Below, piece after piece: positions 1 to 64,000 of a DNA stretch of 64,000 nucleotides. Location of the stretch: the NCBI RefSeq assembly GCF_011761475.1, contig NZ_JAASRS010000001.1, forward strand, positions 1,240,001 through 1,304,000, in the 5' to 3' direction. Position numbers and translations under genes: made by a program. A model generated the notes under the pieces. It was given only the letters and a program-made list of their open reading frames with translations. It did no database searches and had not been told where the DNA came from. This DNA comes from Saccharococcus thermophilus (GTDB taxonomy: Bacteria; Bacillota; Bacilli; Bacillales; Anoxybacillaceae). Positions within the stretch are counted from its first letter, which is position 1; each line of letters begins with the position of its first letter.

Positions 1-1
1 A

Positions 2-1204
2 AGCTACGCGCAAGCGATGTTTTCTTCGCCAAAAGCAGGAAACATCGCAGGCTACAGCATGGCGTGGGGATATTGGTCGGCGAACTGGGCGGCCACTGCG
101 TCCGTTATTATTTCGTTTGCCGGCTATTTAAGCACGTTTTTCCCGATCATGCAAAGCAAGCACGTACTATTTACGATAGGATCGTTTCCATTGGAAGCCG
201 GAAAAGCACTGACTTTTGCGGTATGTACAACGGTATTGTGGGGAATTCACTGGATTCTCGTCCGCGATTTTCAACGCGCCGGAAACATTAACATTTTGGC
301 GACAGGAGCGAAAGTGATCGGATTCCTTCTTTATATTGTCGCCACCGTTTGGGTGTTTAACGCCGCAAACTTAGGAAGCGGGTTTGCCTTTGCGGATAAA
401 AACGGACAAGCAGTGTCCGTACCAAGCCAAATCAACGGAGCGGCGATTACCACGCTATGGGCGTTTATCGGCATTGAATCGGCCGTCATGCTGTCAAACC
501 GCGCCAAATCGCCGAAAGACGTGAAAAAAGCAACATTGTTGGGACTTGTCATTTCTGTTCTCATTTATATCGGAATCACGTTATTGACAATGGGAGCTCT
601 TTCACAGGAGGAGTTAAAACAGTCGCAAAAACCGCTCGTAGACGCGCTCTATTCCGTTATCGGAAGCAACGGAGCGTACATCATGGCTATCTTGGCGCTC
701 GTTTCCCTATTCGGCTCGACGATCGGCTGGATTGTCGTCAGTTCGGAAGTTCCATATCAAGCGGCAAGAGAAGGATTATTCCCTGCTTTCTTTGCCAAAA
801 CAAACAAGAGCGGCAGCCCGACCCGCTCTCTGTTCATCACGAATTTCATGACGCAAATTTTTCTATTTTCGACCGTATCGGGAACGATGAACGAAGCGTA
901 CAATTTTGCCATTGTCGTCGCGACGCTTGCCTACTTAGTTCCGTATCTCGTCTCGGCCTTGTATCATTTGAAATTAATCATTACGGGAGAAACGTACAAA
1001 AATGCGAAACAAATTCGCATGCGCGACGGCATCATTACATTGGCGGCGCTAGTATACTCGATTTGGGTCATCAAAACGGGAACAGCGGATTGGTATACAT
1101 TTTTCTTAGGAATCGGTCTATTTGTAGCGGGGTTGGTATTATATCCATTCATCATGAAACCAAAATCGCTCGATCACAAGCAGACAGAATTAAAAGGAGC
1201 GTAA
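2..1204 (+). CDS. APC-family basic amino acid/polyamine antiporter (ArcD/YvsH type), 5' end outside window
   Basis: Membrane antiporter of the APA branch of the APC superfamily, expected to exchange arginine/ornithine, lysine or polyamines. The frame is open from base 2 (SYAQAMFSSPKAGNIAG), which matches the region after the first membrane segments of the family, so the ATG at 17 is internal and the true start lies upstream of the window. About 400 residues are visible, with some ten hydrophobic segments and the family-like stretch WAFIGIESAVMLSNRAKSPKDV. A strong terminator follows the stop directly. Substrate cannot be set from sequence alone. The 3' end overlaps the convergent permease gene by 31 bp. 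Confidence 0.85.
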   Translation, partial: SYAQAMFSSPKAGNIAGYSMAWGYWSANWAATASVIISFAGYLSTFFPIMQSKHVLFTIGSFPLEAGKALTFAVCTTVLWGIHWILVRDFQRAGNINILATGAKVIGFLLYIVATVWVFNAANLGSGFAFADKNGQAVSVPSQINGAAITTLWAFIGIESAVMLSNRAKSPKDVKKATLLGLVISVLIYIGITLLTMGALSQEELKQSQKPLVDALYSVIGSNGAYIMAILALVSLFGSTIGWIVVSSEVPYQAAREGLFPAFFAKTNKSGSPTRSLFITNFMTQIFLFSTVSGTMNEAYNFAIVVATLAYLVPYLVSALYHLKLIITGETYKNAKQIRMRDGIITLAALVYSIWVIKTGTADWYTFFLGIGLFVAGLVLYPFIMKPKSLDHKQTELKGA

Positions 1205-2289
1205 AGGGGCCAACGAAAATCGTTGGTCCCTTTTGCTTTTATTTTCTCCCTCCACGCTATCTTATTCGCTGGCTTATACATCATTAGATGCACGCTGATG
1301 AACACGACGGAAGTAATCAAAACAAGCAAAACGAGCACAAATCTAACTCGAAATGAACTCAACAGCATAATCGTATTTTTCAAGTCAATCATCGGTCCAT
1401 AAACTAAAAATGCGAGTATAGAGGTGACCGGAAATAAACTTTTAAATGAGGCCGCGATAAACGCATCCGCTTCTGAACATAATGATAAGAAATAGGCAAG
1501 CACCATCATGACAATTGTCTTGCCGAAATCTCCATCACCAAAAAGGAACAGAGATTTAGTATGTACATAGGTTTGCATGAACGCGGCAAAACAAGCCCCG
1601 ATAATTAAATACTTTCCCGTATCAAAAAACTCATCAATCGAATGTTTGAGCACTTCCTCCAATCGGTGAAACAATGACGCGCGTTTCACATGTTCCCGCA
1701 CATCTGATGCAGCGGCAGTTTTCAGCTGGTTAGACGGAAATAAAAAGCCAATGATAAAGGCAATGATCAAAGCGTCCACAAAGCCAACCCCCATTCGCAA
1801 CGCCGCGATGGTGCCATCATTTCCAAACGCCATATACGTTGCCAAAATGACGATCGGATTAATTAACGGCCCCGTCAACAGAAAGCCGACCGCGGCATGC
1901 AGCGGCACTCCCTTTGCCACCAGTCTTCGCACAATCGGTACAATTCCGCATTCGTACCCAGGAAACAAAGCGCCAATCACACACCCCATCATGGCAGCGA
2001 GAAACCGATTTTTTGGAATCCAGCGCCGAATTTGCTCTTCCGTAACAAAAATTTGGATACATCCGGCAATGATCACACCAATCAGCACAAACGGAACCGC
2101 TTCAATGATAATGCTTAAAAGAATCGTACTAAATTGTTGAAAAGAAGCTGGGAGCTTCATCGACCATGCCGCTCCTATAAACTGACTGGCCAACATGAAA
2201 TAAGCAGCAATCGCAATCACGACGATTCCTGTTACATCAATCAACGTAGAAGAAAGCCAGCGATACATCCCCTTCTTCCCCCTTCGCAT
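1174..2289 (-). CDS. YraQ/ArsP_1-type permease (DUF318 family)
   Basis: Predicted integral membrane permease of 371 residues with about eight to nine hydrophobic helices. The paired family motifs PGYECGIVPIVRRL and LLTGPLINPIVILATY are present, and SLCSEADAFIA begins the second half. Members of PF03773 are linked to metal, arsenic or organic-metalloid export, but no substrate is visible here. B. subtilis YcgR often pairs with YcgQ; no such partner is adjacent. The last ~25 residues are encoded through the terminator of the convergent antiporter gene. The start at MRRGKKGMYRW is the first ATG after a stop; an SD-like AAAATGCGAAGGGG stretch makes the start slightly uncertain, and the inner Met (MYRW) is an alternative. 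Confidence 0.8.
   Translation of the reverse strand: MRRGKKGMYRWLSSTLIDVTGIVVIAIAAYFMLASQFIGAAWSMKLPASFQQFSTILLSIIIEAVPFVLIGVIIAGCIQIFVTEEQIRRWIPKNRFLAAMMGCVIGALFPGYECGIVPIVRRLVAKGVPLHAAVGFLLTGPLINPIVILATYMAFGNDGTIAALRMGVGFVDALIIAFIIGFLFPSNQLKTAAASDVREHVKRASLFHRLEEVLKHSIDEFFDTGKYLIIGACFAAFMQTYVHTKSLFLFGDGDFGKTIVMMVLAYFLSLCSEADAFIAASFKSLFPVTSILAFLVYGPMIDLKNTIMLLSSFRVRFVLVLLVLITSVVFISVHLMMYKPANKIAWREKIKAKGTNDFRWPLYAPFNSVCL
1203..1234 (+). terminator. Rho-independent terminator of the antiporter gene
   Basis: Inverted repeat AAAGGGGCCAACGA / TCGTTGGTCCCTTTT with a 3-base loop and a T-rich tail directly after the stop codon. It also lies inside the 3' coding end of the convergent permease gene. 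Confidence 0.85.
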
Positions 2290-2417
2290 TTTTCATTCAG
2301 AGCGTTAAAACGTAATGATTCCTATTTACAAATTATATGCCTATTGTTTCTATTACATGTCTACTTTTTCTATCTTTATATGCCGATCCACTATGAGGAA
2401 TGCGCCTTGGCAACAAA

Positions 2418-2444
2418 AAAAAAGGCCGAAATGACGGCCTTTTT
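2418..2444 (-). terminator. Terminator after the cxxc_20_cxxc gene
   Basis: Inverted repeat AAAAAGGCCG / CGGCCTTTTT with a 6-base loop, poly-T on both strands. It ends minus-strand transcription from the small zinc-ribbon-like gene before the permease gene. Confidence 0.75.
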
Positions 2445-2488
2445 ACAATAAATTTAACGGAAATAGCCATTCACCCATTCTATCATTG

Positions 2489-2791
2489 TCACCAAAACGG
2501 CTCTTCTTCATCAACAAAAGTGTAGAAAAATGGCAATAGCGCCATGATGCTTGCTAAAAGCACGAAATAGATGATAAAGGTCCATAGAAAGGATATTCCG
2601 AAAAATGGCAAAAGCAATAATACTAGCAACGGAAGGATGAGCACAAATGACGCTTTTTGTCGTGATTCCGCAGTCGGATACAACTTTGTTTTGCAATTTG
2701 GACAAATAAACCTTTTCCATCCAAATAATACCTTTATCGCGCTTCTCCAACGGAATGAATAATGGCATTTGCAGCAAATCGGCAGTTTCAT
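2489..2791 (-). CDS. cxxc_20_cxxc small membrane protein (TIGR04104 type)
   Basis: A 100-residue protein with an N-terminal knuckle of two CxxC pairs separated by exactly 20 residues (Cys6-Cys9 and Cys30-Cys33), which defines the family of this name in Bacillaceae. Two hydrophobic segments follow (about residues 48-67 and 70-90), then a short acidic tail. The cysteines likely bind zinc at the cytoplasmic face; the cellular role is not known. The start ATG has AAGGAAAG upstream at proper spacing. It stands alone, with a terminator downstream. Confidence 0.8.
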   Translation of the reverse strand: MKLPICCKCHYSFRWRSAIKVLFGWKRFICPNCKTKLYPTAESRQKASFVLILPLLVLLLLPFFGISFLWTFIIYFVLLASIMALLPFFYTFVDEEEPFW

Positions 2792-2832
2792 GGAACACTT
2801 TCCTTTCGTTGACCTTATTCGCGGGAATATTT

Positions 2833-3072
2833 TTAGAAAAATAGTTTGGAAGCTTGGCGAATCCTATTTTCCAAAGCTTCCCGCTCTAACAAATTAGGAC
2901 ACCATACATCGAAACCATATTGCGCAAGCGACTGTCCAACATCGCGCATATGCGAATTGATTCCATAGATTTCATGAATGAGAACAACGGCGGTATCAGA
3001 TTGATTATCAATGCGAAACATAGGCATCCCATCTTCCTCTGTAGTAAATTGTACTAGTTTCCTGTTAATCAA
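2833..3072 (-). pseudogene. Dienelactone hydrolase, N-terminal fragment
   Basis: The translation carries the start of an alpha/beta-hydrolase of the DLH family: AVVLIHEIYGINSHMRDVG, then YGFDVWCPNLLERE, after which unrelated residues lead to a stop at residue 79. Family members have about 190-250 residues with Cys-Asp-His catalytic residues that lie in the missing part. The gene therefore appears cut by a deletion after the LLERE segment. The initiation codon would be TTG at 3072 with AAGGGTG upstream. Not expected to be functional. Confidence 0.7.
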
Positions 3073-3239
3073 AACGCACCCTTTTTAACTAATTCTTTAA
3101 CAAAGGGATTTATGTTATAACTAAACTATCATATTTTTTCATAATTGGGAATAACATTTAAAATTCTTTTAAGAAATTAGGTGGATTACATGAAAAATAT
3201 TTACTCAATAATTTTTTTGTTGGTCAAGTCCAAATTATT

Positions 3240-4208
3240 GTGTAAATTCCCCTTTGATAGACAACATGGACCTGATGACTTGACGTATGGTAGGTAAGAC
3301 CGGTAAGTCTCCCTGCCGGTCGCCTTCCCGGACAAATGATCATGTTGTCAAGGAACAGGCGTGTCAAGGAGCTTTCGCGGCATATCCTCGCTTCGCTCCG
3401 GTATTCCACGTTCTCCTTGACACGGCGTAGAGGTTATCCCACTTTCTTGATCGCCGGAGCCTCCTGATTCACCGATCGGACTCCTTGCTCTTTCGTTTTC
3501 CGCCACTGCCAATATTCAGCCATATCCAAGTATTTGCGCCCTGACATCCATTTTTCATCGATTTCGATCAACACGGCTCTGGAGCGTACTCGTCCATCCT
3601 CCCGGACTTTCGTATAAATAGCATCTACTAGCACAAACGGATACACGTGTTCATGAAGGGAACGGTAATTCCAGTCTTGGATAATCGGATCCAGTCCCTT
3701 GCACAGTGAGGAGACAGTGGACTTGGAAAACGAAGTGCCGCATAATTCCTCCGTGATTAGAGTGATTTTTCGGGTAGACACCCCGTTTACCACCATTCCA
3801 TTAGTGCCAGTACCAGTGCTTGTTCGCTCCGTTGATACCGTTGGAACAGTTCCGTAGAGAACTCCCCATCTCTTGTCCGTGGAACGCGCAAGGTCAACCG
3901 TCCCACCCGGGTCGTCAGCTGGCGTGGATACGAACCGTTTCGATAGCCTTTTCGTTCTTCCGTTCGTTCATAACGGCGAGCTCCCAGCTGTTCTTCTACT
4001 TGTGCCTCGAGGATTTGATTGAGGACTTGTTCCAATAGCTTAGCTAATCCCTCATCTCTGGTGAATAACCCGTGCAAAAGTTCATCATTTAGGGTAATAT
4101 GATATTGAGCCATGGTTGCATTCCTCCTTATGTTTGGTGTTTTTGGTCCACTGTTTATTCTGCCAAAAGGGAAGCAACATGGCTCTTTTTCTATTTCCCT
4201 TTTTACAC
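3240..4208 (-). mobile_element. IS256-family relic, internally deleted
   Basis: Bounded by GTGTAAA at the left and TTTACAC at the right, the same termini as the intact element at 17033-18429. At about 970 bp it is some 400-450 bp shorter than the intact type because the transposase has lost its middle. It is non-autonomous and probably old, since the flanking duplication is no longer clear. Confidence 0.7.
3434..4113 (-). pseudogene. IS256-family transposase, frameshifted and internally deleted
   Basis: The ATG at 4113 follows TAAGGAGGAA and opens MAQYHITLNDELLHGLF, then the family N-terminal pattern EEQLGARRYERTEERKGYRNG and LRVPRTRDGEFSTELFQRY. Near 3790 the frame shifts (ALVLALMEWW stop versus MVVNGVSTRKIT). 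The second frame reaches the first catalytic Asp region (FVLVDAIYTKVRED) and then jumps from VLIEI straight to the C-terminal DEKWMSGRKYLDMAEYW. Intact members have a second Asp and a Glu in the roughly 150-200 missing residues, so the enzyme is dead. Confidence 0.8.
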
Positions 4209-4375
4209 AATTATATGGACTTAACTGACAATGAACTGTATTCATATTTAGATGAAATTCAAAATGATACTACGATTAGAGGTTATAAAATATTCAATAT
4301 ATCTGAAGGGAATAAAGCTGTCGTTCTTTCTTTAGGTGGAGATTACTCTAAATATGTTTTTCGTATTTTCCCCAT

Positions 4376-4440
4376 AGAAAAATCCCCTCCATAGTAGACA
4401 GATTAATTGGCTTTCTTTTTTCTGTCTACTATAAGGGGAT
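4376..4440 (-). terminator. Terminator of the csoR-copA-copZ operon
   Basis: Long inverted repeat with arms at 4382-4402 and 4421-4440 (about 19 of 21 positions pair). On the minus strand it is followed by ATTTTTCT, giving a terminator 28 bases beyond the copZ stop. Confidence 0.7.
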
Positions 4441-4467
4441 CATATCAAAGAAAGAGGAGGCTCTCGT

Positions 4468-4671
4468 TTACTTCACATCATACCCTTGTTCTTCAATCGC
4501 TTCTTTCAATTTGTCCAAGCTGATTTTCGTTTCATCGTAATCGACATCAACCGTGCCTTTTTCCAAATGCACTTCGACGCGGTTGACTCCTTCTAGCTCT
4601 TGTAAAGCGTTCGTGACTGCCATTTTGCAATGGTTGCATGTCATTCCTTGCACTTGTAATGTCGTTGTCAT
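4468..4671 (-). CDS. copZ: Copper chaperone CopZ
   Basis: A 67-residue single-domain Atx1-like protein. The metal-binding loop GMTCNHC is near residue 9-15, and the remainder follows the beta-alpha-beta-beta-alpha-beta pattern of HMA domains (VNRVEVHLEKGTVDVDYDE, IEEQGYDV). It carries Cu(I) in the cytoplasm and hands it to the CopA ATPase, or to CsoR for sensing. It is the last gene of csoR-copA-copZ, 19 bases after copA, with AAGGAGGAATTC upstream of the ATG. Confidence 0.95.
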   Translation of the reverse strand: MTTTLQVQGMTCNHCKMAVTNALQELEGVNRVEVHLEKGTVDVDYDETKISLDKLKEAIEEQGYDVK

Positions 4672-4690
4672 GATGAATTCCTCCTTGTTT

Positions 4691-7087
4691 TTATAGTTTC
4701 ACGCGCTTCAAGCGAAGTGCGTTTGTCACTACCGATACGGAGCTAAACGCCATCGCCGCTCCAGCAATCCAAGGTTCTAACAGCCCAGCGGCGGCAACCG
4801 GTATGCCGATCGTATTGTAAAATAGCGCCCAAAACAAGTTTTGCCGAATATTGGCCATCGTTTTGCGGCTTAGCTCGATCGCCTTCGGTATATGCGTCAA
4901 ATCGCCGCCGACTAAGGTGACATCGGCCGTTTCGATGGCAACATCCGTTCCCGTGCCGATGGCTATGCCGATATCGGCTTTCGCCAAAGCAGGAGCGTCA
5001 TTAATGCCATCACCGACCATCGCCACCCGTTTGCCTTCTCGCTGCATCTTTTCGACAATGTTTGCTTTGTCCTCAGGAAGCACTTCGGCGTATACATGGT
5101 CGATCCCCACTTGTTTGGCAATCGCTTTTGCCGTCCGTTCATTGTCGCCTGTCACCATATACACATCAATCCCAAGCTGTTTCAACGCTTGAATTGCTAC
5201 TTTAGCATTTTTTTTGATCGTATCAGCGACGGCGATGATGCCGGCAAGCTGTCCATCAATGGACACGAGCATCGCCGTTTTTCCTTCTATTTCTAATTGT
5301 ATCATTTTCTCTATATGTCGAGAAATGTCGACGTTGTTTTCTTTCATTAATTTTCTCGTTCCAACGAGAACACGTTTGCCATCGATTACCGCTTCAATAC
5401 CGTGACCCGCAAGCGCCGCGAAGTGCTCAAACGGCTTTACTGCGATTTGTTGCCGTTTGCCATATTCGACAATCGCCTGCGCGAGCGGATGCTCAGAACC
5501 TTTTTCCGCCGACACGGCGTATTGTAGCATACCTTTTTGAAACTCAATGACATCCGTTACTTCCGGTTTTCCTTTTGTCACCGTTCCTGTTTTATCCAAT
5601 AGCACCGCATTGATTTTATGCGTTTCCTCCAGGTACTCCCCCCCCTTAAAGAGGATGCCGTGTTCCGCTCCTTTTCCGGTACCAACCATGATCGATGTCG
5701 GCGTGGCCAAACCGAGGGCGCATGGACAGGCGATGACAAGTACAGCAATCGCGACTTCCAGCGCTTTTGGCAAATCGCCCGGTGCGACAAAAAAGTACCA
5801 GACAAAAAACGCCAACACGGCAATACCAACAACAATCGGCACAAAAATTCCGGAAATAACATCGGCCATCCGCTGAATCGGCGCTTTCGAACCTTGAGCT
5901 TCTTCGACAATTTTCACGATATTCGCCAAGGCTGTGTCTTTTCCGACCTTTTCCGCCCGAATCGTAAGAGTGCCTGTCGTGTTGATCGTTGCGCCAATGA
6001 CGCGATCTCCTTCTTTTTTATCAACCGGAATCGATTCCCCCGTAATCATCGATTCGTCGACAGCGGATGCTCCCGCAATCACGATACCATCCACCGGTAT
6101 TTTTTCGCCCGGCTTGACGACAATCGTGTCGCCAACTATGACTTGTCCGAGCGGAACCTTAACTTCTTTGCCGTTGCGAAGAACGAGCGCTTCCTTCGCC
6201 TGCAAGCTTAACAATTTCGAAATCGCTTCGGTCGTTCTCCCTTTCGCTCGCGCCTCAAAATATTTTCCGACAAGCACAAGCGTGATGAGCACCGCACTTG
6301 TTTCAAAATATAAATTTGGCATATAGTGAGGGTTTCCAATCGTTTTGACCGCTTCCGCCAAACTGTAAAAATAAGCGGCGGACGTACCGAGCGCGACAAG
6401 GACATCCATGTTCGCGCTTTTGTTTCTTAACGCGCGATACGCGCCGACATAAAAAGGACCGCCAACATAAAACTGCACGGGCGTCGCGAACAGAAGCTGC
6501 ACCCACGGATTCATCAGCCAATTTGGCACCGGCAGGCCAAGGTCAAACGGCAGATGCGCAATCATCGTATACAGAAGCGGAAGCGATAAAACAATCGAAA
6601 TCATAAGCTGACGCTGTTTTTGCTTCAGCTGTTCCTCTTTGAAACCTGCGCTCTCTTCTTCCTTCCGCACTTGTCCTTTGTAGCCAAGTTTTTTGATTTT
6701 TTCTAATATGTCCTCAACTGATAGGATGCCTTCCTCATATTCCACAACCGCGCTGTTCGTTGCTAAGTTGACCGTGGCGCGTTCTACCCCTTCCATGCGT
6801 TGCAGTCCCTTTTCAATGCGGGCCGCACAAGCGGCGCATGTCATGCCTTCAATATCCAACATTACCTTTTCGGTGGCAACGCCGTATCCGAGCTTTTCGA
6901 TTTTTTCTTGAATGTCATGAAGGCTTTGTTTCGTTGGGTCATACTCGATCGCTGCTTTTTCCATTGCTAAATTGACGTTCGCCTTGACTCCATCCATCTT
7001 ATTGAGCACTTTCTCGATGCGGCTCGAACAGGCGGCGCATGTCATGCCGGTAATATGCAACGTCACATGCTTTTTCTCGCTCATCAT
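4691..7087 (-). CDS. copA: Copper-exporting P1B-type ATPase CopA
   Basis: A 798-residue Cu(I) export pump of the cytoplasmic membrane. Two N-terminal HMA domains are present, each with MTCAAC (the first at residues 15-20), as in B. subtilis CopA. Further along are the membrane CPC site (ACPCALGLA), the actuator loop TGES, the phosphorylation site DKTGT, the SEHPL motif, the GDGINDAP hinge and the C-terminal YN and MSS-like residues typical of Cu(I) transporters (FYNTIG, AFSSVS). All key residues are intact. The start MMSEKK has GGAAGGGA upstream; the second Met is equally possible. It follows csoR by 10 bases and precedes copZ. Confidence 0.97.
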
Positions 7088-7097
7088 GCTTCCCTTC

Positions 7098-7409
7098 CTA
7101 TTTGGAGAATTGGCTGATAACGTTCATTAATTCCTGAATCGATTCGTCGCCGTTGCCTTCGCGAATCGCTTTGGCGACGCAATGCTGGACGTGACGCTCT
7201 AACAAACTCAATCCGACTTTCTGCAGTGCTGCTTGAATGGCAGAAATTTGAATTAAAATATCGATACAATAGCGGTTATCCTCAACCATTTTTTGCACGC
7301 CGCGCACTTGTCCTTCAATGCGCTTTAAGCGCCTCACAATGCTCTCAATTTCTTCTTTCGTGCGCGGAACCATTTTTGGATTGAGCTGATTCTCTTCATG
7401 GTGATTCAT
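7098..7409 (-). CDS. csoR: Copper-sensing repressor CsoR
   Basis: A 103-residue all-helical DUF156/CsoR repressor. The Cu(I) ligands are in place: Cys in RYCIDILIQ, then His and Cys in LLERHVQHC. The conserved start [20 protein letters not shown] is also typical. The start is chosen at MNHHEENQ (7409) because GAGGTGAA lies 4-11 bases upstream; a longer frame extends into the promoter and is rejected. It is first in the copper operon, whose promoter spacer holds its likely operator. Confidence 0.95.
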
Positions 7410-7440
7410 GCATTTCACCTCATTCAATAGTTCTATATAC

Positions 7441-7469
7441 ATTATACCGGTAATGGGTATGAATAGCAA
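7441..7469 (-). promoter_or_regulatory. csoR-copA-copZ promoter with embedded CsoR operator
   Basis: On the minus strand: -35 TTGCTA (7469-7464), a 17-base spacer and a perfect -10 TATAAT (7446-7441). The pseudo-palindrome ATACCGGTAATGGGTAT (7444-7460, plus strand) fills the spacer and touches the -10, so bound CsoR would block polymerase and Cu(I) would release it. Confidence 0.75.
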
Positions 7470-7677
7470 GCGATTAGAACGCCTTAATCTTTTCTAACAT
7501 AAAACTCCTTTAGCTGCTTTGTCGTTAATGCAAGAATGAACCGCTTGTCATTGATAATCCGTGGTACATTGCGAACAATTGCATGGTTTTTCCTTTTTAC
7601 GAGTTTTCACATACATATACGTCCGTTGGCTAAAAATAATATAGCGAGCCATTACTATGATGAAAAGAGGCACTGTT

Positions 7678-8130
7678 ATGCTTTCCAAAAAATTATTGCT
7701 CCTCCTTTTTGGCATATTTCTCGTTGTGGGAACAAACAATGCAGAATCAAAAGTTAACCAAGCGGCGGCAACTGCCGAGCAATTAGAGGATCTTTCCATA
7801 TACTTTTTAACTCCTTACATCACGAAATCTGTTTTAAACTATTATGGAAAGAAATCGGGAACCCAATGGTGGAAGGCGAAAATAATAAACGTGAAAAATT
7901 TAGAACAAGAGAGCAATTACCACTTTCTGATCACTGTTCAGGTTGAAACTTTTCAAGGGGCTCATAATCCTCCTTACGCCACGGACATAATGACATTTCA
8001 CATCAAAAATGATCGCATCACATTGATTCGTTATCAGCATTATAAAGAATATACATACGCACAGGATTGCTGGGCATGTTGGCCATTTTTCTATAGGTGG
8101 GAAAAGATGTTTTCGATTATGTTTGAGTGA
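7678..8130 (+). CDS. Secreted DUF3888-type protein
   Basis: A 150-residue protein with a clear Sec signal peptide (MLSKKLLLLLFGIFLVVGTNNAES). The mature part contains LEDLSIYFLTPYITKSVLNYYG and ITLIRYQHYKE, which resemble the DUF3888 family of exported Bacillus proteins of unknown role. The C-terminus has a CWAC pair. The ATG at 7678 is preferred over 7657 because AAAGAGG sits 7 bases before it. It is transcribed alone, diverging from csoR. The family assignment is from memory of the pattern and is tentative. Confidence 0.6.
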   Translation: MLSKKLLLLLFGIFLVVGTNNAESKVNQAAATAEQLEDLSIYFLTPYITKSVLNYYGKKSGTQWWKAKIINVKNLEQESNYHFLITVQVETFQGAHNPPYATDIMTFHIKNDRITLIRYQHYKEYTYAQDCWACWPFFYRWEKMFSIMFE

Positions 8131-8221
8131 TTTTTACTGCGTTCCGACCGCATTTTAGTGTCGATAAATGCAACATGGTCAAAATGTGGTCGTGTAGTCA
8201 AGCCAATGTCATCACCTTCAA

Positions 8222-8280
8222 ACAAAAAAAAGCGGGAGCAATCCCGCTTCAGCTTGCCGACAAATCCGACAAGCTGATCA
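8222..8280 (-). terminator. Hairpin pair between DUF3888 gene and phzF-like gene
   Basis: The 314-base gap 8131-8444 holds no supportable gene. It contains AGCGGGA/TCCCGCT (8228-8248), followed on the minus strand by a run of nine T, which makes a terminator for the PhzF-like gene about 200 bases upstream. A second hairpin (CAGCTTG/CAAGCTG, 8249-8276) lies next to it. Confidence 0.6.
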
Positions 8281-8444
8281 TTGATACATCAATGCACATA
8301 AAAAGCCTAACCACTTTGGAAACATATAAACTACTAAGGGGCGCTATCATGATCTCCAATTTGATGGTTATGCGTGAATCACGGCATCGCTCCTCTTTTA
8401 GAACACCTTATGTAACATAACGCTACCAATTTCGAGAAAATCCT

Positions 8445-9353
8445 TTAAATTATTGAGTGAATATCAAGATTTTCCTTTTGTAAAATGGCCGCATATCCTC
8501 CTACTCGTGTTTTAGTTATACTTCCTTCTTTAGAAATATAGGAAGCAGCTTGGATAATACTCGGTCTTCCCATCGCATATCCCTGTCCGATCAGGTATTC
8601 ATACCATCCCTCTTTTGGTTCTTGGAGTTTGGAATAATGGGTTAGATATGCGCCAAGTGCACAAGCCGCTACACCTGTAGCCGGATCTTCGTTATAACCT
8701 GCTCTTTTAGGAAATTGACGGGCCTCAACATCGTATTTCGAAGATTGTGTTGTCAACGTAAAAGGATAAAAGCCGGTTGTCTGGTATCTATCACAAAGTT
8801 CCCAAAGCAACTCAAAGTCAGGATCTAAGTTATGAAGTATTTCGTAATTACGCAGAGGAATCATCAATTTGGGACGTGAAGTGGAAACGGATTGAATGGG
8901 CCCCACAGTGAAATCTAGTTCTTCTTCCCTTATTTTTAATGCCTGTGCAACTTCTGAAGGATTGGGATTTTCATTGCTGAAAGACGGAGGGAATTGTTCT
9001 ACGATCACATTTAATCTTCCGTCTTTTTCTTGGGCAATTACCGCTATTTCCCCCAGCGCGGTCTCCATTGTTCCATTGAACTGTTTTATTCCATGAGACT
9101 GGCACCAGTAACTTACCGCGCCTACAGTAGCATGAACGCACATTTCCATTTCGTGCTTTGGAACAAAGTATCTTAGTCTGAAAAGGGCATTTCGATTTTC
9201 AGACTGTAGTATAAAGGCTGTTTCGACCCCGTAATAAGCAGCAATGCTTTGCATTTGCTTATCAGTTAAAGAGTCACTGTTTAATACTAAGGGACATGGA
9301 TTTCCCCCGTCAGAAGAAATGCCAAATACTTTTGTTTGTACTACTGATAACAT
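8445..9353 (-). CDS. PhzF family isomerase/epimerase
   Basis: A 302-residue enzyme of the PhzF/YddE fold (two diaminopimelate-epimerase-like halves). The catalytic Glu is in VETAFIL near residue 43, with further family motifs MEMCVHATVGA and EDPATGVAACALGAYL. In phenazine producers PhzF isomerises DHHA, but no phenazine genes are nearby, so here it is a stand-alone enzyme of unknown substrate. The start at 9353 is set by AAAAGAGGTG seven bases upstream; an in-frame GTG at 9362 overlaps that site and is rejected. Monocistronic as far as can be seen. Confidence 0.85.
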   Translation of the reverse strand: MLSVVQTKVFGISSDGGNPCPLVLNSDSLTDKQMQSIAAYYGVETAFILQSENRNALFRLRYFVPKHEMEMCVHATVGAVSYWCQSHGIKQFNGTMETALGEIAVIAQEKDGRLNVIVEQFPPSFSNENPNPSEVAQALKIREEELDFTVGPIQSVSTSRPKLMIPLRNYEILHNLDPDFELLWELCDRYQTTGFYPFTLTTQSSKYDVEARQFPKRAGYNEDPATGVAACALGAYLTHYSKLQEPKEGWYEYLIGQGYAMGRPSIIQAASYISKEGSITKTRVGGYAAILQKENLDIHSII

Positions 9354-9473
9354 TGATAACACCTCTTTTACTAAATCGAAATAATGACAGTTAAGTTTTT
9401 ACGGAATTGAAAGAAGATAAATACCTATGTTTCTGTTATTTTTTGATCGTATATCCCAAAACTCATTATTAAA

Positions 9474-9890
9474 TTATTCACGTAAAGTCGGTAATTCTTT
9501 TTCTTTTATAGAAGAATATACCACAAAGAGAAATAGTCCAGTTAATATAAAACCCATTCCTCCAATCAAACCAAGCATTCTATTATTGACTGCTTCTAAA
9601 AGGATGCCAGCCCCGAGCATAAATATTCCAATTAATGTATTTGAAATGGTGGCTAATAGACCAAATACTAAGCCTTGAAGGTCACTAGGCGTCTCCTTCA
9701 TAACAATTGAATCGAAGCATGTATTGCAAATGCCTGATACAAAAGAGATTGAAATATATATAATAAAAGCGATGAATGCGAAGTGAACCCGACTTAAGAT
9801 AATAAGAAACAAACCTTCTAATATTAGAGTCGTCAAGCCAATTAATAAAAGATGCTGGTGAATACGTTGAGCTATTATACAACTTAGCAA
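9474..9890 (-). pseudogene. MFS transporter, C-terminal fragment
   Basis: About 138 residues with four to five hydrophobic helices, including FVSGICNTCFDSIVMKETPSDLQGLVFGLLATISNT, the pattern found in the second half of macrolide-efflux-like MFS proteins (TM8-12). The N-terminal half is missing: the frame runs into the right end of the TnpB element at 9891. The matching N-terminal half is not on the other side of that element, so a deletion or rearrangement removed it. Confidence 0.7.
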
Positions 9891-10130
9891 TGAACCTCTC
9901 CCACCTTCATTCCATGAAGAGGTGGGAGTTTCTTACCACCTCCACCAAAGAAGCTTCTGCGCAGAAGAAGGCGGTCTCCTTCCACTCGATAAATACATCG
10001 GAAGTCTTCTTGATGGATCCAGTAAGCAACATCGGCATCACACCGATGGGGCGATCCAACCCTTCTACTACTTCTTGCTTACGCAATCCGTAGATACGTC
10101 AGCTTCGTTTGTACGTTCCAGTGTTTGAAG
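9891..10130 (-). ncRNA. Putative omega RNA (reRNA) of TnpB copy 1
   Basis: By family knowledge the guide scaffold spans the tnpB 3' end and right end of the element, with guide sequence taken from the flank. This region carries the hairpin at 9896-9931 and an A/C-rich stretch well conserved with copy 2. Exact ends cannot be read from sequence. Confidence 0.4.
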
Positions 10131-11251
10131 GTGCCGTGCAGTGCTTTGCTTAAGATATTTCTCGCGCCGTGAACATCACGGTGCTCCTCGTACCCACACC
10201 GACACACAAACAGGCGGGAAGACACTTTTTTTCTCTTTTGGCAGACAGGACATGTCTGGCTTGTATACGACTCTACGATTTCATGCAATCGAATGCCATG
10301 TTGAGACAGCTTATAAGCGAGATACTTCTTCACTTTCCCGAATGACCAATTCGAGAGTCTCTGTGCTTGTTTACGGCTTACCCGTTTTTTTCTCGTGTTC
10401 CGCTGCACCCCTTCGACGTTTCCGATATACACATTGGAAACGGATTGCTTCAAACACCAGTCAACAAATGGTTTGGTCGTTTTATGGAGCGCATCCCGCA
10501 GCTGTCTTTCGGATTTCGACAACACGTATTGTTTCGCCCGCTCATACTTTTTCCATTGACGCGATCCTTTTTGACATTTCGATTGACGCCGCTGGATCTC
10601 TGCCAGTTTTTTATTCCGAAGCCGGTGAAGGGAGCGTATTTTTCTTCCCGTGATGAGGAGGGCTTGCCCGTTTTCACAAAACGCGCCGATGGTGTGTACT
10701 TCCCCAAGATCGACTCCAACTGCCTTCCCCGGTTTATACGCTTTTTCCTTTTGTCCATCTTCATATGTCACGGCCAAATAAAGACCTTGATCCCAGCAGC
10801 ATTCGATTTCTTTGATCGTTCCTTTTGGCAAACGCGACGCATACACGACGATCGGCTTTTCCCGTTTTCCATGATGAATACCCATGGAGAGTTCAATTTT
10901 TCCGTTTTCATACACTTTGAAACCGTCTTTCGCCCATTTCGTTGGGAAGTACTTCTTTTTCTTGTAGGGATAACGGGCAGGATGTCCTTGCTGGATGGCG
11001 TGGTGAGCAGATTGTCTTGCGAAGAGATATTTGTGACAGACGGCTTGAATGGATTGACTGTGAAGATGGAACTTTCTTTTCGTTTGTTTTTGCAGCCCGC
11101 TTTTGGTGATCCAGCACCCATGCTGGAGGAAGTTTTCTTTGGCCAAACGGAGGCATTCATTCCAAACAAGGGCGGATTCCCGATTGCAGGCATACAATCG
11201 GTCCAAATCTGTTTTGGATGCCCGGAAGAACACTTTTTGGCCACGAAGCAT
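10079..11251 (-). CDS. tnpB: TnpB-type RNA-guided endonuclease (IS605 OrfB), copy 1
   Basis: A 390-residue TnpB. The RuvC residues are in VGVDLGEVHT (Asp), YIGNVEGVQ (Glu) and HRDVHGARN (Asp), and the zinc ribbon is CPVCQ...CRCG. The N-terminal helix-turn-helix and the LHSQSIQAVCHKY region are typical. The start MLRGQKV (11251) matches copy 2 and follows GAAAGAAGGGA. TnpB proteins use a guide RNA made from the element right end to cut target DNA beside a short TAM. The frame is intact although the element's left end is damaged. Confidence 0.9.
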   Translation of the reverse strand: MLRGQKVFFRASKTDLDRLYACNRESALVWNECLRLAKENFLQHGCWITKSGLQKQTKRKFHLHSQSIQAVCHKYLFARQSAHHAIQQGHPARYPYKKKKYFPTKWAKDGFKVYENGKIELSMGIHHGKREKPIVVYASRLPKGTIKEIECCWDQGLYLAVTYEDGQKEKAYKPGKAVGVDLGEVHTIGAFCENGQALLITGRKIRSLHRLRNKKLAEIQRRQSKCQKGSRQWKKYERAKQYVLSKSERQLRDALHKTTKPFVDWCLKQSVSNVYIGNVEGVQRNTRKKRVSRKQAQRLSNWSFGKVKKYLAYKLSQHGIRLHEIVESYTSQTCPVCQKRKKVSSRLFVCRCGYEEHRDVHGARNILSKALHGTFKHWNVQTKLTYLRIA

Positions 11252-11349
11252 GAGCATTCCCTTCTTTCCTTGCCTGATTGGATGGCTCTATTATAGCACG
11301 TATGTTCGTTTTTGGGAATCAAAAATTCCCGATTTATCTCCCTCCTTCA

Positions 11350-11442
11350 TTCAAAACTATTGAAGGTATTTTAGATTCTTTATCAAAAAAAGGTTATCAA
11401 TTTGTAACGGTTAACGAACTGCAGAAGTTACAGAATAAATAA
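11350..11442 (+). pseudogene. Polysaccharide deacetylase, C-terminal fragment
   Basis: About 30 codons, FKTIEGILDSLSKKGYQFVTVNEL and a short tail, match the last helix and strand of NodB-fold polysaccharide deacetylases (the usual ...L.KKGY.FVTV.EL end). No start codon and no catalytic region remain; the upstream part is replaced by the TnpB element. A terminator follows at 11478. Confidence 0.6.
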
Positions 11443-11477
11443 TGAATAAGAATTTGTTTTAAAAGCTTAATTAAAAC

Positions 11478-11523
11478 AAAAATGGAGTGACAAAACTGTT
11501 ACCAGTTTGCACTCCATTTTTTT
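11478..11523 (+). terminator. Terminator after the deacetylase remnant
   Basis: AAAAATGGAGTG / CACTCCATTTTTT with an inner repeat CAAAACTG/CAGTTTG and T7. The 278-base gap 11443-11720 shows nothing else that can be supported. Confidence 0.75.
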
Positions 11524-11720
11524 AAAAAGTTCTCTCCGACGTGAAAGTGATCCGTCTAGGACATTCCTCTGCCCCGTTGACGTTAGACGTGTATTCTCAC
11601 AAGACAAAAAGTGCCTCACTTTGAAAGAAACAGTCGAGAAAAAGAATTTTTCTCTTTACGTTCTTTTAAGATGGGACAAATGAGTCAAACATCAACAAGA
11701 GGCTTTAATGTAGCCTTTTA

Positions 11721-12203
11721 TTACTTAATGACTCTCTTAGCACCTATATATCGGCCTTTCCAATATTTATCACTCATTTTAACAACTTTTACACCTTTTG
11801 ATGTTGCACCAATAAACGTACCATTTCCATTATAAATTCCCACAAAGGATACTTTTCCTTTTTCTCCTGTTGCATAAAACACTAAATCGCCTTTTTGCAA
11901 CGCATTTTGTTTAACAACTTTGCCGATTTTATACTGTGCGGCACTCGTTCGCGGAATAGACATTTGAGTGGCTGCATTTTTATACACATACTGAGTAAAG
12001 CCACTCGCATCAAATCCTTCTGGTGTTGTACCCCCGTATTTATAAGGGCTTCCTACATAGCTCTCTGCTATTGCCGCAACTTCCTCCCCATAGTTAATCG
12101 TTGCTGATGCATTGGAAACTGTACCAAAGATAAATGCCGCTGCTAAAGATAAAATCAATAAAACTGTTAAGAACCATTTTGGAACCGATAAACTTATGCT
12201 CAT
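11721..12203 (-). CDS. Secreted NlpC/P60-fold protein lacking all catalytic residues
   Basis: A 160-residue exported protein with a signal peptide (about 1-35, ending ASA) and a single NlpC/P60 domain. The fold landmarks are clear: YVGSPYKYGGTTPEGFD, GDLVFYATGEKGKVS and VGIYNGNGTFIGAT. In active C40 peptidases these give FDCSGF, SHVGIY and FIHA. Here they read FDASGF (GCG codon), SFVGIY and FIGAT, so the Cys, the His and the third residue are all replaced. It should not hydrolyse peptidoglycan and may bind it or act as an inhibitor or decoy; that is inference. SD AGGGGGAG precedes the ATG. Monocistronic. Confidence 0.85.
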   Translation of the reverse strand: MSISLSVPKWFLTVLLILSLAAAFIFGTVSNASATINYGEEVAAIAESYVGSPYKYGGTTPEGFDASGFTQYVYKNAATQMSIPRTSAAQYKIGKVVKQNALQKGDLVFYATGEKGKVSFVGIYNGNGTFIGATSKGVKVVKMSDKYWKGRYIGAKRVIK

Positions 12204-12290
12204 TCCTACTCCCCCTTAGATTAGAAAATGAACCTCAATTCCAAATATATAGAGATTAATCATTTTGATTCCTAGGTAAAAAAATTTTTT

Positions 12291-12530
12291 AGAGGTGTTA
12301 ATCTTTATTCTTTATATAATCAGAAGACTATTCACGATCAATTAAAAGAGGAACTTTTTGAATGGACACGCCAATACGGCAAAATTCTAGAGGAATCTGA
12401 TTATGGTGCACATATCAAAGAAGAAACTCGCAATGCCATAGAAAACAATGATAAAGGTTTCATCTTATTTAAAGTTAAACAGGAACTTGGTGAAAACTAT
12501 AACATAGAGTACATACCCACTACTCTCTAA
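12291..12530 (+). pseudogene. Unrecognised ORF remnant without start codon
   Basis: Eighty codons open in one frame up to a TAA (RGVNLYSLYNQKTIHDQL ... KVKQELGENYNIEYIPTTL). Composition is protein-like and amphipathic, but no ATG/GTG/TTG with an SD precedes it and an in-frame stop lies just upstream, so it looks like the 3' end of a lost gene. A terminator follows. A further coding-like scrap lies at about 12607-12690. No function proposed. Confidence 0.35.
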
Positions 12531-12537
12531 AGGGACG

Positions 12538-12567
12538 AAATGACAGAATATTTTCTGTCATTTTTCA
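12538..12567 (+). terminator. Terminator after the ORF remnant
   Basis: AAATGACAGA / TCTGTCATTT with a short loop and T5 tail. Confidence 0.7.
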
Positions 12568-12701
12568 TTTAAACTCCAACAATCTTATGTAGTATTATGA
12601 TTTGATAAAGACTATCCTGAAAATAAGCAGGAAACAAAATATGAACCCAGTAGCATGGACAATACAGCTACTTTAATGGATTGCCTTTTAAAAAATTTAA
12701 A

Positions 12702-12728
12702 ATCTCGCTTCAAAACGAAGCGAGACTA
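12702..12728 (-). terminator. Terminator of the nitroreductase gene
   Basis: AATCTCGCTTC / GAAGCGAGACT around a 5-base loop; on the minus strand it follows the stop at once and leads into a T-rich stretch. Confidence 0.7.
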
Positions 12729-13475
12729 ACGCAAATTAAACCCTTTTCCTTCTACGAATTCTTTCATATACATGCGCACAGGGTTGCTGAGCATGTTGGC
12801 CATTTGCCCGGTCCATGTGTCGCGGCGTTTGCCGTTTGTCCGCTTTTCGTAATACGCGGAAACGATATCGTTATATTGTTTCAGCTGCGCTTCGAATTTG
12901 GCGCGGTCTTGTTCATACGTTTCTTCATGGTATACGTGTTCAAACGGCAGGCGCGGTTTTTTGTCAGGTTGCTGCGCCGGGTAGCCGACGGCAAGCCCGA
13001 AGAGCGGAATGACCCGCTTCGGCACCTTCAACAGCTTACATACTTCCGGCAAGTTGTTGCGCAGCCCTCCGATATAGCAAATGCCAAGCCCCATCGATTC
13101 TGCGGCGATGGCTGCGTTTTGCGCCGCCAGTGCTGTATCAATAAGCGCAACCATAAATTTTTCCGTGCTCTCAAGCGATGGCAGCACCTCTTTCTGCTCC
13201 ATTTCACCAATCACTTCATGACGGTGAAGATCGGCGCAAAATACGAAGAAATGGCCATTGTTCTCAACATAAGACTGATTTCCCGCTAATTCCGCCAGTT
13301 TTCGTTTCGTCTCTTTATCTTTAACGCCGATGATAGAATACGCTTGAATAAAACTCGATGTCGCCGCGGCTTGCGCACACTCGACGATCGTTCGAATTTG
13401 CTCGTCCGTCAATGGGCGGTCTTCAAATTGACGAATCGAACGGTGCTGCAAAATCGTTTCAATGACTGGATTCAT
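12726..13475 (-). CDS. nfrA1: NfsA/NfrA1-type FMN-dependent NADPH oxidoreductase (nitroreductase)
   Basis: A 249-residue flavoprotein of the group A nitroreductases. Motifs match B. subtilis NfrA1 closely: HRSIRQF near the N-terminus (phosphate binding of FMN), AQAAATSSFIQAYSIIGV, GNQSYVENNGHFFVFCADL, AAESMGLGICYIGGLRNN and FGLAVGYP. The family reduces nitroaromatics, quinones and, for NfrA1, other two-electron acceptors during stress. SD GGAGGC precedes the ATG at 13475. It is followed by its own terminator. Confidence 0.92.
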   Translation of the reverse strand: MNPVIETILQHRSIRQFEDRPLTDEQIRTIVECAQAAATSSFIQAYSIIGVKDKETKRKLAELAGNQSYVENNGHFFVFCADLHRHEVIGEMEQKEVLPSLESTEKFMVALIDTALAAQNAAIAAESMGLGICYIGGLRNNLPEVCKLLKVPKRVIPLFGLAVGYPAQQPDKKPRLPFEHVYHEETYEQDRAKFEAQLKQYNDIVSAYYEKRTNGKRRDTWTGQMANMLSNPVRMYMKEFVEGKGFNLR

Positions 13476-13564
13476 GGTGAATGCCTCCTATACAATGATA
13501 GCTTTGCTTTTTATGATACCAAAAAAAGAAAGAGCCAAAAAATGATTGGCTCATTCCAAAGCGT

Positions 13565-13918
13565 TTATTGATCCTCACCATCATCAACAATATGTCCTTC
13601 GCCATTTTCCACGTAGTGCTTGAGCATCGCCATTTTGTTATCCCAAAATCGTTCGTAAAAGGACAGCCATTCCTTTAATTCCAACAATGGAGTTGGTTCT
13701 AGACGATATCGCGTTTCCCGCCCAACCTTTCTCTCCTTCACAAGTCCGGCATCCGCCAAAATCCGCAAATGCTTGGACACGGCCGTCCGGCTGATCGGAA
13801 AATGGCCGCTGATGACGGTAACGGGCATTTCCTTATCGGCCAACAATCGCAACAGCTTACGCCGGGTAGGATCAGCGATGGCCTGAAAGACGTCATGCTT
13901 GTGTGATAAAGCAGCCAT
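13565..13918 (-). CDS. ArsR/SmtB-family repressor paired with an SRPBCC protein
   Basis: A 117-residue winged-helix regulator: VFQAIADPTRRKLLRLL, then the recognition helix ISRTAVSKHLRILADAGLV and wing KERKVGRETRYRL. The long C-terminal helix LKEWLSFYERFWDNKMAMLKHYV is typical of the ArsR type that accompanies AHSA1 proteins. No metal-binding Cys pair is seen. It starts 1 base after the SRPBCC stop (TAATATG), so the two are translated together. Likely autoregulates the pair through the operators at 14381-14425. Confidence 0.88.
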   Translation of the reverse strand: MAALSHKHDVFQAIADPTRRKLLRLLADKEMPVTVISGHFPISRTAVSKHLRILADAGLVKERKVGRETRYRLEPTPLLELKEWLSFYERFWDNKMAMLKHYVENGEGHIVDDGEDQ

Positions 13919-13919
13919 A

Positions 13920-14354
13920 TTACGCCTCGACATACGCGCCTAAGGATTTGCAAAGCTTGGCCCATCCCTGATCCATCCGATCGCGTACGATAGTATGAGA
14001 CTCGCCGAATTCCGTCACTTTATCCGCATCCCAGCCGGAATGAATAAGCGTAAACTCTGTTTGCTGCTCATTCAGCTCTTTTAGCTCAAAAGTAACGGTC
14101 CAATCTTTCCCCCAGCGAAAAGACAGGCGATGAGGCGGATCGACTTCAATTACTTTACACGGAGACATTCCAAAAGGTCCGGCATTTAAATGAAACTCAT
14201 GGCCGACAACCGGCTGAAGATCGTTAGGCATAAACCAAGCCGCAAGCCCCTCTGAAGTAGAAACCGCTTCCCAAACTTTTTGAATCGGCGCTTGAAAAAC
14301 CATCGTGTGACGAATATGTGGCAACATGCTGTTCGTTGTATTTTTTGCTGTCAT
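13920..14354 (-). CDS. SRPBCC/AHSA1 domain protein
   Basis: A 144-residue START-like ligand-binding protein: VFQAPIQKVWEAVSTSEGLAAWFMPND, FRWGKDWTVTFELKE and GWAKLCKSLGAYVEA are classic AHSA1 landmarks. The family binds small hydrophobic molecules; ligand unknown. First gene of a two-gene operon with an ArsR repressor. The ATG at 14354 follows ACGGAGGTTATAAC. The order effector-repressor is the reverse of the more usual repressor-effector layout. Confidence 0.85.
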   Translation of the reverse strand: MTAKNTTNSMLPHIRHTMVFQAPIQKVWEAVSTSEGLAAWFMPNDLQPVVGHEFHLNAGPFGMSPCKVIEVDPPHRLSFRWGKDWTVTFELKELNEQQTEFTLIHSGWDADKVTEFGESHTIVRDRMDQGWAKLCKSLGAYVEA

Positions 14355-14380
14355 TGTTATAACCTCCGTATTTTATTTAT

Positions 14381-14432
14381 GAAACTTTTTGGTTTCATTT
14401 TGATTATACGAAACCATTTGGTTTCATGTCAA
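14381..14432 (-). promoter_or_regulatory. SRPBCC-ArsR promoter with two palindromic operators
   Basis: On the minus strand: consensus -35 TTGACA (14432-14427), 18-base spacer, -10 TATAAT (14408-14403). A perfect 16-bp palindrome of GAAACC/GGTTTC arms (14410-14425) fills the spacer, and a second copy with one arm mismatch (14381-14396) lies just past the -10; their centres are 29 bp apart. The pattern predicts strong autorepression by the ArsR protein. Confidence 0.75.
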
Positions 14433-14505
14433 CCCAGAATGGTGAGCGTACTACTTATCCGCATTTAACCGTTTCCTCAACGTCCCGTAACAACAAATGG
14501 GAAAT

Positions 14506-14543
14506 AAAAAAGAGGCGGACAACGGAAACGGTTGCCGCCTCTC
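14506..14543 (-). terminator. Terminator of sdpI
   Basis: AGAGGCGG...CCGCCTCT arms with an inner repeat (CAACGG/CCGTTG type) and T6 on the minus strand. Confidence 0.75.
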
Positions 14544-14597
14544 CAAAAACGCCGAAAAGACCGCTTGTCGATCACGATGTGCCGCTTTTCTTATTCA

Positions 14598-15236
14598 TTA
14601 TTTGTCTGCCACCTTTTTATAAACGGCATAAGAATATACCGTCGGTACAAGTGCGATACAGGCGATCGACGCAATGAGAAGCACAGCGCGAATGGAGGAT
14701 GGGGCAAAGGCAGATACGATCATGATGATTCCGCCAATGAAAAAGACTTTGCCGCCAAACCGGTGCGTGCGCGCCCACACCGTTTCATTCGCCAGCGTCC
14801 ACGGCGTGCGGATGCCCATGAAATAATTCGCTTTCACTTTTGGCATATAATTTCCGAGAACAACAAAAAGGAGACCTAATCCTATATTGGCAATCCAATC
14901 CATGTTGACATGGTAGCCAAGGCCGTTAAAGATGATAGAAATATGCATGACGGTTAAAAACGTTAGAATAGTATACATGAAAACGCGGTACGCTCCCGCG
15001 AACTTTTTGTAATTCTCTTTACGCGGATCGACTTTCGCCACCCCAAGCAGCGTCCCATAAATCCCTGTCAACAAAATCGGTCCGAATAAAACGGCAAAAA
15101 GCTTTGATGAATAGCCGTCCACTTCCCCCGAAAAGTTCCAATGCGTTGGAACTTGGTCAGGCAATTGCGGATACGCCCATACCGAGATTCCAACACTGAT
15201 GGTGATCAGCAAGAAAAAATACCAATGCTTTTTCAT
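14598..15236 (-). CDS. sdpI: SdpI-type immunity/signal-transduction membrane protein
   Basis: A 212-residue protein with an N-terminal DUF1648 part (YPQLPDQVPTHWNFSGEVDGYSSK) and a C-terminal SdpI domain (NYMPKVKANYFMGIRTPWTLANETVW...THRFGG), six predicted membrane helices. In B. subtilis SdpI protects against the SdpC toxin and recruits the repressor SdpR to the membrane. No sdpABC toxin genes occur in the window. The ATG at 15236 overlaps the sdpR stop as ATGA. Because sdpR is interrupted, expression of sdpI may now depend on other promoters. Confidence 0.88.
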   Translation of the reverse strand: MKKHWYFFLLITISVGISVWAYPQLPDQVPTHWNFSGEVDGYSSKLFAVLFGPILLTGIYGTLLGVAKVDPRKENYKKFAGAYRVFMYTILTFLTVMHISIIFNGLGYHVNMDWIANIGLGLLFVVLGNYMPKVKANYFMGIRTPWTLANETVWARTHRFGGKVFFIGGIIMIVSAFAPSSIRAVLLIASIACIALVPTVYSYAVYKKVADK

Positions 15237-15500
15237 TCCTTGTTCCTCTCCCCTTCTTGTAATGATAAAAGCCAAACTAATACATCTTGCAACACCGTTG
15301 TGTTGATGGAGTAATAGATGTACTGCCCTTCTTTTTCAGCGTGCACTAAATCCGCCTGCTTTAACATTTTTCCCGAGAAGTCTCTCTTCCTCTAAACGGA
15401 GTGAAGGAGGGAGATGAATCGGGAAGTTTTTGATTCCCAAAAAACGAACATATGTGCTATAATCAAACTATCCTATCATGTAAGGAAAGAAGGGATTCTC

Positions 15501-16676
15501 ATGCTTCGTGGCCAAAAAGTGTTCTTCCGGGCATCGAAAGCGGATTTAGACCGATTGTATGCCTGCAATCGAGAATCCGCCCGTGTTTGGAATGAATGTC
15601 TTCGATTGGCGAAGGAACATTTTCTCCAATACGGTCGTTGGATTACCAAAAGTGAGTTGCAAAAACAAACAAAAAGGAAGTTTCATCTTCACAGCCAATC
15701 GATTCAAGCAGTCTGCCACAAATACCTCTTCGCAAGACAATCTGCCCACCACGCGATCCAACAAGGACATCCTGCCCGCTACCCCTACAAGAAAAAGAAG
15801 TACTTCCCTACAAAATGGGCGAAAGACGGTTTTAAGGTTTATGAGAACGGAAAAATCGAACTGTCGATGGGCATTCATCACGGAAAACGGGAAAAGCCAA
15901 TTGTCGTGTATGCGTCGCATCTGCCAAAAGGAACGATCAAAGAAATCGAATGCTGCTGGGATCAAGGTCTTTATTTGGCTGTGACGTATGAAGATGGACA
16001 AAAGGCAACATCGTACAAACCGAACTTCTCCGTCGGAGTCGATCTTGGAGAAGTACACACCATCGGCGCGTTTTGCGAAAACGGACAAGCCCTCCTTATC
16101 ACGGGAAGAAAAATACGCTCCCTTCACCGGCTGCGGAATAAAAAACTGGCGGAGATCCAGCAGCGCCAATCGAAATGCCAAAAAGGATCACGCCGTTGGA
16201 AAAAGTATGAGCGGGCGAAACAATACGTGTTATCCAAATCCGAAAGACAACTACGGGATGCACTCCATAAAACGACCAAACAGTTTGTTGACTGGTGTTT
16301 GAAGCAGTCCGCCTCCGATGTGTATATCGGAAACGTCGAAGGGGTGCAACGAAACACGAGAAAGAAAAAACGTACGAGCCGTAAACAAGCACAAAAACTC
16401 TCGAATTGGTCATTCGGGAAAGTGAAGCAGTATCTCACCTATAAACTGGCTCAACATGGCATTCGCTTGCACGAAATCGAGGAGTCATATACGAGCCAGA
16501 CATGTCCTGTCTGCCAAAAGAGAAAAAAAGTGTCCTCCCGCCTGTTTGTGTGCCGGTGTGGGTATGAGGAACATCGTGACGTTCACGGCGCGAGAAATAT
16601 CTTAAGCAAAGCGCTGCACGGCACCTTCAAACACTGGAACGTACAAACGAAGCTGACGTATCTACGGATTGCGTAA
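15501..16676 (+). CDS. tnpB: TnpB-type RNA-guided endonuclease (IS605 OrfB), copy 2
   Basis: A 391-residue TnpB, over 90% identical by eye to copy 1. RuvC residues lie in VGVDLGEVHT, YIGNVEGVQ and HRDVHGARN; the zinc ribbon is CPVCQ/CRCG. The start MLRGQKV follows GAAAGAAGGGATTCTC; a longer upstream frame reads through the element's left-end structure and is rejected. The guide would be drawn from the sdpR sequence beyond 16864, so the enzyme would be directed at sdpR alleles that lack the element, which favours retention of the insertion (known logic for TnpB). Confidence 0.92.
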   Translation: MLRGQKVFFRASKADLDRLYACNRESARVWNECLRLAKEHFLQYGRWITKSELQKQTKRKFHLHSQSIQAVCHKYLFARQSAHHAIQQGHPARYPYKKKKYFPTKWAKDGFKVYENGKIELSMGIHHGKREKPIVVYASHLPKGTIKEIECCWDQGLYLAVTYEDGQKATSYKPNFSVGVDLGEVHTIGAFCENGQALLITGRKIRSLHRLRNKKLAEIQQRQSKCQKGSRRWKKYERAKQYVLSKSERQLRDALHKTTKQFVDWCLKQSASDVYIGNVEGVQRNTRKKKRTSRKQAQKLSNWSFGKVKQYLTYKLAQHGIRLHEIEESYTSQTCPVCQKRKKVSSRLFVCRCGYEEHRDVHGARNILSKALHGTFKHWNVQTKLTYLRIA

Positions 16677-16864
16677 GCAAGAAGTAGTAGAAGGGTTGGA
16701 CCGCCCCATCGGTGTGATGCCGATGTTGCTTACTGGACCCATCAAGAAGACTTCCGATGCATTCATCGAGTGGAAGGAGACCACCTTCTTCCGTGCAGAA
16801 GCTTCTTCGATGGAGATGGTAAGAAACTCCCACCTCTTCATGGAATGAAGGTGGGAGAGGTTCA
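16600..16864 (+). ncRNA. Putative omega RNA (reRNA) of TnpB copy 2
   Basis: Conserved 3' part of tnpB and right end of the element, ending in the hairpin at 16826-16857. By analogy with characterised TnpB systems the RNA would run through 16864 into sdpR sequence (TGATGATGGGAAATGC...) as guide. Boundaries are inferred. Confidence 0.45.
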
Positions 16865-17120
16865 TGATGATGGGAAATGCTTGGTTTGGAGATACGGAAA
16901 TGGTCAGCGATTTCCCCCGCCGTCAAATCTCTGTTTTTTAACAAATTTAAAATGTCTCTTCGTGTTGAATCGGCTAGCGCTTTATAAACAAAGTTCATTA
17001 TTCATATACGTGCAGATGATGTATAAAATTTTGTGTAAAGCATTTTACTAGATCAAAATAAAAAAGGTAGGGTATTCTCTGATTGAACCCAAACATTCCA
17101 GAGAAAGGAGAACCCTACCT

Positions 17121-18287
17121 ATGTCTAAAAGTATACCGAATGTCGACTGGGCAAATCAACTGGAAAGTGTCATTCGTCAGTTTGTAAAGGAAAAATTAGA
17201 ACTGATCATGCGGGAAGAAATCAAGAATTTCCTCGAAATAGAACAGGCCGGAACATCAAATATGAGAAACGGCTACTATCAACGAAATCTAGATACGCAA
17301 TATGGCCGGATTGAAGGTCTTTTGGTCCCTAGAGACCGAAACGGAGAATTTCAAACACAGTTGTTTGCCCCTTACCAACGGCACACCGGCTGGCTGGAGG
17401 AAGCAATCATTAGGATGTACCAAAGTGGCATGAGTACACGGGAAATTGGCAAGTTTATCGAACGAATTCTAGGAAGCACCTATTCTCCTGCGACGATCAG
17501 CCGTATTACCGATGTCGTGAAGGAAGACATCGAGAAATGGCACACTCGTCCACTGCACAAGCGTTATTCCGTCTTATATTTGGATGGTTTATACGTAAAA
17601 CTTCGTCGCGAAACCGTGGAGAAAGAAGTCATTTATGTGGTGTTAGGGGTGAACGAAGAAGGATATCGCGAAATTCTTGATTTCTTTGTGGGAGGACAAG
17701 AAAGCGCCTATGTATGGCAGGAAATTCTTCAACACCTCTACCAAAGAGGCGCCAAGGAAGTGCTTCTGGGCATATTCGATGGACTACCAGGGTTGGAGGA
17801 AGCCTTTAAGGCGGTTTATCCGAAAGCCGATGTGCAGCGTTGTGTCGTTCACAAAGTCCGTAACACGCTCCATCGTGTTCGGAAAAAAGACCAATTTGAA
17901 GTGGCCGAGGATCTCAGGCTGATTTATCGCGCGCCGAATAAGGAGATGGCGTTACAGATGTTTCAACAGTTTGAGTCGAAATGGTCAAGCAAGTATCCGA
18001 GAGAAGTTCAATCTTGGGCCAATGAGTTGGATGTCCTCCTTACATTTATGGATTATCCAAGCAGTATTCGAAGTGTGATTTACACGACGAATGCCATTGA
18101 ACGAACGATCAAGGAGATTCGGAAACGTCTAAAGCCGATGAACAGTTTGAATAGTTTAGAAGCCGCTGAAAAAATCGTATATTTGACCATTCAAGATTTT
18201 AATGAGAAATGGGCAGGGCGAAAGTTGCGAGGATTTGCCGAAGCACAGGAAGCCCTCGAGCGAATGTTTGAAGAACGTTATCATTAA
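17121..18287 (+). CDS. IS256-family transposase
   Basis: A 388-residue DDE transposase of the mutator class. Catalytic residues are visible in VLYLDGLYVKL (Asp), LGIFDGLPGLEEA (Asp) and TNAIERTIKEIRKRLK (Glu), with the family signature DVQRCVVHKVRNTL. The N-terminal DNA-binding part (RNGYYQRNLDTQYGRIEGL, VPRDRNGEFQTQLFAPYQR) is complete. ATG follows AGAAAGGAGAACCC. Apparently functional. Confidence 0.95.
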   Translation: MSKSIPNVDWANQLESVIRQFVKEKLELIMREEIKNFLEIEQAGTSNMRNGYYQRNLDTQYGRIEGLLVPRDRNGEFQTQLFAPYQRHTGWLEEAIIRMYQSGMSTREIGKFIERILGSTYSPATISRITDVVKEDIEKWHTRPLHKRYSVLYLDGLYVKLRRETVEKEVIYVVLGVNEEGYREILDFFVGGQESAYVWQEILQHLYQRGAKEVLLGIFDGLPGLEEAFKAVYPKADVQRCVVHKVRNTLHRVRKKDQFEVAEDLRLIYRAPNKEMALQMFQQFESKWSSKYPREVQSWANELDVLLTFMDYPSSIRSVIYTTNAIERTIKEIRKRLKPMNSLNSLEAAEKIVYLTIQDFNEKWAGRKLRGFAEAQEALERMFEERYH

Positions 18288-18328
18288 CCAAATACTGTAA
18301 ATAAACAAAATAGGGGGATTCTCCCTTT

Positions 18329-18364
18329 CCACACAGGAGACTGAATATTCAGTCTCCTGTGTGG
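18329..18364. repeat. Perfect 36-bp palindrome inside the IS256-type element
   Basis: The arm CCACACAGGAGACTGAAT (18329-18346) is followed directly by its exact reverse complement, with no loop. It lies between the transposase stop and the right terminal repeat. It could end transposase transcription or block read-through from outside. Confidence 0.8.
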
Positions 18365-18589
18365 AGGAAACTAGTTCCCTATTCATTCCAAATCCATTTC
18401 AGAGAAACCCTACCCCCATTATATTACACAAAATTCTTGACGGTACCTACGTGCACCATGCTTATTTTATTATTTAGAAAATTATCTAATTATTTAATCG
18501 CATTATATAAAATTTGTTAATTAAGCTGAGAAAACAAAAAAGAGAACAGCATTTGCTTTGCCCCCATCAACAAAATGTTATACGTTTGC

Positions 18590-18691
18590 TCATGGCAGCG
18601 ACGCTGAAATAACGGAAAACAACGCAAGAAAAAAGAACACCCAAAGGGTTAATAACATCACCGAAGCAAAATAAAACGGAGCGTTTTGCAA
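18590..18691 (-). CDS. Possible 33-residue single-helix membrane peptide
   Basis: A TTG at 18691 with GGGAGGG seven bases upstream opens a frame reading (M)QNAPFYFASVMLLTLWVFFFLALFSVISASLP, almost entirely one membrane helix. A plausible promoter lies upstream: TTTACA, 18 bases, TACAAT on the minus strand (about 18720-18750). It was found by eye; no homologue is recognised. It lies between the IS256-type element and the pirin gene; the rest of the 514-base stretch 18288-18801 holds IS ends, the palindrome and the pirin terminator. Confidence 0.4.
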   Translation of the reverse strand: MQNAPFYFASVMLLTLWVFFFLALFSVISASLP

Positions 18692-18764
18692 CCATTTTCC
18701 CTCCCTATAGTATGAGTAATACAATTGTACCTATTTAATCTAAATTTTGTAAATATTTTTACCA

Positions 18765-18797
18765 TAAAAAAAGCACTCCATATCGGAGCGCTTTTTT
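18765..18797 (-). terminator. Terminator of the pirin gene
   Basis: AAAAAAGCACTCC / GGAGCGCTTTTTT, four-base loop, directly after the pirin stop. Confidence 0.8.
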
Positions 18798-18801
18798 ATA
18801 G

Positions 18802-19635
18802 TTATTCAACGAATTTTCCTTCTTGATAATCACGGATCGCCTGGCGGATTTCTTCCTGCGTGTTCATCACAAACGGTCCGTAAGCGACAACCGGCTCGTT
18901 GACCGGCTCGCCAGCATAAAGAAGGACGCGCAATTTTTCTTTGGCGGTGACGGTGAGTTCGCTTTCCTCCTCTTTATCATGACGGCTTAAAAACAATACT
19001 TGCCCTGCTTTTCCTTCCGTGCTATCGGCGCCGAACATGCCGCTTCCTTCCAAAATGTACAGAAAACCGTTGTAGCTTCCCGGCAAATCTTGTACGACAC
19101 TTGCTCCTGGCTCGAGCACCATTTCTACCATCGTCACTGGAACATGGTTAAGCGTTGGGGCTTTTACTCCTTGCGATGACCCGGAAAATACGCGGATAAG
19201 CGCCCCTTCTTCTTGGCGGACCGGCATCTCTCCGGCCTTTAAATTTTGATAGCGCGGTTCAATCATTTTTTTCACGCGCGGCAAATTGATCCATAGCTGC
19301 AAACTATGCACGGTCGATCCTGGCGCCGGATCTTCTTTATGAATCACTCCCCGTCCTGCCGTCATCCACTGCACATCTCCGGGACCAAGCGTGCCGTGGC
19401 CGGCTTTGCTATCAAAATGTTCCAACTGTCCATCAATCACATACGTCACCGTTTCAATGCCGCGATGCGGATGAAAATCAAACGTTCCTCGTTGGAAAAT
19501 ATCCTCCATTAGCAATAAAAACGGATCGTACTCTTCCCAATTCCCCGGCTCTAGCACTGGCCCACTGCGATGGATCGAGCTGTTTGTTTCGACTTGCACC
19601 GTTTTCACGCGGCGGATACGACGCTGTACTGGCAT
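18802..19635 (-). CDS. Pirin family protein (bicupin)
   Basis: A 277-residue pirin. The N-terminal cupin has the metal-ligand motif FDFHPHRGIETVTYVIDG and GDVQWMTAGRGVIHKE (His, His, His, Glu), and the second cupin is at about 165-250 (YILEGSG, LFLSRHD). Bacterial pirins such as YhhW show quercetinase activity or bind other enzymes; the physiological substrate is not known. The start MPVQRRIRRV has AAGGGGGAC upstream. Single gene with its own terminator. Confidence 0.9.
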   Translation of the reverse strand: MPVQRRIRRVKTVQVETNSSIHRSGPVLEPGNWEEYDPFLLLMEDIFQRGTFDFHPHRGIETVTYVIDGQLEHFDSKAGHGTLGPGDVQWMTAGRGVIHKEDPAPGSTVHSLQLWINLPRVKKMIEPRYQNLKAGEMPVRQEEGALIRVFSGSSQGVKAPTLNHVPVTMVEMVLEPGASVVQDLPGSYNGFLYILEGSGMFGADSTEGKAGQVLFLSRHDKEEESELTVTAKEKLRVLLYAGEPVNEPVVAYGPFVMNTQEEIRQAIRDYQEGKFVE

Positions 19636-20100
19636 CTAATTGTCCCCCTTATGGTTGTTCGAAACCGATTTTTTCACCAGTATCGTACCCTACACAACTG
19701 ATAAATGCAAACGATTTACTTTTATTTAATGGATAGGAAATTGCTGCTTCATTCGTTGCTGCTGCCTGATTCTACTCTTCGTATGTTGGAACGCCATCAA
19801 ACAGAATTTCTTTCCGATCCATCGAACATGTTGCCAGGAGGAAGAATCATGCCCTCGGCACAGACAAGTCACTTCTTTTTACCTTCCATTTATTTTATTA
19901 AAATACATTTTTTTGATAACATAATTACATTATTGCTGATTTACCATACTTTTATTTTAAAAGCATATTATTTTACAAAAATAATTAGGTTACATTATTA
20001 TTATCAATGTTAAAACACTATACGAGTTATGGCGATCGACCATACATGGATTTACGTAGTGTTTGGCAAACTATTTACAGCAACGAAAGGAAGGACAATC
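19636..20100. other. Gene-free interval between pirin and azoreductase
   Basis: This 465-base divergent interval becomes very AT-rich after 19880. A 102-codon frame at 19705-20013 has no SD and unlike composition and is not accepted. Promoters for both flanking genes must lie here, but no clear operator was recognised. Confidence 0.5.
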
Positions 20101-20736
20101 ATGGCTAAATTATTGTACATTACAGCAAACCCAAAACGGGAAGAAGAATCTTACAGCTTATCCGTTGGCAGAGCGTTTCTTAACGCTTATAAACAACAAA
20201 ACCCACAAGACGAGATTGTCGAATTAGATCTTTATCGTACCGATATCCCTTTCATTGATGCCGATGTATTAAACGGCTGGGGCAAACTACAACAAGGGCA
20301 TGCATTCGAACAGCTAAGCGCGGAAGAAAAACAAAAAATAAGCCGCATCAATGAATTAACCGATCAATTTATCAGCGCAGATAAATACGTGTTTGTCACA
20401 CCGATGTGGAATTTTAGTTTTCCGCCAAAAATGAAAGCTTATATTGATACAATTTGCATCGCAGGAAAAACATTCCGTTACACGGAAAATGGTTCGGTAG
20501 GGCTATTAACAGGAAGAAAAGCCGTACACATTCAAGCCCGCGGTGGAATTTATTCACAAGAACCAATGAAAGAAATGGAGTTTGGAGACCGTTATTTACG
20601 GGCGGTGCTCAGCTTTATCGGCATTACTGACGTTCAATCCATTTTTGTCGAAGGAATGGCACAATTCCCGAATGAGGCGGAGGCAATTAAACAAAACGCG
20701 ATCAAGAAAGCTGAACAAGCAGCGAAAAACTTTTAA
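20101..20736 (+). CDS. azoR: FMN-dependent NADH-azoreductase AzoR
   Basis: A 211-residue flavodoxin-fold enzyme. The landmarks are [20 protein letters not shown] (FMN phosphate loop), [35 protein letters not shown] and the glycine-rich IQARGGIYS. The family reduces azo dyes and quinones by a two-electron path and protects against thiol-reactive quinones. ATG follows GAAAGGAAGGACAATC. In B. subtilis the orthologues are controlled by YodB; no matching operator was identified here. Confidence 0.93.
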
Positions 20737-20743
20737 CGAATGA

Positions 20744-20773
20744 TGACCTGTTCCAATGATAAGGGACAGGTCA
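20744..20773 (+). terminator. Terminator of azoR
   Basis: TGACCTGTTCC / GGGACAGGTCA with an 8-base loop, then a T-rich tail. Confidence 0.75.
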
Positions 20774-20793
20774 TTTCTATTTTTTAAAAAAAT

Positions 20794-20823
20794 AAAAAAG
20801 CTTGCCGATTACATCGACAAGCA
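20794..20823 (-). terminator. Terminator of the tRNA cluster
   Basis: GCTTG(T)CGATG / CATCG(G)CAAGC type hairpin on the minus strand followed by T6ATTTTTTT, 40 bases after the last tRNA. Confidence 0.7.
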
Positions 20824-20862
20824 TATGATTCCAATATCTTTTAGTATGTAATCAAAATATAA

Positions 20863-20955
20863 TGGCGGAGGAGGAGGGATTCGAACCCCCGCGGGCTGTG
20901 ACACCCCTATCGGTTTTCGAAACCGACCCCTTCAGCCAGGCTTGGGTACTCCTCC
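20863..20955 (-). tRNA. tRNA-Ser (CGA)
   Basis: Class II tRNA with a 7-bp acceptor (GGAGGAG/CTCCTCC), anticodon arm TCGGT-TTCGAAA-ACCGA giving anticodon CGA, a long variable arm, discriminator G and encoded CCA. It decodes UCG. It is last in a cluster of three. Confidence 0.93.
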
Positions 20956-20967
20956 GTATGAAGATGA

Positions 20968-21040
20968 TGGAGCCTATCGGATTCGAACCGACGACCTCCT
21001 GCGTGCGGGGCAGGCGCTCTCCCAGCTGAGCTAAGGCCCC
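20968..21040 (-). tRNA. tRNA-Ala (CGC)
   Basis: Acceptor GGGGCCT/AGGCTCC with the G3-U70 pair that marks alanine tRNAs, and discriminator A. The anticodon arm CCTGC-CCCGCAC-GCAGG gives anticodon CGC, decoding GCG. The base at position 33 is C, where U is near universal. CCA is not encoded. Confidence 0.85.
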
Positions 21041-21052
21041 ATCACAAAATGA

Positions 21053-21126
21053 TCGGGAAGACAGGATTTGAACCTGCGACCTCACGGACCCGAACCGTGT
21101 GCTCTACCAAGCTGAGCTACTTCCCG
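21053..21126 (-). tRNA. tRNA-Pro (CGG)
   Basis: Acceptor CGGGAAG/CTTCCCG, discriminator A, anticodon arm CACGG-TTCGGGT-CCGTG giving anticodon CGG, decoding CCG. CCA is not encoded. First of the cluster; about 11 bases separate it from tRNA-Ala. Confidence 0.93.
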
Positions 21127-21273
21127 ATTAACAGCCGCTAACGTTAACGGCAGTTATTATTCTATCTAAAAAAAATAATATAGTCAATACTTTTTTGCAA
21201 AAAAATTTTTGCTCGGGTATGCAGGGATAGATGGATCGCGTGGCCACAGGAATCAAAGTGACAGAAGGCGTGT

Positions 21274-21315
21274 AAAAAAAGGGACGAACCTGTTTTCCCG
21301 GCCCGTCCCATTTTT
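21274..21315 (-). terminator. Terminator of the GDSL/ABC operon
   Basis: GGGACG / CGTCCC arms with an inner GGGAAAAC-type stretch; T7 on the minus strand. It overlaps the permease stop by one base or two. Confidence 0.7.
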
Positions 21316-22296
21316 CTAATATATATCCCGTTTTGTAAACACCATAAATGAGATCAAGAGCGCCGCAAGTCCCCATACCGCCAGCACCGCCATCGAAAAC
21401 CCAAGCGTCATGCCTTCAATCGGCGGCGCCGTCCCATTGATGTAATCGGTAAGGCTAAGATTGACCATAAACAAATATTTTGCCGAATGCCAGGAAGATA
21501 CCATATTAGACAAAATCGCGCCCGCGATCAGCGCCGCAAGCATAATTCCCATCACCGCGGCGGTGCTGCGCATCAAAACGGAAAGCATAAACGTCAATGT
21601 CCCCACCACGACGCACACAAACCAGGCAAGCCCCAATTCAATAAGCACATACTTCCATTGCGGAAGCATATGAACGTTGGCTGTATTTAATTCTTCTCCT
21701 TGGGCGACAAACCCTGTCAATAATGGAAGCCGCCATCCTTCGTATCCGAACACCGCTCCTGAAATGACATACGACAGAAGAGCGACCATAAGCAAAATAA
21801 ACGAAATCGACAATAACAGCGCGATGTATTTGCTAAGCAAAACCATCCCTCTTCTAACCGGCCTCGTCAACAAGAGCTTAATCGTACCGCCACTCGCTTC
21901 CGATGATACTAAGTCAGCGGCGACGACCATGACAAGGAGCGGGAGAAACAAATCGATCGCGTTTTCGATAAACATGCGCATAAACGTTGGCGCACCGGGA
22001 GCGGATGGATTAATATCGTGATTTAAATAGTATTGCTGCTGCTGGAGACGAATTTGCAAATATTTGCGCCATTCGTCTGAAATACTGCTGGAATTGAGAC
22101 GGTTTTGCGCATCGATAATTTGCTGCTGCAGCTGTGTCCGCCAATCCGTCGTTCCGAGCCTTTTCTGCATTTCCTGCACCTGCTTATATTGCGCGTATGT
22201 AAAAAGGACAACGAGCACGGCGACAATCGCTGCAATGACCCATAGCCGCTTTTTGCGGACAATTTTCAGCATTTCATTGTACACGAGATTACTCAA
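21316..22296 (-). CDS. ABC-2 type transporter permease
   Basis: A 326-residue membrane protein with an N-terminal helix, a long extracellular loop rich in Gln (about 40-105), then five more helices. The pattern VMVVAADLVSSEASGGTIKLLLTRPVRRGMVLLSKY is the hallmark of ABC-2 permeases of the YhcI/NatB kind. It works with the ATPase encoded just upstream, whose stop it overlaps by 8 bp. The exported substrate is unknown. Third gene of a GDSL hydrolase-ATPase-permease operon. Confidence 0.88.
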   Translation of the reverse strand: MSNLVYNEMLKIVRKKRLWVIAAIVAVLVVLFTYAQYKQVQEMQKRLGTTDWRTQLQQQIIDAQNRLNSSSISDEWRKYLQIRLQQQQYYLNHDINPSAPGAPTFMRMFIENAIDLFLPLLVMVVAADLVSSEASGGTIKLLLTRPVRRGMVLLSKYIALLLSISFILLMVALLSYVISGAVFGYEGWRLPLLTGFVAQGEELNTANVHMLPQWKYVLIELGLAWFVCVVVGTLTFMLSVLMRSTAAVMGIMLAALIAGAILSNMVSSWHSAKYLFMVNLSLTDYINGTAPPIEGMTLGFSMAVLAVWGLAALLISFMVFTKRDIY

Positions 22297-23203
22297 TCGT
22301 CTCCCCTCCCGTCAATTCAATAAATAAGTCCTCAAGCGTCGGCAATTTCGGATGAATTTCATGGACGGCGACCCCTGCTTCGACAAGCTTTTTGTTCCAA
22401 ACGGAGAGTTTTTTTGGTTCGTACGGAGTGATAAGCATATCCCCATCGGTTCGATAAATCGACGTTTCCCCCGCTAATATCGATTTCGCCGTTTCCAGCG
22501 GCTCGGCCTTCCACACGACACGCGCTTGTTCTTTTAACAGATGTTCCACCGTATCAACCCGAAGCAACGTCCCTTTTGCCATGATCGCCACGCGGTCGCA
22601 CATTAATTGAATTTCGCTTAACAGGTGTGAGGAGACGAGCACGCTCAATCCTTCCGTTTCCGCCAAAAAGCGGATGAATTCTCTCATTTCGCGAATGCCG
22701 ACAGGATCAAGCCCGTTGGTCGGCTCGTCCAAAATCAGCACTTTCGGCTTTCCTAACAGCGCCTGTGCGATGCCAAGACGCTGCCGCATTCCGAGCGAAT
22801 ACGTGCTAACGCGATCGTGGATGCGGTTTTGTAAACCGACTAACTCCACCACTTCCATGATTCGTTCTTTTGGAATATCGGGAACCATGCGCGCAAAATG
22901 CTCGAGGTTTTCAAAGCCGGTTAAATACGGATATAATTCGGGATTTTCGACAATGCAGCCGATATGACGGATCGCTTCTGTAAATTGGCGCTCCAGGTCA
23001 TAGCCGCAGATGGAAATACGCCCCGATGTCGGCTTGATAAGCCCGACGAGCATGCGGATCGTTGTCGTTTTTCCCGCGCCGTTTGGCCCTAAAAAGCCGA
23101 ATACTTCCCCTTCTTTTAGTTCAAAGGAAATTCCCTTAATAATTTCTTTGCGGCGAATCGTTTTGCGCAAATTTTCAACGATTAATGTCGTCTGCTTCGT
23201 CAC
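22289..23203 (-). CDS. ABC transporter ATP-binding protein
   Basis: A 304-residue ATPase of the drug/bacitracin-export class. Walker A is GPNGAGKTT, the Q-loop is around CIVENPELYPY, the signature is YSLGMRQRLGIAQAL, and Walker B plus D-loop is VLILDEPTNGLDP; the switch His is in SSHLLSE. A C-terminal extension of about 80 residues is usual for this type. It overlaps the upstream hydrolase stop by 4 bases (ATGA) and the downstream permease start. Confidence 0.92.
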   Translation of the reverse strand: MTKQTTLIVENLRKTIRRKEIIKGISFELKEGEVFGFLGPNGAGKTTTIRMLVGLIKPTSGRISICGYDLERQFTEAIRHIGCIVENPELYPYLTGFENLEHFARMVPDIPKERIMEVVELVGLQNRIHDRVSTYSLGMRQRLGIAQALLGKPKVLILDEPTNGLDPVGIREMREFIRFLAETEGLSVLVSSHLLSEIQLMCDRVAIMAKGTLLRVDTVEHLLKEQARVVWKAEPLETAKSILAGETSIYRTDGDMLITPYEPKKLSVWNKKLVEAGVAVHEIHPKLPTLEDLFIELTGGETIE

Positions 23204-23994
23204 TTTTTGTCCCCCTCTGTGAATGTAATTAAGGAAGCGACGCGTTCGCCAATCCGTTTGTATCCGTCTTTATTCGGGTGAAAGTGATCGCTGTATAAAT
23301 AATCATTCACATGCAACGAAAACAAATCGAACGTCGGGACGGCGATAATATTCGGATAGCGGGCAGCCGTCTCCGCCGAAGCAAAATTCCACTGCCTTAC
23401 GATGGCTGATGTCTTCTTCGCGTCGCCGAGGTCGCTAAACGGATTGTAAAGCCCGATGTAAAAAACAACGGCATCTTTATTGACGCGGCGAATGGTTTGA
23501 AAAATGCGGTCTAAGTTGCGCAAATATGAGACTTTTACTTGATCGATTTGCTTTGGTGTAAATTTGAGCGCTTCGCCGCCTTGGAACAAATCGTTTCCGC
23601 CGATGGTCATCACAATGATATTGGCTAGTTTTAGCTGCCGCTGGATCTCGGCTTGTCCTAATTGCTTAAGAAGCCCGTCAGACCACTGTCCTTTAATGGC
23701 CAAATTGGTCACGCGAATCGGCTTCGTTGTTTTTTTGTGGAGCTGATCGACCATATACCCGACATACCCTTTTCCGCTTTCATCTCCCGTGCCTCTTGTC
23801 AGTGAATCGCCGAGGGCGACAATATAAATTTCACGGTTATCCGCTTTTTTCTCTTTGGTATATTTTATTGTGTCTGCCGGCGGCGCCGCGGCGGAAAAAA
23901 ACTGGTCTTGAACCGCGATGGCAAGACCGCCAAGCCATAATATTCCTGCCAGCACTGATACCATCGTAATGGTGCGAACAATACCACGTCGCAT
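23200..23994 (-). CDS. Membrane-anchored SGNH/GDSL hydrolase
   Basis: A 264-residue esterase-type protein with one N-terminal hydrophobic segment (GIVRTITMVSVLAGILWLGGLAIAV), so it is exported or membrane-anchored. The catalytic blocks are present: GDSLTRGTG (Ser), a Gly in block II, GGNDLF (Asn) and SDHFHPN (Asp and His). It is first in an operon with an ABC transporter, coupled by ATGA. The link suggests removal of acyl groups from, or processing of, an exported compound; that is inference. SD AAAGGATG. Confidence 0.88.
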   Translation of the reverse strand: MRRGIVRTITMVSVLAGILWLGGLAIAVQDQFFSAAAPPADTIKYTKEKKADNREIYIVALGDSLTRGTGDESGKGYVGYMVDQLHKKTTKPIRVTNLAIKGQWSDGLLKQLGQAEIQRQLKLANIIVMTIGGNDLFQGGEALKFTPKQIDQVKVSYLRNLDRIFQTIRRVNKDAVVFYIGLYNPFSDLGDAKKTSAIVRQWNFASAETAARYPNIIAVPTFDLFSLHVNDYLYSDHFHPNKDGYKRIGERVASLITFTEGDKK

Positions 23995-24091
23995 GCAATC
24001 ATCCTTTCTTCTTTGTCTTTAATTCTTATCATACAACATTTTTTCTGATGTTACCTAATCGGGGATTCGCTATTACATGGGCTTTCTTCAC

Positions 24092-24120
24092 AAAAAAAGC
24101 TTGGTGGAATCACCAAGCTC
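24092..24120 (-). terminator. Terminator of the MBL-fold gene
   Basis: AGCTTGGTG / CACCAAGCT with T7 on the minus strand, about 95 bases after the stop. Confidence 0.75.
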
Positions 24121-24213
24121 AGGGCGTTACTTGATCTTCGTGCTGAATCATGCATGTCGTATACATACGGTGTCCGATGCTTTTCCAATCACGTACATAA
24201 TAATTTTCCCATT

Positions 24214-25182
24214 CTAACCTTGTTCGATTGTCTTTTGCAAATAATCGACAATTCCCATCGAACATACATGAAGATCGAGACGGATGATATCGTACGCTTC
24301 GGACGTCTCAGGAATATTTTTTGCTTGCAAAAAGGCGTTGACCTCTTGATATAGCGCTTGAAACACTGCTTTCGCTTTTTCTTGCATCGACGCATTTGCC
24401 TGCTCCACCATCACCTTTTCCCCCGCTTGGACAAACTTCGGAAGCCAAAAACGAAGCTGTTCAAACGCTGTGCGAGGGTTTTCCAGCATACCAAAATGAC
24501 CGAAATAAATGCGTTCAGGTTGGAGCTGTTCGAGACGCTCAGCCGATTGCAACATCGCCTCTGGCCGAAATTGGTTCGGAGAAGTGGACGGCAAACAGTA
24601 TTCAAGTCCATCTTTTAATAATTGCGGATAAAACACCCCGATCGTATCGCCAGTAAAAACACCGCGGCTAAAGGAATCGTAAATCGAGAAATGGTGGTTG
24701 GCATGGCCAGGTGTATCCAAAAACGTCAACGTACGCTCGTCGCTGAGCTTGAGCGTATCGCCATCTTCTTTTACGATGAGACGTTCCTCTGGAACCGGCA
24801 AAACGGGAGAAAACAAATCATCAAACTTTTCCCCATACACCGCTTTCGCCCCAGCGATTAATCGTGACGGTTCCGCTAAATGGCGCTTCCCTTTCGGATG
24901 AACAACAACAAGGGCGTTCGGGCATTTCTCAAGCAGCATCCCAACGCCGCCTGCGTGATCCAAATGAATATGTGTCACAATAATATAGCGGATATCCGCC
25001 GGATCAATATGAAGCATTTCCAATCCTTTTAATAAATAAGGAACGGAAGGGCTTGGACCCGTCTCGATAATCGCCAACTCTTCTTCATGGAGCACATATG
25101 TACCGGTGCGCTGCGGCGTTTTTAAATCATACAAATCAATTAGGGAAATTCGGTTTCCTAAATCGACTGGCTGCTTCATCAT
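24214..25182 (-). CDS. MBL-fold metallo-hydrolase
   Basis: A 322-residue metallo-beta-lactamase superfamily hydrolase. The dizinc motif THIHLDHAGG gives HxHxDH; further ligands are in DTPGHANHHFS (His) and GVFTGDTIG (Asp), and YFGHFG (His). The layout resembles glyoxalase II-like hydrolases but with an extra C-terminal helical part of about 90 residues. Substrate unknown. SD GGAGATG before the Met pair at 25182/25179. An IS4/IS701-type element is inserted 71 bp upstream and may have cut off its promoter. Confidence 0.88.
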   Translation of the reverse strand: MMKQPVDLGNRISLIDLYDLKTPQRTGTYVLHEEELAIIETGPSPSVPYLLKGLEMLHIDPADIRYIIVTHIHLDHAGGVGMLLEKCPNALVVVHPKGKRHLAEPSRLIAGAKAVYGEKFDDLFSPVLPVPEERLIVKEDGDTLKLSDERTLTFLDTPGHANHHFSIYDSFSRGVFTGDTIGVFYPQLLKDGLEYCLPSTSPNQFRPEAMLQSAERLEQLQPERIYFGHFGMLENPRTAFEQLRFWLPKFVQAGEKVMVEQANASMQEKAKAVFQALYQEVNAFLQAKNIPETSEAYDIIRLDLHVCSMGIVDYLQKTIEQG

Positions 25183-25252
25183 TTCATCTCCTATCGATAT
25201 AGTTTATACAGAATATTCTAACAAACAAAACAAATAATCTCTACTAATAATA

Positions 25253-26615
25253 CTGTAGTTGAGCAATTTTAATTACAATAATTACCATGTAAAAGAGACA
25301 AACAGGGTACCCCTTATGCCACGTGGAGCTGTTTTTTCACGGTATCAATGGGAATATTTTGTTTCGCTGCACGGTAAATGAACTCCACGAGGCTATGTCC
25401 TTTTCTCTTGCGCAGAAGATCGAGCCCATCAGAAAAATCGCTGTTCGACTCGAACATGCTGTACACGTAAGCAAGCTGCACCAAGATCCAGTAGCGTTTC
25501 ACCGCCCGACGTCCGCGAACGCGGTATCCATCGAGTTTCAGCTGGTCTTTCGCTTGACGGAAAAAACATTCGATCGACCAACGCTGGGCATAGTAGCGCA
25601 AGATCTCTTCATCGCTTAGATCCCGGTCGGTGCTCAAGACGCAGTGAAGATGTTCCGATGTCATCGGCTGATCGGCTTTCCAAGCGAGCAGCACCACGGC
25701 ATCATCGAGACCTTTGAGAGAGCCTTCGTAGCGATAAACCCGATAACGCTCTTCTCCCACCGTGACGAGGTGAGTGTCTTTCGGTTCGATGTAGCGGGCA
25801 AACTCCCTCACCTGAACCGCAATGCCTTTTGGATAAAGAAGCCGATTGGCCTTGAGCATTGCGATTACGTGGAATCCCTTTTTCAGACAAGCTTCCACGA
25901 GCGTTTGCGATGGATACCAAGAGTCCATCAGCACATAAACAGGACGGTGTACATCCAAAGAAGAAAGCATCTCGATCGCGAGTTCCCCCTTGCTTTTCCC
26001 AGCCGCCTTGTCGTAGAGGCGGAACGCAAAGGGAAAAGCCTGGGTCATCGTATGAACCATGAGCCAAACGAGAGAATGTCCCCAGATCGACTTTTTCTCT
26101 GTGTGAGAATAGTGCCAATCACACCCTTGAATGGCGTGCGTTGCCTGTGACGAAGGCTTGGTTTTTTGGCAAATCGTATCATCGATCGAAACAAAAAGGG
26201 GTTGACTCTCCTGTTTGGCGATGCGTTCGACACGACGAAGCATCCACTGTTGAAGTTTGCGAAGCAGCGTCTCTTCATCCCAAGGGCTTTTCGTGAAAAA
26301 ATGGCTGAGTGTCGTGCGGTGGTTCGGATGAAAGCTCCAATGATGAAGATCGGTCAATGTTCCCGCAAATCCTTTGGTGGTCAGCGCATCCACGATATGA
26401 ACGAGATGCTTCATGACAGGTTTTGAAAAATAAAGGGCCAACCCCAACATCGTGAAAAACTTGTGGATTCCTTGATGATGTGCTAATCTATTCATGAGAC
26501 ATGAACCTCCTTGTGAATAGTTTTGGTGACACATCTATTCTAATCAAGGAATCGGGTTCATGTCTCTTTTTTTGTTTGGTTGTAAATTTATGTTAGCGAA
26601 TTTGCTCATCTACAG
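25253..26615 (-). mobile_element. IS4/IS701-type element, copy A
   Basis: A 1363-bp element with terminal repeats CTGTAGTTGAGCAA and CTGTAGATGAGCAA (one mismatch in 14). The flanks on both sides read TAATAATA, an 8-bp duplication that could be shorter because the site is itself repetitive. It is in the same orientation as copy B at 62133, with the same length and an identical encoded protein. Confidence 0.9.
25314..26495 (-). CDS. IS4/IS701-type DDE transposase, copy A
   Basis: A 393-residue transposase. The catalytic pattern is visible: VSIDDTICQKT (Asp), VYVLMDSWYPS (Asp), and YAQRWSIECFFRQAKDQLKLDGYR, the Y-x-x-R-W-x-IE-F-K/R box of IS4-like enzymes (Glu). The start MNRLAHHQ is taken because AAGGAGG lies just before it; the ATG at 26534 is upstream of that SD. 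Intact, and identical to copy B. Confidence 0.92.
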   Translation of the reverse strand: MNRLAHHQGIHKFFTMLGLALYFSKPVMKHLVHIVDALTTKGFAGTLTDLHHWSFHPNHRTTLSHFFTKSPWDEETLLRKLQQWMLRRVERIAKQESQPLFVSIDDTICQKTKPSSQATHAIQGCDWHYSHTEKKSIWGHSLVWLMVHTMTQAFPFAFRLYDKAAGKSKGELAIEMLSSLDVHRPVYVLMDSWYPSQTLVEACLKKGFHVIAMLKANRLLYPKGIAVQVREFARYIEPKDTHLVTVGEERYRVYRYEGSLKGLDDAVVLLAWKADQPMTSEHLHCVLSTDRDLSDEEILRYYAQRWSIECFFRQAKDQLKLDGYRVRGRRAVKRYWILVQLAYVYSMFESNSDFSDGLDLLRKRKGHSLVEFIYRAAKQNIPIDTVKKQLHVA

Positions 26616-26665
26616 TAATAATATTTGTCCTTCATCCACACCGCTCTTTTTGTAGTTCCTGAATC

Positions 26666-26694
26666 AAAAAAGCAGGCGTTATGCCCGCTTTTTT
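26666..26694 (-). terminator. Terminator of the TauE gene
   Basis: AAAAAAGCAGGC / GCCCGCTTTTTT with one mismatch in the stem. Confidence 0.7.
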
Positions 26695-26751
26695 AAAAAC
26701 ACACTAAATTACTCCGCGTCCTACACTTTTAAAAAACGCCACGGTACATAC

Positions 26752-27636
26752 CTACGACGTCAGGTCATTCGATAACGATACTCTCCGGTGATTGCGCACC
26801 GCCCACCATATCGAAACGGCCCAACCGAGCACAATAGCGCTGTAGACGGTTGCATACCAATTGTCAGGAGCCTCCCACGCATGAAGCAAGGTACGGACGT
26901 TAGTCAAAATAATTAATCCGCCGACAAGGACGCCAAGCAAATGGGATGGCATTTTACGTACAAGCCAGGCGGCAATTGGCGCAGCGATAATGCCTCCTAA
27001 CATGAGCGTGCCTACCCAATACCAGTTGACTTGTTCCCAGCCTAACGAAATGACAAAGCCAATGGTAGCCGATAAAGCAACGGCAAACTCCGACGTATCG
27101 ACCGTTCCAACGACTTTTCTCGCTTCCATTCCTTTGTTGGCGAGAAGAACAGGTGTGGCAATCGGCCCCCATCCCCCACCGCCGGTCGCATCAAGAAAAC
27201 CAGCCACCAAACCAAGGGGGATTAGTTGCTTATTCGAAAATTTCTTTGGCGGCTGTGAGTCTTGGCGTGCGGATAGAAATAAAAACCGATACATGATATA
27301 AAACCCAAGCGCTAACAAAAATAAAGAAACATATGGTTTAATGAAATCCCCTGGAAGATTACTTAAAAAGCATGCGCCGACAAACGCGCCAAGCGAGCCA
27401 GGAATAATTAATTTGATCACCATGTCGCGGTCGACATTTCCGAACTTTATGTGGGATGCTCCTGACGCCGCAGTTGTAACTACTTCAGCCAAATGCACGG
27501 AAGCAGAAGCGACTGCCGGGGTAATCCCGAACGCAAGCAACAACGTGGTTGACGTCACCCCATATGCCATTCCAAGCGATCCGTCGATCAGTTGGGCGAT
27601 AAATCCAACAGTCACAAATACAATTAACTTTTTCAT
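26752..27636 (-). CDS. TauE/SafE-family anion exporter
   Basis: A 294-residue membrane protein with eight hydrophobic segments in two repeats. Repeat motifs are IDGSLGMAYGVTSTTLLL...AVASASVHLAEVVTTAASG and LDATGGGGWGPIATPVLL...VVGTVDTSEFAVA, as in the TauE/SafE (YtnM) branch exporting sulfite or organosulfonates. Substrate is not proven by sequence. ATG follows GGAGGGGATGGC. A 17-bp palindrome lies upstream, so expression is likely controlled by a repressor not present nearby. Confidence 0.88.
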   Translation of the reverse strand: MKKLIVFVTVGFIAQLIDGSLGMAYGVTSTTLLLAFGITPAVASASVHLAEVVTTAASGASHIKFGNVDRDMVIKLIIPGSLGAFVGACFLSNLPGDFIKPYVSLFLLALGFYIMYRFLFLSARQDSQPPKKFSNKQLIPLGLVAGFLDATGGGGWGPIATPVLLANKGMEARKVVGTVDTSEFAVALSATIGFVISLGWEQVNWYWVGTLMLGGIIAAPIAAWLVRKMPSHLLGVLVGGLIILTNVRTLLHAWEAPDNWYATVYSAIVLGWAVSIWWAVRNHRRVSLSNDLTS

Positions 27637-27692
27637 GCCATCCCCTCCGTCTGAAATAATAAAATATTTCTATTAATCTATACATTAATACC

Positions 27693-27722
27693 AACTATTC
27701 ATAGTTGTCAACTATGAATTAT
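27693..27722 (-). promoter_or_regulatory. Palindromic operator upstream of the TauE gene
   Basis: CATAGTTG-T-CAACTATG, perfect 8-bp arms (27700-27716), overlaps a TTGACA -35 on the minus strand (27710-27705); a second partial arm (CAACTATTC) lies beside it. The cognate regulator is not known. Confidence 0.6.
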
Positions 27723-27730
27723 AAAAAAAT

Positions 27731-27767
27731 AAAACAGAGTTCCCTTTCATCGCCTGAACTCCGTTTT
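27731..27767. terminator. Hairpin between glnA-like and tauE genes
   Basis: AAAACAGAGTTC / GAACTCCGTTTT around AT-rich flanks; it could serve either strand and backs up the glnA-like terminator next to it. Confidence 0.55.
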
Positions 27768-27810
27768 CTATTTAACCATCATCCTGTAAAAATGTATCTT
27801 TCATGATTAA

Positions 27811-27863
27811 CAAAAAAGAGGCACTGAAAAAGACTGTTAGAGCAATCTTTTCCGTGCCCCTTG
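27811..27863 (-). terminator. Terminator of the glutamine synthetase gene
   Basis: Long stem: AAAGAGGCAC(T)GAAAAAGA / TCTTTTCCGTGCCCCTT, with T6 on the minus strand, a few bases past the stop. Confidence 0.7.
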
Positions 27864-27868
27864 TCATT

Positions 27869-29233
27869 TTAAAATTTCGCTTGATATTGTTCAACTTCCC
27901 AAGCGTGCACAGCGGTACGATAGCTGTCCCACTCCGCTTTTTTCATGGCTACGTATTCCTCAAATACGTGTTCCCCAAGCGTTTCGCGACCGATTGTGCC
28001 ATTTTCGAACTCTTCCACTGCCGCTCCTAAGTTCGATGGCAGATTTTCGATGCCAAGCAGAGCGCGGCGCTCTTCTGTCATATGGAAAATATCTTCGTCA
28101 ATCGGCGCCGGAGCTTGCAAGCCTTTTTCCACACCGTCCAAACCAGCGGCGGCGATGATGGCAAACGCAAGGTAAGGGTTGGCCGACGGGTCTGGACAAC
28201 GAAGCTCGACGCGGGTCGCCATACCACGTTTGGCTGGGATGCGGATTAACGCCGAACGGTTCGACGCCGACCATGCGATATAGCAAGGCGCCTCATATCC
28301 CGGGACAAGCCGTTTGTACGAGTTTACTAGCGGGTTCGTAACGGCGGCAAAGCTTTTGACATGCGCGAGCAAGCCAGCGATAAATCGATAGGCGGTTTCT
28401 GATAATTGGTTTTCATCGCTTGGATCAAAAAACGCATTTTCGCCGTCTTTAAATAGCGACATGTTCACATGCATGCCGAAGCCATTGATGCCGAATACCG
28501 GTTTTGGCATAAACGTGGCGTGCAGTCCATATTTATTGGCGATCGTTTTTACAACCCACTTATATGTAGTGGCATTGTCTGCCGCCCCTAGCGCATCGGC
28601 GTATTTGAAGTTGATTTCATGCTGTCCTTCTGCAACTTCGTGATGGGACGCTTCGATCGTAAAGCCCATCGCCTTTAGCGCACGGTAAATTTCTAAACGA
28701 ACGCGCTCACCGAGATCTTTTGGAGACGGCTCGAAATATCCGCCGTTATCATGAAGTTCTGTCGTCGGGTTTCCGTTTACGTCCGTTTTGAATAAAAAGA
28801 ATTCCAATTCTGGACCAACAGAAATCGTATATCCTTTTTCCGCCGCACGCTCAACTGTTTTCTTTAAGACGTTGCGTGGATCTCCTTCAAACAGCGTTCC
28901 ATCAGGATTGAGAACAGAACAAAGGAAACGAGCTTCGGAATATCCTTCCTCTACCGTCCAAGGCAACACAGCAAATGTGTTTAAGTCAGGAAGAAGATAG
29001 AGATCGGATTGGTTGATAGGGGAAAACCCTTTAATCGAGGAACCGTCAAACATGATTTTTCCTTCCACAACATCATCAAGCTGGTCCGCCGTCACCGTAA
29101 CGTGTTTTAAAATTCCTTCGATGTCGACAAATTGCAGATGCAAAAGCTCGACATGCTTTTGCTTGATCGTTTCTTTGATTTGCTCAAGCACTGCCGCTTG
29201 GTTGCCTGTAGGGGAAATCATCACCTTCGACAT
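27869..29233 (-). CDS. Glutamine synthetase family protein, type I (second-type paralogue)
   Basis: A 454-residue GlnA-like enzyme. Active-site regions are intact: FDGSSIKGF, GPELEFFLF, ASHHEVAEGQHEINFKY, ATFMPKPVFGINGFGMHVN, NSYKRLVPGYEAP and NRSALIRIP, so ATP-dependent glutamate amidation is plausible. No glnR gene adjoins it, unlike the housekeeping glnRA operon. In B. subtilis GlnA the loop after GSSIEGF reads VRIEESD and includes Arg62, important for feedback inhibition; here it reads SPINQSD, so regulation or substrate may differ (inference). The N-terminus is 6-8 residues longer than usual. SD GTGAGGT. Confidence 0.85.
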   Translation of the reverse strand: MSKVMISPTGNQAAVLEQIKETIKQKHVELLHLQFVDIEGILKHVTVTADQLDDVVEGKIMFDGSSIKGFSPINQSDLYLLPDLNTFAVLPWTVEEGYSEARFLCSVLNPDGTLFEGDPRNVLKKTVERAAEKGYTISVGPELEFFLFKTDVNGNPTTELHDNGGYFEPSPKDLGERVRLEIYRALKAMGFTIEASHHEVAEGQHEINFKYADALGAADNATTYKWVVKTIANKYGLHATFMPKPVFGINGFGMHVNMSLFKDGENAFFDPSDENQLSETAYRFIAGLLAHVKSFAAVTNPLVNSYKRLVPGYEAPCYIAWSASNRSALIRIPAKRGMATRVELRCPDPSANPYLAFAIIAAAGLDGVEKGLQAPAPIDEDIFHMTEERRALLGIENLPSNLGAAVEEFENGTIGRETLGEHVFEEYVAMKKAEWDSYRTAVHAWEVEQYQAKF

Positions 29234-29255
29234 GTTATATTACCTCACATTCTTG

Positions 29256-29308
29256 TGTTTATTTTTATAACATGTCTTTATTATAGGGAAGGAGCGCGGG
29301 TTTGGCAA
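29256..29308 (-). promoter_or_regulatory. glnA-like promoter with a GlnR/TnrA-like box
   Basis: Minus strand: -35 TTGCCA (29308-29303), 17 bases, -10 TATAAT (29285-29280). Just downstream, TGTTATAAAAATAAACA (29272-29256) fits the GlnR/TnrA consensus TGTNAN7TNACA at all but one position. Its place past the -10 suggests repression. Confidence 0.55.
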
Positions 29309-29417
29309 TACTTTTTCAATTAATTTTTCTGTATTTTTATAACGAATATAAGAAAACGTTTTCAAAAAATAGAACAATAAATAGTTATATAATTGCATGT
29401 TTATGCAGTTTTATTAA

Positions 29418-29470
29418 TAAAAAAGAAAGCTGTCTATAAAGGAAAATTCATCAATCACCTTTTAGACAGC
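29418..29470 (-). terminator. Terminator of the FetB-like gene
   Basis: GCTGTCTATAAAGG / CCTTTTAGACAGC arms with a 17-base loop and T-rich minus-strand tail. Confidence 0.65.
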
Positions 29471-29495
29471 CGCATGATAAACATATGTAGCTATA

Positions 29496-30230
29496 TTAAG
29501 AGAAATTGTTATCATCACCATCACAGTAATCGTTGGTTTGATAGAACGCTCGATAATTGAGAAAGCAAACGACAATCGCCGAAATGGCAGCAACAACAAG
29601 AAGGGTAAATACGATAAAAATTTGATATTTGACGGCAGCAATTGGTTCCGCTCCCGCCAAAATCATCCCCGTCATCGTTCCGGGAATTTGGACAAGCCCC
29701 ATTGTTTTTAAGGAATCGATCGTTGGAATCATCGCAATTTTGATGGCGTACTGTTTTATATTTTCACGTTTCCCTTGTTTCATCGTTTCTAATACGACGC
29801 TTGAGGCGACCATCGCCGTTCCTGAAAACATTCCAGCAACCGGGATAATGTATCGCGCTTGAAACGGAATAATGCGGCAAATCAACCATAACACAATGGG
29901 AATCCCAACAGAAACGATCATGCTGAAAAAGACAAGAAAAAACGTACGTTTTGTATCATTTCCCCGCCTCGAAACATTGAACGAAGCAACAGCCACCATC
30001 AACAGCACATAACCAATAATGACATACCATTTTTCTAAAGAAAAAAGATAGGTAATACAATATCCTAATATTAATAATTGAACAAATCCGCGCAATGAAG
30101 ACCAAATAATGTCTTTTTCTAATTTTAACGACTGCCGGTATGATATAAATACCGGGACAAGAATAAACAGCCATATGACAAAAAGCGATGTATTATTGAT
30201 TCTATTCAATAAAAACACCTTCTTTCCCAT
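29496..30230 (-). CDS. UPF0014/FetB-family ABC permease
   Basis: A 244-residue membrane protein with six to seven helices. The family motif RYIIPVAGMFSGTAMVASSVVLETMK and PTIDSLKTMGLVQIPGTMTGMILAGAEP identify FetB (UPF0014), the permease of an iron-export ABC system in E. coli. Its usual ATPase FetA is not adjacent; the upstream neighbour, 6 bases away, is a gamma-glutamylcyclotransferase-like gene instead. The SD is weak (GCGGCG), so translation is probably coupled. Confidence 0.85.
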   Translation of the reverse strand: MGKKVFLLNRINNTSLFVIWLFILVPVFISYRQSLKLEKDIIWSSLRGFVQLLILGYCITYLFSLEKWYVIIGYVLLMVAVASFNVSRRGNDTKRTFFLVFFSMIVSVGIPIVLWLICRIIPFQARYIIPVAGMFSGTAMVASSVVLETMKQGKRENIKQYAIKIAMIPTIDSLKTMGLVQIPGTMTGMILAGAEPIAAVKYQIFIVFTLLVVAAISAIVVCFLNYRAFYQTNDYCDGDDNNFS

Positions 30231-30236
30231 ACGCCG

Positions 30237-30623
30237 CTAATTCATATGCCGATGCCGCCATGACCCTGACGGAATGAGCGGAAGGTGCGCCGCTTTGCTT
30301 TTTGGGTATACGTATACATACCCTTCGAGCGGCTGTTCCAAATCTTTCACCCAAACCCGTTCGTATTCGTTATGTTGGCCTCCTTCTTCATACCCTTCGA
30401 GCTCATCCATCGCTTGCAGCCCTTCTTCGGTTACGGTGAGCCATTCGCCAATTACTTCTCCTTCTTCTTCGACAACGAGCGCGGGATATTCCCCGACGTC
30501 ATATAAGCGCCCTTTCACTTTTCCCGGCTGAATATCGTGGATATAAGGAGCGGCAACAAAATGGTTTTCTTCCCCCACTAGCAACGTTCCATACACAAAC
30601 ACACGGTATAGCAGCGGTCTCAT
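30237..30623 (-). CDS. Gamma-glutamylcyclotransferase (AIG2/GGACT-like) family protein
   Basis: A 128-residue protein with the family start VFVYGTLLVGEENH (the YGTL loop), GRLYDVGEYPALV, and the acidic MDELEGYEEGG containing the catalytic-type Glu. Members cleave gamma-glutamyl-amine or related bonds releasing 5-oxoproline, but this subfamily (YtfP/AIG2) is poorly defined. Start at 30623 is fixed by AAAGGAGGAAAGAA; a longer frame is rejected. It lies directly upstream of the FetB-like gene. Confidence 0.82.
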   Translation of the reverse strand: MRPLLYRVFVYGTLLVGEENHFVAAPYIHDIQPGKVKGRLYDVGEYPALVVEEEGEVIGEWLTVTEEGLQAMDELEGYEEGGQHNEYERVWVKDLEQPLEGYVYVYPKSKAAHLPLIPSGSWRHRHMN

Positions 30624-30796
30624 TTCTTTCCTCCTTTTGTTTACATAACAAAAGTTATGACGACTAATGACTAGATAATCTACATCTCTATCATACAACA
30701 AGACAAAAACAATGGAAGCCCTGCCTCTCAACCATCCTTGCAGCTCCTAAGCTGCGCCAGTGTGAATTTGTCTTTTCGAAATGAGCCGCCTGCCGT

Positions 30797-30831
30797 AAAA
30801 AAAGTGATACCGCCAAAAGCGATATCACTTT
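30797..30831 (-). terminator. Terminator of the cold-shock gene
   Basis: AAAGTGATA(C)CGC / GCGATATCACTT, with T7 on the minus strand. Confidence 0.8.
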
Positions 30832-30846
30832 GTTCCATCCCTTCCC

Positions 30847-31047
30847 TTACGCTTTACGTACGTTTGCCGCTTGCGGACCGCGATTTCCTTCGACAACCTC
30901 AAACGTAACAAATTGCCCTTCTTCTAATGTTTTAAACCCTTCGCCCTCAATCGCGGTAAAATGAACGAAAACATCACCGCCGCCATCCTTTTCGATAAAT
31001 CCATACCCTTTTTCCGCATTAAACCATTTTACTTTTCCTGTACTCAT
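30847..31047 (-). CDS. Cold-shock protein (CspA/CspB family)
   Basis: A 66-residue single OB-fold nucleic-acid chaperone. RNP1 is KGYGFIE and RNP2 is DVFVHFTAI, with the start [16 protein letters not shown]. It binds single-stranded RNA/DNA and melts mRNA structure. ATG at 31047 has TTGGAGGAATCAC upstream. A leader of about 150 bases separates it from its promoter, as in cold-inducible csp genes. Confidence 0.95.
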
Positions 31048-31233
31048 TGTGATTCCTCCAAAAAATAAGTATTGACCATCGCTACCGCTATAAAGAAAAA
31101 GCCGTGCACTTGCGCAAGCAAGGGAACATATAAGCAGGCCCTCACTTTCACAAGGCACGACTTATCATGATCCTTTATACGACGAACGAAATGGTGCTTA
31201 GTTAATAGTACCGGATGCGCAAAAGAAAGTCAA
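31048..31233 (-). promoter_or_regulatory. csp promoter and long 5' leader
   Basis: Minus strand: -35 TTGACT (31233-31228), 17 bases, -10 TACTAT (31210-31205), then about 150 untranslated bases with a self-complementary CTTGCGCAAG segment. Long leaders of csp mRNAs control stability and translation with temperature. Confidence 0.6.
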
Positions 31234-31246
31234 GAAATTATGGAAA

Positions 31247-31804
31247 TTATTCCTTCCATTTGATGCTGCAGCCAATGCTTGGTTTTTGTTCTTCCGGCAC
31301 TGGTTCGCCATTCAATAATGCGTCTAATGCCGCGCGAATCGATTCCCCTGTAACCGGAATGCCATTGGTTGGCCGCGAATCATCAAGCTGGCCGCGATAT
31401 ACGCATTTTAAGTCGCGATCAAAGATATAGAAGTCCGGCGTGCACGCTGCCTGATACGCTTTTGCCACCTCTTGCGTTTCATCAAACAAATACGGAAACG
31501 GATAGCCTAATTCTTCGGCTACTTTTTTCATATTTTCCGGCGAATCTTCCGGATATTTTTCCACATCGTTCGAATTGATCGCGATAAACGTGACTCCTTT
31601 TGGCTGATAATCGTTGGCAAGACGGACGAGTTCATGTTGCACGTGTTTGACAAATGGACAATGATTGCAAATAAACATAATCACCGTTGCCACATCCGAC
31701 TTTATGTCTTCCAAACGGACAGTTTTGCCATCAACCACGTTCACCAGTTCAAACGACGGCGCTTTTTGCCCCAATGGAAACATATTGGACTCGACTGCTG
31801 GCAT
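31247..31804 (-). CDS. Thioredoxin-like/AhpC-TSA family protein
   Basis: A 185-residue thioredoxin-fold protein. LGQKAPSFELVNVVDGKTVRLEDIKSD opens the domain and CNHCPFVKHV carries a CxxC redox pair; CTPDFYIFDRD holds the cis-Pro region with another Cys. This group (thioredoxin family protein close to PRX-like-1) is widespread in bacilli, with an undefined reductase or peroxidase role in the cytoplasm. No signal peptide. SD GGAAAGGATGTGG. Monocistronic. Confidence 0.85.
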   Translation of the reverse strand: MPAVESNMFPLGQKAPSFELVNVVDGKTVRLEDIKSDVATVIMFICNHCPFVKHVQHELVRLANDYQPKGVTFIAINSNDVEKYPEDSPENMKKVAEELGYPFPYLFDETQEVAKAYQAACTPDFYIFDRDLKCVYRGQLDDSRPTNGIPVTGESIRAALDALLNGEPVPEEQKPSIGCSIKWKE

Positions 31805-31942
31805 ACATCCACATCCTTTCCAGATTTTCTATTTACCTTTATTATATCAAAGCAAGAAAAGGAATCACAAACTTGGCACGTAAACGAAAAAAGAATAGCT
31901 GCATATGATGTCATATAGGTATTATGGAAAGGAGTGTCGGGC

Positions 31943-32068
31943 ATGTCTTTCATTTATGTGAACAAGAAAATGGCTCCTCGTGTCTATGAAGGAACTTCTC
32001 CCGCTTCGCCACATCCCACAGGCAAATCAATAGACAATTTTTCCCTAGCAGCGCATAATAAGAAATAA
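31943..32068 (+). CDS. Possible 41-residue small protein
   Basis: An ATG at 31943 with GGAAAGGAGTG six to eight bases upstream opens MSFIYVNKKMAPRVYEGTSP and ends NFSLAAHNKK. The SD is strong but no family is recognised and composition is neutral, so it may be genuine or chance. It lies 47 bases before the luciferase-like gene and reads the same way. Confidence 0.4.
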   Translation: MSFIYVNKKMAPRVYEGTSPASPHPTGKSIDNFSLAAHNKK

Positions 32069-32115
32069 TCAATCCCTTTTGGAACAGGAAGAACGTTAGC
32101 GAAAGGATGTTTTTC

Positions 32116-33132
32116 ATGAGCCTTAAATTAAGTGTGCTAGACCAATCCCCGATTGCGGAGGGGATGACGGCGGAAGAAGCGCTCGCCAACACTGTCCGGC
32201 TCGCGCAATTTGTGGAAGACCTTGGCTACGAACGTTTTTGGGTATCGGAACATCATGACACAAACAGCCTCGCCGGTTCGTCTCCGGAGGTGCTGCTTGG
32301 CCATATTGGCGCAAAAACGTCGCGCATCCGCATCGGATCAGGCGGAGTGATGCTTCCGCATTATAGCGCTTATAAAGTGGCAGAAAACTTTAAAGTGCTC
32401 GAAGGCCTTCATCCCGGCCGGGTCGATTTAGGGGTCGGAAGGGCGCCAGGCGGCATGCCGATTGCGACCATCGCCTTGCAGGAAGGAAGACGAAGAGATA
32501 TAGACCGCTACCCAGAACAGATTGACGATTTGCTTGCTTATTTACATAACGACTTGCCGAAAGAACATCCATTGCATGGATTAAAGGCGACACCAAACGT
32601 GCGTACAGTGCCCGATGTATGGCTGCTCGGCTCCAGTTCATCAAGCGCATTGCTTGCCGCGCAAAAAGGGTTGCCGTATGTGTTCGCCCAATTTATTAAC
32701 GGCGAAGGCGGGGAATATTATACGAAATTGTACCGCGAACGGTTCGTGCCATCCAAATATTTAGATAAACCGCGCAATATGGTCGCCGTGTTCGCCATTT
32801 GCGCCGAAACGGAAGAAAAAGCGGAATGGGTGGCATCTAGCCTTGACCTATCGCTTCTGATGATTGAACAAGGCATGGTGTCCAACGGTACGCCAAGCCC
32901 GGAAAAAGCAATGGCTTATCCGTACAGTCCCTTCGAGCGCAAACGGGTTGTTGAAAACCGTAAACGGATGATCGTCGGTTCGCCAAAGCAAATAAAAGAG
33001 CAGCTTTTCCGGTTAAGCGAAGCATATGAAACGGATGAAATTATGTTAGTAACGATTACATATGATTTTCAAGATAAATTAACATCATTCCGATTAATCG
33101 CGGAAGAACTTTGGGGGAAGGAAAATAGATGA
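32116..33132 (+). CDS. LLM-class flavin-dependent oxidoreductase (luciferase-like)
   Basis: A 338-residue bacterial-luciferase-like monooxygenase of the group with MsnO8/YwcH. LSVLDQSPIAEG opens the TIM barrel; GYERFWVSEHHDTNSLAGSSPEVLL, RIGSGGVMLPHYSAYKVAENF and GRVDLGVGRAPGG are hallmark segments, and the WLLGSSSSSALLAA loop binds FMN phosphate. Substrate is unknown. ATG at 32116 follows GAAAGGATG; an in-frame ATG at 32107 overlaps that SD. It overlaps the following remnant gene by ATGA. Confidence 0.9.
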   Translation: MSLKLSVLDQSPIAEGMTAEEALANTVRLAQFVEDLGYERFWVSEHHDTNSLAGSSPEVLLGHIGAKTSRIRIGSGGVMLPHYSAYKVAENFKVLEGLHPGRVDLGVGRAPGGMPIATIALQEGRRRDIDRYPEQIDDLLAYLHNDLPKEHPLHGLKATPNVRTVPDVWLLGSSSSSALLAAQKGLPYVFAQFINGEGGEYYTKLYRERFVPSKYLDKPRNMVAVFAICAETEEKAEWVASSLDLSLLMIEQGMVSNGTPSPEKAMAYPYSPFERKRVVENRKRMIVGSPKQIKEQLFRLSEAYETDEIMLVTITYDFQDKLTSFRLIAEELWGKENR

Positions 33133-33302
33133 AAGTCATTTCTGTTAATGTAGGAAAGCCAAAAACGGTAATGGCCGATGGAAAACCGCTCACAACAGGA
33201 AAAACAAAAGTGGAAGCGATGCAAAAAATCATCGCGGAACCAGCTTTATCAGAAAGCTGGCGCAACACATTTGCAAAAAGACTCTCAACCATCATTAGCT
33301 AA
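33129..33302 (+). pseudogene. MOSC-domain protein with large in-frame internal deletion
   Basis: A 57-residue frame. The first 24 residues, MKVISVNVGKPKTV...GKPLTTG, match the N-terminus of YiiM-like MOSC proteins, and the last 30 (ALSESWRNTFAKRL) match their C-terminus. The MOSC core of some 150 or more residues, with the conserved Cys that binds molybdenum cofactor sulfur, is absent. The frame is kept, so a short peptide may still be made. ATG overlaps the stop of the luciferase-like gene. Confidence 0.7.
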
Positions 33303-33310
33303 TAAAAACG

Positions 33311-33347
33311 AAACGCCTTGTACAGCACGCGTACAAGGCGTTTTTTT
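33311..33347. terminator. Bidirectional terminator
   Basis: AACGCCTTGTAC / GTACAAGGCGTT with T7 on the plus strand; it ends the luciferase-like operon and lies at the stop of the convergent ABC gene. Confidence 0.8.
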
Positions 33348-35142
33348 ACGATACTTCCCCTTTTTGCAAATGGCTGTGGTACAACTCATAATAAAACCCT
33401 TTTGCCTTTAGCAGCGATTCATGCGTTCCTTGTTCGACAATTTTTCCTTCATTCAACACGAGAATGCGGTCCGCGTGTTGCACCGTGTTGAGGCGGTGGG
33501 CAATGACAAAACAGGTCCGCCCTTTCATCAGCCGCTCCAGCGCCTCCTGAATTTTCATTTCGGTCACTGTATCGATATTGCTTGTTGCCTCATCTAAAAT
33601 TAAAATTGAAGGATTTGCCACCATCGCGCGGGCGATCGCCAGCAGCTGTCTTTGGCCTTGGCTGATGCCGCCGCCATCTTGCTTTAACACCGTATCATAA
33701 CCGTTTGGCAACTTTGTGATAAACGAATGGGCGTTGGCCCATTTCGCCGCCTGTTCCACTTCCTCGTCGCTTGCCTCTAACCTTCCATAACGAATATTGT
33801 CGCGAATCGTTCCTTCAAACAAAAACGTATCTTGGAGCACAAACGCCATATGCGAACGCAGGCTCGCCCGTTTAATGGAGCGGCTGTCATGTCCGTCGAT
33901 GAAAATGTGGCCGCGGTCAGGGTCATAAAAACGGGTTAACAGCTGCAAAACCGTCGTTTTTCCCGCACCAGTCGGGCCGACCAGCGCCACTGTTTCTCCA
34001 GGAGAGACAGAAAAGCTGACATCGCGAAGGGCATCGCGTTTTTGATCATAAGAAAATACGACATGTTCAAATTCAACTTTCCCCTGCAAATGGTCAAGAG
34101 AAATGGCTTCTGTTTCATCCCGCTCTTCTTTGGCCATGTCTAAAATTTCAAACACCCGCTCCGCGCCAGCCAGCGCGGACAGCAGCGTATTCCATTGGTT
34201 GGCCAAATCGTTGAGCGGACGGGTAAACTGGCGGGCATACTCGACAAAGACGACGATAACCCCGATTGAAATGATTCCTTTAAGCGCCAAAATTCCGCCG
34301 ACGCCGGCAATCAGCGCAAAACTCATATTGTTTAAAAAGTTCATCAGCTTCGGAATAAAGCCGGAATACGTTTGCGCCCAAAATCCGGCGCGCTTTAGCT
34401 GTTCATTTTTTTGCAAAAAGTCGTTGATCATTCTCCGTTCTTGCGAAAACATTTTCACGACTTTTTGTCCGGAAATGACTTCTTCCATAAATCCGTTCAT
34501 GTCCCCTAAGCAGCATTGCTGCTCACGAAACCGCTTTTGCGTCCGGTTCGTGATCCACTTCATCCCCGAATACATCAGCGGAACGACCAGCAAGGTCACT
34601 AGCGTGAGCAACGGGCTAAGCCAAACCATCACGCCAATCGCCCCGGCAAGCGTGAGCGTGCTTGAGATCACCTGAATTACCGTGTCGTTAAACGTTTGGC
34701 TCATATTGTCAATATCGTTTGTTATTCGGCTCATTAGTTCGCCTTGCTGGCGCTTGTCAAAAAACGAAATCGGCAGTTCGTGAAAATGATGGAACAACTG
34801 TTTGCGGATTGCATAAATCGTTTTTTGTGCGACGCCAATCATCCAATAGTTTTGCAAAAACGTCGAAGCGGAAAGGGCGATATAAATCAAAAAAAGAAGC
34901 GCTAGCAAAAGCCAAAAGCCGTCTGTCCGCCTTGCCACTATATACGTATCAATCGCTTTCCCGACGACGTATGGACCGAGCAAGCTTAAACCCGAACTGA
35001 TAATGACCATTACAACGGTTGCCAAAAGCCAGCCCTTTTGCGGTGAAATAAATAACCAAAGCCTTCTTAATGTACCGATCGTATCCTTTGCCTTCTGTTT
35101 TTGTTTCATCGTCGCCAGCGTGCTATGCCGTGGTCGTAACAT
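33346..35142 (-). CDS. Heterodimeric ABC exporter subunit 2 (YfiC/MdlB-like half-transporter)
   Basis: A 598-residue half-transporter: six-helix membrane domain (about 20-320) and a C-terminal ATPase with Walker A GPTGAGKTT, signature ISQGQRQLLAIARA, Walker B ILILDEATSNID and switch HRLNTV. The Glu after Walker B is present. It pairs with the preceding half-transporter, whose gene it overlaps by 20 bp. The start at 35142 (MLRPRHS) is chosen from GAAAGAAGGGG upstream; ATG at 35163 lies too early for that SD. Members export drugs or lipids. Confidence 0.9.
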   Translation of the reverse strand: MLRPRHSTLATMKQKQKAKDTIGTLRRLWLFISPQKGWLLATVVMVIISSGLSLLGPYVVGKAIDTYIVARRTDGFWLLLALLFLIYIALSASTFLQNYWMIGVAQKTIYAIRKQLFHHFHELPISFFDKRQQGELMSRITNDIDNMSQTFNDTVIQVISSTLTLAGAIGVMVWLSPLLTLVTLLVVPLMYSGMKWITNRTQKRFREQQCCLGDMNGFMEEVISGQKVVKMFSQERRMINDFLQKNEQLKRAGFWAQTYSGFIPKLMNFLNNMSFALIAGVGGILALKGIISIGVIVVFVEYARQFTRPLNDLANQWNTLLSALAGAERVFEILDMAKEERDETEAISLDHLQGKVEFEHVVFSYDQKRDALRDVSFSVSPGETVALVGPTGAGKTTVLQLLTRFYDPDRGHIFIDGHDSRSIKRASLRSHMAFVLQDTFLFEGTIRDNIRYGRLEASDEEVEQAAKWANAHSFITKLPNGYDTVLKQDGGGISQGQRQLLAIARAMVANPSILILDEATSNIDTVTEMKIQEALERLMKGRTCFVIAHRLNTVQHADRILVLNEGKIVEQGTHESLLKAKGFYYELYHSHLQKGEVS

Positions 35143-36862
35143 CGTTATGCCCCTTCTTTCCAAACTGCGATTCGACGATTTTTCGGTACAGTTCGCTCTT
35201 TTCCATCAGCTCGTCATGACTTCCTTTTGCAAGCAATTGGCCATCTTCTAGCAGGAAAATCACATCGGCTTCCATTGCCGTTCGAATTTTTTGCGTCACA
35301 ATCAAGGTCGTGCACGTATATTCTTTTAGCGCTTCAAGCAGTTTCGCTTCCGTTTTTAAATCGAGTGCGCTCGTGCTATCATCCAGCAATAAAATTTTCG
35401 GATGGCCGACAAGCGCCCGGGCAATCGACAGGCGCTGCTTTTGCCCGCCTGACAAATTCACTCCTTTTTGCCCGATCACCGTATCGTACCCGTCTGGAAA
35501 GCTCATAATCGTTTCATGAATTTGCGCGTGTTTTGCCGCTTTTATCACTTCCTCCATCGTGGCATCGGCATTCCCAAAGCGGATATTGTCCGCAATGGTA
35601 CCAGAAAAAAGCAGCACTTCCTGCGGAACGAAACGAATCGCGGTCCGCAGCTGTTCCTGATTCATTTGCCGTATGTCCATGCCGTCGATGCACACTTTGC
35701 CAGCGGTTGGGTCGTACAGACGAGGAATCAGCTGAAGCAACGACGTTTTTCCGGAACCGGTCGCCCCTAAAATCGCTACTGTTTCGTGCGGATGAACGAT
35801 AAACGAAATGTCTTTTAACACACGGGTACGGCTGTTCGGATAGCGAAAAGATACGCGTTCAAACTGAATCTCTCCTTGACGAATAGGCGCAGCGCTGGCC
35901 TCGTGTTCGTCTTTCATCTCTGCTTCCGTTTGAAGTATCTCCGCAATCCGACCGGCTGACGCTCTCGCTCGGGAAAACGCCGCCGTAATAAACGCAAACA
36001 TCGACAACGCTGTCGTAATGCGGGTCGTATAATTGACAACGGCAACCACTTGCCCCGCCGTCGCGCTTCCCGCCCGCACATCAATCCGCCCGACAAGCAA
36101 AATGACGATAATTGCTGTGTTCATGACGAATAATAATACGGGAGTAATCGTTTCAACTAAGCGCAACACACTGGACGTCCGCTGCATTAATGCCTCGTTC
36201 GCTTCCATAAACCGCGCCTGCTCATATGTCCCTCTCACCCACGCTTTAATGAGGCGCATTCCCGCCAAATTTTCGCGCATAACGCTATTGACACGATCGA
36301 GTGCCCGCTGCACGATGGAAAACGAGGATGCCGCTTTCTTCATCATCCATAACAGAAATGCTACTAATATAGGAACGGTAACAGCGAACACGAGCGCAAG
36401 CTGCACATGCACAATAAACGACATGACGACGCCAAACACGACAAGAAGCGGAGCGCGCAAGGCGATGCGCAAGCTCATAAATACCATATTTTGCACTTGT
36501 GTCACGTCGTTTGTCACCCGCGTAATCAAGGAAGCGGTCGAAAGCCGTTCGATGTTGGCAAAGGAAAACGACTGAATTTTTTCAAATAGATGCTTTCGTA
36601 GCAAAAAGCCATACTCTTGACCGACGTAGGCGGCAGCAAAAGAGTTAGCAATCCCCGATGCAAACGCCAAAAACGAAGCGCCGAGCATCACCGCGCCCCA
36701 CGTCCAAACGGCAGAAAGATTTTTTGTCATGACTCCATCGTCAATAATTTTTCCCATCAACAGCGGCTGCCATAATTCCACCAAAAGCTCAATAAACATC
36801 AGCGTCCAAGCGATGATCATCCATTTGCGGTATGGTTTTAAGTGCAATAATATTTGTCGCAT
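35123..36862 (-). CDS. Heterodimeric ABC exporter subunit 1 (YfiB/MdlA-like half-transporter)
   Basis: A 579-residue half-transporter: six helices in the first 310 residues, then Walker A GATGSGKTS, signature NLSGGQKQRLSIARA and Walker B ILLLDDSTSALD. The residue after the Walker B Asp is Asp (DDS), not the catalytic Glu, and the switch position reads TQK rather than H. This degenerate ATP site is normal for one half of heterodimeric exporters such as BmrCD, TM287/288 and YfiBC. ATG follows GGGGGAGTGAC. A structured leader with a short ORF precedes it. Confidence 0.9.
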   Translation of the reverse strand: MRQILLHLKPYRKWMIIAWTLMFIELLVELWQPLLMGKIIDDGVMTKNLSAVWTWGAVMLGASFLAFASGIANSFAAAYVGQEYGFLLRKHLFEKIQSFSFANIERLSTASLITRVTNDVTQVQNMVFMSLRIALRAPLLVVFGVVMSFIVHVQLALVFAVTVPILVAFLLWMMKKAASSFSIVQRALDRVNSVMRENLAGMRLIKAWVRGTYEQARFMEANEALMQRTSSVLRLVETITPVLLFVMNTAIIVILLVGRIDVRAGSATAGQVVAVVNYTTRITTALSMFAFITAAFSRARASAGRIAEILQTEAEMKDEHEASAAPIRQGEIQFERVSFRYPNSRTRVLKDISFIVHPHETVAILGATGSGKTSLLQLIPRLYDPTAGKVCIDGMDIRQMNQEQLRTAIRFVPQEVLLFSGTIADNIRFGNADATMEEVIKAAKHAQIHETIMSFPDGYDTVIGQKGVNLSGGQKQRLSIARALVGHPKILLLDDSTSALDLKTEAKLLEALKEYTCTTLIVTQKIRTAMEADVIFLLEDGQLLAKGSHDELMEKSELYRKIVESQFGKKGHNDVTTTA

Positions 36863-36888
36863 GTTGTCACTCCCCCGTGCCTATCATC

Positions 36889-37116
36889 TGAACCTCCACG
36901 CGACGAAAGTCGATGGGTTCTGACGTACTAAAGAGTTTTTCCTACACCCGCGTGCAGACACCTACTCTTTTTCTCCGTTAAGTATCATAGGCAAACACCT
37001 CACTGGTGTTTAGTGCCTTGTTAGCTCGATTCCAAATCGTTTTTCACTTCATCCCAACGACTCCAATCACGGGGTTTCATGGCTATATATGTTGTAACTT
37101 TTATTCTACTCGCCCA
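36889..37116 (-). promoter_or_regulatory. Structured leader/IS605-like right-end remnant upstream of the ABC exporter
   Basis: Minus strand: promoter-like TTGTCA-17-TAGAAT (about 37131-37103), an ORF of 19 codons (37080-37021), then three stems: AAACACC/GGTGTTT (36992-37010), AAAGAGT/ACTCTTT enclosing about 30 bases (36937-36980), and GAACCC...GGTTC around CGAC-TTTC-GTCG (36892-36922). The last stem ends in GAGGTTCA, exactly as the right ends of the TnpB elements in this window. The stretch may be a leader that controls the exporter by attenuation, a decayed TnpB element right end, or an element end reused as leader. This also describes the gene-poor stretch 36863-37216. Confidence 0.5.
37021..37080 (-). 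CDS. Possible 19-codon leader peptide
   Basis: ATG at 37080 to TAA: MKPRDWSRWDEVKNDLESS, with two Trp, two Arg and many charged residues. No clear SD is visible before the ATG. It sits between the promoter-like sequence and the stems of the exporter leader, the position expected of an attenuation peptide such as BmrB before bmrCD; a chance frame is equally possible. Confidence 0.3.
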   Translation of the reverse strand: MKPRDWSRWDEVKNDLESS

Positions 37117-37216
37117 AAAAACGTTTGACAATTTTTTGATTCCTTTATGGAAAAGACGATGGTTGCAAATGAACGAGGAGAGTGCCATGCAAATACGATT
37201 AGATTTCCGCGTATTT

Positions 37217-37648
37217 TCAGTTTTGTATACAATGGTTTCGCCACATCTCCAGCAGCATTTTCTGGCTGGCAATTTCTTTAGTCCGCGAAGCCAATAACCG
37301 AGCGAGATCCTCTTCGCGCTTCACAATCGGAAACAATTTATCAAATTTTGCAATCGCCAATATCTTTTCCAACGTTTTATTGGTGGAAACGACCAATGCG
37401 ACTTGTTTGTCTTGGCAAACCGCCTTTTTTAAAAAGTGAATCAATAACGCTAATCCTGTACTATCAATAAAAAGGAGTTGACTGACGTCCATGATTACGA
37501 TGTTCTTGTCTATTTCAGCTAACGCCATTTCCATCTTTTGTTTCGCTATCTGTTGCGTATGGTAAACCAATTTTCCTTTTAACCACATTTTCGCGTACGT
37601 TTCTGCCGATACCGTTACTAATTCAAAAGTGGATATCCGACGATCCAT
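37217..37648 (-). CDS. STAS-domain anti-sigma factor antagonist
   Basis: A 143-residue SpoIIAA/RsbV-like protein. The phosphorylation site region is MDVSQLLFIDSTGLALLIHF (Ser in DSTG), followed by the usual ALVVS strand and LEKILAIAKFDKLFPIV helix. A C-terminal extension of about 25 residues (KEIASQKMLLEMWRNHC) is atypical. It should be phosphorylated by the kinase encoded just upstream (26-bp overlap) and dephosphorylated by the PP2C phosphatase two genes upstream. Confidence 0.9.
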   Translation of the reverse strand: MDRRISTFELVTVSAETYAKMWLKGKLVYHTQQIAKQKMEMALAEIDKNIVIMDVSQLLFIDSTGLALLIHFLKKAVCQDKQVALVVSTNKTLEKILAIAKFDKLFPIVKREEDLARLLASRTKEIASQKMLLEMWRNHCIQN

Positions 37649-38072
37649 TCTGCCCTCTCCTCATTTTCATTACGATCGCGCATTTGCCATCCGCATGCGG
37701 CTCGAATGACACCGCGTCCATCGTTTCCTTGATCAGTAAAAGACCGCGCCCCGATTCGGCAAGCAAGACATCTTCCAAGCTTTCCTGCCTCAATCGTTCG
37801 ATCTCTTTTATCGGAATCCCAACGCCTTCATCGGCCACCGTCACCGTTATCTCTTCCTCTGTAATTCGCCAGGATATGACCAACGCATCATCTTCTATTT
37901 TATTTCCTAGCTGTTTCACGGCCTTTATGGAATTGACAACCGCTTCATGGACCGATAAGACAAACATATCGCGATCATGAAGGGAAAAAAAGCAGGCGAT
38001 TTGCTTCGCAAGCAAATCGCAAAAATCAATAGCCTCCTCCGTCGCTTTGCATCGCATCGTTATTTCGTACAT
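37623..38072 (-). CDS. Anti-sigma factor serine kinase (SpoIIAB/RsbW-like)
   Basis: A 149-residue GHKL ATPase. The N box is VHEAVVNSIKAVKQ, G1 is DEGVGIP, and G2 is SGRGLLLIKETMD, all intact. The family phosphorylates a STAS antagonist or, in the other state, holds a sigma factor or another target. No sigma factor gene adjoins, so its target is not known. Middle gene of a phosphatase-kinase-antagonist operon. Confidence 0.9.
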   Translation of the reverse strand: MYEITMRCKATEEAIDFCDLLAKQIACFFSLHDRDMFVLSVHEAVVNSIKAVKQLGNKIEDDALVISWRITEEEITVTVADEGVGIPIKEIERLRQESLEDVLLAESGRGLLLIKETMDAVSFEPHADGKCAIVMKMRRGQNGSSDIHF

Positions 38073-38114
38073 TGCTTTGCACCTACTGATATAGCTAAAT
38101 TTGAAATCATCCTA

Positions 38115-39569
38115 TTACTGGACCGTAATAGATAGCAAACATATATCATCGACAGGGCTTGGCGACGCTTTTTCCTCTTCCATCAACATATGTAAAAACT
38201 GTTTGTCTGATAAATGGCTGTACATTTTCGTATACGTACGAATTTTATTCATACTTTGCAAAATAGAGGAGTCGATTTCATCTAAAATTCCATCGGTATA
38301 TAAAAATATCCTTGTCCGCTTTCGGTAATGAATTACCTCTTTTTCAAACGGGACAGAAAACGGACTGCCGATCGCCAATCCGCCTTTATCCAATTCGATG
38401 ATTTCTCCATCCTCGGAAACTAATAGTCCGGCGGGATGTCCGGCGTTTGTATATTCGATCTGCTTTCTCTTCGTATCGATCACTAAATAAATCATGGAAA
38501 ATAAATAGCGGATTTCATTTACCTCATCCGGAAACAGGTTTTGCACATGTTTCTCTAGTTCGGTAGCAACATACACCGGGTCGATGACACGCACAATCAG
38601 CCCTCTTAACAGCGAACGAAGTAACATGCTGACAAGAGAAGAGGAAATGCCATGCCCCATTACGTCAATAATAATGACGCCATAACGATCCCGATCAATT
38701 TGGTAACATGCATATATGTCACCAGACAAATCGTCCGACGGGATATAAACCGCATCCATCGTTACTGCACTGTTTTGGATCGGGGGAGTTAATAAACTTT
38801 GCTGAATTTTTTTCGCGAGCTCCACTTGCCGTTTGTGTTCGATCTCCTTTTGCTTCCACCTTGTAACATCTTCAAACATCACGACATATCCGGTAACATT
38901 TCCGTCTGAGTCGGTCACCGGAATGACCGCATACGCGACGTTGATCAATGTCCCGTCTTTTCTTTTGATCATACATTCCCCGGCTTTTTTCTTTCTTAAC
39001 GGATAGGAAAACATCGCTGTATGGGGAGGGGGCTCACAAAACAGCGAAAATAAACTTCGACCAATGGCTTCCTCCCTCTTCCAGCCAAATAACGATTCAG
39101 CAGCAGACCCCCAGTCTTTTACTTTCATATTTTTGCATAACGGAATGACGGCCAGCGGGGCAGTTTGATATATAGCGCGCAGCATTTGCTCTGATTCCGA
39201 CGAAGAAGATGATGTTTCCGCATCGGCCAGACACCAGACGTAACATTCATCCGTTGCGCCGGAGAGCGCATACACCGTTAATATTCTTGTGCGTTTTTCG
39301 CCATTATCCACGTAACAATCTAATTCCCCTTGCCAATAACCGCTTTCTAACACAGCTTCCCAAATCAATTCGAACTTTTCAGCAATACGCCCATCGTCAA
39401 GAAGATGATGAATAGGTTGGCCGATTAACTGCTCCTTAGCATAACCGGTCAGTTCTGCTATCTCGTCATTCAACGCTACAATCAATCGGTTGCGGTCGGT
39501 AATGATCATTCCTCTGTTTGTACGATGGTTAAACGCTTTTTCGATTACCTGTACATTTAATTTCACCAT
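38115..39569 (-). CDS. PAS-PAS-PP2C (SpoIIE-type) phosphatase
   Basis: A 484-residue regulator with two N-terminal PAS domains (about 15-120, with IITDRNRLIVALNDEIAELTGYAKEQLIG; and about 130-250, with FEDVTRWKQKEIEHKRQVELAKKIQQSLL as the linker helix) and a C-terminal SpoIIE/RsbU PP2C domain. Metal Asp residues lie in DDLSGDIYACYQI, IIDVMGHGISSSLVSMLLR and YTDGILDEIDSS. It resembles RsbP (one PAS) but with two. It should dephosphorylate the STAS protein when the PAS domains sense a signal. ATG has a weak SD (AAAGGGTTG). Confidence 0.92.
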   Translation of the reverse strand: MVKLNVQVIEKAFNHRTNRGMIITDRNRLIVALNDEIAELTGYAKEQLIGQPIHHLLDDGRIAEKFELIWEAVLESGYWQGELDCYVDNGEKRTRILTVYALSGATDECYVWCLADAETSSSSSESEQMLRAIYQTAPLAVIPLCKNMKVKDWGSAAESLFGWKREEAIGRSLFSLFCEPPPHTAMFSYPLRKKKAGECMIKRKDGTLINVAYAVIPVTDSDGNVTGYVVMFEDVTRWKQKEIEHKRQVELAKKIQQSLLTPPIQNSAVTMDAVYIPSDDLSGDIYACYQIDRDRYGVIIIDVMGHGISSSLVSMLLRSLLRGLIVRVIDPVYVATELEKHVQNLFPDEVNEIRYLFSMIYLVIDTKRKQIEYTNAGHPAGLLVSEDGEIIELDKGGLAIGSPFSVPFEKEVIHYRKRTRIFLYTDGILDEIDSSILQSMNKIRTYTKMYSHLSDKQFLHMLMEEEKASPSPVDDICLLSITVQ

Positions 39570-39613
39570 GGTTCAACCCTTTTTCATCATAATCACTCTT
39601 TTATTACCCCACT

Positions 39614-39640
39614 TCATGATAAAAGGTCACCTTTTGATCA
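39614..39640 (-). promoter_or_regulatory. Palindrome upstream of the phosphatase operon
   Basis: AAAAGGTCACCTTTT (39621-39635) is a perfect odd palindrome, extended by TGAT/ATCA on each side with one extra base. It lies about 50 bp upstream of the phosphatase start and may be an operator. No standard promoter is clear nearby. Confidence 0.45.
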
Positions 39641-39763
39641 CAAGGCAACCATTGCTTTGAAATAGAAGGGTTCTCTTTTTTATTTAAATTAATTTCGCTT
39701 CCCCCCTTCTTTTTCCTGCTTTTTCTTTAAAAAAAAGATAGCTATTTTTTCCTATTTTCATTA

Positions 39764-40864
39764 TTACTGGTTGAAATAACGATGGCGAACGGCGGCAATA
39801 AGAAGCAGGCAGAGCGGAACAATAATTTGCAATGGGATGTGTATATAAAGGGGAACGATTTTTAATCCTTCTGTAATATGTTCCGGATAATTGCTCGCGA
39901 TGGCGATGGACAACAGCAAAACCATTAGCCCAAGTGGATATACGAGACGCTGGTGATTTTGAATACGAAATAAATTCGCTGTTCCAGTAACCGCAGCATA
40001 AAAAAATATGGATATTTTAAAAAATCCACCAATAATAAGGGCAATCATAAAAAATACATCAAGACGTTCCAAAAAATTCGCAACTTGAATTCTCCGTATC
40101 GTGTCTAAAAGCGGAAAGGTAGAACGGGCGACAACATCCGCTCCAAGTACGGCAACGTTGATCGTCATAATAATTGTCAAATTAAGACCGCTTAACACCA
40201 TACCCGTTATCGCGGTTTGTTTCGTTTTTTCCGGGTTATTCATATATGGAAATAACATCGTAAAAACAATCATTTCCCCAAATGGAACGTAAAGCGTCTC
40301 CGTAAACACGACTTTCAATACCCGTTGCCATCCTCCTTCCAACACCGGTTGCAGCCGATGGAGATCCACTATTCCTGCCGAAATGACTAATATAAACCCG
40401 GATACTGCGAGGAGATAAAGCAAGGTGAGAAACAATATCCCTGTCCGCGCAACGACCTCAATACCTTTATAAACGCCATACATCACCGTTAATATCATAA
40501 TCGCATTTAAAATAAAAAGCGGTGTTTCTGGATACGCAAACGTTAACAACATCTCGCCAAAGTCACGGAGCACCCGGGAAGCGATATAGAGAAAATAAAC
40601 AATATATATAAGCGCCAAAACTTTACCGATCCAAGGACCAGTAATGTCTTGTACATACGTAGTCAATGGAGCGTCTGGATAGTAACGATAGAGGCGGTAA
40701 TAAACAAAAAACAATAGCAAACCAAACGCTAAACCGAATAATATCGCAAGCCAAACATCTTGTTTTGCACGTACACCAAGTGGAATAACGATAGCACTTC
40801 CGTGTTCAAACAGTATGATTAATACGAGTAATTGCCGTGCGTCTATCTTCACTCGCTCCATCAT
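39764..40864 (-). CDS. Spore germination protein, GerAB/GerKB family permease (operon 1)
   Basis: A 366-residue APC-like permease with ten helices, first hydrophobic stretch LLVLIILFEHGSAIVIPLGV. Typical landmarks are DITGPWIGKVLALIYIVYFLYIASRVLRDFGE and YVPFGEMIVFTMLFPYMNNPEKT. GerB subunits bind the germinant in the inner spore membrane. Start taken at the Met pair 40864/40861, about 10 bases after the GerC stop. Last gene of an A-C-B ordered operon (gerK-like order). The germinant cannot be deduced. Confidence 0.92.
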   Translation of the reverse strand: MMERVKIDARQLLVLIILFEHGSAIVIPLGVRAKQDVWLAILFGLAFGLLLFFVYYRLYRYYPDAPLTTYVQDITGPWIGKVLALIYIVYFLYIASRVLRDFGEMLLTFAYPETPLFILNAIMILTVMYGVYKGIEVVARTGILFLTLLYLLAVSGFILVISAGIVDLHRLQPVLEGGWQRVLKVVFTETLYVPFGEMIVFTMLFPYMNNPEKTKQTAITGMVLSGLNLTIIMTINVAVLGADVVARSTFPLLDTIRRIQVANFLERLDVFFMIALIIGGFFKISIFFYAAVTGTANLFRIQNHQRLVYPLGLMVLLLSIAIASNYPEHITEGLKIVPLYIHIPLQIIVPLCLLLIAAVRHRYFNQ

Positions 40865-40874
40865 TTCACCGCTC

Positions 40875-42083
40875 TCACTGTCCAAATATGTACGATTTCG
40901 TTCGTAATCCTGTCCGGCGAATAAACGCATCTACCGTTACATCTACCTCTAGTTGCGGAAAATAGCGATCATTCCAATCTAATTTCATTTCTTTCCATCG
41001 CTGCGGATAGGAACGATAGACAACATCTCCAAACCCAAAGATATCCGTTTTTGCTTTTTTTGCTTCTTCTACCGCCTTGACGACTTCCTTCTTGATGCTT
41101 TTTTCTGCTTTTTTTTCTAATGCAAAAATTTGCTTAGGATTTGTAAAATCAACCGGAACAAGCGTTTCGCCGATATCTCCCTCTGCCTGAATATGAATGG
41201 AAATGGACGGTTTTCCTTTTTTCATATGCGCCGCTACGCTCGTTTTGGCACGAACGACTTTATAGGCAACTGCTTCTTTTTTCTGTTTCCATTCGATCGT
41301 AACGCCCGTCTGTTCAATTTTATCAAGAATCCATAACACTCCACGCGCTGCTTTGCCATTCATCCATCCGACAAGTTTATCCTCTTTAAACATAGCTAGA
41401 CCATTGGCATTCAATCTTGCGTCAGGTTCAGAAGCTTGTACGTTCGTTTGCCGTTCCCCTTTTTGTACACTTCCTACAATCTCAACGCCGCTAATGATTG
41501 GTGCTTTTCCTGATGAAGCGAGATCATTAATTACATCCCCTACGTCAACATTCATCGTTTGCCCCCATATTTTTTCAGAAAATTGTAATGTTTTTATAAT
41601 TTGGTTTGCTGGAATTTTATCAATGGGCGTTAATATTTTTAGAACATCTTCCGCTGAATGATGACGGGTGATCACGACCATTGCTGTTGCGCGAAATTGA
41701 CTATTTCTTTCGAGTGCGTCAAACAACCCGTCGACTCCCTCTTTTGCAACTTCTTCACTAATAACCACTAAGTTGGTATGCGCATAGTATGCAAGCCGTG
41801 ATAGCTTTTTAGACGCTTTCCTGCTTGCCTCGACGAGGTTGTCTCCTGTTGCTTTGTAGATGGAAACAGGCACCCCGCCACTATCTCCACCATGCTGTCT
41901 CGCACCAGCAACGTTTCCGGGATTGACGACTTGAAATGTCACCGCAAATTTTCCATCCTTCGTCTTATCAATCCCGACAGCGATGACAAACGCCAAATCG
42001 GTCAGCTCTTTTTTGCTCCAACATCCGGAAAGAACGGTTGTACATAACAGAAGTGAAAGACTGATTGCTATTTCTCGTTTCAT
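40875..42083 (-). CDS. Spore germination lipoprotein, GerAC family (operon 1)
   Basis: A 402-residue lipoprotein with signal peptide and lipobox (SLLLCTTVLSGCWSKKELTD; Cys lipidation site). Family motifs: DLAFVIAVGIDKTKDGKFAVTFQVVNPG and C-terminal DIFGFGDVVYRSYPQRWKEMKLDWNDRYFPQLEVDVTVDAFIRRTG. The start at 42083 overlaps the GerA stop as ATGA and has GAGGGAGAGC upstream; a longer frame upstream is rejected. Expected in the inner spore membrane, made in the forespore under sigma G. Confidence 0.93.
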   Translation of the reverse strand: MKREIAISLSLLLCTTVLSGCWSKKELTDLAFVIAVGIDKTKDGKFAVTFQVVNPGNVAGARQHGGDSGGVPVSIYKATGDNLVEASRKASKKLSRLAYYAHTNLVVISEEVAKEGVDGLFDALERNSQFRATAMVVITRHHSAEDVLKILTPIDKIPANQIIKTLQFSEKIWGQTMNVDVGDVINDLASSGKAPIISGVEIVGSVQKGERQTNVQASEPDARLNANGLAMFKEDKLVGWMNGKAARGVLWILDKIEQTGVTIEWKQKKEAVAYKVVRAKTSVAAHMKKGKPSISIHIQAEGDIGETLVPVDFTNPKQIFALEKKAEKSIKKEVVKAVEEAKKAKTDIFGFGDVVYRSYPQRWKEMKLDWNDRYFPQLEVDVTVDAFIRRTGLRTKSYIFGQ

Positions 42084-43711
42084 GATTGCTCTCCCTCGTT
42101 TTTCTCCTGGCGATTGGAAGCAGGCGGCTGAGGCTGTTGTTGTTTTCCCTGGCGAATCATATTTTTCTGGTTGATCAAACGCGGACGCTCTTTCATCGCC
42201 CATGTCGGCACGCGGAAAAGCGTATCGCCCATGTTGGACGGAATAAACGGAGCAAGCGGTGACATATATGGAACACCAAAGGAACGAAGGCTACATAAAT
42301 GAATTGTCATAAACAAAATTCCGATAATAATGCCGTAAAACCCAAACATCGCCGCAAGAAACATGAGCGCAAAACGAATGAGACGAGCGGAAATCGCAAT
42401 TGCAAACGAAGGGGTCGCAAAGCTGGCGATAGCCGTAATGGAAACGACAATCACCATCGCCGATGAAACAAATCCCGCCTCCACCGCCGCCTGTCCGATG
42501 ACAAGCGCCCCGACAATCGAAACAGTTTGACCAACGGCACGCGGCAAGCGCACCCCTGCTTCCCGCAAAATTTCAAAAACTACTTCCATCGCCAATGCTT
42601 CGACAAACGCTGGAAATGGAATTGCTTCCCGTTGGGCAGCAATCGCAATGACAAGCGGAGTTGGGATCATTTCTTGATGAAACGTCGTTGCTGCAATATA
42701 AATCGCCGGAGCAACAAGTGAAATAAAGAAAACAAGAACACGCAAAAAGCGAAGTGCTGTTGCAATATCAAAGCGAGCATAATAATCTTCCACAGCTTGA
42801 AAAAATTGGATAAACAAAGCAGGCGCAATGAGCACAAATGGAGTTCCTTCGACAAATATGGCTACTCTTCCTTCAAGGAGGTTTGCTGCCACCACATCCG
42901 GCCGCTCTGTATGATATGTTGTCGGGAAAGTAGTAAATGTTTGATCTTCGATTAATTGTTCGATATATCCTGATTCCAAAACGCTATCAATATGTATGTT
43001 GCGAAGCCGTTTTCTGACTTCCTCGACGATTTCATCGTTGGCAATTCCTTTCATATACATGATGGCAACATCTGTTTTTGTCACCTCGCCAATTCTCATT
43101 GTCTCCAGCCACAAATTTGGATTTTTAATGCGGCGGCGAATGAGGGTAGTGTTCACGCGCAGCGATTCGGTAAATCCATCGCGCGGACCGCGAATAGCTT
43201 GCTGTGTTTGTGGCTCTTCAATCGCTCGATATTCTCCCCCCCTCGTACTTGCGCTTAAAGCAAACGTCACTCCATCAAGAAGAATAATTGTTTCTCCTGA
43301 TGTAAGTTCCAAAAATAAGTCAAACCACTGTGAGATGCGCTGGACTCTGCCAACAGCAGCCAGCTTTTTTTCCACAAAGAAAAACGCATCTTTCGGGGAT
43401 AAGGAAATTGGAAGCGTTGCTGTCATCAGCGGCTCAAGCAAAAATTGATATACATTTTTTTCATCGGCAAGCCCATCGACAAAAATGAGAGCGGCACGAA
43501 CCGACCGTTCTTGTCCAATCGTAAAACGACGGATGACAATATCAGAACTGTTCCCAGTCGTATGGCGAATGATATCGATATTCACATCCAGCAGCGAATG
43601 AATCGGCTCATGCGGAACATCTTGCGCTTGACCGCTTTGATCGCGTTCTTGGCGTGTTGTCGCTCCTTGCTTATCTTGTTGTTTTTTTCGCAATCCCCAC
43701 TGAAACAGCAT
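42080..43711 (-). CDS. Spore germination receptor subunit, GerAA family (operon 1)
   Basis: A 543-residue protein with a cytoplasmic N-terminal half (about 1-290) containing RGPRDGFTESLRVNTTLIRRRIKNPNLWLE, then five or so helices with PFPAFVEALAMEVVFEILREAGVRLPRAVGQTVSIVGALVIGQAAVEAG, the hallmark of GerA proteins. The N-terminus is rich in Lys/Gln/Arg, the C-terminus in Gln/Pro. GerAA subunits form a ligand-gated channel for amino acids or cations at the start of germination. SD AGGGGAG. First gene of operon 1. Confidence 0.95.
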   Translation of the reverse strand: MLFQWGLRKKQQDKQGATTRQERDQSGQAQDVPHEPIHSLLDVNIDIIRHTTGNSSDIVIRRFTIGQERSVRAALIFVDGLADEKNVYQFLLEPLMTATLPISLSPKDAFFFVEKKLAAVGRVQRISQWFDLFLELTSGETIILLDGVTFALSASTRGGEYRAIEEPQTQQAIRGPRDGFTESLRVNTTLIRRRIKNPNLWLETMRIGEVTKTDVAIMYMKGIANDEIVEEVRKRLRNIHIDSVLESGYIEQLIEDQTFTTFPTTYHTERPDVVAANLLEGRVAIFVEGTPFVLIAPALFIQFFQAVEDYYARFDIATALRFLRVLVFFISLVAPAIYIAATTFHQEMIPTPLVIAIAAQREAIPFPAFVEALAMEVVFEILREAGVRLPRAVGQTVSIVGALVIGQAAVEAGFVSSAMVIVVSITAIASFATPSFAIAISARLIRFALMFLAAMFGFYGIIIGILFMTIHLCSLRSFGVPYMSPLAPFIPSNMGDTLFRVPTWAMKERPRLINQKNMIRQGKQQQPQPPASNRQEKNEGEQS

Positions 43712-43839
43712 CGTACTCCCCTCGCTCCAACTCGTTTATTTGCCATTATAGACAGCGAAGGGTTCTAATATACAAACAAAGAATGTTTTAATGGTAGAAA
43801 ACAAAAACTAAAGAAAACCCCGACAGTAGGTGGGATGAG

Positions 43840-44064
43840 ATGAAACTATTAGGCATTTCATTGTTCATTGGCAGCATTTTAATCGGTCTCGCCATTGAAA
43901 TGGATATGTTAATGGGTTTTACATTACGTCAATCGATGCGCAACGTCCTGAACCCATTTAGGGTCATGGAATTACCGGAAATGTTTATTTTGTTTTTATT
44001 TTTATTGTTATGGGTGATCGATGTGTTAGCGGCGCTATTTCTTCAAAAACAAAAGAAAATGTAA
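43840..44064 (+). CDS. Small two-helix membrane protein, unrecognised
   Basis: A 74-residue protein with hydrophobic segments at about 3-27 and 50-68 (MFILFLFLLLWVIDVLAALFL) joined by a short RQSMRNVLNPFRVMELPEM loop. ATG follows GGTGGGATGAG. It is transcribed divergently from germination operon 1 and ends at a shared terminator. Small membrane proteins next to ger operons are sometimes germination-related, but no family is recognised here. Confidence 0.65.
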   Translation: MKLLGISLFIGSILIGLAIEMDMLMGFTLRQSMRNVLNPFRVMELPEMFILFLFLLLWVIDVLAALFLQKQKKM

Positions 44065-44099
44065 AAAAGGTTTCTTGCCTTGGCAAGAAACCTTTTTTA
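44063..44099. terminator. Bidirectional terminator between small membrane gene and cadA
   Basis: AAAAAAGGTTTCTTGCC / GGCAAGAAACCTTTTTT, a near-perfect 17-bp stem with T on both strands. Confidence 0.85.
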
Positions 44100-46217
44100 T
44101 CATTTGCTGACCGCGCCTAGACGAAGCAGCCGCATCGAATTGAGCAATACGAGCAACGTCGCTCCCATATCCGCAAAAATGGCCATCCATAACGTAAGCC
44201 AACCTGGAATAATAAGAACAAGTGCCAGCACTTTTAACAAAAAAGCAATCGCAATGTTCTGTTGAATAATGCGCATCGTTTTCCGTCCTAACCGAATGGC
44301 ATATGGGAGTTTCCCAAGATCATCGCCCATTAAAACAACATCCGCTGTTTCTAACGCTACATCTGTTCCAATATCCCCCATGGCAATGCCAATGTTTGCC
44401 GCAGCGAGCGCGGGAGCATCGTTGACACCGTCGCCGACCATCGCGATGCGTCCTGATTGTTGCTGTAGCGTTTGAATCGCCGTCAATTTTTCTTCTGGAA
44501 GCAATTCAGCGCGAATATCGGTAAGTGGAAGGGAAGAGGCAATGGCCCGCGCTGTCGTTTCGTGATCGCCGGTTAACATGATTGTTTGAGTGATTCCTAG
44601 ATTACGTAATGTTTCTAGCACAAAAGCAGCATTTTCACGCAGTTGATCAGAAACGGCAATCATTCCAAGCACCTTTGTTTCATCACCAAGCAGCATGACC
44701 GTATTTCCTTGCTTTTGTGCACGTGTGATTTGCGCGCGCACGTCTTCGCATATAGACGCATCGGAAAACAAGGACGGTTTTCCGATATAATACATGGTTC
44801 CATTCACACGCGCTGCCGCTCCTTTGCCGGTCATCGCGCGAAACTCGCTTACTTGCAAACTGTCCAATGATATTTGTAATTCCTCTGCTTTGCGTAAAAT
44901 GGCAGAAGCAAGCGGATGCTCTGACTGTTTTTCGATGGCTGCGGCGATTTTTAGCACTTCCTTTTCATCCAGGCCGCCAAATGGATAAATATCGGTCACT
45001 TCTGGGGTTCCAGTCGTTAATGTTCCTGTTTTATCAAACGCAATAGCCGAAAGTTTTCCGATTTCTTCTAAATACGCTCCACCTTTAATAAGCACTCCTT
45101 GCCGCGCCGCCTGTCCGATCGCCGTAACAATCGCTACCGGCGTGCTAATGACAAGTGCGCATGGGCAGCCGACAACAAGCACCGTCAAGCCTCGGTAAAT
45201 CCACGTCAGCCATTCTCCGCCAAGCCATAGCGGCGGCACCGTTGCGATAAGCAACGCAATCAGCATAATGGCTGGCGTATAATAGCGCGCAAAGCGGTCG
45301 ATAAATTGCTGGGCTGGCGCCCGCTGTGCCTGCGCCTCTTCGACAAGATGAATGATTTTCGCAATCGTTGTGTCCTTCACCTGCTTTGTCACTCGTACTT
45401 CGAGCGCGCCTTCTGCATTCAACGTTCCGGCATATACTTCATCGCCAATGGTTTTGGCTACCGGCATCGATTCGCCTGTAATCGCCGCTTCGTTTACGGA
45501 TGATTCACCGCGAAGCACGATGCCATCCATTGCGATTTTTTGCCCTGGTTTCACAATTATCGTATCGCCGACAACGATATCTTCCACATCCACTTCATAC
45601 TCTTTGCCATCTCGAAGCACGATCGCTTTTTTCGGAGCGATATCCATCAGCCGTTGAATCGAGCGGCGCGCCGTATCCATGGAATACCGCTCAAGCGCTT
45701 CGCTAACCGCAAATAGGAAGACAACGACCGCTCCTTCTTTCCACTCTCCGATGCACGCTGCCCCAATGACAGCAATCGTCATGAGCGTATTCATATCAAA
45801 TTGCAGACGAACAAGATGGTTGATTCCGGTTTTTAATAAATGGTAGCCGCCAACTAGGATGCTTGCCGCAAACAATAAAATCGTGGCAAGATGCGTTTCG
45901 CCGACCGTATGCGCCGCGACAATGCCGCCGAGAAGAAAGAGCGCGGAAACGGCGGCAAGCACGTTTGTTTTCTTTTTCCAAAACGGCGTCGCTTTCTGTT
46001 CTTTCCGCTCTGTTTCCGGAATGACAACAATACCGTCAAACGCTCCCGCTCTTTCTAGCTCCGCAATCGACGCTTCACCAATCACCGTTAGTTTCGCCGC
46101 GCCAAAATTGACCTCAGCATCTTTGACCGTCGCGATCGCCTTCACATTTTTCTCAAACTGCGCCGCACAGTTGGCGCAGGAAAGGCCTTGAAGGCGATAC
46201 ACCTGTTTATTTTCCAT
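44100..46217 (-). CDS. cadA: Cadmium/zinc-exporting P1B-type ATPase CadA
   Basis: A 705-residue soft-metal ATPase. The single N-terminal HMA domain has LSCANCAAQFEK. The membrane site is GCPCALVIS (CPC), with TGES, FDKTGTLT, SEHPLA and GDGVNDAPALA all intact; the C-terminal helix has KVLALVLIIPGWLTLWMAIFADMGATLLVLLNSMRLL with the Lys and Asp-Gly-like Asp that mark Zn/Cd/Pb pumps. Start MENKQVYRLQG at 46217 follows GGGGGAGGTGG; it overlaps the cadC stop by 11 bp. A longer upstream frame is rejected. Confidence 0.95.
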   Translation of the reverse strand: MENKQVYRLQGLSCANCAAQFEKNVKAIATVKDAEVNFGAAKLTVIGEASIAELERAGAFDGIVVIPETERKEQKATPFWKKKTNVLAAVSALFLLGGIVAAHTVGETHLATILLFAASILVGGYHLLKTGINHLVRLQFDMNTLMTIAVIGAACIGEWKEGAVVVFLFAVSEALERYSMDTARRSIQRLMDIAPKKAIVLRDGKEYEVDVEDIVVGDTIIVKPGQKIAMDGIVLRGESSVNEAAITGESMPVAKTIGDEVYAGTLNAEGALEVRVTKQVKDTTIAKIIHLVEEAQAQRAPAQQFIDRFARYYTPAIMLIALLIATVPPLWLGGEWLTWIYRGLTVLVVGCPCALVISTPVAIVTAIGQAARQGVLIKGGAYLEEIGKLSAIAFDKTGTLTTGTPEVTDIYPFGGLDEKEVLKIAAAIEKQSEHPLASAILRKAEELQISLDSLQVSEFRAMTGKGAAARVNGTMYYIGKPSLFSDASICEDVRAQITRAQKQGNTVMLLGDETKVLGMIAVSDQLRENAAFVLETLRNLGITQTIMLTGDHETTARAIASSLPLTDIRAELLPEEKLTAIQTLQQQSGRIAMVGDGVNDAPALAAANIGIAMGDIGTDVALETADVVLMGDDLGKLPYAIRLGRKTMRIIQQNIAIAFLLKVLALVLIIPGWLTLWMAIFADMGATLLVLLNSMRLLRLGAVSK

Positions 46218-46572
46218 CGCGACTCTCCACCTCCCCCGCATGAACAAGTGCAAGCGAAACAAGCTGATGAACATGCTCATCTTTTAGCGAGTAAAACACT
46301 AACTTTCCTTCTTTTCGATGTTTCGCTAGCCCCATATCGCGCAATAAGCGTAAATGATGGGAAGCTGTGGCGACCGTACAGCCGATAATCGTGGCAACGT
46401 CACAAACACATAGTTCTTCTTCTAACGTTAACGCATAAGCAATTTTTAATCGCGTCGCATCGGCCAGCGCCTTAAATAAATGCTCTACCCCACTAATCTC
46501 GTCGATTCGCTGCTTAACGGCATTTACTTTTTCTTCGTTAACGGAAAAGACTTCGCATGTATCGTTCCGCAT
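46207..46572 (-). CDS. cadC: Metal-sensing ArsR-family repressor CadC
   Basis: A 121-residue winged-helix repressor. Cys residues sit where CadC needs them: one in the N-terminal arm (NDTCEVF) and two in the alpha-4 box ELCVCDVATIIG. The recognition helix reads TVATASHHLRLLRDMGLA. It releases DNA on Cd(II)/Pb(II)/Zn(II) binding. Start at 46572 with GGTGGAGCG upstream. First gene of cadC-cadA. Confidence 0.93.
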   Translation of the reverse strand: MRNDTCEVFSVNEEKVNAVKQRIDEISGVEHLFKALADATRLKIAYALTLEEELCVCDVATIIGCTVATASHHLRLLRDMGLAKHRKEGKLVFYSLKDEHVHQLVSLALVHAGEVESRDGK

Positions 46573-46585
46573 CGCTCCACCTTCA

Positions 46586-46657
46586 TTCAAATCTTCATTT
46601 GAATATAGTATATGAAACAAAAAGAAGAGGTGTCAATTCATTCAAACAAATATTTGA
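46586..46657 (-). promoter_or_regulatory. cadC-cadA promoter flanked by two CadC-like boxes
   Basis: Minus strand: -35 TTGACA (46636-46631), 18 bases, -10 TATACT (46612-46607). TCAAACAAATATTTGA (46642-46657) just upstream matches the classic CadC operator pattern; a second dyad TTCAAATCTTCATTTGAA (46586-46603) lies past the -10. Confidence 0.7.
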
Positions 46658-46706
46658 ATATTTATCTAAAAAAAAAAGAAAGGGAACCAATTCGAGTTCC
46701 TTTCCA

Positions 46707-48422
46707 TCACTCCATGTCGTCTCGTGCTTTTGAAAGCAACTTATGTTCCTCAAGCCACTGATTGATATGTGTATACGTTTTTTTCCATTCAACATGGATG
46801 ATATCGCCGTCGCTTTGCAGCAGTTCGATACCCCCTTCCCATACGTTGTCGCTGTCCAGCATGGAGCTTGCCGGCTCTTCCATTAAATCCGTTTTTAACG
46901 CTTCAATAAACGAATCAATTTGTTTCGGCTCGATGATCGTCAACGTTTTCTCGTTCGTCTTTGGACTGCGGAAGGAGATTTGGCGAATCGGCGAATATCC
47001 TTGATCGCGGAGCAATAAATAATAGTTTTTCTTATACTCTTTCGATTCTAAAATTGGTTGGAAATAGGAAAAATACTGATCGCTAGGCACATGGTATTGG
47101 CGGATCATCCGCTTGCCGTCCTTTAGCACATAGCCGATGACGACTTGTCGCTGCGCCTCAGACGGAAACGATCTTGGCTGATCTTTGACTAACTGTTGGT
47201 GAAATGCGTAGACGGCGTGAATGTTTTCTTTTTCCTTTAAAAACTGGTTTTCTTGCTCAAATGGCTCATACGAACGTTCGCCATTTTCAACAAAATCATA
47301 GACGGAACTGCCGAAATAGACTTGGCGGATATCCTCTAGAGCCGGCAGCCGTTTTTCATATCCGGTTATATCCAGATGAACCAAAATGCCAATGACCACC
47401 ATTGCCGCGGCAAAATAAGCGTACCCTTTCCACTTATAGAAAACGCGCCACGTTTTTTCGATAATCATTTCGGCAACAAAAAAGCCGATAAATGAGAAGG
47501 TGATATATCCGAACACAATCCAGGAAAACTGGTTTTGTGTAACGCCGAAATAAAAACCGCCAAGAAGCATCGTACAAAAAGCGACGCCGTACTTAAAGAC
47601 CGGACGGAGCACCGGAAACGCCAGCGTCTGCGTCGCCGCCTCGCTATGCCGTTTTTGGTACAGCCAAATCGCGAAAATAAGGAACAACATAATCAAAAGC
47701 AAATAAGCAAGCAATTCGCCCGCTGTCAACGGTGCTGCTTCAAGCCGTAAATAGCGGAAAAACGGAACAATTTCCTCCAGATTTTTCGATAAATAATAAT
47801 CAGCCGGGAAGCCAACCAATAAAAACGAAGTATTGGTCAATAACAAAACAGTGATGCCTGCCGGGAATAAAAACAAAATGTAAGTAAATACGACCTGAAG
47901 AGTCGACATGCCTGTCATCATGCCGACAAACACACTAGCGGCAAAAACAAACAGTTCCATAATAGCCGTTTCCCACGTCCAGCGGACGATGTCACCTACG
48001 GTCAGCGGCATGGAAAAACTTAATCCATAGCGACAAACGATGGTAAGCAATGAAATAAGCGCGATCGGGAGGACAACAAGTCCTACTCCAAACACGGCTT
48101 GCTGGCAAAACAACTCTGCTCGCTGCACAGGCAAGCTATGCATAAAATCAGAGGATTGTTTTCCTTGCATGTAACGAAATAACAGTGTGGCTAACAACAC
48201 CGGCAGCGTAAAAACGATCATCGTTTGAAACTCTGCGGAAATGCTGTATAAGCTTTCCCATTCTGGAAAAATACCGCTATCTTTCTGCTGGGAGTAAGCC
48301 ATCAATAATTGCAGCGGAATAGCGGCGAACCAAAGCAAAAAATGCACGATGCCAATCCAGCCGACGCTGCGAAGATTTTGCACAAAAAACCCGCGGTTAA
48401 ACGATAATATTTTCGATGGCAT
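46707..48422 (-). CDS. ABC transporter permease with large extracellular/soluble domain (YtrC/D-like, DUF6449 type)
   Basis: A 571-residue membrane protein. An N-terminal FtsX/ABC-2-like set of about seven helices includes FRYMQGKQSSDFMHSLPVQRAELFCQQ, and a C-terminal soluble part of about 200 residues (from about 365) resembles DUF6449 of the Ytr transporter permeases. It works with the ATPase encoded upstream. Start at 48422 overlaps the ATPase stop by 26 bp; its SD (GGGGG) lies within that gene. B. subtilis ytr operons respond to cell-wall antibiotics; a similar role here is inference. Stop at 46707. Confidence 0.82.
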   Translation of the reverse strand: MPSKILSFNRGFFVQNLRSVGWIGIVHFLLWFAAIPLQLLMAYSQQKDSGIFPEWESLYSISAEFQTMIVFTLPVLLATLLFRYMQGKQSSDFMHSLPVQRAELFCQQAVFGVGLVVLPIALISLLTIVCRYGLSFSMPLTVGDIVRWTWETAIMELFVFAASVFVGMMTGMSTLQVVFTYILFLFPAGITVLLLTNTSFLLVGFPADYYLSKNLEEIVPFFRYLRLEAAPLTAGELLAYLLLIMLFLIFAIWLYQKRHSEAATQTLAFPVLRPVFKYGVAFCTMLLGGFYFGVTQNQFSWIVFGYITFSFIGFFVAEMIIEKTWRVFYKWKGYAYFAAAMVVIGILVHLDITGYEKRLPALEDIRQVYFGSSVYDFVENGERSYEPFEQENQFLKEKENIHAVYAFHQQLVKDQPRSFPSEAQRQVVIGYVLKDGKRMIRQYHVPSDQYFSYFQPILESKEYKKNYYLLLRDQGYSPIRQISFRSPKTNEKTLTIIEPKQIDSFIEALKTDLMEEPASSMLDSDNVWEGGIELLQSDGDIIHVEWKKTYTHINQWLEEHKLLSKARDDME

Positions 48423-49296
48423 AGCCGACATCCCCCATTTCGTAAATGAAAATTTCTTCGAGCGTAAGCGGCAGGATATCGAAAATGAGCGGCTGAAACG
48501 GCTTAATATAAGAAACAATTTCCTGCTTTTCGCCGCGCACAATAAGGAGAAGAACGCTGCCGCGCTGCTCTTCGTAAACGATATCAAGCTGCTCGGTAAA
48601 TTGCTTTGGAATTCCATTCCGAAAAGCGACTTGAATTTTATGGATATCGGTTTTCATCGCATCCAGCTCTTTTTCAAACAGCATTTCTCCCTCATGCAAA
48701 ATGCCGATACAGTCGCAAAGATCTTCCATCTCCCGCAAGTTATGCGAAGAAATAACGACCGTCATTTCGCGCTCGGCGACCTCTTGGATGATAATATTTT
48801 TCACTTTTTGTCTAACGACCGCATCGAGCCCATCAAGCGGTTCATCCATGACGAGCACGTCCGGCATCGTCGAAAAGGCGAGCCAAAACGCGGCTTGACG
48901 CTGCATTCCTTTCGAAAACTGGTGAATTTTTTTGCGCGGGTCGAGCAAAAATAATTCTTGTAATCTTGTAAACCGCTCCCGATGAAAAGATGGATAGACG
49001 CTTTCATAAAACGCGGCCATTTGTTCGATTGTTGTTTGCGGGAAAAAATATACATGATCCGGCAAAAATAGGATTCGCCGCTTTATTTCTGGATTTTCCC
49101 ATACTTCTTCCCCATCAATGAGCACTGTGCCATGATCAGGACGGATAATGCCAGCCATCATCTTTAGCAATGTCGTTTTTCCCGCGCCATTGGAACCGAG
49201 CAGGCCGTAAATTCTTCCTTTTTGAACTGCCATGTTCACTCCGCGAACCGCTTGAAAGCGGTCAAATGTTTTCGTTACGTTCGTCAAGTGAATCAT
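48397..49296 (-). CDS. ABC transporter ATP-binding protein (YtrB-like)
   Basis: A 299-residue ATPase: Walker A GSNGAGKTT, the Q-loop region LPDHVYFFPQ (His in place of the usual Gln side), signature FSKGMQRQAAFWLAF, Walker B VLVMDEPLDGLD and switch SSHNLRE. The YtrB/BcrA-like group typically has this LPD segment. It overlaps both neighbours: the GntR regulator by 35 bp and the permease by 26 bp, so all three are one translation-coupled operon. Confidence 0.9.
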   Translation of the reverse strand: MIHLTNVTKTFDRFQAVRGVNMAVQKGRIYGLLGSNGAGKTTLLKMMAGIIRPDHGTVLIDGEEVWENPEIKRRILFLPDHVYFFPQTTIEQMAAFYESVYPSFHRERFTRLQELFLLDPRKKIHQFSKGMQRQAAFWLAFSTMPDVLVMDEPLDGLDAVVRQKVKNIIIQEVAEREMTVVISSHNLREMEDLCDCIGILHEGEMLFEKELDAMKTDIHKIQVAFRNGIPKQFTEQLDIVYEEQRGSVLLLIVRGEKQEIVSYIKPFQPLIFDILPLTLEEIFIYEMGDVGYAIENIIV

Positions 49297-49678
49297 CTAT
49301 TTCTCCCCCTCTCTCCCCTTGTTCCGCTTGTTCGATCCATTGCAGTACTTCCTCTTTGGTCACTCCTAAAAAAAACGCCTCGGCAACCAGACGGACAATA
49401 TCGTGACGAATGCCTTCGATTTTTTCTTGGCTTGCTGGTTTCGCTTGCGGAGAAACAAAGTTTCCCTTTCCCGGAATCGAATAAATAAACCCTTGGTGCT
49501 CTAATTCCCGATACGCTTTTTGAATCGTGTTGGGATTAATCGTTAATTGTTTCGCCATCATCCGTACGGATGGCAGCTGCTCATGCGGTTTCCATATTTC
49601 GCGGATGATCATCTCTTTCATTTTTTCGACAAGCTGTTCATAAATCGGCTGACGGCTGCGAACGTCTAACTCAAACAT
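49262..49678 (-). CDS. GntR-family regulator, YtrA subfamily
   Basis: A 138-residue regulator: wHTH with SRQPIYEQLVEKMKEMIIREIW, EQLPSVRMMAKQLTINPNTIQKAYRELEHQGFIYSIPGKGNFV, and a short C-terminal dimerisation part of about 55 residues, which defines the YtrA subfamily without a large effector domain. Start at 49678 follows AAAGGAGGAGGGGAG; the longer upstream frame is rejected. First gene of the ABC operon it should repress, through the dyad at 49708-49732. Confidence 0.9.
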   Translation of the reverse strand: MFELDVRSRQPIYEQLVEKMKEMIIREIWKPHEQLPSVRMMAKQLTINPNTIQKAYRELEHQGFIYSIPGKGNFVSPQAKPASQEKIEGIRHDIVRLVAEAFFLGVTKEEVLQWIEQAEQGERGGEIDDSLDERNENI

Positions 49679-49707
49679 CTCCCCTCCTCCTTTCATCATC
49701 TGTACCA

Positions 49708-49732
49708 ACTGTACTATTAATAATAATACACT
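49708..49732 (-). promoter_or_regulatory. Candidate YtrA-type operator
   Basis: Imperfect inverted repeat ACTGTA...TACACT around ATTAATAATAA, 30 bp before the GntR gene start. Suits an autorepression site of a YtrA-type protein. Confidence 0.4.
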
Positions 49733-49764
49733 TATAACAGATAAATAGCAAGTCCTTTTCATAA

Positions 49765-49801
49765 ATGTAAAAAAACGTAAGGAATAGCATTCCTTACGTT
49801 A
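49765..49801 (-). terminator. Terminator of the DUF421 gene
   Basis: AACGTAAGGAAT / ATTCCTTACGTT with T7 on the minus strand, right at the stop codon. Confidence 0.85.
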
Positions 49802-50476
49802 CGAATACGTCTGCACAAATAGGCCGTCTCCTTCTAACCATTCGGCAATTAAAACTTCTTGATATGATGTCACCCCATAGGCACGGAGCTCTCGTTGCAG
49901 CCACTCTTCATCTTTACCAAGCTCGCGAAGCTCATCGGTAAGCAACTTTCCATCGCGAATGAGCGTAATCGGAACGTAAACCGACTGCGGAGGCAGCTGA
50001 AAATCTTCCCGCGTCGTTTTTTGATATTTTGATTTTTTTAAGACACTGATCGAACCATTGGCTTCTAAATAACAATAAGCGACTTCCCGCAAGGAAAACG
50101 TTTCGCTTTGCCGAAGCAAACTTTGCAGTTGATTGAGCGTCATCCGACTTTTCTTCAACGCTTCATAATCAATGACCCCATTGCGGATTAGCGCTGTCGG
50201 TTTTCCCTCGCTAAAGCGGCGAAACGAGAGCCATTTTTGATTCATGTATTCGACAAGCAATAATAAAGCTCCCCACAACGATATCGAATAGATGATATAC
50301 CACAGATGGACATGATCATCATATAGAGCGTTTCCTAACAGCTCTCCTAATACAAGCGCTGAAATAAACGTAAATGGGCTTATTTGATGGATCAGTTTTT
50401 TGCCGGCTACTTTCACAACGAGAAACAAAAGTACAAATCCTGTCACAAGCTCAACTGTTAAATGCATCCATTTCAT
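49799..50476 (-). CDS. DUF421 (YetF/YrbG-type) membrane protein
   Basis: A 225-residue protein with three N-terminal helices and the motif ISPFTFISALVLGELLGNALYDD, followed by a cytoplasmic DUF421 domain (GKPTALIRNGVIDYEALKKSRMTLNQLQSLLR; DELRELGKDEEWLQRELRAYGV). YetF-like proteins are common in spore formers and some are linked to germination or spore-membrane function; the role is unresolved. SD is weak (GGTGGC). Alone in its transcription unit, with a terminator at its stop. Confidence 0.85.
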   Translation of the reverse strand: MKWMHLTVELVTGFVLLFLVVKVAGKKLIHQISPFTFISALVLGELLGNALYDDHVHLWYIIYSISLWGALLLLVEYMNQKWLSFRRFSEGKPTALIRNGVIDYEALKKSRMTLNQLQSLLRQSETFSLREVAYCYLEANGSISVLKKSKYQKTTREDFQLPPQSVYVPITLIRDGKLLTDELRELGKDEEWLQRELRAYGVTSYQEVLIAEWLEGDGLFVQTYS

Positions 50477-50699
50477 CTATTGCCACCATCCTGATCACGG
50501 TTCGTTAGTTTCATTATGAACAACAATATGCTGAATTATGTCACATTAAAGTTTTACCGACGGAAGCCAAAACATATCGGGTGAACGCAACCCCTTTTTG
50601 CAACCATGTTTATTCCCTTATAAAAAAGCTATTTTTCCAACCCATTCTTTCCGTATAATAATATAATAGGGTTGAATTTTCGTGGATGGGAGATTATTT

Positions 50700-51956
50700 A
50701 TGGGTTCTTATATAAATCAACATGTATTAAACAATTTGTTTTATATTTTAGTAAGCGTATTTGTTTTTTATTTTATTTATGACCACGGGGAGATATTTAA
50801 AAAACAAACATCATACAGAAATACTCTCCTTGCCATTTGCATGGGGTTTCCGATCATTTTATGCATGAAATTTCCGATTTACATTGATGAACGTTGCATC
50901 CATGATTTACGACAAATTCCTTTTCTTGTCGGCACGCTGTATGGTGGTGGAATCGTCGGCATTATTTTGTTCCTGATTTTGCTAGCTTCCCGCACTCTGA
51001 TTTACGGGTTTGAATATATTACCGCGGTTGTGTACACAACCATGTTTATTATTGCGGCTCTCGTTTCACCAACCTTTAAGGCATTAAAACGTTCAAGCAA
51101 ACTTTCTATGTCGGTCTGGTTAACCTTGTTTCTGGCGGTTCTCACCACATTTCTCGCCATCATCATCACCCAATTTCAAGTAACGGACTCTTATATTGTT
51201 TATTTCATTTTACTTCCTCCCATTGGAATGCTATTTGTCGTGTATACAATGGAAACATTAAAAGAAGCGATTATCATGCGCTCCAAACTAGTAAAAGTCG
51301 AGAAAATGGAAGTGGTGAGTCAACTCGCGGCGAGCATTTCACATGAAATTCGCAATCCATTAACTGTTGTCAAAGGATTTATTCAATTATTAAAAACTCC
51401 TTCTCTTTCACAAGACGCAAAAGATCGCTACATTCAAATTGCTTTAGACGAAATTAATCGAGCGGAAGCGATTATTAACGAATATTTAACCTTCGCCAAA
51501 CCAGCCTCGAACAAAGTGGAACGCCTGATGGTAGATGACCAGCTGCGAAAGGTAATTCAGATGTTGGCGCCAATGGCTCATATGCACTCGGTTGAAATTG
51601 TTGAGCAACTGCAACCCGCTGCGATTGTTGGAAACATTCAGTACTTTCAACAATGTTTTTTGAATTTGATAAAAAACAGCGTCGAAGCCATGCCAAATGG
51701 AGGGACATTGACGATTTCATCCTTCTTGCATGGAAATCATGTCATCATTACGATTAAAGACACAGGAGTGGGAATGACAACGGAACAAATGAATCGATTT
51801 GGTGAGCCATACTTTAGTACAAAAGAAAAGGGAACCGGTCTTGGAACCATGGTCGCGGTAAAGATGATTCAAACGATGCAGGGAACGTTGCATATTCAAA
51901 GCGAGGTTAATAAAGGAACCACGTTGACGATTACGTTTCCTAAAGCTGCGAACTGA
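50700..51956 (+). CDS. KinB-like sensor histidine kinase
   Basis: A 418-residue membrane kinase. Five to six helices occupy the first 195 residues (LPFLVGTLYGGGIVGIILFL fits a 5TMR-LYT/KinB-like sensor). HisKA follows with SQLAASISHEIRNPLTVVKGFIQLL (phospho-His), and HATPase_c has NLIKNSVEAM (N), DTGVGMT (G1) and GTGLGTMVAV (G2). No response regulator adjoins, as for the sporulation kinases that feed the Spo0 phosphorelay. ATG at 50700 follows GGGAG; the GTG at 50682 is too early. A TATAAT at about 50653 may be its -10. Confidence 0.88.
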   Translation: MGSYINQHVLNNLFYILVSVFVFYFIYDHGEIFKKQTSYRNTLLAICMGFPIILCMKFPIYIDERCIHDLRQIPFLVGTLYGGGIVGIILFLILLASRTLIYGFEYITAVVYTTMFIIAALVSPTFKALKRSSKLSMSVWLTLFLAVLTTFLAIIITQFQVTDSYIVYFILLPPIGMLFVVYTMETLKEAIIMRSKLVKVEKMEVVSQLAASISHEIRNPLTVVKGFIQLLKTPSLSQDAKDRYIQIALDEINRAEAIINEYLTFAKPASNKVERLMVDDQLRKVIQMLAPMAHMHSVEIVEQLQPAAIVGNIQYFQQCFLNLIKNSVEAMPNGGTLTISSFLHGNHVIITIKDTGVGMTTEQMNRFGEPYFSTKEKGTGLGTMVAVKMIQTMQGTLHIQSEVNKGTTLTITFPKAAN

Positions 51957-51966
51957 TTCTGTCAGT

Positions 51967-52004
51967 AAAAGAGGGATGTGGAGCTAATCCACATCCCTTT
52001 CTTA
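51967..52004. terminator. Bidirectional terminator after the kinase and EamA genes
   Basis: AAAGAGGGATGTGG / CCACATCCCTTTCT, 14-bp stem and 8-base loop. Confidence 0.8.
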
Positions 52005-52931
52005 TGTTATAGATGTCGAGTTGGAAGATTGTCTCTCTTTTTTTGGAGACAATAAAAGAACGGTCACCATAATGCAAGCGGCTCCAACGGCTTGAAACAG
52101 ACCGAACGGGACATGCAAAAAAGCAATCGAGGCTACTACGGCTGATAGCGGCTCAACGCTAGATAGCAAGCTTGATTCCGTCGGCGATAAGTAGCGGATG
52201 CTTTCGATAAATAATAAAAACGCAAATAAAGTGCCGAATACAACGACAAACACGATAAGCAGCCATGTCTCCACATCCCAGCGCACTTCCGGCAGAGGAA
52301 AAGGTGGAAAAACGAAACACATGCCTCCCCCGCCGATGACCATTCCCCAGCCGACAACGAGGATGGAGTGCCACTTTTTCAGCATCTGTGCCGAAGATAA
52401 CGTATAAAATGCTAAGGCAACACCAGAAAGAACTCCCCAAAAGACAGATATAAATGGCACTTTTAATTCCCCGGTTGAACCGTTTGTAATTAATAGAAAA
52501 GTCCCTAAAAGAGCCAATACAATTGCAAGCGCCACTTCTTTCGTCGGACGATGCTTTTGAGCCACCATGACGTATAACACGATATAGACAGGAGCTAAAT
52601 ATTGCAATAATGTCGCCGTAGCGGCATTGCCTGTGGCGATCGATGCAAAGTACGTATATTGCACTCCAAGCATGCCGAAAAACCCAAACAATAGTAAGCT
52701 TACGATGCTTTTGGCGTTGGCCCAGATCGACAATATCGCCATCCGTTTGCATGCCGCAAACAATAGCAACGCACTTCCCGCCATTATCATTCGCACCACG
52801 ACAAGCCATTCTGCGGTTATTTGCTTTTCCTGAAATAACACTTGCGCCGCTGTTCCTGATAATCCCCAAAGCGTTGCACCGGTGATAACCATCAATAGTC
52901 CTTTTATTCGATTAGAGACTTGTGCGAACAT
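52002..52931 (-). CDS. EamA-family (DMT) transporter, second of a pair
   Basis: A 309-residue drug/metabolite transporter with ten helices in two EamA repeats (GLLMVITGATLWGLSGTAAQVLF and LLSGVALAFYTLSSAQML at the repeat starts). Such carriers export amino acids or other metabolites; substrate unknown. The start at 52931 (MFAQVSNRIKG) follows GAAGGGGAGAATC and overlaps the preceding EamA stop by 20 bp. Confidence 0.88.
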   Translation of the reverse strand: MFAQVSNRIKGLLMVITGATLWGLSGTAAQVLFQEKQITAEWLVVVRMIMAGSALLLFAACKRMAILSIWANAKSIVSLLLFGFFGMLGVQYTYFASIATGNAATATLLQYLAPVYIVLYVMVAQKHRPTKEVALAIVLALLGTFLLITNGSTGELKVPFISVFWGVLSGVALAFYTLSSAQMLKKWHSILVVGWGMVIGGGGMCFVFPPFPLPEVRWDVETWLLIVFVVVFGTLFAFLLFIESIRYLSPTESSLLSSVEPLSAVVASIAFLHVPFGLFQAVGAACIMVTVLLLSPKKERQSSNSTSIT

Positions 52932-53847
52932 GATTCTCCCCTTCTTTTGACTGATGTTGATGGATAGGAGGCATAACGGCAATAAACACCCCTATGATAA
53001 TCAGCAACCCACCTAAATAAAACGAAGCGGTTATCTGTTCATGTAAAAACAAAAAACCAAACACAGTGCCGACGAGCGGCTGAAAAAAGAAAAATAACGA
53101 GCCAATCCCGGCATCCATCATTTCCATTCCTTTATTCCAAAGAAAAAACGCTCCTGCGGTTGAAACAACGCCGAGATAAAGGATCCCCAATATGACCGGC
53201 GTGCTCGGAAGGAAGATTTCTTGTTCTTGCAGCTCCCAAATCATGACGGGCGTTGTAAATAACAAAGCAAAAAAGATCGCATAAGTCGTAATGATTAAGA
53301 TGGAAAAACGGCTCGATGCGACTTTCACATAGACCGATAAAAGCGCCCATGTCAGCGCCGCCCCAACTAACATCATATTTCCCCAAAACGATTGTCCCCC
53401 GCTATCGTCAAAACCGATGACGATGACAACCCCGATGGTAGCCAGCAAAAGAGCCATAACTTTTCTCAAGGTGACGGATTCGTTTAGGACAAATCTTGCG
53501 AACAAGACAATAAACGCCGGAGTTGCCGACGTGATTAACGCCCCTGTATGTGCATCAGATAATTTTGTTCCGATAAACTGCAAGGATATCGAAACAAAAT
53601 AACCGATAAAACCGATCCACCCTAGCAAAAGCCAATCTTGTTTTCGAATGGATATCCTCGTTTTTGTTTTATATTCATGAAATTTTAATATCCCAAATAA
53701 AACAACGAACGCGATGGCATAACGAAGCCAAACTAACGTAAACGGCGGAACAAAATCAAGGACGTATTTGCTGACGACGTACATTCCGCCCCAAATGCTT
53801 GCTGCCAAAGATAAACAGAAAGCGCCAAAAAATGTATTTTTCATCAT
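52912..53847 (-). CDS. EamA-family (DMT) transporter, first of a pair
   Basis: A 311-residue ten-helix DMT transporter: FGAFCLSLAASIWGGMYVVSKYVLDFVPPFTLVWLRYAIAF opens repeat 1, and GAALTWALLSVYVKVASSRFS opens repeat 2. It is not closely alike the second copy, so the two may form a heteromeric pair or have separate substrates. Start at 53847 (Met pair) with GGAGG eight bases upstream. A strong hairpin lies in its leader. Confidence 0.88.
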   Translation of the reverse strand: MMKNTFFGAFCLSLAASIWGGMYVVSKYVLDFVPPFTLVWLRYAIAFVVLFGILKFHEYKTKTRISIRKQDWLLLGWIGFIGYFVSISLQFIGTKLSDAHTGALITSATPAFIVLFARFVLNESVTLRKVMALLLATIGVVIVIGFDDSGGQSFWGNMMLVGAALTWALLSVYVKVASSRFSILIITTYAIFFALLFTTPVMIWELQEQEIFLPSTPVILGILYLGVVSTAGAFFLWNKGMEMMDAGIGSLFFFFQPLVGTVFGFLFLHEQITASFYLGGLLIIIGVFIAVMPPIHQHQSKEGENHVRTSL

Positions 53848-53888
53848 GAAACAAACCTCCGTCTTTATAGGGATTAAAACCTCATCCT

Positions 53889-53927
53889 TAAGACAAGGCG
53901 TGGTTATTGGCTGCTCGCCTCGTCTTA
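53889..53927 (-). promoter_or_regulatory. Strong stem-loop in the leader of the EamA pair
   Basis: TAAGAC-G-AGGCG / CGCCT-T-GTCTTA with a 15-base loop, ending 42 bases before the start codon and followed by a smaller GGAT...ATCC hairpin. No T-run follows, so it is not a standard terminator. The 307-base divergent interval 53848-54154 contains nothing else supported except the start region of the ger operon. Confidence 0.5.
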
Positions 53928-54154
53928 GAAACAAGCAGACGGTTGGTCGTTTTCCAATAAATCGAAATACATTCTCACCGTTCCCACCTTTTTTCTATAT
54001 CATTCCATTTTGTTTCATTGTATCAAATGATCGTCAAATACACATTACTATTTTTGCATATTATTCCATGTATGTTGCAAAAAAGAATAGGTATTCTGTT
54101 TTAGGAAAAAATAGTAACATGATTAGTAATTCATCCAAAAGAAAGGTGTCCGCC

Positions 54155-55240
54155 GTGAATAATACTCCGTTAAATACCGTTCAACTGGCTTGTGTGTTTA
54201 TGTTATCTATCGGGCTAATGAATCATGTCATCGTAGTCCCGTTGCTATTACAAGCAGCCGGTCGTGATGCATGGATTTCGTCAATCATAGCCCTTGCGGC
54301 ATTGCCACTATGGCTTCCGCTTTTGTATTTTGTCATGAAGCAATCCAATCAAATGAATATATTCTTATGGTTAAAAACAGAATTTAAAAGTGCCGTTGCA
54401 TATTTCGTGGCCATTCTTGGAAGCCTATTATTACTTGTTATCGGCTATGTTACACTCAACGACACGGTTACGTTTACTACTACTGCCTACTTAACGCGGA
54501 CACCCGATTGGGCCATTTTATTAATCTTAACAGTGATGTGCTTTTATAACGCATATCATGGCATCCCATCCATCGCAAAGACGGCGGTTATTCTTTTACC
54601 ATTTGTTTTTATTTTTGGGATTTTAGTTGCGATCGCAACTACGCCGCATAAAGATTATTCATTGTTAAAGCCAATCATGGAGAATGGCTTTACCCCTGTT
54701 TTCAAAGGAATGATCTATGCCGGTGCCGGATATGTGGAAATTTTTATTATTTTATTCATGCAACATCATCTTCAAACTCGTTTTTCTTTTAAAGCTCTTT
54801 TCATCATTAGTGTTCTCGCCGCAAGCTTAAGCATTGGTCCAACGATTGGCGCGATTATTGAATATGGACCGAAAGAAGCAACGAATTTACGTTACCCGGC
54901 CTTTGACGAATGGCGATTGATTAAATTAGGAACGTATATTGAATATCTCGATTTTCTTGCTGTTTATCAGTGGATGTCTGGAGCGTTTATCCGAATTTCC
55001 CTGGCTTCCGCGCTTATACCAGAGCTATTTCATGTAACGGATAAAAAAGCACGATTATGGATTCTGGCCGTTATTTATATCACTCTGTTTTTATTATCAT
55101 TGATTCCGATCAGCGACGACAAATTTTTAGATTTGCTATATCAATTGGTTCTGCCGCTTTCGCTACTATCCATTCTATCTCTCTCTTTGTTCATTGGGAT
55201 ATTGGCACTCATTTCATATTTAAAGAAGAGGAGAGCTTAA
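54155..55240 (+). CDS. Spore germination protein, GerAB family permease (operon 2)
   Basis: A 361-residue ten-helix permease: NTVQLACVFMLSIGLMNHVIVVPLLLQAAGRDAWISSI and KPIMENGFTPVFKGMIYAGAGYVEIFIIL are GerB landmarks. A GTG at 54155 is taken as start because AGAAAGGTG lies six bases before it; the ATG at 54119 is a weaker option, and longer frames run into the divergent leader. First gene of a B-A-C ordered operon. Sequence similarity to the operon 1 permease is low, which points to a different germinant. Confidence 0.88.
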   Translation: MNNTPLNTVQLACVFMLSIGLMNHVIVVPLLLQAAGRDAWISSIIALAALPLWLPLLYFVMKQSNQMNIFLWLKTEFKSAVAYFVAILGSLLLLVIGYVTLNDTVTFTTTAYLTRTPDWAILLILTVMCFYNAYHGIPSIAKTAVILLPFVFIFGILVAIATTPHKDYSLLKPIMENGFTPVFKGMIYAGAGYVEIFIILFMQHHLQTRFSFKALFIISVLAASLSIGPTIGAIIEYGPKEATNLRYPAFDEWRLIKLGTYIEYLDFLAVYQWMSGAFIRISLASALIPELFHVTDKKARLWILAVIYITLFLLSLIPISDDKFLDLLYQLVLPLSLLSILSLSLFIGILALISYLKKRRA

Positions 55241-55242
55241 TC

Positions 55243-56769
55243 ATGCAAATTCCTTCCAGAGCGCCGCAAGTCAGAAATAATCCAAATGATCATAGCGGAC
55301 AGGAAACACTCATCATTTCCGAGCAAACGTTGCGCGATCATTTTTCTCATTGTAAAGATGTCGCGATTCTTACCTCGACGATTCAACCGGCAAAAACCGC
55401 AAGCGGCACGCTTACCTTAGTGTTTGTCTATTGTGAGGAGCTGTGTGACTCTCAGCAGATGAAACAGGTCATATTTCCAATGTTTCGCGAAATGTGCCGC
55501 GAATATCCTTGCCAGTCGGTGGAGGAAATTGAAACAAACAAACTGATGCCAATGGAATTGCTTGGAAAAGAAGTGCTGATCGATGATCTGAACTATCTTC
55601 TCTTTAGCGGTGATTTATTAATCTACTTTCAAGAAGCGGATGTTTTATATTCCCTTACGCTTGCCAATCCACCGAACCGCGACCCGGAAGAGCCGAACAC
55701 GGAGGTGTCGATCCGCGGTCCGAAAGACGGTTTTATTGAGGAAATTTCGAAAAACGTCGCGCTCATCCGTAAGCGGATCAAATCCCATAAGCTCTGTTAT
55801 GAACAATTTATCGTCGGAACAAGAAGCCAAACAAAAGTGGGATTAATGTACATTGACGACATCGCCAATCCCGAAATGATTCATGAGGTAAAAAAAAGAA
55901 TTTTACAGGTAAATATTGATTCTCTTACGAGCACCAATCAGTTGGAAGAGCAGATTGGCGATAAACGGTTCTCGCTGTTTCCGTTATTTGCCTACACAGG
56001 ACGGCCGGATTTTGCAGTGAATTGTTTATTAAATGGAAGATTTATCATCCTGCTAGACGGTGCTCCCACCGTCATTATTGGTCCAGGAAACTTATTGTTT
56101 TTACTAAATACATCGGAAGATAACGTTACATCACCTTTCTTCGTCATTTTTCAGAGATTCCTTCGCACCATGGGAATTTCCGTGTCTATTTATTTACCTG
56201 GATTTTGGGTCGCGTTATTATCGTTTCACCCAGAAGAAGTGCCATTCACTCTCTTAGGAACGGTTGCGCTTTCCAGGCAAGGAGTGCCGTTGCCTGTTCC
56301 ACTAGAAACGTTCATCATGGTGGGGTTGTTCGAGATCTTTAAAGAAGCGGGCATGCGCTTGCCGTTAGCGATTGGGCAAACGTTATCGGTTGTCGGCGGA
56401 TTGATTATTGGACAATCGGCTGTCAACGCTGGCTTAGCCACACCAGGAAGCCTTGTTGTTGCGGCCATTTCCGTTATCGCCACGTTTACATTAGTGAATC
56501 AAAACTTGGCGGGAACCGTGACGTTATTGCGTTTTATTGTCTTAGCCGCTTCTTCTGCACTAGGGTTTTTTGGGTTTATCGCTTCTTTATTTATAATTTT
56601 AACATACACGGCAAATTTAACCATATTTGGAATTCCGTATCTTACTCCGCTCTCTCCTCCAACCAGGGATATTTTCAAAGTCTTAATCCCGAATGGATGG
56701 AAAAAATTCAAAAAGAGAGCAGATTTGCTAAAACCGCAGGACGATACACCAAGGGGGGAAGCGAATTGA
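55243..56769 (+). CDS. Spore germination receptor subunit, GerAA family (operon 2)
   Basis: A 508-residue GerA protein: soluble N-terminal half with IRGPKDGFIEEISKNVALIRKRIKSHKLCYE and GLMYIDDIANPEMIHEVKKRI, then membrane half with VPLPVPLETFIMVGLFEIFKEAGMRLPLAIGQTLSVVGGLIIGQSAVNAG. It lacks the long basic N-terminus of the operon 1 copy. ATG 2 bases after the GerB stop with AGAGGAGAG upstream. Its stop overlaps the next start (TTGA). Confidence 0.94.
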   Translation: MQIPSRAPQVRNNPNDHSGQETLIISEQTLRDHFSHCKDVAILTSTIQPAKTASGTLTLVFVYCEELCDSQQMKQVIFPMFREMCREYPCQSVEEIETNKLMPMELLGKEVLIDDLNYLLFSGDLLIYFQEADVLYSLTLANPPNRDPEEPNTEVSIRGPKDGFIEEISKNVALIRKRIKSHKLCYEQFIVGTRSQTKVGLMYIDDIANPEMIHEVKKRILQVNIDSLTSTNQLEEQIGDKRFSLFPLFAYTGRPDFAVNCLLNGRFIILLDGAPTVIIGPGNLLFLLNTSEDNVTSPFFVIFQRFLRTMGISVSIYLPGFWVALLSFHPEEVPFTLLGTVALSRQGVPLPVPLETFIMVGLFEIFKEAGMRLPLAIGQTLSVVGGLIIGQSAVNAGLATPGSLVVAAISVIATFTLVNQNLAGTVTLLRFIVLAASSALGFFGFIASLFIILTYTANLTIFGIPYLTPLSPPTRDIFKVLIPNGWKKFKKRADLLKPQDDTPRGEAN

Positions 56770-57908
56770 ATTTCAAACCCGCCTTTCCCTTTATCATCTC
56801 TATATTCTTGTTAACAGGCTGCTGGGGAGCGCGCAATATTGATCATCTTGTTTATATTGATGCAATAGGTGTTGATTATAAGGATCATCATTTTATCGTT
56901 TATGTGCAGCTCATTAGCTTTATCGGATTGGCGAAAGTCGAGACTGGAGGCACCCAAGAAAAAACCTCCGTTGCCGTTGGAAGATTCACAGGCGAAACGT
57001 TTAATATTGCAACCGATAAGTTGTATACTTCTATTCAACGAATGGTATCATGGGGGCATGTGAAAAGTATCGTGTTTACAAAAAGAGCGCTTAAGAAAGC
57101 AGTACTGCAAGACGTCTTAGACCTTATAACCCGATATAACGAAATTAGGCCTACACTATGGGTTTATGCGACAGATGAGCCATTAAAAAAAATTTTTGAG
57201 GCAACACCACTTTTGCATACAACTCCATTCTATTCTTTGTTATCCAATCCTGAGGAGCTTTTTCAACAAAGTTCATTTATTCGGCCGATCCGCTTACATC
57301 GCTTTATCGCTGATATGAATGAAACTTCCAAAACAGCGCGACTTCCTTATCTCAACATTACTACGCGCAATTGGGCGGAAGATAAAAAAGAAAAACCGAT
57401 GTTAAATGTAAAAGGAATTTGCTTTGTTGACCATTATGAGCTTCAACAATGTATCGATCGTTCCAAGTTGCTGGGAATCAGGTGGATGGAAAAAGATATA
57501 AGCAGAACTCCTATTTATGTAAAAAAAGGAAACAAAGTGGTCGCATCGATCGTCATTCTTAAACCTAAACCCAAAATTTCCTACCAAATCAAAGGAAATA
57601 CTCCCGTGTTTAACATCAAGGTATCCGGCAAAGGAAGTGTAGTGGAGTTAAGAGAAAAATTAACGGAAAAACAATTAATTCGCTTGGCGCAAAAAACGGT
57701 GGAAGAGGAAATAAGAAGCCTCTACAAGTTGGGGCTGAAATACGATATGGATATCCTTAACCTCTCTGAAGCGATGTATCGCCAAAAACCGGAAGATTGG
57801 AAGAAGTTTTCCAAAAGCGGAAAGATTCCATTAACAGACGAAAATTTAAAAAAGATTAAAGTAAAAATTTCCATTGATACGTCTGGAAAAGAGAAATTTA
57901 GACAGTGA
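56766..57908 (+). CDS. Spore germination lipoprotein, GerAC family (operon 2)
   Basis: A 380-residue lipoprotein. A TTG at 56766 overlaps the GerA stop (TTGA) and has AAGGGGGGAAGCG upstream, so it is chosen; the signal peptide and lipobox follow (FPFIISIFLLTGCWGARN). Further motifs: HLVYIDAIGVDYKDHHFIVYVQLI and, near the end, YDMDILNLSEAMYRQKPEDWKKFSKSG, fitting GerAC. It completes operon 2. Confidence 0.92.
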   Translation: MNFKPAFPFIISIFLLTGCWGARNIDHLVYIDAIGVDYKDHHFIVYVQLISFIGLAKVETGGTQEKTSVAVGRFTGETFNIATDKLYTSIQRMVSWGHVKSIVFTKRALKKAVLQDVLDLITRYNEIRPTLWVYATDEPLKKIFEATPLLHTTPFYSLLSNPEELFQQSSFIRPIRLHRFIADMNETSKTARLPYLNITTRNWAEDKKEKPMLNVKGICFVDHYELQQCIDRSKLLGIRWMEKDISRTPIYVKKGNKVVASIVILKPKPKISYQIKGNTPVFNIKVSGKGSVVELREKLTEKQLIRLAQKTVEEEIRSLYKLGLKYDMDILNLSEAMYRQKPEDWKKFSKSGKIPLTDENLKKIKVKISIDTSGKEKFRQ

Positions 57909-57950
57909 TGCATCTTCGATCATTTTTGGCTAGAACGTAAACATATGTTA

Positions 57951-57978
57951 TTGCAATCACCTTCAAATGGATTATAAT
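57951..57978 (+). promoter_or_regulatory. Promoter before the MFS pump gene
   Basis: TTGCAA (57951-57956), 16 bases, TATAAT (57973-57978). Transcription would start near 57985, upstream of the hairpin at 57998. Confidence 0.55.
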
Positions 57979-57997
57979 GGAATAAAGAATAAATGGC

Positions 57998-58029
57998 TCC
58001 CTTCGCTTTCCACGAAGGGGATTTTTTTT
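57998..58029 (+). terminator. Terminator/attenuator between GerAC gene and the MFS pump gene
   Basis: TCCCTTCG / CGAAGGGGA stem with 7-base loop and T8. It ends the ger operon but also lies inside the leader of the next gene, 25 bases before its ATG. Confidence 0.75.
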
Positions 58030-58053
58030 GAAAACGATAAGGGGGATGGAGAA

Positions 58054-59265
58054 ATGCAAGTGAATGTCCAACGTGTCACGGGGGTGCAAACAACCGTATA
58101 TCCCATTTTAATCGCAATTAGTGTAGGCCATCTATTGAATGATTCGATGCAAGCGGTTATTCCGGCGTTGTTTCCGATTTTAGAAAGATCCATGAATTTA
58201 TCGTATACCCAAATTGGATGGATCGCTTTTACCCTAAATATGACTTCTTCGGTGATGCAACCGGTTGTTGGCTTTTTTACGGACCGAACCCCCTCTCCTT
58301 ACTTCCTACCGCTTGGAATGGCAGCGAGCTTGCTTGGCATGGTGGGGCTTGCGTTTGCGCCACATTTTTTCTTTGTTTTATTATCCGTCTTGTTTGTTGG
58401 GTTCGGTTCAGCGATTTTTCATCCGGAAGGATCACGCGTTGTATATTTTGCCGCGGGGGCAAGAAGGGGATTCGCCCAATCCATTTACCAAGTGGGTGGG
58501 AATACGGGAAATGCCCTTGCTCCACTGTTTACGGCACTGATTTTTGTTCCATTTGGGCAAAAAGGCGCGGTTTGGTTCACTGTTATTGCTGCTTTTGGCA
58601 TCGTCCTTTTGTTTCGCGTGTCACGATGGTATTCTAACCGCCTTGAACAATACGGAACCGTTCGCAAACAGGCAAAGGACGACAAAGCGAGACCAAGCCA
58701 ACGACCAAATATCATCTTTGCTTTATCGCTACTAATCTTTTTAGTGTTTGCGCGGTCATGGTATTCCGCTGGCATTTCCAACTATTATCAATTTTATTTG
58801 ATGAAACATTATCATGTGCCGATTCAAGAAGCACAGGTTTATTTATTTGTATTTATGATCGCCGGAGCCATCGGTACATTTGTAGGCGGACCGCTAGCGG
58901 ATCGATTCGGAAAACGAAATTTGATGTTGTTTTCGACACTCGGCACCGCACCGTTTGCCCTCATGCTTCCGTATCTTCCGCTTGCATGGATACTTCCTGT
59001 CGTTTTTCTTGCTGGGTTTATTTTATCATTAAGTTTTTCTACATTTGTCGTGTATGCTCAAGAATTGCTTCCCGGAAATGTCGGCATGGCGTCGGGGCTG
59101 ATCGTTGGGCTGGCGTTTGGGATGGGAGCACTTGGGGCTGTTGTTCTTGGAAAAATTGCTGATTTGTATAATTTAAACATTCTTATGATATTGTGCAGCT
59201 TCCTTCCGTTGCTTGGGGTGCTCACATGGTGGCTGCCAAAAGAAAAATCGCTCGTTTCCCAATAG
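58054..59265 (+). CDS. MFS transporter, fosmidomycin-resistance (Fsr) type
   Basis: A 403-residue twelve-helix MFS protein. SVGHLLNDSMQAVIPALFPILE and GWIAFTLNMTSSVMQPVVGFFTDRTPSPYFLPLGM (motif A region), HPEGSRVVYFAAGARRGFAQSIYQVGGNTGNALAPL, are signature segments of Fsr/YfnC-like pumps. E. coli Fsr exports fosmidomycin; the natural substrate is unknown. ATG at 58054 follows AAGGGGGATGG; the longer frame passes through the upstream hairpin and is rejected. Confidence 0.9.
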   Translation: MQVNVQRVTGVQTTVYPILIAISVGHLLNDSMQAVIPALFPILERSMNLSYTQIGWIAFTLNMTSSVMQPVVGFFTDRTPSPYFLPLGMAASLLGMVGLAFAPHFFFVLLSVLFVGFGSAIFHPEGSRVVYFAAGARRGFAQSIYQVGGNTGNALAPLFTALIFVPFGQKGAVWFTVIAAFGIVLLFRVSRWYSNRLEQYGTVRKQAKDDKARPSQRPNIIFALSLLIFLVFARSWYSAGISNYYQFYLMKHYHVPIQEAQVYLFVFMIAGAIGTFVGGPLADRFGKRNLMLFSTLGTAPFALMLPYLPLAWILPVVFLAGFILSLSFSTFVVYAQELLPGNVGMASGLIVGLAFGMGALGAVVLGKIADLYNLNILMILCSFLPLLGVLTWWLPKEKSLVSQ

Positions 59266-59270
59266 GCGAA

Positions 59271-59303
59271 AAGGCTGTCTCCGTGAGAAACGAAGACAGC
59301 CTT
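59271..59303 (+). terminator. Terminator after the MFS pump gene
   Basis: AAGGCTGTCT / AGACAGCCTT with a 13-base loop; the T tract is short, so strength is uncertain. Confidence 0.6.
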
Positions 59304-59396
59304 CATTGGTTTGTAGCATTCATCGAGCAATGATCATGTTACCCGTATCACGATTCATAGAACATGCTGGGGTGAACACCTTGCCCTAAACTGCCC

Positions 59397-59612
59397 TTAC
59401 TCCACTTCTTGCACTTCCTCAAAATAGTCTTTATAAAATCCGCCGATTTTCCCTGTATTATCAATGACAAAATAAAATTCTTCTGTTTCGTTTTTTACTT
59501 CATATGTTTTTCCTGGTGTTAACACATTATTAACAATGTATTTTTCCGCGTTGGTATGTACACATTTCACCTTTTTTAACGTTGGGCGTTTTAACCAAGT
59601 GTGATGAATCAT
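59397..59612 (-). CDS. Small conserved protein (DUF6501-like)
   Basis: A 71-residue protein: MIHHTWLKRPTLKKVKCVHTNAEKYIV... then LTPGKTYEVKNETEEFYFVIDN and GFYKDYFEEV. The SH3-like pattern (TPGK.YEV.NETEEFYFV.D..G..GGFYK.YF) is common in Bacillaceae small proteins that I recall as DUF6501; the label is tentative. Start at 59612 follows AAAAAAGGAGAG. No functional partner nearby. Confidence 0.7.
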   Translation of the reverse strand: MIHHTWLKRPTLKKVKCVHTNAEKYIVNNVLTPGKTYEVKNETEEFYFVIDNTGKIGGFYKDYFEEVQEVE

Positions 59613-59754
59613 GTTCGACTCTCCTTTTTTTGTCATTACTACTCCCATTTTAGCGATATTTCGATTTGGCTGCAATATCAATTAATTTTCGATGAATGGG
59701 AGTGCGGTTGGGCATGCTATGGATGAAAGTCTTTAAAATAAAGGAGGAATCACG

Positions 59755-59928
59755 ATGGACAAACATTCAAACGAGCGTCAATTCCAACAAGACATCAAGC
59801 AATACAACATGGATAATATAATCAATGCGCCAAAAGATTACGTATATCGAGTCGGATACGAAGCATCAAGCGGCAATCCTACCGGCGACCATGATGTTGC
59901 GAAAAAAACACGGGAATTCAAAGAATAA
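59755..59928 (+). CDS. 57-residue hydrophilic small protein
   Basis: ATG at 59755 follows a full SD (AAAGGAGGAATCACG) and opens MDKHSNERQFQQDIKQYNMD, continuing NAPKDYVYRVGYEASSGNP and ending TREFKE. Polar and likely partly disordered, without hydrophobic segments. Not recognised. A symmetrical terminator lies at its stop. The SD and spacing make it probably real. Confidence 0.6.
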   Translation: MDKHSNERQFQQDIKQYNMDNIINAPKDYVYRVGYEASSGNPTGDHDVAKKTREFKE

Positions 59929-59960
59929 CCAGAATACCCTTTATAAAGGGATTCTGGTTT
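59927..59960. terminator. Bidirectional terminator
   Basis: AACCAGAATACCCT / AGGGATTCTGGTTT, 14-bp stem with a 6-base loop; serves the small plus-strand gene and the NETI gene. Confidence 0.8.
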
Positions 59961-60150
59961 ATTCGTTCCGGACTGCTTCGAACGTTATCGTTCTTCCGCA
60001 CGGTTCAATGACCGTTTCCCCATTTTTCTTCACTTCACGAAAAATCGGCTGTTCGATACGTCGAATGGGGCGATATCCTTCTGCTTTTATACGCTCCAGA
60101 CACTCGTCAATCGTTTCATGTTCTTCGACGACAAATCTTTTTTTCATCAT
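59959..60150 (-). CDS. NETI motif-containing protein
   Basis: A 63-residue protein, KKRFVVEEHETIDECLERIKAEGYRPIRRIEQPIF, then GRTITFEAVR. It fits the short NETI family of bacilli, named for a motif that here reads HETI. Role unknown. Start near 60150 with GAGGAGGGGATGTG upstream (GTG-ATG-ATG in tandem). Confidence 0.8.
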   Translation of the reverse strand: MMKKRFVVEEHETIDECLERIKAEGYRPIRRIEQPIFREVKKNGETVIEPCGRTITFEAVRNE

Positions 60151-60184
60151 CACATCCCCTCCTCTCTTTTATGTTACTTATTTC

Positions 60185-60220
60185 CACACAAAAAATAAAC
60201 CGAACGATTGCATCATTCGG
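60185..60220 (-). terminator. Terminator of the yflJ-like gene
   Basis: CCGAA(C)GAT / ATC(A)TTCGG around TGC, with a T-rich minus-strand tail (TTTATTTTTTG). Confidence 0.6.
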
Positions 60221-60370
60221 CTATTGATTTTTCTTTACATATTTTTGATACAGTCCAATTAAAGTGGCTGTTCTATACGTTTCTAATTTTTTTCTTTCCA
60301 CAGGATGACGGCGAATTCCTGCCTCTTTCAACTGTTGGACGAGCCAACCTTTGGAACCGAAATAAGCCAT
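60221..60370 (-). CDS. YflJ-like small protein (DUF2639)
   Basis: A 49-residue basic protein: MAYFGSKGWLVQQLKEAGIR, RHPVERKKLETYRTATLIGLY, KKYVKKNQ-like tail. The FGSKGW start and HPVERKKLETYKT pattern fit the DUF2639/YflJ family found in Bacillus spore formers. Function unknown. ATG follows GGGAGGAATTTTT. Found by reading the gap between NETI and PBP genes. Confidence 0.8.
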   Translation of the reverse strand: MAYFGSKGWLVQQLKEAGIRRHPVERKKLETYRTATLIGLYQKYVKKNQ

Positions 60371-60435
60371 AAAAATTCCTCCCTTTTTTTCTATCGCTTG
60401 TCCTATATATACGACGGAAACAAAAAATAAGAACT

Positions 60436-60471
60436 AAAAAATCGGATTGGCGATGACGCCAATCCGATTTT
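60436..60471 (-). terminator. Terminator of the PBP gene
   Basis: AAAATCGGATTGGCG / CGCCAATCCGATTTT, 15-bp stem with 4-base loop, at the stop codon. Confidence 0.85.
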
Positions 60472-62132
60472 AATCATGATCATGTTTATGGCCTTTTCCT
60501 TTTTCCTTATGTTTCTTTTCATGTTTTTCATGCGGATGGTGTGGTCGTTTTTCCTTCTCCCTTTTTTCTTTTAGGCCGTGTTCATGTTTTTTTCGTTCCT
60601 CTTCTTTTTTCCGTTTTTCTTCTTCTTTCTTTTGTCTATGCCATTGCTGCCATTGTTTCTTTTCTTTCTTTAAAGCTGGGTAGGCAAATGGCTGCGATGG
60701 CGTGCCTTCGAGCGCTTTTTCCATGATTTCTTTAAAAATAACGGCGACCGTTTGGCTGCTTGTCGTTTGCAAATAATGGCGTTCATCGGTATGATCATAT
60801 CCAAGCCAAACCGCTCCGACAAGCTGAGGAGTATAGCCAACCATCCATTGATCTTTTACCCCATTTACTCCATCTAGCGGAAATTGGGTCGAGCCTGTTT
60901 TTCCCGCTAACGCCCTTCCAGGAATGCGGGCGAGTTTCCCTGTTCCTTCTTTTACGACCCCTTCGAGCATAAACGTTATTTTTTGCGCCACTTCTTTTGA
61001 TGTGACACGCACATCATGCGGTTCCCATTTCGCCATCTCGTTGCCGTTTTGGTCGACGATTTTTGTAATAATGTGGGCTTCTTTTCGTACACCGTTATTC
61101 GGAAATGCCGAATATGCCTCTGCCATTTGCAATGGAGATACTCCCTGCTTCATTCCCCCTAATGCAATTCCTAAATAATGGTCTTCTTTTTCTAAAGGGA
61201 TGCCGAACCGCTGCAAAGCATCGATGCCTTTTTCCAATCCGATTTGATCTAAAAGCCATACAGCAGGAACGTTCAGCGAATGAATGACCGCCTCATACAT
61301 CGTGACACTTCCGCGGTACGTATGGTCATAGTTTTCTGGGCGATAGCCATCAAACTCCATTGGCTCATCTTTTAATTCGTCAAATATATGGTATCCCTGT
61401 TCTAACGCGGGAGTATACACAGCAAGCGGCTTCATGGCTGACCCCGGCTGACGTTTTAGTTGCGTCGCCCGGTTAAACCCGCGGAATACATGCTCGCCGC
61501 GCCCGCCGATCAACGCCTTGATCCCGCCTGTTTTCGGATCAAGAAGCACCGCACCACTTTGGACAAGTTGATCATCCGTTCCTTTTGGAAATAATGCGTC
61601 ATTTTGATATACCGTTTCTAACGCTTCCTGCATGCGGGGGTTTAACTCTGTATAAATATGAAGCCCCCCGGACAGCACTTCCTTTTGTGTTAAATGATAC
61701 CGTTCGATTGCTTCTTGAATGAGATGGTCGACGTAATACGGATATTTTCCTTTGTACGGATCCTCTTTTTCTTTTTGAATGATAATCTTTTCTTGTCTAG
61801 CGCGCAAAAACGTTTGTTCATCAATATAACCTTGTTCCTTCATTAATTGAAGAACGATGTTTCTCCTAGCGATCGCTTCTTCGTAATGACGGACGGGAGA
61901 CAGTGCGGACGGCGCTTTAATCAATCCTGCTAACAACGCGGATTCGCTTACCGTTAATTCGGAAACATCCTTTCCAAAGTAAGTTTCTGCCGCTTTTTTA
62001 ATCCCCCACGCTCCCTCGCCGAAGTAAACACGGTTGACGTACATTTCTAAAATCTTTTTTTTCGAATACGTTTGCTCGATTTTTTTCGCGATAAACCATT
62101 CTTCCCATTTGCGCCGCAATGTTTTTTCATTC

Positions 62133-63495
62133 CTGTAGTTGAGCAATTTTAATTACAATAATTACCATGTAAAAGAGACAAACAGGGTACCCCTTATGCC
62201 ACGTGGAGCTGTTTTTTCACGGTATCAATGGGAATATTTTGTTTCGCTGCACGGTAAATGAACTCCACGAGGCTATGTCCTTTTCTCTTGCGCAGAAGAT
62301 CGAGCCCATCAGAAAAATCGCTGTTCGACTCGAACATGCTGTACACGTAAGCAAGCTGCACCAAGATCCAGTAGCGTTTCACCGCCCGACGTCCGCGAAC
62401 GCGGTATCCATCGAGTTTCAGCTGGTCTTTCGCTTGACGGAAAAAACATTCGATCGACCAACGCTGGGCATAGTAGCGCAAGATCTCTTCATCGCTTAGA
62501 TCCCGGTCGGTGCTCAAGACGCAGTGAAGATGTTCCGATGTCATCGGCTGATCGGCTTTCCAAGCGAGCAGCACCACGGCATCATCGAGACCTTTGAGAG
62601 AGCCTTCGTAGCGATAAACCCGATAACGCTCTTCTCCCACCGTGACGAGGTGAGTGTCTTTCGGTTCGATGTAGCGGGCAAACTCCCTCACCTGAACCGC
62701 AATGCCTTTTGGATAAAGAAGCCGATTGGCCTTGAGCATTGCGATTACGTGGAATCCCTTTTTCAGACAAGCTTCCACGAGCGTTTGCGATGGATACCAA
62801 GAGTCCATCAGCACATAAACAGGACGGTGTACATCCAAAGAAGAAAGCATCTCGATCGCGAGTTCCCCCTTGCTTTTCCCAGCCGCCTTGTCGTAGAGGC
62901 GGAACGCAAAGGGAAAAGCCTGGGTCATCGTATGAACCATGAGCCAAACGAGAGAATGTCCCCAGATCGACTTTTTCTCTGTGTGAGAATAGTGCCAATC
63001 ACACCCTTGAATGGCGTGCGTTGCCTGTGACGAAGGCTTGGTTTTTTGGCAAATCGTATCATCGATCGAAACAAAAAGGGGTTGACTCTCCTGTTTGGCG
63101 ATGCGTTCGACACGACGAAGCATCCACTGTTGAAGTTTGCGAAGCAGCGTCTCTTCATCCCAAGGGCTTTTCGTGAAAAAATGGCTGAGTGTCGTGCGGT
63201 GGTTCGGATGAAAGCTCCAATGATGAAGATCGGTCAATGTTCCCGCAAATCCTTTGGTGGTCAGCGCATCCACGATATGAACGAGATGCTTCATGACAGG
63301 TTTTGAAAAATAAAGGGCCAACCCCAACATCGTGAAAAACTTGTGGATTCCTTGATGATGTGCTAATCTATTCATGAGACATGAACCTCCTTGTGAATAG
63401 TTTTGGTGACACATCTATTCTAATCAAGGAATCGGGTTCATGTCTCTTTTTTTGTTTGGTTGTAAATTTATGTTAGCGAATTTGCTCATCTACAG
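62133..63495 (-). mobile_element. IS4/IS701-type element, copy B, inside the PBP gene
   Basis: 1363 bp, same ends and orientation as copy A. The flanks on both sides read TTCATTC, a 7-bp duplication. The encoded protein is identical to that of copy A, and the two DNA copies show no difference noticed by eye, so at least one transposition is recent. Confidence 0.93.
62194..63375 (-). CDS. IS4/IS701-type DDE transposase, copy B
   Basis: Same 393-residue enzyme as copy A: catalytic Asp in VSIDDTICQKT, Asp in VLMDSWYPS and Glu in the YAQRWSIECFFRQAK box. SD AAGGAGG precedes MNRLAHHQ. Intact. It is co-oriented with the PBP gene it interrupts, so its promoter could drive the downstream PBP fragment. 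Confidence 0.92.
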   Translation of the reverse strand: MNRLAHHQGIHKFFTMLGLALYFSKPVMKHLVHIVDALTTKGFAGTLTDLHHWSFHPNHRTTLSHFFTKSPWDEETLLRKLQQWMLRRVERIAKQESQPLFVSIDDTICQKTKPSSQATHAIQGCDWHYSHTEKKSIWGHSLVWLMVHTMTQAFPFAFRLYDKAAGKSKGELAIEMLSSLDVHRPVYVLMDSWYPSQTLVEACLKKGFHVIAMLKANRLLYPKGIAVQVREFARYIEPKDTHLVTVGEERYRVYRYEGSLKGLDDAVVLLAWKADQPMTSEHLHCVLSTDRDLSDEEILRYYAQRWSIECFFRQAKDQLKLDGYRVRGRRAVKRYWILVQLAYVYSMFESNSDFSDGLDLLRKRKGHSLVEFIYRAAKQNIPIDTVKKQLHVA

Positions 63496-64000
63496 TTCAT
63501 TCGTTAAAAATACGTTTTTCGCTAACTGCTGTGTAATGGTGCTTCCGCCTTCCGCCCATTCCCCAGCTTTCATATTGCGGACGAGCGCCCGCAAAATGCC
63601 ATAATAATCAATCCCATGATGCTGATAAAAACGGCGGTCTTCTGTCGCTACTACCGCTTCGAGAAAATGATTAGGAATCCGTTCGATCGGTACCCATTCC
63701 ATCTTCGATGAGGAAATTTTGCTAGCGACACGTCCGTTTTGGTCATAAATGACAGTCGGGGCTGGCAGCGGATTTTGCAGCGCGCTTATATCTCTTGTCG
63801 CGATATACCATTGCATCGCTAAATAGACGCCGACAATAAAAACCGCGAACACAGCTCCATTCAGCAGCCAATGCCTTTTCCGTTTGTTTTTTCTTGCTTG
63901 CCATCGGCTTTGTTGTTCCAATGAAATCCCCCCTACTCTATCAACGTTATACAATTCGAAGCGACGCTCCTTTTTCCGTACATTGCCCATCATAAAAAAA

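Follow-up and report, generated by a model that had tools for sequence, protein, structure and literature searches.

Apparently secreted NlpC/P60 proteins without catalytic residues form a widespread group in Bacillales and may bind peptidoglycan stem peptides

The 64,000-nt stretch of Saccharococcus thermophilus DNA analyzed here (the window) encodes an apparently secreted NlpC/P60 protein in which all catalytic positions are replaced, which raises the question of whether such a protein is a decaying enzyme or has been kept for another function. The open reading frame at 11721-12203 on the minus strand starts with ATG, contains zero internal stops and encodes 160 amino acids, and the Pfam model PF00877 (NLPC_P60) matches residues 51-157 along the entire profile (positions 1-105 of 105; 100.6 bits, with a cut-off of 23), so that the intact frame, full length and preserved fold motifs claimed in the first-pass annotation are all borne out. 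This general NlpC/P60 family is the sole Pfam match of the protein; no LysM match was obtained in the domain scan, and none of the NCBIfam models matched at its own cut-off. Judging from a signal peptide recognized by eye, the protein is apparently exported. The gene, its parts and the catalytic positions are as follows.

11721-12203, minus strand: coding sequence of the apparently secreted, non-catalytic NlpC/P60 protein, 160 aa (open reading frame; PF00877, 100.6 bits)
12209-12217, minus strand: Shine-Dalgarno-like sequence AAGGGGGAG, just 5' of the open reading frame, read directly from the sequence
12102-12203, minus strand: putative signal peptide, residues 1-34, with an AxA end (by eye, and a helix at residues 9-26 in the model)
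11724-12101, minus strand: NlpC/P60 domain of the mature protein, residues 35-160 (Pfam match, model and fold match)
12006-12008, minus strand: Ala66 (GCG), position of the catalytic Cys; Ala in 69 of 73 dead domains, Cys in 100 of 100 active ones
11844-11846, minus strand: Phe120 (TTT), position of the catalytic His; Phe in 68 of 73 dead domains, His in 100 of 100 active ones
11808-11810, minus strand: Gly132 (GGT), third catalytic position; Gly in 48 and Ala in 22 of 73 dead domains

The replaced residues lie within the motifs FDASGF (residues 64-69), SFVGIY (119-124) and FIGA (130-133), and the original reading of these motifs as a Cys/His/His triad turned into Ala/Phe/Gly proved correct. 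The protein thus lacks the catalytic Cys, the His and the polar third residue of an active C40 peptidase. The same genome (3.15 Mb, three contigs) was found to carry three other NlpC/P60 genes, all of which retain the Cys and His, with His, Asn and His, respectively, as the third residue. Classification of 173 distinct related domains yielded 73 without both Cys and His, hereafter dead, and 100 with both, hereafter active; among these 173 domains, which were drawn by likeness to the query, there were no intermediates with Cys but without His or the reverse. The boundary between the two classes was sampled by a profile search (among the matches listed) and 40 more stretches, and the set leaves out hits that were gapped or lacked a residue at a catalytic position, as well as copies whose last 125 residues were identical. 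The dead triads are AFG (45), AFA (20), AYG (2), SFA (2), VVY (2), AIG (1) and AFS (1), and the third residue of the 100 active domains is His in about 62-63, Asn in 25, Ser in about 10-11, and Gln and Glu in one each. The loss of the triad in the window protein is not due to chance, since Cys and His are both missing from the equivalent positions of 72 further distinct homologues.

Some dead proteins have a different architecture. For instance, in genus g52, five open frames of 398-406 codons (L127-L129, L221 and L222) encode a dead NlpC/P60 domain with a Val/Val/Tyr triad, and L127, the one frame of this genus that was scanned, also contains a LysM domain. Variants with an added N-terminal region were encountered as well (L033 and L109); the Fictibacillus version has such an extra region, and its alignment-free model was useless (pLDDT 32.2).

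Phylogenetic analysis separated the two classes. In a tree of 125 rows that included the catalytic columns, a branch supported at 100/97 separated the 72 dead domains from the rest, and in a tree of 173 rows, obtained with a quick method after masking the three catalytic columns, all 73 again fell on one side of a branch (SH-aLRT 98). The underlying alignments span just 124 and 121 columns, and the trees are read without an inferred root; given that the active side also contains Clostridia and other outgroups, the dead side is probably the derived one.

Pairwise Nei-Gojobori estimates over the domain, in which the pairs are not independent, gave a median dN/dS of 0.097 for dead proteins (118 pairs; highest value, 0.480) and 0.106 for active ones (136 pairs; highest value, 0.885). 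The window's own pair, at 0.269, is the highest of 21 sequence-disjoint dead pairs with dS below 0.9, and dead pairs with a higher dS reach 0.464. At position 66, Ala is encoded by all four GCN codons (GCA 33, GCT 25, GCG 8 and GCC 3) and at position 120, Phe by both TTT (57) and TTC (11); synonymous variety is also present at the Gly132 position. The low dN/dS combined with the codon variety at Ala66 and Phe120 makes the replacement residues look selectively held. Neither hallmark of a decaying pseudogene, relaxed selection or a broken frame, was found, the frame being intact and the median dN/dS 0.097. The proposal that the protein is a maintained pseudoenzyme is therefore upheld by the dead triad common to 73 distinct domains on one side of a branch, a dN/dS far below 1 and a confidently predicted fold, and the alternative of a lone mutant among Cys/His/His relatives is excluded, given that all 31 matching genomes of genus g74 carry the dead form.

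A scan of genome contigs for relatives yielded 49 loci. Among 397 sampled genomes of the window's order, 46 contain a match at E<=1e-38, and the triads, read in all 46, revealed a dead copy in 44; in the other two (G248 and G311), the match is an active Cys-His-Asn protein alone. A weaker dead copy was later detected in G311, bringing the count to at least 45 of the 397. In a class-wide sample, 3 of 398 genomes match, all three within the window's own order. The gene is common in genus g74 (31 of 36 genomes), with the frame broken in one of the 31 (G796). In the window's family, a full-length close copy (89-100% identity) is present in 4 of 41 genomes (G000, G032, G033 and G038), and remnants occur elsewhere: a record of Parageobacillus caldoxylosilyticus (L052) has an internal deletion in the gene, with an identical stretch in G037; the 3' end alone remains in G034; and G032 harbors a second, broken copy besides the full-length one. 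The gene is thus dispensable, and lineages lose it. A dead gene of Peribacillus frigoritolerans (L032, 5001-5476, of which L248 is a part) is split by a frame change 5' of the catalytic position, which represents either a sequencing error or real decay.

The predicted structure of the window protein is confident (mean pLDDT 89.4) and fits the NlpC/P60 fold closely, with a Z score of 23.7 and an rmsd of 0.9 over 119 residues to the solved NlpC/P60 domain 7cfl_B, so that the structure-prediction check proposed with the first-pass annotation came out in its favor; with the full-length PF00877 match, this places the protein in the NlpC/P60 superfamily. Other solved structures follow at Z 21.4 (YkfC, 3h41), 21.1 (LytE, 8i2d), 20.5 (LytE-IseA complex, 8i2e_B) and 18.3 (RipD, 4jxb_B), although fold likeness alone demonstrates no function. 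In YkfC of Bacillus cereus, the residues of the S1 and S2 subsites are reported to contact L-Ala-gamma-D-Glu (PMC2954226). We mapped them by setting Cys238 at position 66, which places Tyr226 at 54, Trp228 at 56, Asp237 at 65 and Ser239 at 67; beyond a gap near position 79, Arg255 and Ser257 were assigned to 85 and 87 by the conserved PRTS motif. The mapped residues include the following.

12009-12011, minus strand: Asp65, equivalent of YkfC Asp237, S1 pocket; in 73 of 73 dead domains
12003-12005, minus strand: Ser67, equivalent of YkfC Ser239, S1 pocket; in 70 of 73, with Gly in 3
11949-11951, minus strand: Arg85, equivalent of YkfC Arg255, active-site hydrogen-bond network; in 70 of 73, with His in 3
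12042-12044, minus strand: Tyr54, equivalent of YkfC Tyr226; Tyr in 45, Phe in 27 and a gap in 1 of 73

Position 56 is Tyr or Trp in 66 of the 73 dead domains, and position 87 is Ser, Thr or Ala in 64, Val in 8 and Ile in 1. By this mapping, the product side of the cleft is largely kept. The earlier suggestion that the loss was restricted to the active site holds for the triad but not for the rest of the domain: an extra residue near position 79 is present, as aligned, in 55 of 73 dead and 0 of 100 active domains, Lys55 in 39 of 39 non-redundant dead rows and 16 of 64 active ones, and the loop at 113-117 is altered in the dead rows. Net charge was also considered as a mark of the dead class and rejected, since the values (12.5 vs 9.8; sd 3.2 and 7.4) overlap too much.

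A difference outside the coding sequence concerns the binding site of the response regulator WalR, for which the Bacillus subtilis consensus is reported as TGTWAH-N5-TGTWAH (PMC9210968). A box conforming to this consensus lies within 250 nt upstream of 53 of the 100 active genes and of a single dead gene among 72, leaving out one dead row with N in its upstream stretch (L030). The fair comparison is that of standalone proteins, since the 'upstream' stretch of a domain in a multidomain protein falls inside the gene, and here the box was found in 45 of 53 active and 1 of 67 dead genes (shuffle means, 0.44 and 0.24). At 85% redundancy, the box lies upstream of 29 of 64 active genes and of 1 among 39 dead ones; with one mismatch allowed, a score of 11-12 of 12 is reached by 9 of the 73 dead genes and by 49 of the 53 standalone active ones, a count made without a shuffle control. 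The active genes are not a random sample, in that the window's family contributes 29 of the 53 standalone ones, and outside this family the box precedes 17 of 24 standalone active genes. In the eight genomes of the data set that encode standalone proteins of both kinds, every genome has at least one active copy with the box, and the 12 dead copies all lack it. No match to the consensus lies within the 250 nt upstream of the window gene. One standalone active paralogue in the same genome (L001) has the box TGTAACTTTTCTGTAAT, and the other standalone active gene (L004) is without one. The WalR box is thus mostly missing from dead genes, unlike from their standalone active relatives, and this difference is new here.

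A different sequence element occupies the upstream region of the window gene.

12243-12273, minus strand: promoter-like element AGGAAT-N16-TATATATTT, 70 nt upstream of the start codon, with position and spacing common to several genera

In the nearest dead subclade, the form [AT]GGAAT-N16-CATATATTT or a variant occurs at -65 to -77, and such elements precede 28 of 73 dead genes at p<=0.01; in 9 of these 28 (Peribacillus-like), the first box is TGGTCT rather than GGAAT. Elements of the same type precede 0 of 100 active genes at p<=0.01 and 5 of 100 at p<=0.05, so that the element is nearly confined to the close dead subclade. This test is partly circular, the element having been defined on the same sequences, and the real evidence for it is the constant spacing and position across several genera. 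In its own genome, the one exact copy is that of the window gene, and there was no genome-wide excess over the reversed control (61+46 vs 43+75 with up to two mismatches). We know of no sporulation or ECF consensus sequence that the element fits; no sigma-70 promoter was found in 11380-12500, and a riboswitch was rejected as well, 8000-16000 of the window having given no Rfam match.

Analysis of the gene neighborhoods did not point to a pathway. Beyond close relatives, no conserved neighbor was found, with no non-self cluster present in more than 9 of 31 loci, and the dead gene therefore appears to be a single-gene unit. An operon or partner reading was rejected on the same material, the scanned neighbors being mutually unrelated (MurB, a SIS regulator, DUF202, DUF2157, a GDSL lipase, GGDEF, a nitroreductase and others). 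A mobile origin was likewise rejected: 91 phage records match, all at less than 60% identity, the viral contigs searched contained no relative, and of 20 matching plasmid records, 19 are below 60%. The sole close plasmid copy (72.7%), unannotated and with an A/F/G triad, resides on a 1.08-Mb plasmid of Priestia megaterium.

What might such a protein do? The reading that we prefer, at a probability of about 0.4, is that of a maintained, apparently secreted, non-catalytic binder of stem peptides, resembling RipD, that would be expressed from its own WalR-independent promoter and would shield the cell wall from D,L-endopeptidases. The ancestor would have been a D,L-endopeptidase of the order that lost its nucleophile, base and third residue, leaving no surviving intermediates, and that retained the fold and the S1/S2 pocket. 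The mature protein could then hold L-Ala-gamma-D-Glu of peptidoglycan stem peptides without cleaving it, and by occupying these sites, it may protect the wall or its cross-links from the cell's own endopeptidases of the LytE/CwlO type, with the timing of this protection presumably set by the separate promoter. Several points speak against this reading: Phe120 might fill the cleft, the pocket shows substitutions (Phe54 in 27 of 73, Val87 in 8, Ile87 in 1, Gly67 in 3 and His85 in 3), and the gene is dispensable and has no conserved neighbor indicating a pathway.

The precedent for a stem-peptide binder is RipD (Rv1566c) of Mycobacterium tuberculosis, which is reported to have Ala83-Ser132-Glu144 at the catalytic positions and to bind peptidoglycan without hydrolysis (PMC12067865, PMC6628586). 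As in the window protein, the NlpC/P60 fold is intact and the catalytic residues are replaced (model Z 18.3 to 4jxb_B), but the second and third positions are here Phe and Gly or Ala, and the window protein lacks the C-terminal pentapeptide-repeat extension, stopping at residue 160, three residues past the domain match. It also scores 58.6 bits against the RipD family model NF033743, below the cut-off of 215, and belongs to a different phylum, and the triad was probably lost here independently of RipD. Non-catalytic NlpC/P60 proteins as such are already known, RipD being the studied case that we found, and sequences without the Cys/His dyad are reported to make up about 1% of 2,599 NlpC/P60 sequences (PMC2954226). 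A search of the open-licence literature by title and start of abstract listed no description of the Bacillales dead clade.

Among active enzymes, the closest comparison is with LytE, CwlO and the standalone secreted D,L-endopeptidases of Bacillales, which share the domain and the pocket residues (LytE, phmmer E 1.1e-23) but from which the window protein differs in having neither the catalytic Cys and His nor a LysM match nor a WalR box. YkfC (3h41), whose reported S1/S2 residues for L-Ala-gamma-D-Glu map to conserved residues here, differs in being active, in having two SH3b domains and in using Asp256 for the free N-terminal L-Ala, where the window protein has Thr86 (features of YkfC as reported). 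IseA might be a functional analogue, being secreted and restraining D,L-endopeptidases (PMC12700454, PMC7299342); however, it is reported to have a fold of its own and to be WalR-repressed, whereas the window protein has the fold of the enzymes and no WalR box.

The main rival to the stem-peptide binder, which we consider unlikely, is a role in binding proteins: it may act as a decoy that titrates an IseA-type inhibitor of NlpC/P60 enzymes, or it may serve a hydrolase as scaffold or activator. The model closely matches the fold of LytE, for which a complex with IseA has been solved (8i2e_B, Z 20.5); IseA reportedly binds in the catalytic groove by means of a loop resembling the stem peptide (PMC12700454), so that a preserved groove could bind it, and degenerate M23 proteins (EnvC and NlpD) are reported to activate amidases (PMC9662197). 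The changes outside the triad, namely the extra residue near 79 and the loop at 113-117, could form an interface as well. Yet no conserved neighbor names a partner, and most of the D-Glu pocket residues, needless for a mere protein interface, are kept. A further possibility, in our view rather improbable, is that the secreted protein would buffer or carry the cleavage products of D,L-endopeptidases, which end in L-Ala-gamma-D-Glu, and so tune WalRK feedback or muropeptide uptake. WalK of B. subtilis has been reported to sense these cleavage products (PMC7299342), the retained S1/S2 pocket forms the product side of the cleft, and the dead genes mostly lack the WalR box, as expected of a component outside the loop. 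In a broader form that we would likewise not bet on, the whole Bacillales clade of secreted dead endopeptidases would capture or buffer the cleavage products of stem peptides in the manner of a receptor, and would have left the WalR regulon so as to set, from outside the loop, the strength with which WalRK senses its own D,L-endopeptidases. Persistence of catalysis through a different nucleophile is very improbable: it could draw on the completeness of the predicted fold and on two members in which Ser replaces the Cys, but this position is Ala in 69 and Val in 2 of 73, the His is missing from all 73, and 70 have Gly or Ala as their third residue. A lone mutant or decaying pseudogene can be practically dismissed: the remnants found elsewhere in the family show that lineages do lose the gene, but 72 other distinct dead homologues, the median dN/dS and the synonymous variety at Ala66, Phe120 and Gly132 stand against this reading.

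Whichever function applies, this widespread and strongly selected dead group of Bacillales offers a tractable test of function beside active paralogues in the same cell, many of which carry the WalR box. Annotated relatives are often labeled C40 family peptidase, and thus dead copies may be misnamed enzymes.

Several additional features were observed around the dead genes. In Domibacillus-like loci, an active NlpC/P60 protein is encoded about 2.6-5.2 kb from the dead gene, a proximity that we take as local synteny. In Domibacillus itself (L015, L023 and L031), the active gene has a Cys-His-Asn triad and lies 2.6-4.0 kb downstream of the dead one; the one active gene scanned (L015, 8019-9032) encodes S-layer homology domains. 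In the window, a DUF3888 protein of unknown function (157 aa) is encoded at 7657-8130 on the plus strand. Two similar IS605-type TnpB elements in inverted orientation (9890-11352 and 15399-16865), with OrfB_IS605 and Cas12f1-like TNB domains and arms that are 81-93% complementary, bracket a 4-kb segment that contains the dead gene. Next to the first of these, a 138-aa open reading frame (9474-9890, minus strand) matches the end of the MFS_1 profile only (257-344 of 347; 22.6 bits, below the cut-off of 33.4) and looks like a truncated transporter.
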